41,038 nucleotides of DNA from Balneolaceae bacterium (lineage in GTDB: Bacteria; Bacteroidota; Rhodothermia; Balneolales; Balneolaceae), in NCBI GenBank assembly GCA_003559375.1, contig PWLN01000234.1, positions 1 to 41,038 of the forward strand. Direction: 5' to 3'. Below, piece by piece: positions 1-41,038 of the stretch (position 1 is its first letter; each line of letters starts with the position of its first letter). The position numbers were made by a program, and so were the translations under genes. The notes beneath the pieces are model-generated. The model searched no databases, had not been told where the DNA came from, and was given only the letters and a program-made list of their open reading frames with translations.

Positions 1-1668
1 CGTTATGAAAACCTGACCGGCGGGTGATTTTGTGATTGAATAAACACTGTCGTTTCCGTTTCCGCTGATCATTTTTTCCCATTGAACCGACCCGGATGAA
101 TTCAATTTCAACACCATAATCCTGGATACTATCTGAATCATCGGATGGTAGATTTCAGTATTGGAATTGGAAAAAGCCGATATAATGATTCCTCCGCTTT
201 CCGTTTCCACGAGTCCGTTTCCGCGTATGATGGATGTATCACCTTCATACACGGTTGTCCATTCCGTTTCGCCGGTTTCATCCAGCTTCATTACAAACGG
301 TTTATCAAAGCCATTTGCCAAACCAGGGAAATCTCCATTATTCGAAAAAGTGGAACCTGTAAAGACAATTCCTCCATCTGAGGAGGTTATGATAGATGAA
401 CTCCTGTCCATGTTCGTGCCACCAAATTTTCTTACCCATTCAATATTACCGTCAGTGTCTGTTTTAATCACAAATGTGTCATCAATCCCGCTGATTTCTC
501 CGGGAAGGTCGCCGTCTTCCGACTCGGTAAATCCGGTAAATGCAAATCCGCCATCTGGTGTTTCTGTAATGGATTGAATATAGTCTGACTCACTCCCTCC
601 GTATGTCCTGATCCATTCGGTTTCACCGTCACCGGTCAATTTGATGACAACCCCGTCAATCTGTCCCTGGTTCATCCCTTCAAAATCAAGTGTATTCGAG
701 GCAGTATACCCGGCCACAACGATGCTGCCGCTGCCGGTTTCTATTACATCGGCAGCAAAGTCATTATTTGTTCCGCCAAATACCCTGATCCATTCTGTAT
801 CCCCGGAACTGCTCAGTTTCATCACAAACATATTGGCTCTGTCACGGCTGCCTGCTGCAAAATCGCCGGAATTGGTATACGTATATCCCGCTGCGACAAA
901 TCCGCCATCCATTGTCTGTTTAATCGCAGTAGCGGCATCCGGCCTGTCGCTGCCTGTGAACGTACGGATCCATTCAATATCGCCTGAAGGCTGTGCCTTC
1001 ATTACATAAACAAAATTATCGCCTGTACTCAGCCCGTCAAAATCACCGTCAGCCGAAGCGGCCCTGCCCGCCACCGCTGCTCCTCCATTGTTTGTATAAG
1101 TCACGGCAAAGCCTTCATCACGTCCGCTACCCCCATACATTCTGGCAACATCCGGTCTGAATACCGCTGTCATGCTCGTTTCCCCTGTGATGGTTACCTG
1201 AATCTCAGGGTCCTCACCCGTTGCATCCCCGTCCCATCGCAGAAAGTGCCAGCCATCCGATGCATTCGCCGTTAATTCCAATACCGTATCACCCGGATAT
1301 TCGGATGCTCTTTGTTGAATGATCTGCTCGGTTACTGTACCATCACCCACAATTGAAAGATTCAGCGGGTAGGTTCTCTCTGTAAACACCGCAGTAACAT
1401 CCAGGTCATTATTTACAACAAACGCGGCCGGATTGTCAGTACCGGTATAATCACCCTGCCAGCGGTCAAAAATCCAGCCTTCATTCGGAACAGCAGTAAT
1501 TTCCAGTGAATCCCCTCTGTTCAGCTGAGCCGATTCTGGAGTTACACTACCCGATCCGGCTGGCGTTACAGAAGTCGTTAATTGGTACGTTGAGGAAGAA
1601 TCTGTTGAGCAAGACCCGATCAACACAAGAGAGAGGATTAGAAAACTCGTTTGACAAAAGGATTTCAT
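1..1668 (-). CDS. Repeat-rich surface lipoprotein, 3' end beyond the window
   Basis: The frame is open from ATG at 1668 to the window edge (556 codons, no stop), so the C-terminus is missing. It begins MKSFCQTSFLILSLVLIGSC, a lipoprotein signal peptide with lipobox LIGS-C (Cys20), predicting export and lipidation. Next come two modules of about 70 residues with the pattern GxGSVTP...GDSLEITAVPNEGWIFDRW, typical of divergent InlB B-repeat (Listeria-Bacteroides) domains. From about residue 165 there are at least six units of about 58 residues with the pattern (Y/F)GGxxxD...GGFxxxGxT....DxxVxKLxxxGxxEWxR, which resemble beta-propeller blades. The role is unknown; a cell-surface adhesion or display protein is the likely class. 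It may be transcribed with or after the lipoprotein at 2345-3535, but 676 bases of structured DNA lie between them. Function confidence is low, coding confidence high. Confidence 0.85.
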   Translation of the reverse strand, partial: MKSFCQTSFLILSLVLIGSCSTDSSSTYQLTTSVTPAGSGSVTPESAQLNRGDSLEITAVPNEGWIFDRWQGDYTGTDNPAAFVVNNDLDVTAVFTERTYPLNLSIVGDGTVTEQIIQQRASEYPGDTVLELTANASDGWHFLRWDGDATGEDPEIQVTITGETSMTAVFRPDVARMYGGSGRDEGFAVTYTNNGGAAVAGRAASADGDFDGLSTGDNFVYVMKAQPSGDIEWIRTFTGSDRPDAATAIKQTMDGGFVAAGYTYTNSGDFAAGSRDRANMFVMKLSSSGDTEWIRVFGGTNNDFAADVIETGSGSIVVAGYTASNTLDFEGMNQGQIDGVVIKLTGDGETEWIRTYGGSESDYIQSITETPDGGFAFTGFTESEDGDLPGEISGIDDTFVIKTDTDGNIEWVRKFGGTNMDRSSSIITSSDGGIVFTGSTFSNNGDFPGLANGFDKPFVMKLDETGETEWTTVYEGDTSIIRGNGLVETESGGIIISAFSNSNTEIYHPMIQIVSRIMVLKLNSSGSVQWEKMISGNGNDSVYSITKSPAGQVFIT

Positions 1669-2344
1669 GACGCTGTTAAACTGCTTTAATTTCTGATTTG
1701 TACTATACTAAATCACATTTGTCCACTTGTGCCTATGGTAAAACGTATAAAAAAATTATGAATTACCCAAACAAAGGGCTCATCTTTTCGCTGCGCGTTC
1801 AAAAAATGAGCCCCGCGCAGCGAGATCCCTCAGCGCGCCCCGCGGATGAAACTCTGGTATCAAAATCCATTGTTTGCGCGGGGCTGTTTCCCGTAGGGAC
1901 AGGCGGGATGACAGGCGCATTTTTTATCAAGAGGCGGCGCATACAGAATTCGGTGTGCCGGGATTTAGCCGCGCCGCCTGGTGGTACCTGGTGGCCTTGT
2001 CATCCCGCCTGCCCTCGACCCTTCGGGGACCGGAATCCCGACGGTGTATTTTCCCATCGGGATGCCTTCGGCGCCGTCGGGATGGAGTGGAGGGATCTCC
2101 TTGAATAAATGCGAAATTATTAGTCATGAAACCTCAGAAATAAAGATTTTTTTAAATTCTAATACGTTTTGGATAGCTGTGATACTAAATATTGTATTTT
2201 TTTTTTTCAAAATTAGTCATTTAAATACTAAATATTTATTAAGTATAGCAATATCTAATCTGAACATAAAACTTAAGATGAATACGATTCTCATCATTCT
2301 ATGATACTTTTAAACATTTTGCAGGACCTTCAGCCACAGTTTGC
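1669..2344. repeat. Non-coding region with GC-rich self-complementary element
   Basis: No convincing gene. Positions 1776-2100 are much richer in GC than the flanks and full of inverted repeats. GGGCTCAT (1776-1783) pairs with ATGAGCCC (1806-1813), and CGCTGCGCG (1789-1797) pairs with CGCGCAGCG (1814-1822), so the arms interleave as in an H-type pseudoknot. AGCCCCGCGCA (1809-1819) also matches the complement of 1875-1885. On a larger scale GAGATCCCTC (1822-1831) is inverted at 2090-2099, and AGGCGGGATGACA (1901-1913) is inverted at 1998-2010. This looks like two head-to-head copies of a short interspersed (REP/BIME- or MITE-like) unit. Positions 2110-2344 are AT-rich, with an 11-T run at 2197-2207. 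Confidence 0.6.
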
Positions 2345-3535
2345 TCACTGAGGACATGTTCCCCACAATGGTTTGTGTATGTCAGCAAGCTGGCTGCCAT
2401 CAGAGAAGAAATCAGGTTCTGTTGTGATATTTGATACACACCAACCGCTTAGATCCTGGTCAAAGACTGATGCGTCCTGGAACATCCTGTCCATATTGTT
2501 TACTTTACTCATATCCCAACTGCTGATGTCCTGATTAAACGACACAGCATTTCTGAACATCCAGCCAACATCTTCCACATTACTCATATTCCAGTTCCCG
2601 ATGTCTCTGTTGAAAGAAACAGCATCATTAAACATGGCACTGGTATTGGTTGCATTACTCAGGTCCCATTCGCTGATATCCCCGTTAAATGATTCGGCAC
2701 TGCTAAACATATCATTCATCATATCTGCCCTGGTTAATTGCCAGCCGTTGAGATCCTGATTGAATGAAATGGCATGGTAAAACATAAAACTCAAAACACT
2801 TGCATTACTCACATCCCATCCTGAAATATCCTGTTTGAATGAAATGGCGCTGTTAAACATGCTGCTGACGTGTGTCATACTGCCGACATCCCAGTCTCCA
2901 ATATCCTGATTAAAGGATAAGGCTCCTCTGAAAAGGCTACCAGCTCTCTCCACATTGCTGACGTCCCACATGCTGATGTCCTGATTGAATGAATTGGCGC
3001 TGCTGAACATTCCAGCCATATAAACCACTTTGCTCATATTCCAATCACCTATATGCTGATTAAAAGATTCGGCGCGTTCAAACATTGCACTCATATAAAC
3101 CACTTTCCACGTATCCCAGGCTCCAATGGGCTGATTAAATGCCCTGGCATTTCTGAACATACTGTCCATATCGGTCACATTACTCACATCCCAGTTGCCA
3201 ATGGCCTGGTTAAATGATGTGGCATCAGAGAAAAGATATCTCATGTCCTGGATTCTGGAAGTACAAACCCTAGTCAGATCGGCTCCCTCATCGATACGCA
3301 GATCCAGCAGGTCTCTGTCGACAGCTTCATATTCTGTTCCATTAACCAATCCGGTATCGCCAATTCCTGCAAGCGGACATTTGATCGTGATGCCGTTATC
3401 ATCCAGGTAAAACAGATCTCTTTCATAAACCTCAGGCTGGTTATCTGTTCCGCACCCTGAAAAAACCGGGCTGAAACAAAGTATGATGATAACTGAAATT
3501 ATAGCTACTCTCTTAAGAATGGATATCAAATGCAT
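2345..3535 (-). CDS. BspA/DUF285-type 25-residue-repeat surface lipoprotein
   Basis: 396 residues. The N-terminus (MHLISILKRVAIISVIIILC... VFSGC) is a lipoprotein signal with lipobox FSG-C. From about residue 97 to 375 there are 11 successive 25-residue units with the consensus MFxxAxSFNQDIxxWDxSNVxxM. This is the bacterial surface protein 26-residue repeat (DUF285), found in BspA-like and mycoplasma surface proteins, where it is often linked to adhesion. The DNA shows the matching 75-bp period. The last unit varies (GWCVSNITTEPDFF) and the chain ends soon after, so the repeat block forms nearly the whole mature protein. A C9A10 homopolymer lies about 42 nt upstream of the start codon. Substrate or binding partner cannot be told from sequence. 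Close paralogues are common in marine Bacteroidota and Balneolota. Confidence 0.9.
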   Translation of the reverse strand: MHLISILKRVAIISVIIILCFSPVFSGCGTDNQPEVYERDLFYLDDNGITIKCPLAGIGDTGLVNGTEYEAVDRDLLDLRIDEGADLTRVCTSRIQDMRYLFSDATSFNQAIGNWDVSNVTDMDSMFRNARAFNQPIGAWDTWKVVYMSAMFERAESFNQHIGDWNMSKVVYMAGMFSSANSFNQDISMWDVSNVERAGSLFRGALSFNQDIGDWDVGSMTHVSSMFNSAISFKQDISGWDVSNASVLSFMFYHAISFNQDLNGWQLTRADMMNDMFSSAESFNGDISEWDLSNATNTSAMFNDAVSFNRDIGNWNMSNVEDVGWMFRNAVSFNQDISSWDMSKVNNMDRMFQDASVFDQDLSGWCVSNITTEPDFFSDGSQLADIHKPLWGTCPQ

Positions 3536-3851
3536 GGGAATGATTGTGTGATAGCTGTCTTATAAATTATGAAAAATCCCCCCCCCAAAAAAAAAATCGG
3601 TCATCCGTTCATATAATCATTTCAAGGATTTTTGTTTCACTCTTGATTTGTTGAACTGTACTGCAAACGTGCCCTCGTAATGTAATGAGGAGGAGTTCAT
3701 TCAATGATTAAATAAATCGGTTAATCGGTTATTCGATCATTCGGTTAATCGGTTTTTCAATTCTCCCGCCTTTCACATATCTATTGGTTTCTGTTCGGGA
3801 AAAATCTTACTATTTGCAACCCAATCCTGGTTCACTTATAAATCCTCTGGG
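3536..3851. other. Divergent intergenic region with homopolymer and octamer repeats
   Basis: 316 bases between the leftward repeat lipoprotein and the rightward amidase-fusion gene; both promoters should lie here. It contains an uninterrupted C9 (3578-3586) followed by A10 (3587-3596), and copies of AATCGGTT at 3715-3722, 3723-3730 and 3747-3754, with a related TTCGGTT at 3740-3746. I see no RNA gene and no promoter I would stand behind. Confidence 0.5.
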
Positions 3852-6371
3852 ATGTTTCCTTCAAGAAGTTCACTAATCATACTTTTTTGCATTGCTGCTC
3901 TCAGCCTGTTATACCTGAGTTGCCGTACATCAAAGCCCATATCTGATCCCGTTACTGAAATCGAAATAGTTCAGGTTGATACATCATCAATATCTCTTCC
4001 AGCTACGGATGAATTCATAATACCACCATGGATTGAACCACGAAAAGAATTTCGGGCAGTGTGGGTTGCTTCAGTTGCCAATATCGATTGGCCGTCTGCA
4101 CCCGGGCTGCCAGTTGAGCAGCAAAAACAGGAACTGATTGATATTCTCGACCGGGCTGCCGCTCTCCATTTTAATGCAATTATACTTCAGGTGCGGCCTG
4201 CGGCTGATGCGCTATACAGTTCTCCGTATGAGCCCTGGTCGTATTATCTCACCGGAAAAATGGGCCAGGCACCACTTCCTTCATACGACCCGCTGGAGTT
4301 TGCTATTTTTGAGGCTCATAAACGCGGCCTTGCACTGCATGCCTGGTTCAATCCATACAGGGCTCTTCATCCCACAAACCGGTCGGAAATATCTCCAGAT
4401 CATATCAGCATCACACACCCGGAATATGTTCATCAGTATGGCGATTTCCTCTGGATGGATCCCGGTATTCCGGAAGTAAAGGAACATACGCTAAAAGTGA
4501 TTCTGGATGTGGTAGAGCGATACGATATTGACGGTGTTCATTTCGATGATTATTTCTACCCATACCCATCCTATGCAAATGGAGCGGATTTTCCAGACGA
4601 CCTGAGCTGGCAACGGGCACTGGAAAATGGAACAACACTATCCAGAGCAGACTGGCGAAGGGAAAATGTGAATTCGCTAATGAGAGAACTCTCTGAACGC
4701 ATCAAACAGATAAAACCGCATATAAAATTTGGTATCAGTCCGTTTGGTATATGGCGCCCTGGCTATCCTGAACAAACCACCGGTTTTGATGCATACAACC
4801 AGCTTTACGCTGATTCAAGGCTTTGGCTGATAGAGGGCTGGGTGGACTATTTCACTCCTCAGCTCTATTACAGAATAAATCAAGTTCCACAGCCATTTCC
4901 CGTTATGCTGCAATGGTGGGCAGAACAAAATGTAAACGGCCGCCACTTGTGGCCTGGGTTGTTTACCAGCCGCCTGCGAACCACTAATATCACCTGGCCG
5001 CTTGAAGAGATAACCGGGCAGGTGTACACATCACGTGGTTTCCCGGGTGTAACCGGAATGGTCCATTTCAGTATGCGAACATTTATGGAAAATTCCGGAA
5101 ATATCAACCAGATGCTGGCTGCCGGACCTCACTCAGTAACGTCGCTCATACCTCCCTCAAACTGGCTTGGCAACGAAAGTCCTGTTAAGCCAAAAGTTAC
5201 AATAAATGATTATGGAGAATATTGGACGCTGCATTTGCAGCCCGGTGTTCCATTTGATGAAGTTCGATGGTACGTAGTAAGAAAAAAATATAACAGCAGA
5301 TTGGAAACTGAAGTGGTACCAGCTACACGCATCGAAACTGTTTATTATGGCGGAAAAGCCATGATGAGGCCTGAAAAAATTGTTGTGACAGCTGTAAACA
5401 GAGTTGGTCTTGAAAGTGCATTTGTTACTGCAAAATTGCCGATAGAAATAAATGAAGAAAATCAATCAGACAGAAATTATCAATTTCAGATTATTGCCCG
5501 CAGTGAGTGGGCAGACAGAGTGCCTTCGGGATTAGAAGCCAATGCCATAAGATTAAACATATTACCTGGCGACACACTGCGGTTCAGGGATCTGACCATC
5601 ATAAATACAGACGCATTGCACGCTATAATGCCACCAGATTTTCTATTCCACACCGAAATACCGGTTCTGGACCATGCAGGAGCTTCAGAAATATCATCCG
5701 TTCGGATCAGTTTGTACCGCAATGGTGTCTCTGAAACCTTATCCCTGAAAAAATCGGAATCGATAAACTGGTATGGATTCCAGATCGGGTTATTAGATCT
5801 GAATCCAAACAATAACCTTGCACAATTCGAAATTGCCGCAACTACCTCACTTCCGGTAAACAGGGCCTCTGTTATGAACACCGGAAGTATCTCAAACCGT
5901 TTTCGTGTATATCACAATATTCATGGAATTACCCTGCACCATTCGTGCATAGAAGAACCTGATCGATCGGAAGGAAATCCTGTTGAAATGCTCAGGGAAT
6001 TATTGCACCGGAGTATGGACTACAACAATTGGTGGGATATACCTTATCACTACCTCATTGACACTAACGGAAATATATATGAAGGAAGAAATCCAAAATT
6101 TGCAGGTGATACAAACACTACATTCGACCCAAGGGGACATCTGCTTATCCGTTTAATGGGAAATTATGAACTGAAGGAACCATCAACTGAACAGATCGAT
6201 GCACTAAGCAGTTTGGCGACAATGGCAATTCTGAAATATGGTTTGTCTGTCCATGATTTTTCCAGTCATAATAATTGGTCGGATTCTTCATGCCATGGTT
6301 CAAGTCTCATTTCAGATCTCGAAGTTGACCTGCTGAAAGAGAAAATTGAGGAAAAGCTGAAAAATATTTAA
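3852..6371 (+). CDS. GHL10 glycosidase-amidase fusion lipoprotein
   Basis: 839 residues. A hydrophobic N-terminus ends in SLLYLSC (Cys24), a weak but plausible lipobox. Residues about 66-410 match the GHL10/DUF187 fold: EFRAVWVASVANIDWPS, NAIILQVRPAADALY, LHAWFNPYR and DGVHFDDYFYPYP are family landmarks. A fibronectin-III-like segment (about 445-525) and a further beta-rich stretch follow. Residues about 690-839 form a PGRP/Amidase_2 domain: GITLHHS supplies a zinc His (H696), PYHYLID is the usual Tyr segment, and H806 with C814 keeps the His-8-Cys spacing of T7-lysozyme-type amidases. In E. coli the GHL10 protein DigH cuts glycan strands already stripped of peptides; amidases do the stripping. 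This chain could therefore do both steps. It sits 291 bases upstream of the pilus-like cluster on the same strand. The domain calls are firm, the coupled activity is inference. Confidence 0.9.
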   Translation: MFPSRSSLIILFCIAALSLLYLSCRTSKPISDPVTEIEIVQVDTSSISLPATDEFIIPPWIEPRKEFRAVWVASVANIDWPSAPGLPVEQQKQELIDILDRAAALHFNAIILQVRPAADALYSSPYEPWSYYLTGKMGQAPLPSYDPLEFAIFEAHKRGLALHAWFNPYRALHPTNRSEISPDHISITHPEYVHQYGDFLWMDPGIPEVKEHTLKVILDVVERYDIDGVHFDDYFYPYPSYANGADFPDDLSWQRALENGTTLSRADWRRENVNSLMRELSERIKQIKPHIKFGISPFGIWRPGYPEQTTGFDAYNQLYADSRLWLIEGWVDYFTPQLYYRINQVPQPFPVMLQWWAEQNVNGRHLWPGLFTSRLRTTNITWPLEEITGQVYTSRGFPGVTGMVHFSMRTFMENSGNINQMLAAGPHSVTSLIPPSNWLGNESPVKPKVTINDYGEYWTLHLQPGVPFDEVRWYVVRKKYNSRLETEVVPATRIETVYYGGKAMMRPEKIVVTAVNRVGLESAFVTAKLPIEINEENQSDRNYQFQIIARSEWADRVPSGLEANAIRLNILPGDTLRFRDLTIINTDALHAIMPPDFLFHTEIPVLDHAGASEISSVRISLYRNGVSETLSLKKSESINWYGFQIGLLDLNPNNNLAQFEIAATTSLPVNRASVMNTGSISNRFRVYHNIHGITLHHSCIEEPDRSEGNPVEMLRELLHRSMDYNNWWDIPYHYLIDTNGNIYEGRNPKFAGDTNTTFDPRGHLLIRLMGNYELKEPSTEQIDALSSLATMAILKYGLSVHDFSSHNNWSDSSCHGSSLISDLEVDLLKEKIEEKLKNI

Positions 6372-6662
6372 ACACCATAACATCATGATTTATTTTTAAT
6401 TCAGCTTTTATCATTAAAACAGAATAGCTATGAATTTGAGGTTTAATCATCACTTTAGCAACAGATAATTAAGTAACATACGTTAGGATATTTATGAATT
6501 ATTAAAATCTTTTTTGAAATAGATTTTACATAAGTAAATTGAATTAACATCATTAAATTGATATTTATTTAGAAATAGACAATGTTTATCGAATAAATTT
6601 CCGCCTTTATTAAAATATTAATCTCATTGGGTAACATTCGGAATTATTGATAATACCAACTA

Positions 6663-8447
6663 ATGGACACTCTTAAGAAGAATACCTTTTTTGCACGACG
6701 CAGGCTTGGAGAAGCACTTGTTGATAATCAAATCATAACTGAGACCCAGCTTCAGCAAGCATTAAAAACACACCAGGAAGAACCGGTATCAATACGGAGG
6801 AGGCTCAGTACAATCGTAATTGAAGATTTTGGCGCTGACAGGCATGAAGTTATGAAGACCATATCCCGGCTTTATGCTTTTCGTGAAGTGATGGCCAAAA
6901 CGGAGCCCTCAAAAAAAATGTCTGAGTCTATCCGAAAGTTGATGGACAATCTTCCTGATGATGTGGTTGATGAAATGATTTACAGGAAAACTGTTCCGTT
7001 CAAGGCTGATAAGAATCTGATTGTTCTGGCTTGTGCTGATCCTACTGATCCGCAAATATCCATTCTCGCATCGGAACTGCCGTACAAAATGTATGAGCTA
7101 ACATACTGCAGGTACGAATCCATCGAAAAAATCATTAACTGGGTATATGAGCAGAGAAATGAGTTTCTGAAAGTACTGGATGAAATTGAGTTTGATGATG
7201 CAGAACTTACCACACCCGAACTTGATGAGGAAGAACTCGATTCAGAGATCAATAAAAGCATGCTTAACTCTCTTGTAGAGGGAATGTTGATTGAGGCTGT
7301 ACGAATGGGGGCTAGTGATATTCATATCATTCCTGGAAAGTCAAATGTTACGGATATACTATTCCGGCTTGATGGGCGCCTGCGATTGTGGCATGCACAG
7401 CCAAATGTAAAACCTGAGGCACTTTCAGCAGTAGTTAAAGACAAGTCAATCAATGTTGACCGTTTCGAGCGTGATTCTTCTCAGGATGGTTATATCCAGC
7501 GACGCATAGACAATACCAATATCCGGTTTAGAGTATCAATAATGCCGATGGTAGGTGAAGAATTTAATCGAAAACTCGAATCAATTGTTATCCGGGTACT
7601 TGATGATAGAAAAGTAATCACCGATCTTAACAAACTCGGCCTTCAGACAAAGGCTCATGAAGATTTTACGAAAGCCATTCGCAAGCCGTCTGGCATTGTG
7701 ATTATAACCGGCCCTACCGGTTCCGGTAAGTCAACTACCCTTGTTGCTGCATTACATACCGTAATGAATCCGGAATTCAATGTACTCACGATCGAAGAAC
7801 CGGTAGAGTATCTTATCAAAGGCGCAAGGCAACTAAAAATATCTGAAAGCATGAGCTTTGATTTGGCCATGAGAGGAATTTTGCGCCATGACCCCGACAT
7901 TGTACTAGTTGGTGAGATCAGAGATTTGAAAACAGCAGAAATCGCTATTAAACTTGCCAATACCGGTCACCTTACTTTCTCTACCCTTCATACGAATGAC
8001 GCACCAAGTGCGGTAGCCAGGCTATTTAAAATGGGGGTAGAACCCTTTCTTATTGCAAATGCCATTAACCTTGTGATGGCACAACGTCTTGTAAGAAGGT
8101 TGTGCAATTTTTGCAAGCGCCCAATAGAAAACCCCTCAAAAGAGCCATTGAGAAACCTTGGCTTTACCGATGAGGAAATTCTGAATAATACATTCTATGA
8201 GGCAGTTGGATGTGATAAATGTAATAATGGATATAGCGGACGTATTGCAATATTTGAAGCTCTTTATTTTGACCGAACAATCCAGCGATTGATCTTTGAG
8301 GCTGGCAGTGAAATTGATGAAGATGGATTGCGTCAGCATGCAATAAAAAATGGAATGCTCACACTGAGGGCATCTGGCCGATTAAGAATTATTAATGCCT
8401 ATACCACCATACAAGAGGTGATGGCCATTACACTCGATGACCAATAA
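6663..8447 (+). CDS. pilB: PilB/GspE-type assembly ATPase
   Basis: 594 residues, the length usual for PilB. The N-terminal 150 residues form the MshEN/T2SSE_N type domain (RRRLGEALVDNQIITETQLQ). The ATPase core has Walker A GPTGSGKSTT (350-359), an intact Asp box with TIEEPVEY (E378, E379), Walker B GEIRD (417-421) and a His box NTGHLTFSTLHTNDA. C481, C484, C517 and C520 form the tetracysteine zinc motif of GspE/PilB proteins. This is the cytoplasmic motor that drives pilin polymerisation in type IV pili or pseudopilin extension in type II secretion. It opens a same-strand cluster continuing with PilT-, PilMN-, PilOP- and secretin-like genes, so PilB is preferred over GspE. ATG at 6663 has no clear Shine-Dalgarno site. 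The preceding 291 bases are AT-rich and probably hold the promoter. Confidence 0.92.
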   Translation: MDTLKKNTFFARRRLGEALVDNQIITETQLQQALKTHQEEPVSIRRRLSTIVIEDFGADRHEVMKTISRLYAFREVMAKTEPSKKMSESIRKLMDNLPDDVVDEMIYRKTVPFKADKNLIVLACADPTDPQISILASELPYKMYELTYCRYESIEKIINWVYEQRNEFLKVLDEIEFDDAELTTPELDEEELDSEINKSMLNSLVEGMLIEAVRMGASDIHIIPGKSNVTDILFRLDGRLRLWHAQPNVKPEALSAVVKDKSINVDRFERDSSQDGYIQRRIDNTNIRFRVSIMPMVGEEFNRKLESIVIRVLDDRKVITDLNKLGLQTKAHEDFTKAIRKPSGIVIITGPTGSGKSTTLVAALHTVMNPEFNVLTIEEPVEYLIKGARQLKISESMSFDLAMRGILRHDPDIVLVGEIRDLKTAEIAIKLANTGHLTFSTLHTNDAPSAVARLFKMGVEPFLIANAINLVMAQRLVRRLCNFCKRPIENPSKEPLRNLGFTDEEILNNTFYEAVGCDKCNNGYSGRIAIFEALYFDRTIQRLIFEAGSEIDEDGLRQHAIKNGMLTLRASGRLRIINAYTTIQEVMAITLDDQ

Positions 8448-8987
8448 GGATAAGTTTAACAATTATCTGCATATTGAGCATTCTCAATTATTTTGAAGAA
8501 AAGAATGGATCAATATTGAGCTATAAAATTGTGTTAAACCATTCAGTAAAAAATATTAATCAGCAAATAATATTAAGATTTTCTAATTTATTTTATAAAT
8601 TACATGCTATTTACAGCATATCTTTGAAAGAAGATTAATATTATCATTGACAAAACCTGTAACACTGGCTAAGAATTACGGATTGGCTTTGAAAAGACAG
8701 TGCTTAAAGATTCCATCATATAATTAGTATGAATATCATGAATACTATTTGTGAAATTGTAGTCAGATACATCCGGTTCATAATCATGCTTAATTATCAG
8801 CACAATTTATTCAGATACTCAGTCTCTGATTTTATACACGAAATCTCACCTAATCAGTGTCTAAATAAATTTGCCGATATCACAAATAATGTATGCCGGA
8901 AATACAAATTAAGAGATAAACATTTACAGAATTTTCTTTCAACTGTAAAGTTATCAGATAATATGCAGTAAACAATAATTGTTAGCC
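8448..8987. other. AT-rich gap inside the pilus-like cluster
   Basis: 540 bases between the two ATPase genes. The sequence is AT-rich and has no recognisable RNA gene or hairpin terminator. An open frame at 8729-8971 (80 codons, starting MNIMNTICEIVVRYIRF and ending 16 bases before the PilT-type start) could be a small gene, but its product resembles nothing I know and its composition matches the surrounding AT-rich DNA. The gap is large for an otherwise tight cluster, so a promoter for the downstream genes is likely here. Confidence 0.35.
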
Positions 8988-10211
8988 ATGGAAACCCTTG
9001 TAATTGATAATGTTAAAGAACTTCTTGGAGTAATGCTTCCTCAAGTACCTGAGGAGTTAAGAGGAATTGATCGTATTCAGTTCATCGCTAACATGCTTTT
9101 GAAAGCTCCTTCATCCCACAGAATTGAATTAAGAAGGCATTTAGAATTATATCTTGCCAATATGAAGAAAGTGGAAGCTTCTGATATTGATTTAGGAGGT
9201 GATGGCTGCCAGGGAAAAATCTGGTATCGTATCCATGGAATCAAGAAGCCAATTGCACAGGGGCCTATTTATAAATATGATGAATCCAATTTGTTAATTC
9301 TGAACCTTATTGGTGAAGAACAAATGAAAGTTCTGTTTGAGAGACGAAGTGTTGACCTGTCCTACTCTCTTTCTGCAGACAGAAACCGCAGATTCAGGGC
9401 CACAGTTTATTTTGATATGGATAATATCGGAATGAACATGAGGCAAATAAATGATCAGATTCGTCCTTTTAAAGACCTCAACCTGCACCCCGAAGTAGCA
9501 CGACACTTAAGCCTCAAATATCTCAAGTATGGCCTTACACTTGTAACTGGTATAACAGGTTCTGGCAAATCAACTACTCTAGACACCATTATTGATGCCA
9601 ATAACCGATCGGTACGAGGACATATTGTTATCATCGCTTCGCCAATTGAATTAATGCACAAACCACAAAAATGTATTATCAGGCACAGGGAAGTTGGCAG
9701 AGATGTGCCATCTTTTCGTGATGGAATTGTACAGGCAATGCGCCAGGACCCAGACATTGTAGTGATAGGAGAGTTGCGTGATGACGTAGCTATTCGTAAT
9801 GCCCTGGAAGTAACTGACTCAGGCCACAAAGTCTTCTCAACGCTTCACACTGCTTCAGCAATGGAAAGTATTGACAGAATTATTGGCGAGACAGCTTTAA
9901 ATGAACAGGAAAGGGTTCGGAACAGGCTCGCTGATGTATTGACTTGTGTAATAAGTCAAAAACTGGTAAATACACTTGAAGGAACAAGAGTGTTGGCTAA
10001 AGAGGTACTCATAGCTACACCATCTGTAAGAGCGGCAATCAGAAACAATAATGTACCGGAAATTTATCAAATGCTTAATGAAGGGGGACAATTCGGAATG
10101 CATACTCTGGAACAAGATCTTCAAAGGCTTGTTAGGCAGCGAATCATTAGTGTTGAGGAGGCAATTAACCAGGCTAATAATAAAACCCGTATTAAGCAAT
10201 TGCTTACATAA
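8988..10211 (+). CDS. pilT: PilT-family ATPase with altered Asp box
   Basis: 407 residues from ATG 8988; an in-frame TTG at 8979 is possible but less likely. The C-terminal two thirds match PilT retraction ATPases: Walker A GITGSGKSTT near residue 188, Walker B VVIGELRDD (E262, D265), His box SGHKVFSTLHTAS, and a PilT-like tail (AIRNNNVPEIYQMLNEGG...). The N-terminal region is longer than in typical PilT (about 340 residues). The Asp box, normally TIEDPIE with a catalytic glutamate, reads IIASPIE here: A217 and S218 replace the Glu-Asp pair. The PilB-type neighbour keeps its Glu. The enzyme may hydrolyse ATP poorly, use another residue, or act as a regulatory partner. It ends 11 bases before the PilMN-type gene, implying co-transcription. 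Confidence 0.85.
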   Translation: METLVIDNVKELLGVMLPQVPEELRGIDRIQFIANMLLKAPSSHRIELRRHLELYLANMKKVEASDIDLGGDGCQGKIWYRIHGIKKPIAQGPIYKYDESNLLILNLIGEEQMKVLFERRSVDLSYSLSADRNRRFRATVYFDMDNIGMNMRQINDQIRPFKDLNLHPEVARHLSLKYLKYGLTLVTGITGSGKSTTLDTIIDANNRSVRGHIVIIASPIELMHKPQKCIIRHREVGRDVPSFRDGIVQAMRQDPDIVVIGELRDDVAIRNALEVTDSGHKVFSTLHTASAMESIDRIIGETALNEQERVRNRLADVLTCVISQKLVNTLEGTRVLAKEVLIATPSVRAAIRNNNVPEIYQMLNEGGQFGMHTLEQDLQRLVRQRIISVEEAINQANNKTRIKQLLT

Positions 10212-10222
10212 ACTTTAGAACG

Positions 10223-12472
10223 TTGGCTAAGAAAGAATTCATAGGTATCTGTAGTGAATACGACCGGCTTCGAATGGCACGTGTTCAATTAACCAAAGGA
10301 GGAATTAAACTGCTTGGTGTTGAAACACTTGATATGCCATATCCGATCGCAAAGATAAATGAAGGAACATCTGATCCATTGAATCTTACAGACGACATTG
10401 ATGAATTTTTTGGTCTTGATGTTGTTGAGAAAGATACAGACGATTCTTTCCCTGAACTAACCGGTTCTGGCAAAAAATCAAAAGAATCTGATATTTCCGG
10501 GGAGTCATATTTAGAAGATAATTTTGATATGACCCGAATTGATGAAGATTCGGATACAGTAACCGATAACGAAAAAATATTAGCTGATTACTTCCAGAAG
10601 TTAGGCCGTAAAAAACTTCACTTCGGGCTTCATATTCCTTTTGGAAAGACTACATTTCAATTTGTCAGGAATGTGGATCCTGACAAAATGCGTAAGAAAG
10701 AACAAATTGATTTTTTTAACGAGAAACTCCGGCCTATTCATAATGAAGATCCGGAACCTGATCATTACAGCTGGGCAAAAGCTGCCGAAAATACCTGCCT
10801 GATTGCCTATAACCGTAATGAAACATCATTAATCAATTTAATTGAAGTTGCCGAGACTTATTATAAAGGCAAGCTAATAATTAATGAGCGCCTGCCTGAT
10901 GAAAGTATATGGGCTGGACTTGTTCGGGTAAATTATAATCTAACCCCGGATGATATCACAGGAATTATTGCAATCGGAGAGAAGTCTTCCCGAATTATGT
11001 TTATGAAAGGCAGAGAGATTTTTAATATTCTGCCAATCATAAACGAAGGGGAGAATAGTGATGATATCCTTAACACCATCTTTAGTAAAATCCTGTTCGA
11101 AATTGATAAAGGTGAACTGCCTAAACTCAACAGAATTTTAATAGCACGCTCAGCAAAGTTAAGTGAAAAAGTAAAACCCTATTTTGAAAAGCAGTTCGAT
11201 GAAATAGAAGTCGATTATCTTTCACTTCATCCGCAATATGTTTCATATGCAGATGAAATACTGAGTTCGCCGGATTATTTACAGCCCTATCTGTCTGCTA
11301 TTGGTGCCGCATGGGCTGCCAGCGGCGCGAACGAAAAAGAATTTTCTGAGCTTGCCCTGCTCCCCGATTATGTAAAAGAAAAACAACGTACATTAAAGAT
11401 TGAGTGGCACGGCATTGTGATATTGATTTTTATCGCACTTACTCCGCTTTACATTAATAATCTGTACCTATCAAGAGAGGCTGAATTAGCGCAACTTGAA
11501 CAGCAGGTACGCCTTATTGAGAATCAGATAGAAGAACTTCGGCCGATTGCCAATATGACTGAAGACCTTGTCGCTGATTACCAGGTCATTCAGTCTGAAA
11601 ACGACAGGCTTCTTGAATTGGCCAGTTACAGTCAAAAATGGTCAGAAGTGTTTTCCCTAATGAACGATGGAATATCGCAGATTCCACAGATATGGCTAAC
11701 CTCACTCAGAAGTGACGATGAAAATCTGAATCTTACTGGCGTGTCGTTAACACGACAACAAATCCCGGTTCTTGCACGGCTTTTTACAGACGCAAATATT
11801 CAACAGGTTTCAGAAACAGAACTAAGGGAGCAGCCAGTATATACTTTTGCCATGCAAGCCAATAATTACCGGCAAGACATTGAAGAGTTTCTTATTGAAA
11901 TGCCGCAAGTTGAATTTGATTTCGAACAAGGGGCCATGATCGAACTTGATTTTTCATTGGCACCTGAGGCAATTGAGGCTCCGGTTTTAGTCCCGGCAAT
12001 AAATGATAATCAATTTAGCGGTAATTCACCATCAGAAGTACTTACCCCTGCCGAAGGGGAAGATACTGAAATTGCAAATCAACCAGTGAATGAAGCAACT
12101 ATTGCAAATCAAAATGATGCTGAGACAACTGCAGAGAATAATGATGTACAAATTATTGAAACACCCGGCCAGGAAGGTTTCACTGGCACCACACGATACG
12201 GGCTTCGAGGACCTGAAGATGAACTATTGATCGGATCATATACCATAGTTTTGCATTCCATCCCAGACAGCACCCGCGCTGATGCCGAATACCAAATGCT
12301 CAGGCAAGAAGGATATAAGGCCACCTTGTGGCAGGCAGAAATTGAAGAAGGCCAATTTAACTGGAGAATCGGAGTCGGCCATTTTCAAACGATATCGGAT
12401 GCATTAAATGCCATAACAGAATTACCGGAACCATACAGATCAAATAATTTTATCATCCGGATTCGCGAATAA
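10223..12472 (+). CDS. PilM-PilN fusion with C-terminal SPOR domain
   Basis: 749 residues from TTG 10223; the next in-frame ATG would remove the first core strand, so TTG is chosen. Residues 1 to about 390 resemble the actin-like PilM/GspL cytoplasmic fold (FIGICSEYDRLRMARVQL at the start), with an acidic insertion at about 70-120. The usual DIGS phosphate loop is not kept. A transmembrane helix (about 394-414) and a coiled coil (about 415-460) follow, then a PilN-like periplasmic domain. A Gln/Asn/Glu-rich linker leads to a SPOR domain (about 668-749: YTIVLHSIPDSTRADAEYQML ... WRIGVGHFQTISDALNAI). PilM and PilN are usually separate; they form the inner-membrane platform linking motor to secretin. 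SPOR domains bind glycan strands lacking stem peptides, so this chain would also hold peptidoglycan directly. Fusion seen; anchoring role inferred. Confidence 0.82.
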   Translation: MAKKEFIGICSEYDRLRMARVQLTKGGIKLLGVETLDMPYPIAKINEGTSDPLNLTDDIDEFFGLDVVEKDTDDSFPELTGSGKKSKESDISGESYLEDNFDMTRIDEDSDTVTDNEKILADYFQKLGRKKLHFGLHIPFGKTTFQFVRNVDPDKMRKKEQIDFFNEKLRPIHNEDPEPDHYSWAKAAENTCLIAYNRNETSLINLIEVAETYYKGKLIINERLPDESIWAGLVRVNYNLTPDDITGIIAIGEKSSRIMFMKGREIFNILPIINEGENSDDILNTIFSKILFEIDKGELPKLNRILIARSAKLSEKVKPYFEKQFDEIEVDYLSLHPQYVSYADEILSSPDYLQPYLSAIGAAWAASGANEKEFSELALLPDYVKEKQRTLKIEWHGIVILIFIALTPLYINNLYLSREAELAQLEQQVRLIENQIEELRPIANMTEDLVADYQVIQSENDRLLELASYSQKWSEVFSLMNDGISQIPQIWLTSLRSDDENLNLTGVSLTRQQIPVLARLFTDANIQQVSETELREQPVYTFAMQANNYRQDIEEFLIEMPQVEFDFEQGAMIELDFSLAPEAIEAPVLVPAINDNQFSGNSPSEVLTPAEGEDTEIANQPVNEATIANQNDAETTAENNDVQIIETPGQEGFTGTTRYGLRGPEDELLIGSYTIVLHSIPDSTRADAEYQMLRQEGYKATLWQAEIEEGQFNWRIGVGHFQTISDALNAITELPEPYRSNNFIIRIRE

Positions 12473-12482
12473 CTCAACCAAA

Positions 12483-13343
12483 ATGAAATATAGCGTTCGA
12501 AATACTCTGATTTTGCTTTTCACACTTGCCATAATGGTTGGTGGCGGATGGTTTTATGTGCATAACAAATTCAGTGAGGATATCGAACTCAATGCAAACA
12601 GAATTGAAAACCTGGAGCGTGAATACAGGCAAATCGAAAGTACCGCGAATATGTTTGCTATTGCCCAGGCTAATTACAATGAAGCGCTATATGTACGTTT
12701 AAATCACCCTAAAGAATTATTCCGTGATCATAGTTCAAGTAACTTCTATGATTATCTACAGGAATTAAACCGTGGCATTTCATTTACAGAATTAAATTAC
12801 TCACTCAATGATTCAACCCGAAATCAGGACCACGGTATTGTTAGTGTTAATATTCAGGGCGAAGGTCGATACGAAAATCTTGTTAATTTTATATACAGGC
12901 TGTAATACAGCAGGCCACTTGTTCAAATACGTTCTGTACAGCTCGATAATATCACTGACTTCGAACGCCTTGACAGGGTTAACTTTCAGATAGCAATCGG
13001 GGCATATTATCGTCGTGGTGAGTGGACGAATTACCGTGCAGCCCTTGAGCCTTCTGATCCTTTTGGCAGAATTTTACATAACCCCTACTATCCGTTAATC
13101 CATGAAGTAGCCCCAAATATTGAAGATCTTCCTGAAGTTGATAACAGCAGGCTTGTTGTATTGACAGGATCAACAGTTCATATCATCGATCAAAACGGAA
13201 CTTTACAAAGGCTGAATATTGGAGACAGAGTCTATTTGGGAAGATTGACTTCCATCAATATGCAGCGCGGTGAAGCTGAGTTTCAACTAAACCGAGGTGG
13301 AATCAGAGACAGAGTAGTACTGACACTCACACAACAACAATAG
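12483..13343 (+). pseudogene. PilO-PilP-like fusion interrupted by an in-frame TAA
   Basis: One frame of 287 codons runs from ATG 12483 to TAG at 13343, broken only by TAA at 12903-12905. The first part (140 residues) has a transmembrane helix (about 7-24), a coiled coil and a PilO core ending GRYENLVNFIYRL. After the TAA the same frame goes on with YSRPLVQIRSVQLDN, exactly what follows a Glu in PilO proteins (pattern FxYRLExxxPLVxI). One G-to-T change (GAA to TAA) explains it. Residues from about 227 on (VVLTGSTVHIIDQNGTLQRL) resemble the PilP/GspC homology region, so PilO and PilP seem fused. No ATG exists between the stop and 13262, so re-initiation cannot restore the middle. It begins 10 bases after the PilMN-type gene and ends 7 before the secretin gene. 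Either a real nonsense mutation or a sequence error. Confidence 0.8.
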
Positions 13344-13350
13344 ATCAGGC

Positions 13351-14568
13351 ATGAAAATGAAATTAAAAATTGCTCTTTCAGTCATTTTGCTTCTGGCAAC
13401 TATTACCAATGCAAATTCTCAGGACAGGCTTCCGGAACGTGAATTTGTAAATCCGGAGGAACTTATCATCCTGTCAAGAGACATCAGTTTTGCCAACGCT
13501 CTTGATATTTTGGAGGAGTTTGCCATGCAATTCAGGAACAAGATTTTTATCAACCGTGCTACATTTACAGGGCCAATTGGAATTGATATACCCCAAATGC
13601 ACTGGGAAGATGCCTTGTTTAGAATAACTGCAGCAAACAATATGGTTGTGAATGAGTTAAATCGGTACTACGAAATATTTGATGTGCCGGATGATGAAAT
13701 CGAAATGGTGGAAGATGAACGCCCCAGAAGAGCAATAGAAGATGTTGTCGTTAATTTTGGTACAAGAGAAATTGAGATATCCGCAACATTTTTCCAGGGC
13801 GACAGGCGTCTGATCCGTGAACTTGGAATTGATTGGACCAGTCTGTATAACGACAGGGTTCGGTTACAAAATTTTTCTGCAGCAAGTGTTGGCCAGGATG
13901 TATTCGAAGCAGAATTTAACTGGACAGACATCTTTAATTCCGGCTGGGATATCAACGCCCTGTTTAGTGCTTTTGAAACAAGCGACAAAGGTGAAATACT
14001 ATCGTCGCCTACCATTAAAGTAATGGATGGAGAAGAAGGCAGAATACAAGTGGGGCAGGACTTTTCTATTAAACAGCGTGATTTTGCAGGTAATATCACC
14101 GACCGGTTTTTCAATACCGGTACAATCCTTACTGTAAATCCTCGTGTTTTTTATCATGAAGGTGAACCATTCATCTATATGCGGGTAAATGCGGAAAGAA
14201 GTACAGCCCAGCCCGATCCCATCAGTACTATAGTTTTTAAACAGGAAGCCCAAACAGACCTATTGCTCCTTAGTGGAGAAAGTACCGTTATTGCCGGCCT
14301 ATATGAGACTGAAGTGATTCGTACACGAAGAGGAATCCCCTTCCTTAAAGATCTGCCTGGCTGGTTTTTTGGATTGCGTTACCTTTTTGGTTATGAATCT
14401 ACTGAAAATGTAGTTCAGGAGCTTGTAGTGCTTTTAAAAGCTACACTTGTACCTACACTTGAAGAAAGGCTTGCCGATCCTCGCAGAGAAATCCCGGACC
14501 TGCTTCGGGACCGACGAATCCAATTCCAGGAGGAATTGAGGGAATTGGAGCAAATACAGCTTGATTAA
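13351..14568 (+). CDS. pilQ: Compact PilQ/GspD-type secretin
   Basis: 405 residues with a Sec signal peptide (about 1-23, hydrophobic core SVILLLATI). Residues about 40-115 form one STN/N0-like domain (FANALDILEEFAMQFRNKIFI ... WEDALFRITAANNM). The conserved secretin beta-domain follows at once, with GEILSSPTIKVMDGEEGRIQVG, VNPRVFYHEGEPFIYMRVN and the signature RRGIPFLKDLPGWFFGLRYLFG near residue 330. The N1/N2 ring-building domains and AMIN domains found in most PilQ/GspD proteins are absent, which makes this much shorter than the usual 550-800 residues. A charged tail ends the chain. It should form the outer-membrane channel of the machine. It lies 7 bases after the PilO-PilP-like frame and is followed by an intrinsic terminator, marking the end of the cluster. 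Confidence 0.88.
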   Translation: MKMKLKIALSVILLLATITNANSQDRLPEREFVNPEELIILSRDISFANALDILEEFAMQFRNKIFINRATFTGPIGIDIPQMHWEDALFRITAANNMVVNELNRYYEIFDVPDDEIEMVEDERPRRAIEDVVVNFGTREIEISATFFQGDRRLIRELGIDWTSLYNDRVRLQNFSAASVGQDVFEAEFNWTDIFNSGWDINALFSAFETSDKGEILSSPTIKVMDGEEGRIQVGQDFSIKQRDFAGNITDRFFNTGTILTVNPRVFYHEGEPFIYMRVNAERSTAQPDPISTIVFKQEAQTDLLLLSGESTVIAGLYETEVIRTRRGIPFLKDLPGWFFGLRYLFGYESTENVVQELVVLLKATLVPTLEERLADPRREIPDLLRDRRIQFQEELRELEQIQLD

Positions 14569-14593
14569 AACTTAACCGGTAAAATTTTTTCTT

Positions 14594-14641
14594 AGCCATC
14601 GGAGATCCCGGTACAGAAAGCAGGATCCCGATGGCTTTTTA
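14594..14641 (+). terminator. Intrinsic terminator after the secretin gene
   Basis: AGCCATCGG-A-GATCC (14594-14608) pairs with GGATCCCGATGGCT (14623-14636) with one bulged base and a 14-nt loop, followed by a run of T. It starts 26 bases after the secretin stop codon and separates the pilus-like cluster from the PH-domain genes. Confidence 0.8.
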
Positions 14642-14733
14642 GTTTGTGCACATTCTTGAATGATCGATCTTGATGGAGTTAGGGTTTCGTCTCTTTGAAT
14701 GATAACGTACCTTTCAATATTCAAAAAAATGTT

Positions 14734-15213
14734 ATGTCTGAACCTCTTTTTCACAAAATAACCCCCCGTGCCATTAAGGTCTGGCAATGGGGGAATTCCA
14801 TTGGCAATTTATTCTATTTTATGATTCCAGCCGGTTATGCACTTTTTTTCGGGCTGGAACAGTTTCACTTCTGGATGGTTTTATTCCTTACAATAATGTT
14901 CCTGATTATTTGGATTCTCTCAATTGTATTGATGCCTTATCTGTTATGGAAGAACTGGAGGTACGCTGTGGACGAAAAAGAGATTGATCTTAAAAGAGGT
15001 GTGATTGTTAAAACCCGTACTTTAATACCCCTCAGCCGTGTTCAACATGTCGACACAAGACAAGGCCCTTTATTAAGGTGGTATGGACTCTCGTCTGTTA
15101 CCATCTCCACTGCCGCAACAACCCATGAAATACCTGCACTGGATACCGTAATTGCAGACCGGGTTCGCCGTCAAATATCAACTTATGCACGCCTGGCAGA
15201 AGAAGATGTCTGA
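14734..15213 (+). CDS. YdbS-like bacterial PH-domain membrane protein
   Basis: 159 residues from ATG 14734 (MSEPLFHKITPRAIKVW); a TTG start 39 bases upstream is open but less likely. Two transmembrane helices lie in the first half. The second half is a bacterial PH domain of the bPH_2 family (YAVDEKEIDLKRGVIVKTRT, then LIPLSRVQHVDTRQGPLLRWYGLSSV). Such proteins occur in pairs with YdbT-like proteins; their molecular role is not settled. The stop codon overlaps the next start (ATGTCTGA), so the two are translationally coupled and probably interact. Confidence 0.85.
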   Translation: MSEPLFHKITPRAIKVWQWGNSIGNLFYFMIPAGYALFFGLEQFHFWMVLFLTIMFLIIWILSIVLMPYLLWKNWRYAVDEKEIDLKRGVIVKTRTLIPLSRVQHVDTRQGPLLRWYGLSSVTISTAATTHEIPALDTVIADRVRRQISTYARLAEEDV

Positions 15214-16696
15214 TTTTGAAAGACAACATCCTGTGGCTGCAGTTAGCAAGGCATTCAGCCTTATCAGGGGCAACTTATTGACGATTCTTATATTTCTTTT
15301 CGTAGGTGCCCGAAGTGAAAGTTTTCCTTTCCTATGGTGGATTGGAGGTGGTTTTGGTTTTTTGCTTGTGATGGGCTTTTTGAATTGGCTGCGTTTTCTT
15401 TACAAAATTGAGGACGGTATGCTGCACATTAAAAGTGGAATATTTGTCAGGAAAAATATCTATCTCACAAAAGACCGAATCCAGGTTATCGATGTTTCAT
15501 CCGGAATTATCCAGCGCAGCTTTGGCCTTGTACGGCTCGACATCCAAACCGCTGGTTCCAGTTCCCGCCAGGCTGCCCTGGAAGCAATTACACGTGAAAA
15601 GGCTTATGAAATTAACTGGATTCTAAGGGAGCAATCAGAACAAACCACTGAAGACCTGCTTTCCTCAGACAGCACTTCAGATATTGTTGATGATTCAAGA
15701 ATGATAAAAGTTCCTAATAAAGAATTACTTATCGCAGCATCTACTTCCGGCAGTTTTGGTATTGCTCTCTCTATCATTGCCACTGTTTTTTCACAGCTTG
15801 AGCCACTTATCAGCGAATCAGAACTTTTTGAATATTTCTTTGGCCTTCTCCCCTCTCAAACCGATACCATCCTCATTCTTACCGTTATTGCAATTTTTGT
15901 ACTATTTGCATGGCTGATCTCTTTCTTCAGTACGCTTTTAACCTATGGCAATTTTCAGCTTATAATTAAAAAGAAAGAAATCGTGATTTCGAGAGGGATT
16001 TTTGAAAAAAAACGTATTACAATACCTTATAACCGGATTCAGGCCATCCATGTTACCGAGGGAATCATACGCCAACCCCTGGGGTACGCCTCTATACACC
16101 TTGAAAGTGCCGGATATGGAGACGACAAGGGCACCGGGTCTATTGTGCTGTTTCCACTTATTAAACATGAAAATATCCTTGTATTATTAGAAGAAATAAT
16201 ACCAGATTATGAAAAGAAACTGGAAGGATTAAAACCGCCTTCGCGTTCATTACGTCGTTATCTACTGCGAAGCGCACTTCCGGTGACTGTAATTTCATCT
16301 TTTTTATACTGGTTCATGCAACTCAATATTTTTATCTGGATTTTCCCACTGGCTTCGGTATGGTGGGGGTGGCTGAAATACAGAGATGCTGCTATCGGTT
16401 GGGGTGATGATATATTGTTAATGCGAAGCCGGCGGCTCTCAAAGTCAACAGCCTACATTAAAAAGAAGCGCGTTCAGGATGCAACAGTCAGCCAAAGCCC
16501 ATTCCAGAAGTGGCGAAACCTTTGCTCTGTCCAGATATTTGTTGCATCGGGTGACCAGGGAAAGACATTTACAGTGCGGGATATTGAGCTTAATGATGGC
16601 ATGAAATTACTGAATCAGGTCAGAAAAAATGGTAAATCATCTGTAATTCTTGAGTCTGATTATTCCAATAAAATTCTGCTTCCAGGCTGGCCTTGA
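15206..16696 (+). CDS. YdbT-like protein with three PH domains
   Basis: 496 residues from ATG 15206, chosen because GAAGAAG precedes it and it overlaps the upstream stop by 8 bases. Three bPH_2 domains are visible: YKIEDGMLHIKSGIFVRK (about residue 67), LIIKKKEIVISRGIFEKKR (about 250) and a more diverged one starting AIGWGDDILLMRSRRL (about 394). Each is preceded by a pair of transmembrane helices. The repeated pattern is a basic strand, then RIQxIxVxxGIIxRxxG, then a short strand. This is the usual partner of the YdbS-like protein. The family sits in the cytoplasmic membrane; lipid or protein ligands are unknown. No terminator is clear before the next gene, 81 bases downstream. Confidence 0.87.
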   Translation: MSDFERQHPVAAVSKAFSLIRGNLLTILIFLFVGARSESFPFLWWIGGGFGFLLVMGFLNWLRFLYKIEDGMLHIKSGIFVRKNIYLTKDRIQVIDVSSGIIQRSFGLVRLDIQTAGSSSRQAALEAITREKAYEINWILREQSEQTTEDLLSSDSTSDIVDDSRMIKVPNKELLIAASTSGSFGIALSIIATVFSQLEPLISESELFEYFFGLLPSQTDTILILTVIAIFVLFAWLISFFSTLLTYGNFQLIIKKKEIVISRGIFEKKRITIPYNRIQAIHVTEGIIRQPLGYASIHLESAGYGDDKGTGSIVLFPLIKHENILVLLEEIIPDYEKKLEGLKPPSRSLRRYLLRSALPVTVISSFLYWFMQLNIFIWIFPLASVWWGWLKYRDAAIGWGDDILLMRSRRLSKSTAYIKKKRVQDATVSQSPFQKWRNLCSVQIFVASGDQGKTFTVRDIELNDGMKLLNQVRKNGKSSVILESDYSNKILLPGWP

Positions 16697-16777
16697 GCCA
16701 AAAACGATTGGTCAATCTGTGTGATTATGTATTGTCTGAAATCAATGCAATATTGAATTAATAAACCACAAAATTTT

Positions 16778-17542
16778 ATGAAACCCTATCTTCTTGCTGA
16801 AACGAACTGGAAGGATGTTAAAAACAGAAAATTCGAAATTGCCGTTTTGCCCTGGGGTGCCACCGAGGCTCACAACTACCATCTGCCATATGCAACAGAT
16901 AATATTCAGGTTTCTAACATTGCTGAGAAAGCAGGTAAGCTGGCATGGGATAAAGGGGCGAAAGTTATTGTCTTGCCCAATATCCCGTATGGAGTCAATA
17001 CCGGTCAGGCCGATATTCTTTTGGATATGAATATAAACCCAAGCACTCAACACATTATTCTGAGAGACCTTATTCAAGTACTTAACCGGCAGGAAATTCG
17101 TAAACTCTTGGTTATAAACGGACATGGCGGCAACAATTTCAAGCCTATTCTGAGAGAACTGGGGCTCGAATTTCCGGATATGATCCTTGCACTTTGTAAC
17201 TGGTTCGGGATCGCCAAACGAGAAATAAGTTTCCGTGAAGATGGTGATCATGCTGATGAAATGGAAACCAGCCTGATGATGTATCTTAAGCCGGAACTTG
17301 TGCTGCCATTATCTGAAGCCGGTGATGGCAAAGAGAAAAAATCTGTAATAACCGGAATCAGGGAAGGCTGGGCATGGTCTGAGCGTAAATGGTCTGAAGT
17401 AACCACAGATACCGGTATCGGTAATCCAAAAAATTCTACCCCGGAAAAAGGAGAAGAAATTTTCAATCTGGTTACAAACAAAATCGCTATACTCATTTCT
17501 GAATTAGCAGAAATGGATCCAAAAAATCAGTACCGTGAATAA
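16778..17542 (+). CDS. Creatininase-family metal-dependent amidohydrolase
   Basis: 254 residues, the usual length. The N-terminal metal site is intact: LPWGATEAHNYHLPYATD provides E30, H32 and D41, matching the Glu-x-His...Asp set of creatininase. INGHGGNN supplies the family's glycine-rich loop and GDHADEMETSLM the later His/Glu region. Family members open cyclic or linear amides (creatinine, formamidopyrimidine in riboflavin/F420 pathways, mycofactocin peptide). The neighbours (PH-domain proteins, GcvP) do not point to one of these, so the substrate is unassigned. The gene converges on gcvP with only 26 bases between the stop codons. Confidence 0.88.
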   Translation: MKPYLLAETNWKDVKNRKFEIAVLPWGATEAHNYHLPYATDNIQVSNIAEKAGKLAWDKGAKVIVLPNIPYGVNTGQADILLDMNINPSTQHIILRDLIQVLNRQEIRKLLVINGHGGNNFKPILRELGLEFPDMILALCNWFGIAKREISFREDGDHADEMETSLMMYLKPELVLPLSEAGDGKEKKSVITGIREGWAWSERKWSEVTTDTGIGNPKNSTPEKGEEIFNLVTNKIAILISELAEMDPKNQYRE

Positions 17543-17568
17543 TGACTTAATCAGTTCACCGACTCATT

Positions 17569-20490
17569 TTAGTATAGCTCAGTGCTGCTAACCATTTCCT
17601 CTCCTGACAAATATGCTTCAACCGGCAGGCAGCTGCATACAAGATTTCTGTCTCCGTATGCATCATCCACACGGCTCACAGCAGGCCAGAATTTGTTAAA
17701 ACGCAAATGTGGCAAAGGAAAGCCTGCCTTTTCACGTGTATATTGACGCGACCATTCATCAGCCATAACAACCCGCATCGTGTGAGGTGCGAGTTTCAGG
17801 ACATTCTCTTCCCTATCGGCTTCACCAGTTTCAATTTCCCTGATTTCATTTCTGATTCCGATCATCGCATCACAGAAACGGTCCAGTTCTTCTTTGGATT
17901 CACTTTCGGTGGGTTCTATCATCAGTGTTCCTGGTACCGGGAAACTCATTGTTGGTGCATGAAAGCCGTAATCCATCAACCGTTTTGCAACATCTGCCGC
18001 TTCAATACCCGCACTTTGCCTGAAACCGCGTAAATCCACAATAAATTCATGCGCAGTTCGGCCTCCTTTGCCTGTGTATAAAATCGGGTAATGGCCTTTA
18101 AGGCGGTCTTTCAAATAGTTGGCATTTAAAATTGCAACCTCTGTTGCTTTTTTCAGGCCGGAAGCACCCATCATCCTGATATAAGCATGTGAAATGGTTA
18201 ATATGCTGGCACTGCCCCAGGGGGCTGACGAGATAGATGGTATAGCCTTTTCACCACCTGTGTTTATAATGTCGTGACCAGGCAGAAATGGAACCAGTTT
18301 TTCCACAACGCCTATCGGGCCCATTCCCGGCCCTCCGCCGCCATGAGGTATACAGAATGTTTTATGAAGATTTAAGTGACAAACATCAGCTCCAATTTCT
18401 GCGGGTGACGTCCAGCCGATCTGGGCATTCATATTGGCCCCGTCCATATACACCAAACCTCCATGTTCATGTATGAGTGAGCATATCTCCCGAATATCTT
18501 GTTCAAATACCCCATGAGTAGATGGATAGGTTACCATAAGAGCTGCAAGGCGATCACTGTATTTTTCCGCTTTTTCGCGCAGATCGTCTAAATCAATATT
18601 TCCATGTTCATCACACTTGGTAACCACAACATCCATACCTGCCATTACTGCACTGGCGGGGTTCGTTCCATGTGCCGACGATGGAACAATCGTAACATTT
18701 CTCTTCTCATCTCCATTATCATGATGATATGCGCGTATTGTCATTAAGCCGGCATATTCCCCCTGTGCTCCGGAGTTTGGTTGTAGCGAAATTTTGGAAA
18801 ACCCTGTGATTTCAGAGAGCCATTGATCGAGATCCCGGAAAATTGTGTGGTATCCATGTGCCTGATCAACCGGAGCAAACGGATGAATTTTTCCGAATTC
18901 GGCCCAGGTAAGCGGCATCATCTCTGCGGTGGCATTCAATTTCATAGTACATGATCCCAGTGAGATCATGGAATGTGTAAGATCAAGATCCCGGTTTTCC
19001 AACGTCTTCAAATAGCGAAGCATCTCATGTTCGGAGTGGTAAAGATTAAAGACCGGATGCCCCAAAAAATCTGACTTCCTTGAAAGTTCAGCCGGTAACT
19101 CGGCTGTTACTGTTTTGGAAGCATCTTTAACATCGAATTCAGATTCCTTGCCTAATGCGGCAGCAACAGCTTTGATGACATCATCAACGTCTTCGAGCGA
19201 CTTGGTTTCATCAAAAGACAGGCTAAAACCATCATTAAGGTACCGGAAATTCATCTCGTTAGCGAGTGCTTGCTCACGAATTGACGAGACCTGATCCTCA
19301 TTAAGGCCTCTAATATGGATTGTATCAAAAAACGGTACATCAGCTATAGTGAGGCCAAGTTCTTTTAAACCTGCCGCTGCCAGTTTTGCCAGGCCGTGTG
19401 TACGCAGTGCAATTTTTCGCAGGCCTTCCGGGCCGTGATAAACTGCAAAAAAACCGGAAACAACCGCCAGTAAAACCTGCGCTGTGCAGATGTTCGATGT
19501 GGCCTTTTCACGCCGTATATGCTGTTCACGAGTCTGTAGTGCCATTCTGTACGCAGGATTGCCTTCAGCGTCTTTTGTTGCGCCGATTATTCGACCGGGT
19601 AACTGTCGCTTGAATTCATCTTTTGTTGCAAAATATGCGGCATGTGGCCCGCCATAGCCCATGGGTACACCCAGCCTTTGGGTGGAGCCAACCACAACAT
19701 CCACACCCATTTCACCCGGGGGTTTAAGCAATGTAAGGCTTAGCAAATCAGCAGCAACTACCGTATAAAGGTTATGATCTTTGGCAGCTTCTATGAACGG
19801 TGCAATATCTTTAACATAGCCGTATGTATCGGGGTATTGAAGCAGAATTCCAAAATATTCCGGTTTGGTTACATCAACAAGGTCTGGGTTGCCGATCTCA
19901 AGACGGATGTCGAGTGGTTCAGTCCGGCTTTTAATCACGGAAATCGTTTGGGGGTGGCAATATTCTGAAATAAAAAAAGTGTCAGCAGATTTTCGTTTCT
20001 CACCTTTTCGTAATCCATGTAACATCGTTATGGCTTCAGCTGCAGAAGTACCTTCATCAAGAAGCGAAGCATTGGCAATCTCCATACCGGTAAGGTCACT
20101 TACCATTGTCTGAAAATTAATCAATGCCTCAAGACGGCCCTGAGCAATTTCTGCCTGATAGGGGGTGTATGCTGTATACCAACCCGGATTTTCAAGTACA
20201 TTGCGCAAAATCACATTTGGAGTAACTGTATCGTAGTAACCCATTCCGATAAAAGAACGATACACCCTGTTTTTGCTTGCTATTTCCCTGGCAAGCTGCA
20301 GATATTTGGTTTCATTAAGTGCATCAGGGAGCTTCAATTCAGACTGCAGCCTGATTTGAGCCGGTATCGTTTCCTTTATTAATTGTTCCATACTGCCGGC
20401 ATTGCACACTTCAAGCATCTCTCTGATCTGATCATCATCCGGGCCAATATGACGATTTACAAATTTCTCAGTTTCAAAATGAATTTGCAT
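17569..20490 (-). CDS. gcvP: Glycine dehydrogenase (decarboxylating), P-protein
   Basis: 973 residues, the length of single-chain GcvP. The PLP-binding motif HLNLHKTFCIPHGGGGPGMGP is present with K710 as the Schiff-base lysine; the N-terminus (FVNRHIGPDDDQI) and the EPTESESKEELDRF segment are characteristic. The enzyme decarboxylates glycine and passes the aminomethyl group to lipoyl-GcvH in the glycine cleavage system. GcvT and GcvH genes are not in this window, so the system is scattered. The chosen ATG at 20490 starts the conserved N-terminus. An 8-bp inverted repeat lies 35 bases upstream (20525-20548). No glycine-riboswitch core was recognised in the leader. Confidence 0.97.
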   Translation of the reverse strand: MQIHFETEKFVNRHIGPDDDQIREMLEVCNAGSMEQLIKETIPAQIRLQSELKLPDALNETKYLQLAREIASKNRVYRSFIGMGYYDTVTPNVILRNVLENPGWYTAYTPYQAEIAQGRLEALINFQTMVSDLTGMEIANASLLDEGTSAAEAITMLHGLRKGEKRKSADTFFISEYCHPQTISVIKSRTEPLDIRLEIGNPDLVDVTKPEYFGILLQYPDTYGYVKDIAPFIEAAKDHNLYTVVAADLLSLTLLKPPGEMGVDVVVGSTQRLGVPMGYGGPHAAYFATKDEFKRQLPGRIIGATKDAEGNPAYRMALQTREQHIRREKATSNICTAQVLLAVVSGFFAVYHGPEGLRKIALRTHGLAKLAAAGLKELGLTIADVPFFDTIHIRGLNEDQVSSIREQALANEMNFRYLNDGFSLSFDETKSLEDVDDVIKAVAAALGKESEFDVKDASKTVTAELPAELSRKSDFLGHPVFNLYHSEHEMLRYLKTLENRDLDLTHSMISLGSCTMKLNATAEMMPLTWAEFGKIHPFAPVDQAHGYHTIFRDLDQWLSEITGFSKISLQPNSGAQGEYAGLMTIRAYHHDNGDEKRNVTIVPSSAHGTNPASAVMAGMDVVVTKCDEHGNIDLDDLREKAEKYSDRLAALMVTYPSTHGVFEQDIREICSLIHEHGGLVYMDGANMNAQIGWTSPAEIGADVCHLNLHKTFCIPHGGGGPGMGPIGVVEKLVPFLPGHDIINTGGEKAIPSISSAPWGSASILTISHAYIRMMGASGLKKATEVAILNANYLKDRLKGHYPILYTGKGGRTAHEFIVDLRGFRQSAGIEAADVAKRLMDYGFHAPTMSFPVPGTLMIEPTESESKEELDRFCDAMIGIRNEIREIETGEADREENVLKLAPHTMRVVMADEWSRQYTREKAGFPLPHLRFNKFWPAVSRVDDAYGDRNLVCSCLPVEAYLSGEEMVSSTELY

Positions 20491-20524
20491 GTTTGAATAT
20501 TTGAAAATTAAAATTTTGTATTAT

Positions 20525-20548
20525 AACAATTGGGTGGGCTCAATTGTT
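20525..20548. promoter_or_regulatory. Inverted repeat upstream of gcvP
   Basis: AACAATTG (20525-20532) is perfectly inverted as CAATTGTT (20541-20548) around an 8-base GC-richer spacer. Its centre is about 46 bases upstream of the gcvP start codon, a position fit for an operator or promoter element. The arms are AT-rich, so chance occurrence is possible. Confidence 0.3.
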
Positions 20549-20771
20549 CACAGATCATTAAAAAAATACATTGAGACCAACCATTTCTACATAGCAGAAA
20601 AAGATACGCTTTTTTCTTTGTACTGACATCTGTAAAGCTGCTACTTTTCTTTATTTTTCTATCCCGATTTAGTACCTTTAAAAGGCTAAAAAAATATTTA
20701 AAGATGGCTAAATTTCAATATTTCTTCCTGGTGATCCCTGCTACACAAATTGAAACTGATAAAAATAACAG

Positions 20772-21608
20772 ATGACCGAAATATCCCTTTCAAATTGGTT
20801 TTTTGAGTTAGGCCCTGTTACACAGGCATTTCTTGCCGGTACAATGTGCTGGATTACAACCTCAATTGGAGCAGCAGTAGTTTTTTTAAAAAAAGAAGTA
20901 AGCCGCAGGTTTTTGGATGCATCATTGGGTTTTGCTGCCGGGGTCATGATTGCAGCAACCATCTGGTCACTTATTGAGCCCTCGATGGAAATGGCCGCGT
21001 CTCTCGGAATCACAAAATGGATGCCCGCAACCATTGGTTTTCTTCTTGGGGCACTTTGTATCAGAATTGCTGATGCTTACGTACCCCATCTTCACCTCGG
21101 CCTTCCGCGTGATAAAGCTGAGGGAGTTGAAACTACCTGGCGAAGGGCTACCTTGCTTGTTATGGCTATCACCCTGCACAACATACCAGAGGGGCTTGCA
21201 GTTGGAGTGCTTTTTGGGGCTGCTGCTTCGGGAATCGACCCAACTGGAACTGCAACAGTTATGGGTGCTATTGTACTGGCAATTGGGATCGGTATTCAGA
21301 ATTTCCCTGAAGGGATGGCCGTCTCAATGCCACTACGAGGTGAAGGGGTTTCCCGTTGGCTCAGTTTTAACTACGGGCAACTTTCGGGAATTGTTAATGC
21401 GCCTTCCGCAGTAATTGGTGCTCTTGCTGTTATGTTTATTCAGCCGATCCTTCCTTACGCACTGGGCTTTGCCGCAGGGGCCATGATCTTTGTTGTGGTT
21501 GAAGAGCTCATTCCCACATCCCAAAGAGCGGGCAACACCGATATAGCAACCCTTGGCACAATTCTCGGTTTCTGCGTAATGATGGTACTCGATGTTTCTC
21601 TGGGGTAA
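20772..21608 (+). CDS. ZIP-family divalent metal transporter (GufA/ZupT-like)
   Basis: 278 residues with about eight transmembrane segments. The two metal-site helices are clear: TLHNIPEGLAVG (H136, N137, E140) and IGIQNFPEGMAVSMPL (N177, E180), the paired HNxPEG/xNxPEG motifs of bacterial ZIP proteins. A His-containing loop (YVPHLHLGLPRDKAEG) lies between helices 3 and 4, typical of a metal-sensing or metal-collecting loop. It should bring zinc or other divalent ions into the cytoplasm. It diverges from gcvP across 281 bases. The metal cannot be told from sequence. Confidence 0.93.
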   Translation: MTEISLSNWFFELGPVTQAFLAGTMCWITTSIGAAVVFLKKEVSRRFLDASLGFAAGVMIAATIWSLIEPSMEMAASLGITKWMPATIGFLLGALCIRIADAYVPHLHLGLPRDKAEGVETTWRRATLLVMAITLHNIPEGLAVGVLFGAAASGIDPTGTATVMGAIVLAIGIGIQNFPEGMAVSMPLRGEGVSRWLSFNYGQLSGIVNAPSAVIGALAVMFIQPILPYALGFAAGAMIFVVVEELIPTSQRAGNTDIATLGTILGFCVMMVLDVSLG

Positions 21609-21917
21609 GTTATTGATGACTCTTTCATTTATATAAATGAGTTCTATTTAACTGCATTACAGGTTGTCGGCTTATAGGCATTACAGAGAACTAAAATAGA
21701 TCCACACTATCCAACATAATGCCTTTTTCCTAATCACAGTACTACCATCCGAAAATCACTCGCTCTCAATTGTTTTTTAATATTCTTAGCAGGATATTGC
21801 CAGATCACAGATTCGATAAACCGGATCTGTACACAGTGAAATCAACATTTGTTAAGATCTGTAGTGAGGTTCTTTTCATCATATTTATAATTGATATTGA
21901 AATTTTAACGGGCTGAT
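21609..21917. other. Intergenic region before the symporter gene
   Basis: 309 bases with no gene. CAGATTCG (21808-21815) and CGGATCTG (21822-21829) form an 8-bp hairpin with one G-T pair and a 6-nt loop. No T-run follows, so it is more likely a leader or operator element than a terminator. Nothing else stands out. Confidence 0.35.
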
Positions 21918-23759
21918 ATGGTACTACAACTTATTGATTGGATTATTGTCGCAATATTTTTCATTATTCTCCTGTCCATTGGTTATGCCGCATCCCGGCA
22001 AGCGGGTAACAACACAGCCAACTTTTTCCTGTCTGGGCGTAATATGCCATGGTGGCTGCTTGGTGTATCGATGGTTGCAACAACTTTTTCGGCCGACACT
22101 CCCAATCTCGTAACTGATATGGTACGAACCGGTGGTGTTGCCAGCAACTGGCTCTGGTGGGCATTTCTGTTAACCGGTATGCTGACAGTTTTTGTTTACG
22201 CCAAGCTCTGGAACCGATCTAAAGTTATGACTGATCTTGAGTTTTATGAAATCCGGTACAGCGGTAAAATGGCTGCATTTTTACGCGGATTCAGGGCTAT
22301 TTATCTTGGATTTTTCTTTAATGTGATGGTTATAGCCAGCGTATCTCTTGCATTCATCAAAATTGCAGGCGTCATGCTTGGTTTATCCCCTGCCGTTGCA
22401 CTCTCAATTGCTGCTGTTATCGTGGTATTTTACAGTGGCCTTGGCGGGCTTAAATCTATTCTCTGGACCGACCTTTTTCAATTCAGTTTTGCCATGTTCG
22501 GTGCTATTGTCGCTGCTGTTTATGTGGTAAATGCCCCGCAAATAGACGGGTTGTCGAATCTATTTTCCCACCCAAATGTATCCGATAAACTGAGCCTTGT
22601 GCCGAGTATTTCTCAGCCTGAACTTTTTCTGAGTATTTTTCTGATCCCTCTGGCAGTACAATGGTGGGCAGCGTGGTATCCCGGTGCCGAACCCGGCGGC
22701 GGTGGTTATGTAGCTCAGCGAATGCTCTCAGCCAAAAGCGAAACGGATGCGGTTGGAGCAACCCTTTTATTTAACTTCTTCCATTACGCACTACGCCCCT
22801 GGCCGTGGATTATCGTCGGCCTAGGGTCACTAATCATTTTCCCCGACATACAGTCTATGGTAGACCGGTTCCCGGATGTATCGCGACAGTATATTCAAAA
22901 CGATTTTGCCTATCCGGCTATGCTGCGCGAATTTCTGCCACCCGGACTCCTGGGGTTAGTTGTAGCATCACTGATTGCTGCATACATGTCAACTACAGCC
23001 TCTCAACTTAACTGGGGATCGTCTTACCTTGTAAACGATTTTTATGGCAGGTTTTGGAAGCCGGATGCAACTGAAAAACAGAAAGTGCGCTTCGGAAGAA
23101 TCAGCACGGTTAGCCTGATGTTTGTTTCTGTTCTTTTGGCACTTGTACTGCAAAATGCACTTCAGGCATTCCAGTATCTTTTGATGATTGGAGCAGGCAC
23201 TGGCCTCATCTACATTCTACGGTGGTTCTGGTGGCGAATAAATGCCTACTCCGAAATTGCCGCAATGGTCGGAGCAGGTGTATTCTCTCTTACATTTATT
23301 ATGATAGAAAACTTTGTGATGATTGTTGACGCCGAAGGAATGGTAACTGTTTTCGGATTAACAATGAGCATGGCCTACTGGAATATCATCAAATTTGTAG
23401 GCGTTGTTGCCCTGACTTCAAGCACCTGGATTATCGTTACATTTATGACTCTGCCAATTGATGAGGATACCCTGCGCGATTTCTACCGGAAAATCAGACC
23501 TGGTGGGCCTGGGTGGAAAAAAATTGTAGACCGTGCACATGCAGAAGGTATTGTACTCAAAAAAGAAGCTGACCTGAAATGGGATGTACCGACTGGCATT
23601 TTATGTATGATACTTGGGTCTGTTTCCATTTACAGTACTCTTTTCGCAATCGGAAATTTGTTATACGGAGAAATGGTCCAGACAACAGTATTTGTTGTGT
23701 TTGCAATTGTCAGTACACTACTTCTTTATCGATCCTGGAATAAACTTAGAATGGATTGA
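21918..23759 (+). CDS. Sodium:solute symporter (SSS family)
   Basis: 613 residues with about 13-15 transmembrane helices. The N-terminal block (WIIVAIFFIILLSIGYAASR, then FFLSGRNMPWWLLGVSMVAT) and the family signature GGLKSILWTDLFQF identify a sodium:solute symporter with the LeuT-like fold. The substrate (sugar, amino acid, carboxylate or other) cannot be assigned: there is no catabolic neighbour. An extended cytoplasmic loop near residue 515-555 precedes the last two helices. The gene follows the ZIP gene on the same strand after a 309-base gap, so it probably has its own promoter. Confidence 0.92.
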   Translation: MVLQLIDWIIVAIFFIILLSIGYAASRQAGNNTANFFLSGRNMPWWLLGVSMVATTFSADTPNLVTDMVRTGGVASNWLWWAFLLTGMLTVFVYAKLWNRSKVMTDLEFYEIRYSGKMAAFLRGFRAIYLGFFFNVMVIASVSLAFIKIAGVMLGLSPAVALSIAAVIVVFYSGLGGLKSILWTDLFQFSFAMFGAIVAAVYVVNAPQIDGLSNLFSHPNVSDKLSLVPSISQPELFLSIFLIPLAVQWWAAWYPGAEPGGGGYVAQRMLSAKSETDAVGATLLFNFFHYALRPWPWIIVGLGSLIIFPDIQSMVDRFPDVSRQYIQNDFAYPAMLREFLPPGLLGLVVASLIAAYMSTTASQLNWGSSYLVNDFYGRFWKPDATEKQKVRFGRISTVSLMFVSVLLALVLQNALQAFQYLLMIGAGTGLIYILRWFWWRINAYSEIAAMVGAGVFSLTFIMIENFVMIVDAEGMVTVFGLTMSMAYWNIIKFVGVVALTSSTWIIVTFMTLPIDEDTLRDFYRKIRPGGPGWKKIVDRAHAEGIVLKKEADLKWDVPTGILCMILGSVSIYSTLFAIGNLLYGEMVQTTVFVVFAIVSTLLLYRSWNKLRMD

Positions 23760-23814
23760 AAAACACATTTTAAACCTATAGTAGTGCAATTGTACCCATA
23801 TCCCCTGAAATGCA

Positions 23815-24681
23815 ATGTACATTAAAAAATACCATATCGGCCTTACTCAATGGGGTTTCAGGAGATGGACTGGCAACTTTTTCACAAGCGACGCCAAGCC
23901 GGATTATTTCCTTTCGCAGTATGCATCGGTTTTCAATTCGGTAGAAGGCAATACCACATTTTACAGGGTACCTGATTCGAAAACAATCGAGCGTTGGGGA
24001 GATATGGTACCCGCGGATTTTAAATTTTGCTTCAAATTTCCGCAGGGTATTACCCATTTTAAAAGATTGAAGAATGTTACTGACGAGGTGCTTTCTTTTC
24101 TTGATTTATTTAACCCTATAAGAACTAAGCTCGGCCCGTTTCATATTCAGCTCAGTTCCCAGTTTTCATTCAGCGAAATGGATAAACTGGAAAAGCTGAT
24201 CGAAAACCTTCCGGCTCACTATAGTTTTGCAGTAGAAGTGCGGCATCCCGGGTTTTTTGATAAAGGCAAACAGGAACGCCATTTAAATGATTTTCTTCGC
24301 AGCTACGGAATAAACCGTGTTGTGTTCGACACCAGGCGTTTGCACTCGATAAAAAGCAAAGAACCATCCATTAAAAAAGCACAGGAACGCAAGCCATTAA
24401 CACCGGTTCGCTTTGATTCAACCGGCTCAAACCCTTTTGTGCGATTTGTTGGTGCAAATGATGTGCTGAATAATGCCGCATATTTAAAAGAATGGGCGAT
24501 CATCACTGCGAACTGGATCCGTGACGGCAAACATCCATACATTTTCATCCACTCTCCTGATACGCTCTCTGCCCCTGAACTGGCACGGTACTTTCACCAT
24601 GAACTCTCAAAGCTGGTTGAACTGAACCCTATGCCCCAGTGGCCGGTTGATAGAAAGGATACACAGCTTGGGTTGTTCTGA
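23815..24681 (+). CDS. DUF72 (YecE-like) TIM-barrel protein
   Basis: 288 residues. YHIGLTQWGFRRWTGNFF, SVFNSVEGNTTFYRVP and FKFCFKFPQGITHFKRL match the conserved blocks of DUF72, a TIM-barrel family whose biochemical role is not established. Later FAVEVRHPGFF and VRFVGAN fit the same family. It follows the symporter by 55 bases and may share its transcript. Six perfect GGTTTCA heptamers begin 2 bases after the stop codon. Confidence 0.9.
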   Translation: MYIKKYHIGLTQWGFRRWTGNFFTSDAKPDYFLSQYASVFNSVEGNTTFYRVPDSKTIERWGDMVPADFKFCFKFPQGITHFKRLKNVTDEVLSFLDLFNPIRTKLGPFHIQLSSQFSFSEMDKLEKLIENLPAHYSFAVEVRHPGFFDKGKQERHLNDFLRSYGINRVVFDTRRLHSIKSKEPSIKKAQERKPLTPVRFDSTGSNPFVRFVGANDVLNNAAYLKEWAIITANWIRDGKHPYIFIHSPDTLSAPELARYFHHELSKLVELNPMPQWPVDRKDTQLGLF

Positions 24682-24683
24682 CG

Positions 24684-24725
24684 GGTTTCAGGTTTCAGGT
24701 TTCAGGTTTCAGGTTTCAGGTTTCA
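24684..24725. repeat. Six tandem GGTTTCA heptamers
   Basis: Positions 24684-24725 are six exact copies of GGTTTCA, starting 2 bases after the TGA of the DUF72 gene. A related, degenerate block follows the LolA-like gene at 37544-37571. The copies are too short and have no spacers, so this is not a CRISPR array. Confidence 0.95.
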
Positions 24726-24868
24726 ATAAATAATCTAGAATATTTTATATTATCTTTCCTGTTTATGTTGATAAATATTATTTGTTTAATTGATATTTTT
24801 TACCTTGAATCACCAATAGGTTATAAGTGAGTAACCTTCCTTCTCAAAGCCCTGTAATTTACCTGATT

Positions 24869-25594
24869 CTATAGTATACTATACTCAAGGTCTCGCAGAA
24901 AACGGTCGATTCGCTTTGCATTTACACCTATGTCGCTTCTCCCTACTCTTGACTTTGATCGCATATCCACTCGTGTGCCACCGTCTTCCGTTTCTGTAAA
25001 CCTCAAAACAACATCATCTTTAAAACCGAACCATGGAAGCTTTTCTGTAGCCTCGATACGCCCCTCTTTCCTGTTAACTGCTACAATATCCCAACCCCGG
25101 CGCACTACCACCATCACAGCAGCATCAATAACTTCCTGAAGATCCATTTCGAAATAAACAGGCTCTATGTGGGGGTAATAAGCACGTTGCAGCTGAGAGG
25201 TCTCAGCCCCTGCATATTCAGGAGGATTAGGAGCATCAGCACGAAGACGCACCATTGCAAAAAATTCCGGAGGATTTTCCATATCTGTTGTGATATCATG
25301 AATCGGTGGAACATGTCCTGCCTGATGCTGCCAGTAAAGTGCTGTGCCGCTTACAATCCCTGTCAAAATAAAGGAGAAAACAGCATAGATAATAGCTCTT
25401 GCGCTTGATTTTCTTAAAAACCAAATAGATACAAGGCTGATCACTGCCAGCCCTATTGCAGCATATGCACCATACCTTAGCAATGTAAATCCAGTTCCAA
25501 GAGACCATATATTCCATTGATAGCCATAACCTGAAATCAGAAAAACAAAAGAAGCTGCCACTGATAAATAAAGAAGTATTCTCGCATAGACCAT
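24869..25594 (-). CDS. DUF1499 membrane-anchored protein
   Basis: 241 residues. Three hydrophobic helices lie in the first 90 residues (ILLYLSVAASFVFLISGYG and two more). The rest is a DUF1499 domain, with PIHDITTDMENPPEF and the C-terminal pattern GRIEATEKLPWFGFKDDVVLRF ... GTRVDMRSKSRVGRSDIGVNAKRI. DUF1499 has no proven biochemical role; many members are small membrane or lipoprotein forms. It stands alone on the minus strand, diverging from gltX. Confidence 0.88.
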   Translation of the reverse strand: MVYARILLYLSVAASFVFLISGYGYQWNIWSLGTGFTLLRYGAYAAIGLAVISLVSIWFLRKSSARAIIYAVFSFILTGIVSGTALYWQHQAGHVPPIHDITTDMENPPEFFAMVRLRADAPNPPEYAGAETSQLQRAYYPHIEPVYFEMDLQEVIDAAVMVVVRRGWDIVAVNRKEGRIEATEKLPWFGFKDDVVLRFTETEDGGTRVDMRSKSRVGRSDIGVNAKRIDRFLRDLEYSIL

Positions 25595-25846
25595 AATTGC
25601 CGGATTTTACTATGAGTATCTATTCAATGTATTAAATATGATCACATCTGTCCACTTTATTGAAGGATTCCTGATAAGAGTTGTTTATACCATATGGAAA
25701 GGGTACATCCGTAAAAGTAAAATCATCTATTCAAGCCGGATATTTTTTCCTGATTCATGCAATCCCGAATTAATTAGCCTTCGAATATAAATCCCCTTAT
25801 TTTTAATACTTACTCCAAGAACGATATATATCAGACCACATATTTC

Positions 25847-27334
25847 ATGAACACTAATGTACGCGTTCGATTTGCACCATCACCAACCGGCTATTTACAT
25901 ATCGGAGGGCTGAGAACAGCTCTTTACAATTTCCTCTTTGCACGCCATAATAACGGTAAATTTATTTTAAGAATCGAGGATACCGATCAAAGCCGCTACG
26001 TTGAAAATGCAGAAAATGACATCATTGAATCCCTCGAATGGTGCGGTATAAAAATTGATGAAGGGCCGCATGCACCCGGTGACTACGGCCCATACCGGCA
26101 AAGTGAAAGAAAGGATATTTACAGAAAATATGCCGAATTGCTCATTGAAAAGGAGATGGCGTACTATGCCTTCGACACAACTGAAGAGCTCGATCAAATG
26201 CGGGAACGTCTTCAGAAATCGGGTAATCCGTCTCCTAAATACGATTCAATTACACGCCAGTCGATGAAAAACAGCTTGACACTTCCCAATGATGATGTGC
26301 AAAAACTTCTTGATAGCGGAACAGAGTTTGTAATTCGGCTTAAAGTTCCCCGAAGGGAAACTATACGTTTTGAGGACCTGATTCGAGGGCATGTTTCGTT
26401 TGAATCGAAAGGACTTGATGACCAGGTATTGCTGAAATCAGACGGGATGCCTACCTACCATCTGGCAAATGTTGTGGACGACCATCTGATGAACATATCT
26501 CACGTAATTCGCGGAGAAGAGTGGTTGCCAAGTACCCCAAAACATATTTTGCTCTATAACGCATTTGGCTGGGATGTACCTCAGATGGCCCATTTGCCGC
26601 TTATCATGTCTCCCGCCGGAGGCAAACTTTCCAAAAGAAACGCGGAAACAGATGGCATACCCATCAACACAAAAGACTACAGGGAATTGCATTACGAACC
26701 TGAGGCCCTCATCAATTTTCTCGCATACCTTGGCTGGAGTCCGGGCGACGACAGCGAAATTCATTCTGTTGATGAACTTTGCCGGTTATTTACACTGGAT
26801 CGGGTGAGTAAAGGCGGTGCTGTTTTTAATCACAAAAAGCTGCTCTGGTATAATGATCACTATTTGCGTGAACAATCAAATCATCATCTTGCTGCCAGAG
26901 TAAAGGCCATTGCAGGTGAGGGCAAAATGAAAGATGCAGATACCGATTTTATGGCAAGTGTAATCGGCCTTGTAAAAGAGCGGGTCAGCAAACTGGATGA
27001 AATTACCGAAATGGCAGCCTTTTTCTTTGAGGATCCGGACCATTATGATGAAGATGCAATCAAAAAATGGAAAGATGACAGCCCAAAACTGGTTTCGCAT
27101 TACAGGGAAAGAATTGAGGAGTTGCCCGAAGAACAATTTGAAGCAGCCACCCTTAAACATATCCTTGAGGAAGTGATCAAAGAACAGGGAGTAGGCTTTG
27201 GCAAACTAATGATGCCGCTGCGCATTGCTGTAACCGGCCAGGGTTTCGGCCCCGATCTTTTTACTTCAATGGAACTGATTGGCAAAACCTCTGTCATTAG
27301 TAGAATTGATTCGGCCATTAAAAAAATTGGGTGA
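25847..27334 (+). CDS. gltX: Glutamyl-tRNA synthetase
   Basis: 495 residues, the normal length for bacterial GltX. The class I signatures are intact: RFAPSPTGYLHIGGLRTAL (HIGH-type) near residue 8 and GGKLSKRNAETDG (KMSKS-type) near residue 262. FILRIEDTDQSR is the conserved Glu/ATP pocket block. The enzyme charges tRNA-Glu with glutamate. Whether it also charges tRNA-Gln cannot be judged here. Start ATG 25847 gives MNTNVRVRFAPSPTG with no extra tail. Confidence 0.98.
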   Translation: MNTNVRVRFAPSPTGYLHIGGLRTALYNFLFARHNNGKFILRIEDTDQSRYVENAENDIIESLEWCGIKIDEGPHAPGDYGPYRQSERKDIYRKYAELLIEKEMAYYAFDTTEELDQMRERLQKSGNPSPKYDSITRQSMKNSLTLPNDDVQKLLDSGTEFVIRLKVPRRETIRFEDLIRGHVSFESKGLDDQVLLKSDGMPTYHLANVVDDHLMNISHVIRGEEWLPSTPKHILLYNAFGWDVPQMAHLPLIMSPAGGKLSKRNAETDGIPINTKDYRELHYEPEALINFLAYLGWSPGDDSEIHSVDELCRLFTLDRVSKGGAVFNHKKLLWYNDHYLREQSNHHLAARVKAIAGEGKMKDADTDFMASVIGLVKERVSKLDEITEMAAFFFEDPDHYDEDAIKKWKDDSPKLVSHYRERIEELPEEQFEAATLKHILEEVIKEQGVGFGKLMMPLRIAVTGQGFGPDLFTSMELIGKTSVISRIDSAIKKIG

Positions 27335-27424
27335 TAACTGTGTAATGGAATAAACCCTATTCTTTCAAAGGCTCTTGATTGCAATTCACCCTTTGCACAT
27401 ATTTATTGAAAAAGCTGCATGTAA

Positions 27425-27904
27425 ATGGTAAGGTATGCCCCTGTTTTGCTTTTTCTAATCCCTTTAGTGCTTGCATTGAGCTGTGATAGCGGGCTTGAGC
27501 CTCCACCACCTGATCCCGATCCGGTTGGCGTGATATCGGGAACCGTAACTTATTCCGGCAACTGGCCTCCGGAGAATGAGTTACGAGAACTGATCTTCGT
27601 ACCATTAAAATTTATCCCTTCCGATTTTACACAAGTTTTAAATGAATTCTTACTGGGTAATCTCAAATCCAGTGAACGGCTTGAATTTTATGTTCCGTCA
27701 GACACTTTTTTAGTCACAGAACTGGAAAATGGAGTTTATGTTTACAATATCATAGCCAATCAATATGGACCTGTTGTATTTACAGATTGGCGCCCGCTTG
27801 GGGTATACATCGAAAATGATGGTTTAATTTTTATTGATAATGACACGGTTTTTATCCATATCCATGTAGATTTTGACAACCTGCCACCTTTCCCACCCGA
27901 GTAA
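27425..27904 (+). CDS. Small lipoprotein upstream of the TonB receptor
   Basis: 159 residues. The signal VRYAPVLLFLIPLVLALSC ends in lipobox LALS-C (Cys20), followed by a Pro/Asp-rich stretch (PPPPDPDPVG). The body begins GVISGTVTYSGNWPP, like the first strand of a carboxypeptidase-regulatory-like domain, and is otherwise unfamiliar. The stop lies 6 bases before the TonB-receptor start, so the two form an operon. By analogy with other surface lipoprotein/TonB-receptor pairs it may capture or present the receptor's substrate at the cell surface; nothing in the sequence tells which. Confidence 0.85.
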   Translation: MVRYAPVLLFLIPLVLALSCDSGLEPPPPDPDPVGVISGTVTYSGNWPPENELRELIFVPLKFIPSDFTQVLNEFLLGNLKSSERLEFYVPSDTFLVTELENGVYVYNIIANQYGPVVFTDWRPLGVYIENDGLIFIDNDTVFIHIHVDFDNLPPFPPE

Positions 27905-27910
27905 ACGCCT

Positions 27911-30184
27911 ATGAAACAACTTGCCGGATATTGTTTCTTTTTTCTCTTGATGGTTGCCTGGTTTTGTTGCGGAATCATTCATGCGCAGGATACAGGTGGT
28001 GAATTGAGGGGAACCGTTTTAAGTTCAGGAGGCGAAACATTACCCGGTGTGCATCTTTACATTGCGGAACTCCAGGCTGGCACCGTGACAACCTCTGATG
28101 GTACATATCGTTTCCGTTCCATACCATCAGGCAGTTATTCAATGAGGATATCGATGATGGGTTTTCAAACAGAAATAATCACGATAACAATATCCGCAGG
28201 TGAAACAATGGTTCTTGATATACAACTTGAACCTATCACCTTCCAGTCGGGTGAATTGGTGGTTACAGCTTCAAGGCGCAGCCAGCTTATTGGCAGGGTT
28301 TCGGTAAGCATGAACACCATCACTCCTGCAGAAATAGAATCGAGAAACATCATTTCGCTCAATCAGGCACTGGATTATGTGCCCGGTGTTCAGGTGCTTG
28401 GTAATTCTGTGAATGTGAGGGGTTCCTCCGGATTTACCTATGGTGTGGGAAGCCGGGTGCTTTTACTCGTAGATGGTGTTCCCATGATGGGGCCGGACCA
28501 GGGAGGGATGGATTTTGACGGCTTACCGTTTACCCAAACCCGTCAGATTGAAGTATTAAAAAGCCCCGGATCTGCACTTTATGGAGGTGGTGCGCTCGGG
28601 GGGGTCATCAATGTCATCACAAAAGATTTCCCTGATGAACCCGAAACTACACTCCGGTTTTATGGCGGTGTTTATGAGCCAGTGAAATATGACGTATGGC
28701 ACACATGGAGCGGAGCGTCTGATTACCGCCAATTCAGGGGTATTCTCTTTGGGCATTCACAAAAGGATGGCGACCGATTCGGATTCTGGTTAAGTGGCAG
28801 ATTACACGATAATGCCGGTTACCTGCAAAACAACACTACAGAAGGATTGGAGCTCTATACCAAACTTGGCTGGAATGTGGCCCGTAATATCGATATTTCG
28901 CTTTATAGCAGCGCCAGAAGAAACCGAAATTACCAGTTTCTATATTGGAATGGGTTGAAAGATCCGCTCAGGCCGGGTGAAATACGGTTGCCCGGTGATA
29001 CGGCATCAGGCTCAAACAGGGGGCTTTCCGACCGACTCACCATTTTGCCTGTTTTCACACATAATATCAATCCAAAAATTCAATATTCACTGAAAGGAAG
29101 GCTGTTTGGGGTAGCGTTCCGGCCGATCGACCGGCAGGGGAATGTACGCCCGTCCGACAAGCATAACGTTGGCATTCGTTATGGCGGAGAAGCTCAAATC
29201 AATATTCAGGCTGCTGACCAAATGATTATCACGGCTGGCGGATCCTTTGATGAAAATTACATCCGATCTGATGTATTTGTTGGTGAAGATTCGCTCATGG
29301 TGAGAAATCAGCCTGAAGGTGCCTTGTTTCTGCAGGCCGAATATAACTGGAGCCGCCGTTTAACCACTACTGCCGGTTTTCGTTATGATGCATACCAGGT
29401 ACATACCCTCGATACAGCCACACAATTCAGTCCCAAATTCAGTACATCTTATGCCGCCAATGATTATCTGACTCTGAGAGCATCATTTGGCAGGGGTTTT
29501 CGTGTTCCGAGTGTTGCCGAGCGTTTTTTCAATAATGCCGATTTTTTTCCGCTGGTTTCGAACATCACATTGCAACCGGAAACCAGCACCGGTTATGAGG
29601 CAGGTTTCACCTACATGAGGCCGTTACAAGGCCTGTTCAGCTTTAGAGCTGAGCTCACTGGTTTCTGGAATGAGTACCAGAGCCTGGTTGAGCCGACCTT
29701 TCAATCCGCCTCGGGTTCATTTCAGTTTATTAATTTGACCGAAGCACGCATTCGCGGTGCGGAAGCTGCAATATCTATCACTACTTTTGACCAAAATCAC
29801 CAGCTTTCAACAAGCTATACCTTACTTGATCCGGCAGACCTGGAACTGAATCAGCCACTCGTTTACCGTTCGAAACACCTTCTTCAGATTAGCGGACGAT
29901 CTTTTATTACAAACTGGATGGAAGCAGGCCTTGATTTTCGTACGGCGAGTGCCCCTGAACGTGTTGATACCGATTTTTCCTTCTTTGTAAGTGATGCCGA
30001 ACTCTTCCCGGCTGTATATGTAACGGATGCACGAATGCGGTTCATTAGGTCACAACCCTCTGAGAAGTTCGAGCTGGTTGCCACATTAATGGTCAGAAAT
30101 CTCTTTAATTACTACTACGTTGAACGTCCCGCCATTTTTGCGCCACCGAGAAATTTCCAGATTGTAGTGGAAATGAAGTTTTAG
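27911..30184 (+). CDS. TonB-dependent outer-membrane receptor
   Basis: 757 residues with a signal peptide ending at about FCCGIIHAQ. Residues about 30-110 form a carboxypeptidase-regulatory-like domain (GVHLYIAELQAGTVTTSDGTYRF). The plug follows (LNQALDYVPGVQVLG; VLLLVDGVPMMGPDQGG; IEVLKSPGSALYGGGALGGVINVI), then a 22-strand-type barrel that ends in an aromatic residue (FQIVVEMKF). RASFGRGFRVPSVAERFF is a typical barrel motif of siderophore, cobalamin and metal receptors. There is no SusD gene beside it, so this is not a polysaccharide SusCD pair. The ligand is unknown. It is co-transcribed with the lipoprotein gene just upstream. Confidence 0.94.
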   Translation: MKQLAGYCFFFLLMVAWFCCGIIHAQDTGGELRGTVLSSGGETLPGVHLYIAELQAGTVTTSDGTYRFRSIPSGSYSMRISMMGFQTEIITITISAGETMVLDIQLEPITFQSGELVVTASRRSQLIGRVSVSMNTITPAEIESRNIISLNQALDYVPGVQVLGNSVNVRGSSGFTYGVGSRVLLLVDGVPMMGPDQGGMDFDGLPFTQTRQIEVLKSPGSALYGGGALGGVINVITKDFPDEPETTLRFYGGVYEPVKYDVWHTWSGASDYRQFRGILFGHSQKDGDRFGFWLSGRLHDNAGYLQNNTTEGLELYTKLGWNVARNIDISLYSSARRNRNYQFLYWNGLKDPLRPGEIRLPGDTASGSNRGLSDRLTILPVFTHNINPKIQYSLKGRLFGVAFRPIDRQGNVRPSDKHNVGIRYGGEAQINIQAADQMIITAGGSFDENYIRSDVFVGEDSLMVRNQPEGALFLQAEYNWSRRLTTTAGFRYDAYQVHTLDTATQFSPKFSTSYAANDYLTLRASFGRGFRVPSVAERFFNNADFFPLVSNITLQPETSTGYEAGFTYMRPLQGLFSFRAELTGFWNEYQSLVEPTFQSASGSFQFINLTEARIRGAEAAISITTFDQNHQLSTSYTLLDPADLELNQPLVYRSKHLLQISGRSFITNWMEAGLDFRTASAPERVDTDFSFFVSDAELFPAVYVTDARMRFIRSQPSEKFELVATLMVRNLFNYYYVERPAIFAPPRNFQIVVEMKF

Positions 30185-30565
30185 CAACTATTGGGATACA
30201 GGCACGCTTAGCGCATGCCGCACTTCAAAATACAATTGAGTTATTTGGGTTAAAGAATTTCTTATACCATAATTTTGCTTACAGATACGGCGAGAAAAAA
30301 CTTTAAACCCAAATTATGCATAAGACCAAAAAGACTTCCGAAGTCTTTCAAATTTTTTTTAAATCTTCAATATGTTAACCGATGAAGTTTCCTTTCGATG
30401 CTCTGTAAGACTTCGGAAGTCTAATGCGTAATCCGGGTAAAAAAATAACAGGCCATACCTGATGCTAATGTCTGCAACTCTCTCTATTTTTATGGTATAG
30501 CCAGCCTTTCCGGAAACAATTATAACTCATCTACGTTTTATTGTATAGTTTAATCCAAGAGCCAT
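30185..30565. repeat. Nested inverted-repeat (MITE-like) element in a 381-base gap
   Basis: No gene. Outer arms TATACCATAA (30263-30272) and TTATGGTATA (30490-30499) enclose an inner palindromic pair. AAAGACTTC-C-GAAGTCTTT (30330-30348) reappears as its reverse complement near 30407-30422, and the flanks ACCCAAATTATGCATAAGAC (30307-30326) and its imperfect inverse up to 30438 extend the match. Eight T residues (30353-30360) follow the first palindrome, so it may also end transcription from the TonB gene. The layout resembles a non-autonomous mobile element or an interspersed repeat. Confidence 0.65.
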
Positions 30566-33500
30566 ATGAAATTATTTTTAAAGATACTTGCCGTTCTGCT
30601 TGCAATACTCATCCTGCTTATTGTAGCATTGAATATCTATTTTACTGATGAACGTCTCAAGAATACTATTCTGCCTCATGTGCAGTCTGCCGTTGGCAGT
30701 GAGGTGGAAGTTGATAAAATGTCAATCACATTTTTCAGAACTTTTCCCCGATTTGGCCTGGATATAGACGGATTGCGAATTCCAGATCCTTCAGGTGAAC
30801 CCGTTGCATCCATTGATGAGTTACTGGTTTCTGTTGAGCTTTTTCCGCTAATGCGTAATGAATTATCTGTAACCAGGCTATCGGTATCATCGCCAATCGT
30901 CTATTATACTGTTTTTGCAGACTCAACGACTAACATTGACTTTCTTCTGGAAACTGATGAAGAATTAGATGAAGAGAGCACAGAATTTTCAATTTCCATC
31001 CCCGGCTTTACCCTTCGTAATGCTTCTGTTTTTTACAAGGATGAAACAACTAACTCGGCTATTTCATTAGAGCAACTCAACGCTAATATTTCCCTCTTTT
31101 TCGGTGACATTCTTGAGAGCCGTGTGGATGCCGATCTTGGCTCGCTCAATGTAATGATGGACGGTACAAACTATGTTAGCAACCTGTCAATGAGTGTTAA
31201 TCAGACATCAACTCTCGACCTTGAAAATGAGATTCTGGCCTTTACAGAAGGTACAGTTTCCATCAGAGGGCTGGCATTGAATCTTATCGGTTCGGTTTCT
31301 GGATGGAGCGGGGAGGAGATTGCGCTTTCACTGCAATTTGCATCTACATCTGAAAATTTTGGTGAACTTTTGCGGCTCGCACCTCCGGGGTTTGAAGAAT
31401 ATCTTACCGGCTTACAAACCAGGGGATCACTTGTATTTGAGGGTTCTGTTGATGGCGTCTTTTCAGAAGAAAAACTACCCTATTTTGATGTGACTATTGC
31501 TGTTGCAGACGGCTTTCTTCAAAACCCCGATTTACCGCAAGCCATTGAGGACATTCATTTTGAAATTCTGTTCAACAATGAACTGGCCACAATGAGCCAT
31601 TTCAGGGCACGTGCAGGAGTTAACAGTGTAACAGCATCCGGGACAATTGAGCGTCCTTTAGAAGAAGATGCCAACTTTTCTATTGACCTGGACGGAGACA
31701 TTGACCTGTCAACCATAAGCAGTTTTTACCCAATTGACGAACTTGGAATCGAGCGTCTATCAGGCCTGTTAGAAGCAGCCTTACTGGCTACCGGCAGGAT
31801 TGATCAACCTGAAAATGCCACATTTTCAGGTAATTTTCATTTAACAAACGGCTTGCTTAAATACGCAGATGTACCCCGGCCAATTGAACAGATCAACGCG
31901 AGAATTGATGCCACACAAGATCGCATACAAATTGCCGAATCAGGCTTCACTGCTGCGAATAATCAGTTCCTGCTCTCCGGAAATATTCTGAGGCCTCTGG
32001 ATGAAAACCAGAGAACTGTTGATGTGCGAGGCAATATAAATTTCGACCTGGGTACCGTAAAAGAATTCTATCCTATAGATGAAGACACACTGAGAATGCG
32101 CGGGCAACTTATCGCTGAAATCAACCTTCGCGGCAGGCCTGATCCTGACCAGATCGAAACTCTTTTACAACAAAGCACTGTCGAATTTACTAACGGTTAT
32201 CTCGAACATCGCTTACTGGCAAATCCTCTTGAAGACGTAACTTTCCGTGCACGATTAAGCGGACGGCAAATGAGCATCAGCGAAGCAAGGTTCAAAACCG
32301 GTGATAACTCACTGGCAATGCGTGGCAATGTTAACAATTACCTGAGTGATAATGCAGATGTGGACCTGACCTTTGATGGTAATGCAGTTTTCAGCAGTAT
32401 TACATCTTACTACTCCCTGGAGCCCTGGATACAAGAACTTACAGGTGATGCAGTAATGAATCTCAATACACGAGGGCCGGTAAATGATATTTTGCGAATC
32501 GCTTTAAATGGATCACTTGAGGTAAGTAACGTCTCTGCTATCGGTGATTCGATTCCTCTTCCGGTCACTAATTTGTCGGGAAGAATGAACATAACCCCTC
32601 AGACAATGACACTTGAGCGATTCACAATGAACTATGGGGCATCTGACATCAATCTGCAAGGCACGCTTCGTAATTATATGGGCTTTCTTGAGGAAAATGC
32701 TACGGAAGCCAACCGGCCGGCTATCAGCGGCAGTTATCATAGCCGTATGCTCAATATGGATGAAATGATAGATTGGGATGAGGAATCTGATGAACCATTC
32801 CCCATCGATCTACCCAATTTGACTGCCAGTGCTGATGCACGCATCGACAGGCTCAGAATACTTGGCCTTGACATCACTGAAATATCGGGCAGGGGTTCTC
32901 TCACACCAGAAAGAATTAGGATTGAGGAAGCCACTGCAAAGATGTTCGATGGTACTGCCACCGGTAGAATGGACTGGAATGTACCGGATCCGCTGCGAAC
33001 AAATATTCTGTTTCAGGGTCAGCTCCAGGGCCTGCGGGCCGATACATTTTTCCGGGATACAGGCTTTCTTGGGCCAGAAAGCACACTTCATCAATATATT
33101 ACAGGAGAGTTTAGCTCTGAAATCAGGTACACTTCGCAACTTCAACCTGATCTTGAAGTGGACATAACAACAGCTGACGCATCAGGAACATTTGGAATGA
33201 CAAGAGCCAGAATGGAAGGCCACCCTATTCAGCGCCGGATTGCCGAATTCCTCAATGCGCCTGAAATTGAACGTCTTTCACTGGATGAATGGAACGCAAG
33301 ATTCAGTATTAAGGATACCGTGATGACCATTCAGGATTTCTCCATCACCAGTGGAAATCTGGGCATTCAGCTTGACGGAACATTACATATGGTAAACGAC
33401 CGTATTAACTACCGGGCTACACTCCTTTTGCCTGAACGCTTCAAGCGAGGCATTGCTACAGTGATATCCACACGTGCTGCTGATGCCCTGCAGCTTGAAG

Positions 33501-33643
33501 ATGGACGCATGGCCGTACCTGTGAGAATTACGGGCACTACGGCAAACCCTCAGGTACGCCCTGACAGTGAAACCATAGAACAAATAGTGAGAGATGCCGT
33601 ACAGGACGGGGCAAGAGATGTTTTAAGACGACTTTTTAATTAG
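30566..33643 (+). CDS. AsmA-family envelope protein
   Basis: 1025 residues. One N-terminal membrane helix (FLKILAVLLAILILLIVALNIYF) precedes the family start TDERLKNTILPHVQSAVGSEVEVDKMSI and a long chain of beta-strand repeats with recurring GxLxxP and SxxxxGxL patterns. The C-terminal ALQLEDGRMAVPVRITGTTANPQVRPDSE is the AsmA/TamB-type C-terminal motif. AsmA-like proteins span the periplasm as lipid-carrying grooves and help move phospholipids to the outer membrane. Length and single anchor fit that class. It heads a run of envelope genes on the same strand (barrel protein, lgt, LolA-like). Confidence 0.9.
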   Translation: MKLFLKILAVLLAILILLIVALNIYFTDERLKNTILPHVQSAVGSEVEVDKMSITFFRTFPRFGLDIDGLRIPDPSGEPVASIDELLVSVELFPLMRNELSVTRLSVSSPIVYYTVFADSTTNIDFLLETDEELDEESTEFSISIPGFTLRNASVFYKDETTNSAISLEQLNANISLFFGDILESRVDADLGSLNVMMDGTNYVSNLSMSVNQTSTLDLENEILAFTEGTVSIRGLALNLIGSVSGWSGEEIALSLQFASTSENFGELLRLAPPGFEEYLTGLQTRGSLVFEGSVDGVFSEEKLPYFDVTIAVADGFLQNPDLPQAIEDIHFEILFNNELATMSHFRARAGVNSVTASGTIERPLEEDANFSIDLDGDIDLSTISSFYPIDELGIERLSGLLEAALLATGRIDQPENATFSGNFHLTNGLLKYADVPRPIEQINARIDATQDRIQIAESGFTAANNQFLLSGNILRPLDENQRTVDVRGNINFDLGTVKEFYPIDEDTLRMRGQLIAEINLRGRPDPDQIETLLQQSTVEFTNGYLEHRLLANPLEDVTFRARLSGRQMSISEARFKTGDNSLAMRGNVNNYLSDNADVDLTFDGNAVFSSITSYYSLEPWIQELTGDAVMNLNTRGPVNDILRIALNGSLEVSNVSAIGDSIPLPVTNLSGRMNITPQTMTLERFTMNYGASDINLQGTLRNYMGFLEENATEANRPAISGSYHSRMLNMDEMIDWDEESDEPFPIDLPNLTASADARIDRLRILGLDITEISGRGSLTPERIRIEEATAKMFDGTATGRMDWNVPDPLRTNILFQGQLQGLRADTFFRDTGFLGPESTLHQYITGEFSSEIRYTSQLQPDLEVDITTADASGTFGMTRARMEGHPIQRRIAEFLNAPEIERLSLDEWNARFSIKDTVMTIQDFSITSGNLGIQLDGTLHMVNDRINYRATLLLPERFKRGIATVISTRAADALQLEDGRMAVPVRITGTTANPQVRPDSETIEQIVRDAVQDGARDVLRRLFN

Positions 33644-33806
33644 GGTTTGTCAGATATTTATTAATGCTATAATGTGAGATAAATTTATTCTATCATCAAA
33701 ACTGAATGAAAGCATCATTTTTTTCTTACATTTTCTAAAATTTCAAATCAATAATTTTTCTTATACCCTCACCTTTTACAAATTAACTGTTCTGAATGAG
33801 ATTTAA

Positions 33807-34583
33807 ATGATGTATTCGGGGAAAATTCTAAGCATACTTTTTGCTCTTTTTTTATATCATGCAACTCTATTACATGCACAAAATAACGCTGATGCTGATA
33901 AGCTCGCCAGATTCAGTGTAGGGGTAATGGGTAATCTGACAAAAGGCCACATGGGTACTTCTTTACAGACAGACGCTGAGGGTACCTTTGAGTTTCAGGA
34001 GCAATTTAATACAAATCTGGGATTGAATCTTCGCTATGTATTATCCCCGGTATTTGCACTTCAGTCAAATGTTGTGTACGGTAGATTTACCATTTTAAGT
34101 GATTTTTTTGATCAGGATTTACTCTCATTTAAAAACAACTATCTAACTACTTCCATTACTACTCAAATTAGCATTCTTCGCCTGTTTGGAGCTGATGCAA
34201 AAGATTTCAATATGTACAGTAGCTTCGGTTCGGGCTTAATGTTTAATAATATCAATATTGAAACCGACAGACGGGAAATAAACCAGGCTTCGGTTTCTGC
34301 AAATGATCACCCATTTACATCATTTTTCGCTGTCTTGGGAGGAGGTGTAAGATTTAACTTATTGCCCCGGATTGATTCCTTTGCTCAATATGAATACATC
34401 TTATCGAACCGGGATATTATTGATGGGGGTTTTGTTGGAGAACTTCTAAATCTTGGAAGAACAGCTCAAAATTCAAAGGCATGGAGTTCTGTAAAGATTG
34501 GAATACAATTTAAGTTTGGAAAAAGCAGCCGTGATGCTGACTGGACAACGAAGTCACGTATCTCTGAACATGCGAAGTTTTAA
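33807..34583 (+). CDS. Outer-membrane beta-barrel protein (PorT/OmpA-barrel-like)
   Basis: 258 residues. A signal peptide (KILSILFALFLYHATLLHAQ) is followed by alternating amphipathic strands (RFSVGVMGNLTKG, LGLNLRYVLSPVFALQSNVVYG, SFFAVLGGGVRFNLLPRIDSFAQYEYIL, SSVKIGIQFKFG) and the chain ends in Phe. This fits an 8-10-strand outer-membrane barrel of the type common in Bacteroidota and Balneolota. ATG codons at 33807 and 33810 are both usable. Specific function is unknown. Confidence 0.85.
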   Translation: MMYSGKILSILFALFLYHATLLHAQNNADADKLARFSVGVMGNLTKGHMGTSLQTDAEGTFEFQEQFNTNLGLNLRYVLSPVFALQSNVVYGRFTILSDFFDQDLLSFKNNYLTTSITTQISILRLFGADAKDFNMYSSFGSGLMFNNINIETDRREINQASVSANDHPFTSFFAVLGGGVRFNLLPRIDSFAQYEYILSNRDIIDGGFVGELLNLGRTAQNSKAWSSVKIGIQFKFGKSSRDADWTTKSRISEHAKF

Positions 34584-34689
34584 AGTAAAAATACCACTGA
34601 ATCAGTTAAATCAATGAAATCTCAAAAAGAATTTAGTTTGATGCTTTTGTATTTTGATGAATTGTATACTCTAATTTTAAGTTCGCTAC

Positions 34690-35721
34690 ATGAACACTGA
34701 TAATTTCATCGTTTGGGACTTTGACCCGGTTTTATTTTCAATTCCTGAAATTGTACTTCCGTTTTCTATTTCTATTTGGGGACTTTTACTGGCAGCAGTA
34801 ATTTTCTACTTTGGATATCAACAAATAAGACCAAAACCAAAAAAAGGTCAGGAACCTGAACCACCTCCAGCTGTCAAATTCTGGCTCGTTCTTATAGGGT
34901 CGGTCATCATTGGCCAAATACCCTTCCTGTTTATTGATTCACCTTCCCTCAGTAGTTTTGGCCCTCTTGAACCCCGTTGGTATGGCCTCATGTTTGCATT
35001 GGCTTTCATTAGTGGATATATGATTGGTTTCAAAATGTTTAAAGATGCAGGAAGAACACAGGAAGAGCTCGACCGGCTTTTGATTTATGTTCTTGTGGCA
35101 ACGATTATCGGAGCGCGACTCGGGCATGTATTCTTTTACGAGGCAGACTATTACCTGCGCAATATTCATCTGATACCCCAGGTATGGACTGGCGGACTGG
35201 CAAGCCATGGTGCAGCCATAGGCATCATTATTGCCATGTATCTCTATGCACGAAAAACTGCCAAAACCACATTTATGTGGGTGGCCGACCGGGTAGTTCC
35301 TGGAGTAGCAATCGGTGGAATGTTCATCCGTTTTGGAAACTTTTTAAATTCTGAAATTCTCGGCATGCCTACAGACCTGCCCTGGGCTATAATTTTTGCA
35401 AATGTAGACATGTTCCCCCGTCATCCTTCCATGCTCTATGAAGCTTTACTCTGTATCCTTGTTTTATCTGTGCTCGGCTGGATTTACTTTAAATACGATA
35501 AAAAACCACCCGAAGGTTCACTCTTTGGCACTTTTTTAGTCATGCTATTTACAGGTAGATTCTTGATTGAATTTTCAAAAGAAACCCAGGCCGATTTTCT
35601 TGCAGGCGCAGCACTTGATATGGGACAGCTCCTCAGTATTCCATTCGTATTGATTGGCTTATGGCTGCTGCTGAAAAAAGTAAACTGGAAAAAAGCCGGG
35701 GCACCCCTCAAGAGAAAATAG
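34690..35721 (+). CDS. lgt: Prolipoprotein diacylglyceryl transferase
   Basis: 343 residues, somewhat longer than the usual 270-300. Seven or so membrane helices surround the conserved sites: LASHGAAIG with H173 (the essential His-Gly motif) and GGMFIRFGNFLNSEILG with R214 and N217 (the Lgt signature). The enzyme moves diacylglycerol from phosphatidylglycerol to the lipobox cysteine, the first step of lipoprotein maturation. Several lipoproteins encoded in this window would be its substrates. The extra length is a loop after helix 1 (IRPKPKKGQEPEPPP). The DUF5995 gene starts 3 bases after its stop, so the two are co-transcribed. Confidence 0.97.
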   Translation: MNTDNFIVWDFDPVLFSIPEIVLPFSISIWGLLLAAVIFYFGYQQIRPKPKKGQEPEPPPAVKFWLVLIGSVIIGQIPFLFIDSPSLSSFGPLEPRWYGLMFALAFISGYMIGFKMFKDAGRTQEELDRLLIYVLVATIIGARLGHVFFYEADYYLRNIHLIPQVWTGGLASHGAAIGIIIAMYLYARKTAKTTFMWVADRVVPGVAIGGMFIRFGNFLNSEILGMPTDLPWAIIFANVDMFPRHPSMLYEALLCILVLSVLGWIYFKYDKKPPEGSLFGTFLVMLFTGRFLIEFSKETQADFLAGAALDMGQLLSIPFVLIGLWLLLKKVNWKKAGAPLKRK

Positions 35722-35724
35722 TAT

Positions 35725-36528
35725 ATGGCTGATGACATTCAATCACTTCTCAATAATGAATTTACCAGTGCTGAGGATGTAATAAATGTGCTTTCAGCAT
35801 TCGAGAATATCTGCCTTAAAACCGGCGATCTGCGGGGTGTTTTTGCTACTGCTTACCTGCATATAACACGGAATATAAGTGGTGCAATTGAAAACAACGA
35901 GTTCATTAATACCAAGTGGTCTGAAGAATACCTTATCAGATTCGCAAACCTTTATCGGGAAGCGATAATTAATTATGAAACCGGGCAGAATCTGAAGATC
36001 GCCAAATCATGGCAAATTTCGTTTGATCTTGCAAAAGAGAATTCGGGCCTGATAATTCAGCACCTGATGCTTGGAATTAATGCACATATTAACCATGATC
36101 TTGCAATTGCACTCTATGACGTATCCATTGACCCGGAGCGGCAAAATAAGCACCAAGACCATTATCATGTTAATAGTATACTGGAAAGGGCTACAGGAAC
36201 CATGAAAAAAGAAGTAATGGATAAATATGCTCCAATTCTGTCACGACTCGATCGTGCTACAGGTAATATCAGTGATAATATTGCAAATTTCAGCATTCCA
36301 AAAGCGCGTGATCATGCCTGGTCATTTGCTATCGCCCTAACATTAGCAAAAACCGATCAGGAACAGAATGTAATTCGCAAGGCACTTGATGAACAGGCTG
36401 CAGTTCTTGCCAGACTGATTCTTGTTTCACCAACTCGGGATCCTCGCTTAATTAAATCCGTTTCTTTATTAAAAAGATTAGACAATATACTTTCCAGCTT
36501 TAAACGACTTTTCAGAAAAGAGAGATAA
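35725..36528 (+). CDS. DUF5995 family protein
   Basis: 267 residues, no signal peptide or membrane helix, mostly alpha-helical. IIQHLMLGINAHINHDLAIAL is the DUF5995 core motif, with a His/Asn/Asp cluster that could bind a metal or form an active site; FANLYREAI and HAWSFAIALTLA flank it. The family has no proven function. It starts 3 bases after lgt, a coupling worth noting because lgt neighbours often act on lipids or lipoproteins. No terminator is evident after it. Confidence 0.85.
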   Translation: MADDIQSLLNNEFTSAEDVINVLSAFENICLKTGDLRGVFATAYLHITRNISGAIENNEFINTKWSEEYLIRFANLYREAIINYETGQNLKIAKSWQISFDLAKENSGLIIQHLMLGINAHINHDLAIALYDVSIDPERQNKHQDHYHVNSILERATGTMKKEVMDKYAPILSRLDRATGNISDNIANFSIPKARDHAWSFAIALTLAKTDQEQNVIRKALDEQAAVLARLILVSPTRDPRLIKSVSLLKRLDNILSSFKRLFRKER

Positions 36529-36773
36529 TTAAGTGCTTCCTTATTGTTAGTTGAATGACTCATAAAGTATCCTGAATCATTTTTTAATTGCTGTTATCAA
36601 GTTCTCTGAAAATGAGTTGCCATAAAATCGGTTGATAGGCAAATAAAATTTCATCCATTCTAAATCAATATACAATAGTTTGATTCAAAGCGGATCAAAT
36701 GATTGACTTCCTTAAACAATCTTATCGAACGTTTACCTGGTTTTGCACGTTTTCATTGAAATACTCAATATAT

Positions 36774-37541
36774 ATGAAATACCTACTATCAATTTTTCTA
36801 ATTCACATTATTGTACTCAGTGTATCAGCTCAGGATGGAAGTACTGATTCACAACAAGCCAGGACCATTTTTGAAGAACTGGATGAACGCCGCAATTCCA
36901 TTGAAACTGAGAAATCTGTATTAACCATGATGATTACAGATAATCGTGGCCGAACACGAACCAGGACGTTACATTCATGGATAAAAAATTCAGGTAATGA
37001 TACAATGACTTTGATCGTATTTGCTGATCCTGGAAATGTTCGCGGCACCGGATTCCTTTCTTTAAATGAAGGCGGTAACCGTACTCAACGATTATACCTT
37101 CCATCCGTTGGAAGGATACAGGTAATTGGTTCAGCCGAACGCGGCGACCGCTTTATGGGCAGCGACTTCACATACGAAGACCTTGGTGATCAGGATCCTG
37201 ATGAATTTGAATTTGAGTGGCTTGAAACAGGAGAAACACACTACACCATAAGAGCAACTAAGCCCGATTCCGATCAATATGCATTTTTGGAATTTGACAT
37301 TATTAGAGAAATATATGCGCTGAATACAGTGCGATATTATAATAGTGAAGGCGAAGAAATCAAACGACTTGAAGCAGAAGAATTTGAAAAACTGACTGAC
37401 CGGTTATGGAGTCCACGCAAAATGACAATGTATGATCACAGAGAAAACCGTAAGACAGAACTTGCCTGGAGTAACCGGGAAATCAACACCGTAGTAGAAG
37501 ACTGGCGTTTCACTGAAAGAGGATTAAGAAGAGGAATATAG
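36774..37541 (+). CDS. LolA-like outer-membrane lipoprotein-sorting protein
   Basis: 255 residues from ATG 36774, chosen because it opens a clean signal peptide (MKYLLSIFLIHIIVLSVSAQ); an ATG at 36699 would add a 25-residue leader with no such logic. The body matches the LolA_like family (TMMITDNRGRTRTRTLHSWI; TLIVFADPGNVRGTGFLSLNE; RTQRLYLPSVGRIQVIGSAERGDRFMGSDFTYEDL). Members have the half-open LolA barrel fold and are taken to carry lipids or lipoproteins across the periplasm; many sit next to RND-type exporters, which are not seen here. Degenerate GGTTTNN heptamers begin 2 bases after its stop codon. Confidence 0.87.
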   Translation: MKYLLSIFLIHIIVLSVSAQDGSTDSQQARTIFEELDERRNSIETEKSVLTMMITDNRGRTRTRTLHSWIKNSGNDTMTLIVFADPGNVRGTGFLSLNEGGNRTQRLYLPSVGRIQVIGSAERGDRFMGSDFTYEDLGDQDPDEFEFEWLETGETHYTIRATKPDSDQYAFLEFDIIREIYALNTVRYYNSEGEEIKRLEAEEFEKLTDRLWSPRKMTMYDHRENRKTELAWSNREINTVVEDWRFTERGLRRGI

Positions 37542-37543
37542 AA

Positions 37544-37571
37544 GGTTTAAGGTTTAAGGTTTGTGGTTTTT
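37544..37571. repeat. Four degenerate GGTTTNN heptamers
   Basis: GGTTTAA, GGTTTAA, GGTTTGT and GGTTTTT run in tandem from 37544 to 37571, starting 2 bases after the TAG of the LolA-like gene. Unit length, leading GGTTT and distance from the stop codon are the same as in the block at 24684-24725. Confidence 0.8.
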
Positions 37572-37708
37572 GGCTTCAGCAAAAAGAACGCATACTTATT
37601 ATTGTATTTTACATCGTAAATCCTTTCCCGTTTGCCATCTGCCGACTTCTGATTCCGCTCAAATCACGAACGATCCGGTAAGTGCCCTCAGGGTATCATT
37701 CAATACTG

Positions 37709-40651
37709 TCAAAAAGGTACTACAGCTTTAACCCTGTAATAAAGATCATATGTATCGTCATTAAATAATTTACTTACTGGCTGGGCAATACCAACTGAGT
37801 GTGATATTCCGATACCGAAAAGACGTAATTCATTTCTTAGTTCTATTCCGGCACCCCACCCTTGCTCAGTACCGGTATCTCCTTCAGCAAAAATTGCATT
37901 CCATACGATACCTGCATCTGATATAAGGTTCACAGTAGTAGAACCAAGTTCTGCTATTCCGAAGAATTTTGTCTGAAGAGATGGCAAAAACGGAATACGA
38001 TACTCCATTGACCCGAACAAAACCTGTCTCCCCGCTATGAAGTCCCGATAGCCCCGAACCCGATCAATATCACGGAAGAATGAAATAAATACCTGTTCAG
38101 GGAGGCTCAGTGATATATTATCATACATGGAAAACCCTATAAAATTTTGAGGAAGCTCATTCCCCCAAACGTGTTGATAACGGGCTTGCAAATAAATACG
38201 CTGAAGCCCTATCGATCGAAATACTGCATATGAATTGATATCAGCACGCAAAAAAGATACATCAGAACCAAGTGATTTTTCTGAAGCCAGTAAACTCACT
38301 TTTAGGCCCCTTCCATCCAGTGGATGAATTGTGTTATCCCTCCATGGGCGTTGCTTTTTTAAAACCCATTCCAGGGCAAAATCTGTCTGTCTGCCTGTTT
38401 CCGGCTTGGGAATATTAGGTAAATCCTCATACCGGTCACGATTTAAAGGATTAATGTGGATATGTCGAAACCGTAATCCGAATTGTGAGAATTGATATGG
38501 CCTGCTAAAAATGTCCAATGGCCATGTTAAAGTCCATTCCCCTCCAGTGTGCTCCTGTACCAAAAAACGGTTTCCGTAAAACATCGAGTTTCCTGGTATT
38601 TTATATAGTGAAAAAATTGAAGTGGGATAGAAACTGTTATTCATATAGTTAACTACACCATAACTATACTCAACGGGATTTGGAAACGAAACCCTGCCAA
38701 TTGTAGAAATAAGATGTGTACCAAGGGGTTCTGTCCAGTTTGTTGTTGCAAATATCCCCCAGTCTCCCTGACCGCCATAATAGGGAAGTGCAAATGAAGC
38801 AACATGCGATATATTTTTTAATGAACGGTATTGAAACCGGTTCAATATGAGAGATTCATCAGTTTCTATCTCAATCGGTATTTGTATCGGCGGTGACTTA
38901 GTTCTCCAGCTTGCATATTCGGTGGCAGGCTCAACCGGAGAGTACTGTACATTCCTGTTAGCATCAACCCAAAAAACCTGATCTCTCCGTGTAGTTTCAC
39001 TGGCTTTTATCAATAGTTTTTCCGGATTACCCGGATCTGATCCGGCAATCCAGCCATAAACCTCACCTCCTGTAAACAGGTGTGTAACCCTTTTTGATAG
39101 GCCGGTATCAAAATCGTAGATAAAAACATTTGGCACTTCATCACGCAGTGATGTATAAGCAATTTTACTATGGCCAGGACTGATTATTGGTTTTCGGTTA
39201 TCAAGAGCACCATCGTCAAGTATAATTTCATTTCCAGTTTGAGGATTAAATAATATCAGGTTTCGATTACCGTATTCATCAAACTTATAAAGCAACCATT
39301 TGTTCTGAGACTCCAGCCATATCGGCCAGTGAAGCTGTATATCACCGGTAAAGTGAGTCACCCTGTTTTCTACTCCTGTAACAATATTCAGGGTTACAAG
39401 ATTGCCGGTTCCATTCTCATTAATAATGTAGCTTATTTCATTTTCAGCCGGACCGTCAACAGGAAAGCGAGCTCTGCGGCTATGAGTAATTCGTTTTTCA
39501 CTCCCGTCATTTACATCAAACCGGAATATATCATTTATAATTGCCGACTGATTACCTCTTGTAAGCCTTGAATAGTACAGAAATTTACCGTCTCGGCTCC
39601 AGCTCAAATCGTCTCGGATACCTCCTTCAGCAACTTTACTGGTTTTTTTGGTGGTATCGTTTTTAACGATGAACAAACTTCGAACAGGCCTGCGTAAAGA
39701 TTCTAAACTTAGTGCCGCTATAAGGCTGTCTTGAGGGCTTACTGCCATGTCGAAATAAAATTGGCCGGGTATATCAATTGGTTCACTACGCAGAGAATCA
39801 ACCCTTTCCATTTGCGATGCAAGTGTATGATAATGGATGTTGATATGCTTTAGCCAGTCTTCATAAAAAGCATCATACCCACCATCCACGTGGTTATCAA
39901 AAGCTTCGAAAAAATCATGATACTCGAATAGGCCAAGCCTTTTGTTCCTGTGAGAAAGCATGTTAACCAGCGTGCTGTCGCCATATTTTTCTGTGAAATA
40001 GAGTACCTGGGAATGACCTACAGCGTACATCAAACGTCCATCTTCAATGGAATTCCCTCTCCTGAAATCGGGGCTGCTGTCAAAAATGGCTTTACGAAGC
40101 CACCTGTCACCCCGCTCAGAATTCCACTCTTCGGCCAGATACTGTGCAATACCTTCAGTCCAGAATAGTGTTAATGGCCTTCCCAGGGCATAATTAAGCA
40201 AGCCCATATTTGTGCGGATAGCTTCAAAATGGAAAATGTGGCCCAATTCATGTGCAATTACACTTCGCAGCCATTTTAAATTTCCGGTTTTCAGAATGCT
40301 GTAATCATTAAGATTTACCCAGATCATTGTATACCCATTTCCTATGGGGTTGGCAAAAGCATTCGGTATTTCATCAATGTCTGCGAGATAAATCCTTATT
40401 TTACTGGAAAATGTAACCCCCAAATTCTCTGAAAGTGCGTTATAACTCTCTTCAGCAATGGCAGCTGCTTCAATTTCTATTCCGGATATTCTATCCGGAT
40501 AGATAATTTCAAAGTGTTTGGTTTCGGCAACGTGCCATTCCAGATAAGGATGATTGCGGTTATTAAATACATTAAACCCCTGGCATAACCCATCAGCAGC
40601 TAATAGTATTACAATTACGAAACCTGATAGTATTGAATTGATTTCTTTCAC
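37709..40651 (-). CDS. Metalloprotease / beta-propeller / outer-membrane barrel protein
   Basis: 980 residues with a signal peptide (INSILSGFVIVILLAADGLCQ). Residues about 40-190 form a peptidase-MA-like domain: HELGH (134-138) supplies two zinc histidines and the catalytic Glu, and WTEGIAQYLAEEW supplies E166 as likely third ligand. Residues about 290-600 contain repeated WD40/PD40-type blades (LSWSRDGKFLYYSRL; ISPGHSKIAYTSLRDEVPNVF). From about 640 the chain changes to amphipathic strands of an Omp85/surface-antigen-like barrel and ends in YRVKAVVPF with the terminal Phe typical of such barrels. The layout suggests a protease and propeller held outside or under an outer-membrane barrel by one chain. 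Orientation and substrate are unknown. It diverges from the gene starting at 40870. Confidence 0.87.
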   Translation of the reverse strand: MKEINSILSGFVIVILLAADGLCQGFNVFNNRNHPYLEWHVAETKHFEIIYPDRISGIEIEAAAIAEESYNALSENLGVTFSSKIRIYLADIDEIPNAFANPIGNGYTMIWVNLNDYSILKTGNLKWLRSVIAHELGHIFHFEAIRTNMGLLNYALGRPLTLFWTEGIAQYLAEEWNSERGDRWLRKAIFDSSPDFRRGNSIEDGRLMYAVGHSQVLYFTEKYGDSTLVNMLSHRNKRLGLFEYHDFFEAFDNHVDGGYDAFYEDWLKHINIHYHTLASQMERVDSLRSEPIDIPGQFYFDMAVSPQDSLIAALSLESLRRPVRSLFIVKNDTTKKTSKVAEGGIRDDLSWSRDGKFLYYSRLTRGNQSAIINDIFRFDVNDGSEKRITHSRRARFPVDGPAENEISYIINENGTGNLVTLNIVTGVENRVTHFTGDIQLHWPIWLESQNKWLLYKFDEYGNRNLILFNPQTGNEIILDDGALDNRKPIISPGHSKIAYTSLRDEVPNVFIYDFDTGLSKRVTHLFTGGEVYGWIAGSDPGNPEKLLIKASETTRRDQVFWVDANRNVQYSPVEPATEYASWRTKSPPIQIPIEIETDESLILNRFQYRSLKNISHVASFALPYYGGQGDWGIFATTNWTEPLGTHLISTIGRVSFPNPVEYSYGVVNYMNNSFYPTSIFSLYKIPGNSMFYGNRFLVQEHTGGEWTLTWPLDIFSRPYQFSQFGLRFRHIHINPLNRDRYEDLPNIPKPETGRQTDFALEWVLKKQRPWRDNTIHPLDGRGLKVSLLASEKSLGSDVSFLRADINSYAVFRSIGLQRIYLQARYQHVWGNELPQNFIGFSMYDNISLSLPEQVFISFFRDIDRVRGYRDFIAGRQVLFGSMEYRIPFLPSLQTKFFGIAELGSTTVNLISDAGIVWNAIFAEGDTGTEQGWGAGIELRNELRLFGIGISHSVGIAQPVSKLFNDDTYDLYYRVKAVVPF

Positions 40652-40718
40652 AAAGGCCCTAAATAATTAAAAATAAATAGTCATGGTTCTATTTCATTAT
40701 TGCATTTAGATATGATAA

Positions 40719-40761
40719 ATTTACGTTTACTATAATATATAATACTGTGGTAAACGTAAAT
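40719..40761. promoter_or_regulatory. 12-bp inverted repeat in the divergent intergenic region
   Basis: ATTTACGTTTAC (40719-40730) is perfectly inverted as GTAAACGTAAAT (40750-40761) around a 19-base AT-rich spacer (TATAATATATAATACTGTG). It lies between the start codons of the protease-barrel gene (40651) and the exported protein at 40870. Position and symmetry suit an operator shared by the two promoters. Confidence 0.5.
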
Positions 40762-40869
40762 AATCGTTATCTGGACTGATTGATTTATCACGTTTTTGAT
40801 ACATATTTTTAACTATGAATTAGTAAGTATTTGTCTTTTCATTTCATAATTCTAATGTATACTGTATGC

Positions 40870-41038
40870 ATGAAAGCCTTTAGATTCATTTACCTTATCC
40901 CTTTGTTGCTTTTTCTGCTTGTTCCATGCAAGGCATATTCGCAGGATGAGTTCATCAAAATGGGCTGGGGTATAGGTTTTTCAGCCGGTGTAATCAATAC
41001 AAGCCTCGCTTCAGGTGGAGAATATTTCTTTGAAGATA
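40870..41038 (+). CDS. Exported protein, start only (probable outer-membrane protein)
   Basis: The first 56 codons are present and the rest lies beyond the window. ATG 40870 opens a signal peptide (MKAFRFIYLIPLLLFLLVPC, then KAYSQ before the likely cleavage site). The mature part begins DEFIKMGWGIGFSAGVINTS, the alternating pattern of an outer-membrane beta-barrel strand. An in-frame ATG 15 bases upstream is possible but gives a poorer signal peptide. Confidence 0.75.
   Translation, partial: MKAFRFIYLIPLLLFLLVPCKAYSQDEFIKMGWGIGFSAGVINTSLASGGEYFFED

Follow-up and report, generated by a model that had tools for sequence, protein, structure and literature searches.

Candidate wall docking of a type IV filament machine through a SPOR tail on the platform protein PilM-N in one sub-clade of Balneolaceae

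In Pseudomonas, the AMIN domains of the secretin PilQ and the LysM domain of FimV are needed for the placement of type IVa pili (T4aP) at poles and division sites, where the wall is rich in denuded glycan (PMC5285504). In the type II secretion system (T2SS) of Legionella, the secretin LspD carries an N-terminal SPOR domain, which was proposed to help localisation (PMC6617341; for the SPOR domain see also PMC9239104). Structural data on SPOR bound to glycan revealed side-chain contacts by a conserved glutamine, the most conserved of these contacts, and by a basic patch, and many main-chain contacts besides (PMC6895207). Further, FtsA with FtsN was likened to PilM with PilN (PMC7613929).

Here we describe a protein encoded in a 41,038-nt stretch of Balneolaceae DNA (contig PWLN01000234.1; this whole stretch is called the window), in which a PilM/GspL-like part, a PilN part and a SPOR domain are joined in one chain, named PilM-N in the following. 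The gene and the parts of its product are:

10223-12472, forward strand: PilM/GspL-like, PilN and SPOR fusion gene, 749 aa, TTG start backed by alignment A1
10223-11392, forward strand: cytoplasmic part in the PilM/GspL position, residues 1-390, assigned by position and conservation, fold inferred
11408-11470, forward strand: single membrane helix, residues ~396-416, from hydropathy
11471-11902, forward strand: coiled coil and PilN-like periplasmic part, residues 417-560, from Pfam PilN and PDB 3jc8
11903-12187, forward strand: linker, residues 561-655, probably disordered, fast-evolving by identity and omega
12188-12469, forward strand: captured SPOR tail with the upstream YGLRGPEDELLIG motif, residues 656-749, Pfam core at 12233-12427

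GspL, which we take to be the known counterpart of fusions of the PilM-N type, and the Amuc_1101 PilM-like family (NF045709) are similar in having a cytoplasmic PilM-like part, one helix and a PilN-like part in one chain. To our knowledge, neither has a SPOR tail. The match of the window protein to the Amuc_1101 model ("PilM-like pilus complex protein" in NCBIfam) is weak and lies mainly in the PilN half (residues 375-537); weak matches were obtained for 27 of 43 relatives.

PilQ of the Pseudomonas and Myxococcus T4aP is comparable in that a wall-binding domain sits on the alignment machine and is needed for its placement at septum and pole (PMC5285504). However, the domain is AMIN and not SPOR, and it belongs to the outer-membrane secretin, whereas the tail described here belongs to the inner-membrane platform. 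LspD shares with our case a SPOR domain on a secretin-type machine, but there it is N-terminal on the secretin, whereas the window has it at the C-terminus of PilM-N and sister Balneolaceae have it at the C-terminus of the secretin. A sequence-only reading of the window had considered the anchoring of such a machine to denuded wall as novel; this does not hold, since PilQ AMIN (PMC5285504) and LspD SPOR (PMC6617341, PMC9239104) precede it. The pair FtsA-FtsN is also similar, in that an actin-fold protein acts together with a bitopic partner ending in SPOR (PMC7613929), but these are two proteins, they act in cell division, and in the N-terminal part of the window protein the actin fold is only putative.

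PilM-N is encoded by a single uninterrupted frame. Its start site is common to the nearest homologues, in which it is GTG or TTG (alignment A1), and the sequence upstream of it is without conservation. The SPOR-tailed form recurs in 16 further genomes, 13 of which have one complete frame; in the remaining three, the gene is cut by contig ends (G010, G017) or contains frame breaks (G005). An assembly artefact, which the sequence-only reading had named as a possible refutation of the fusion, was therefore rejected, and its description of one real open frame of 749 aa with helix, coiled coil, PilN-like part and SPOR domain was confirmed.

The gene is part of an operon whose order, PilT, PilM-N, PilO-P, secretin, hardly varies among the loci read; PilB is usually nearby. 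In the window, the following neighbours were found:

6663-8447, forward strand: PilB/GspE-like assembly ATPase, from profile matches
8979-10211, forward strand: PilT-like retraction ATPase, ATG at 8988, from profile matches
12483-13343, forward strand: PilO/GspM-like frame whose C-terminal part may be PilP-like; one gene in relatives, with an in-frame TAA at 12903-12905
13351-14568, forward strand: short secretin, 405 aa, no SPOR, AMIN or LysM match

Thus, the type IVa set of PilB, PilT, PilC, secretin and PilMNOP-like proteins is present, the PilM part by position only. Prepilin peptidase and pilins with a charged leader were not found: the window's genome has no Peptidase_A24 match, and the same profile (PF01478) found none in 51 of 58 near-complete genomes of the order. 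The pilin query gave nothing in the window's genome (G000, a 92%-complete assembly), though PilB, PilT, PilC and the secretin are present. In other loci, pilin-like proteins adjoining pilC (L065:17202-18163, L074:17635-18762, L040:43-483 and others) begin with MGQQQLLLVILVTIIVGIATVVAIN and have neither a charged leader nor Glu5. Possibly, the product is a type IV filament with leaderless pilins. When the PilO-P frame is read past the TAA, its omega against the relative L058 is 0.04, and thus the stop is recent or an assembly error. The in-frame stop in this gene, together with the lack of a pilin match, suggests that the window's copy of the operon may be decaying; the SPOR-tailed relative G012 has an intact operon.

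Further observations were made at this locus. A gene of approximately 166 aa between PilB and PilT, intact in L058 and broken in L059, was not detected in the window (8448-8978); by eye, its product resembles the cyclic-nucleotide-binding fold. A protein with GHL10 (DigH-like) and Amidase_2 domains is encoded just upstream of pilB (3852-6371). As a sign of a dedicated module this neighbour was rejected, since the adjacency is limited to the window, L058 and L059, the three closest species. On the minus strand, 2345-3535 encodes repeated SFNQDISxWDVSNVTxMxxMF units, by eye a BspA-like surface repeat.

The fusion gene sits after pilT and before the PilO-like gene, which is the place where PilM and PilN would be expected in a T4aP operon. 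Over residues 1-390, which include a poorly conserved acidic insert (residues 46-111), Pfam, PDB and family-profile searches gave no convincing match to PilM, GspL or FtsA. Comparisons with E. coli HofM and GspL, with a HofM-sized protein of the phylum, with an FtsA profile, with the PDB and with Pfam were uninformative about PilM; neither PilM (PF11104) nor the cytoplasmic domain of GspL is matched by sequence, and the PF11104 matches in the phylum are mostly FtsA. The full-length AlphaFold model, built on a three-sequence alignment, has a pLDDT of 34, too low for a fold search, and beta-beta-beta-alpha patterns are seen at this low confidence. Taken with the gene order, the PilN half and the weak Amuc_1101 match, these patterns make the PilM label plausible by inference. 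Thus, of the PilM-like actin-fold region proposed from the letters of the sequence, the PilM/GspL position stood and the recognition by sequence profile did not.

The conserved segment LLPxYVxEKQ precedes the membrane helix, and a WHG motif is near-invariant in alignment A1. The helix is the only hydrophobic stretch of the protein and is rich in K/R on its N side; therefore, residues 1-395 should be cytoplasmic and the remainder, including the SPOR tail, should according to this predicted topology be periplasmic. In the window protein alone, the Pfam PilN domain (PF05137, residues 489-546) scores 20.3 against a cut-off of 22.8 and so falls 2.5 bits short. The family is nevertheless recognised: 27 of 43 members match PF05137 at E <=0.01, and the profile of the 43 relatives matches Myxococcus PilN (3jc8) at 3e-10 over helix, coil and periplasmic part. 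The Pfam check of the chain thus confirmed SPOR above its cut-off and PilN by the family profile, and gave no PilM.

A SPOR domain had been expected at about residues 668-749, and PF05036 indeed matches residues 671-735 with 27.2 bits (cut-off 21), a match also found by the whole-genome scan at 12233-12427. Structure prediction of the tail agrees with this: the model of residues 654-749 has the beta-alpha-beta-beta-alpha-beta RNP-like SPOR fold (pLDDT 67 overall, mostly 70-85 in the core) and best matches the SPOR structures of RlpA (Z 8.9; rmsd 2.5 over 74 residues), DamX (8.1), CwlC (7.9) and DedD (7.2), with unrelated chains at Z <=6.1 except the exported protein 6ozd at 9.2.

The tail is separated from the PilN part by the linker of approximately 95 residues. 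Among 14 SPOR-tailed sequences the mean pairwise identity is 0.58 in residues 1-390, 0.63-0.64 in helix, coil and PilN part, 0.20 in the linker and 0.55 in the tail. The pair L058 and L059 gave omega values of 0.08 (core), 0.38 (linker) and 0.05 (tail), and for the tails of the window and L058 the value was 0.11; these NG86 values are rough, because dS is near saturation in several comparisons. In 17 species-level genomes the SPOR sequence and the C-terminus are conserved while the linker diverges. Judged by these substitution patterns, the tail is under purifying selection and behaves as a working domain. The glycan-contacting glutamine of strand 1, which in SPOR domains is preferred but not universal and is thus no condition of membership, is Val676 in all 17 PilM-N tails; Ser679 is kept in 15 and Arg715 in all 17. 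Valine also stands at this position in 32 of 33 tails of separate HU-SPOR proteins of Balneolales, and isoleucine in most secretin tails, which argues for a feature of the local SPOR stock and against decay of the fused copy.

PilM-N is present in 94 of the 129 genomes of the order, mostly with 541-606 aa and ending at the PilN part. Several other families of the phylum have a similar chain of ~510-560 aa, and the 20 such loci read there leave no room for a SPOR tail. Hence the fusion itself, which had been thought unusual, is what this order normally has, and other parts of the phylum have it as well. The search for the same domain order found PilM-N across order and phylum, and the SPOR tail in one sub-clade of the window's genus only (the window and 16 genomes). 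Two of the relatives that bear names are metagenome genomes of soda-lake type with the label Balneolaceae. It is the SPOR tail and not the PilM-N fusion which is the new part: a real, lineage-restricted and selected addition, and a new version of a known kind of wall docking.

The secretins of the 17 SPOR-tailed genomes are short, with 406-428 aa. Elsewhere in the window's family (f1), 52 genomes have secretin frames of 614-715 aa and a short PilM-N. Twelve of these long secretins were read, and all end in a stretch like YVIGGSF...AWLSR; four of them have a Pfam SPOR match, and as a group they match other SPOR tails at 77-89% profile probability, while the other 40 were judged on length. The 22 short secretins read, including that of the window, gave no match to SPOR, AMIN or LysM, and no genome had a SPOR tail on both PilM-N and the secretin, a complementary pattern that rests on about two evolutionary events. 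Three f1 genomes (G069, G074, G075) have a mid-sized secretin and PilM-N without tail, and by frame length the families f3, f4 and f5 have SPOR on neither protein. Since f3 to f5 and these three f1 genomes run the operon without SPOR on PilM-N or, by length, on the secretin, SPOR docking is non-essential to the machine. At G076:C2, G102:C205 and G021:C111 the pilus operon occurs a second time, there with a short PilM-N, a mid-sized secretin and apparently no SPOR.

Where could the tail come from? The Balneolales HU-SPOR proteins (HU/Bac_DNA_binding plus SPOR) have a similar C-terminus, but they lack pilus parts and are encoded by a separate gene elsewhere in the genome. Over their C-terminal 95 residues, those of the f3 type are most similar to the PilM-N tail (54-61% identity) and share with it the preceding YGLRGPEDE motif and the last residues; three HU-SPOR proteins from the SPOR-tailed genomes themselves reach only 33-41%. 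In a tree of 62 tails, which has ~110 columns and many weak forks, the 17 PilM-N tails and the f3 HU-SPOR tails come together (95/94), and the secretin tails stand apart from them (100/100). These relationships at the sequence level show that an HU-SPOR protein of the kind found in f3 was the source of the tail and its upstream motif.

The trees of the PilM-N core and the secretin also group the SPOR-tailed operon with f3 (SH-aLRT 99 and 96, respectively), and a single f1 clade is rejected for both (p-AU 4.5e-6 and 3.1e-4). The species marker GltX gives another picture: identity of the window GltX is 73-85% within the genus, 69-73% to other f1 genera and 58-63% to f3, and in its tree the SPOR-tailed genomes cluster together (SH-aLRT 93) next to the other members of the genus, within f1. 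Thus, operon and tail both look foreign. As far as such trees can tell, the simplest explanation is that an operon transferred from an f3-like lineage replaced the resident one, with ancient duplication followed by losses as an alternative.

We propose that the fusion protein would serve at the inner membrane as the alignment subunit of a retractile type IV filament machine made of PilB, PilT, PilC, PilM-N, PilO-P and secretin. Its periplasmic tail would bind to stem-peptide-poor glycan strands at septa and young poles, and this binding would recruit the platform and hold it there before and during the building of the secretin. From the inner membrane, the tail would thus do what the secretin SPOR may do in other Balneolaceae and PilQ AMIN in Pseudomonas. 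The ancestor of the sub-clade would have given up its operon with a SPOR-bearing secretin in exchange for one of the f3 type that lacks SPOR, and docking would then have been regained on PilM-N. By analogy, we give somewhat better than even chances to a wall-docking tail on the platform which works like PilQ AMIN or LspD SPOR. It is tempting to speculate that wall binding is in addition signalled across the membrane to the assembly ATPases, which would restrict filament formation to septa or fresh poles; such signalling is possible since tail and cytoplasmic scaffold domain belong to one continuous chain. PilM-N would then act for a pilus as a single-chain counterpart of FtsA-FtsN whose docking module moved to the platform from the secretin once the operon had been exchanged, but we consider this unlikely.

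The position of Val676 bears on what the tail may bind. The residue replaces the most conserved side-chain contact to glycan (PMC6895207) in 17 of 17 PilM-N tails and, as mentioned above, in nearly all HU-SPOR tails. This would fit a module for protein interaction or generic wall contact in place of a sensor of denuded glycan, a module which positions or steadies the machine through a division protein, a wall hydrolase or the ordinary wall. However, fold, basic positions and backbone-contact positions are kept, and with many main-chain contacts between SPOR and glycan (PMC6895207) the glutamine may be dispensable; we regard such a partner as improbable. Alternatively, the tail could be a mechanical anchor against the force of retraction, with other factors setting the location. 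PilT is present, the window secretin has no AMIN or LysM match, and the PilQ AMIN domains were also proposed to counter twitching forces (PMC5285504). On the other hand, a long, fast-evolving linker is a poor force-bearing element and families without SPOR on the machine keep PilT, and thus a mere anchor appears quite improbable to us.

That the end of an HU-SPOR protein was joined by accidental recombination and has little or no function would agree with its presence in one sub-clade only and with a variable linker as the joint, but the conservation of SPOR and C-terminus in 17 species-level genomes over a diverging linker disfavours it, and in view of these selection data we hold it for very improbable. 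Another question is whether the machine is a pilus at all. Bacteroidetes T2SS cluster with T4aP (PMC6668835). The layout of PilM-N is like that of GspL, PilO-P matches GspM families, and most of these genomes are without a match to the prepilin peptidase profile, all of which would suit a secretion system of the Bacteroidetes T2SS kind. Against it, a PilT-family ATPase is encoded directly upstream in nearly every locus read, and we know of no T2SS with PilT. A secretion system therefore seems rather doubtful to us; the tail would have the same docking role in it, so that this possibility is compatible with docking to the wall.

In summary, we favour the docking of the platform to the wall through the SPOR tail of PilM-N. 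Our observations suggest that the site of the wall-docking domain on a trans-envelope machine can change while the type of domain stays, the domain being on the pore in most Balneolaceae and on the platform in one clade. The sub-clade would thus be an experiment of nature on how pilus machines come to their position in the wall, and one could test in it directly whether a dock at the inner membrane can stand in for one on the secretin.
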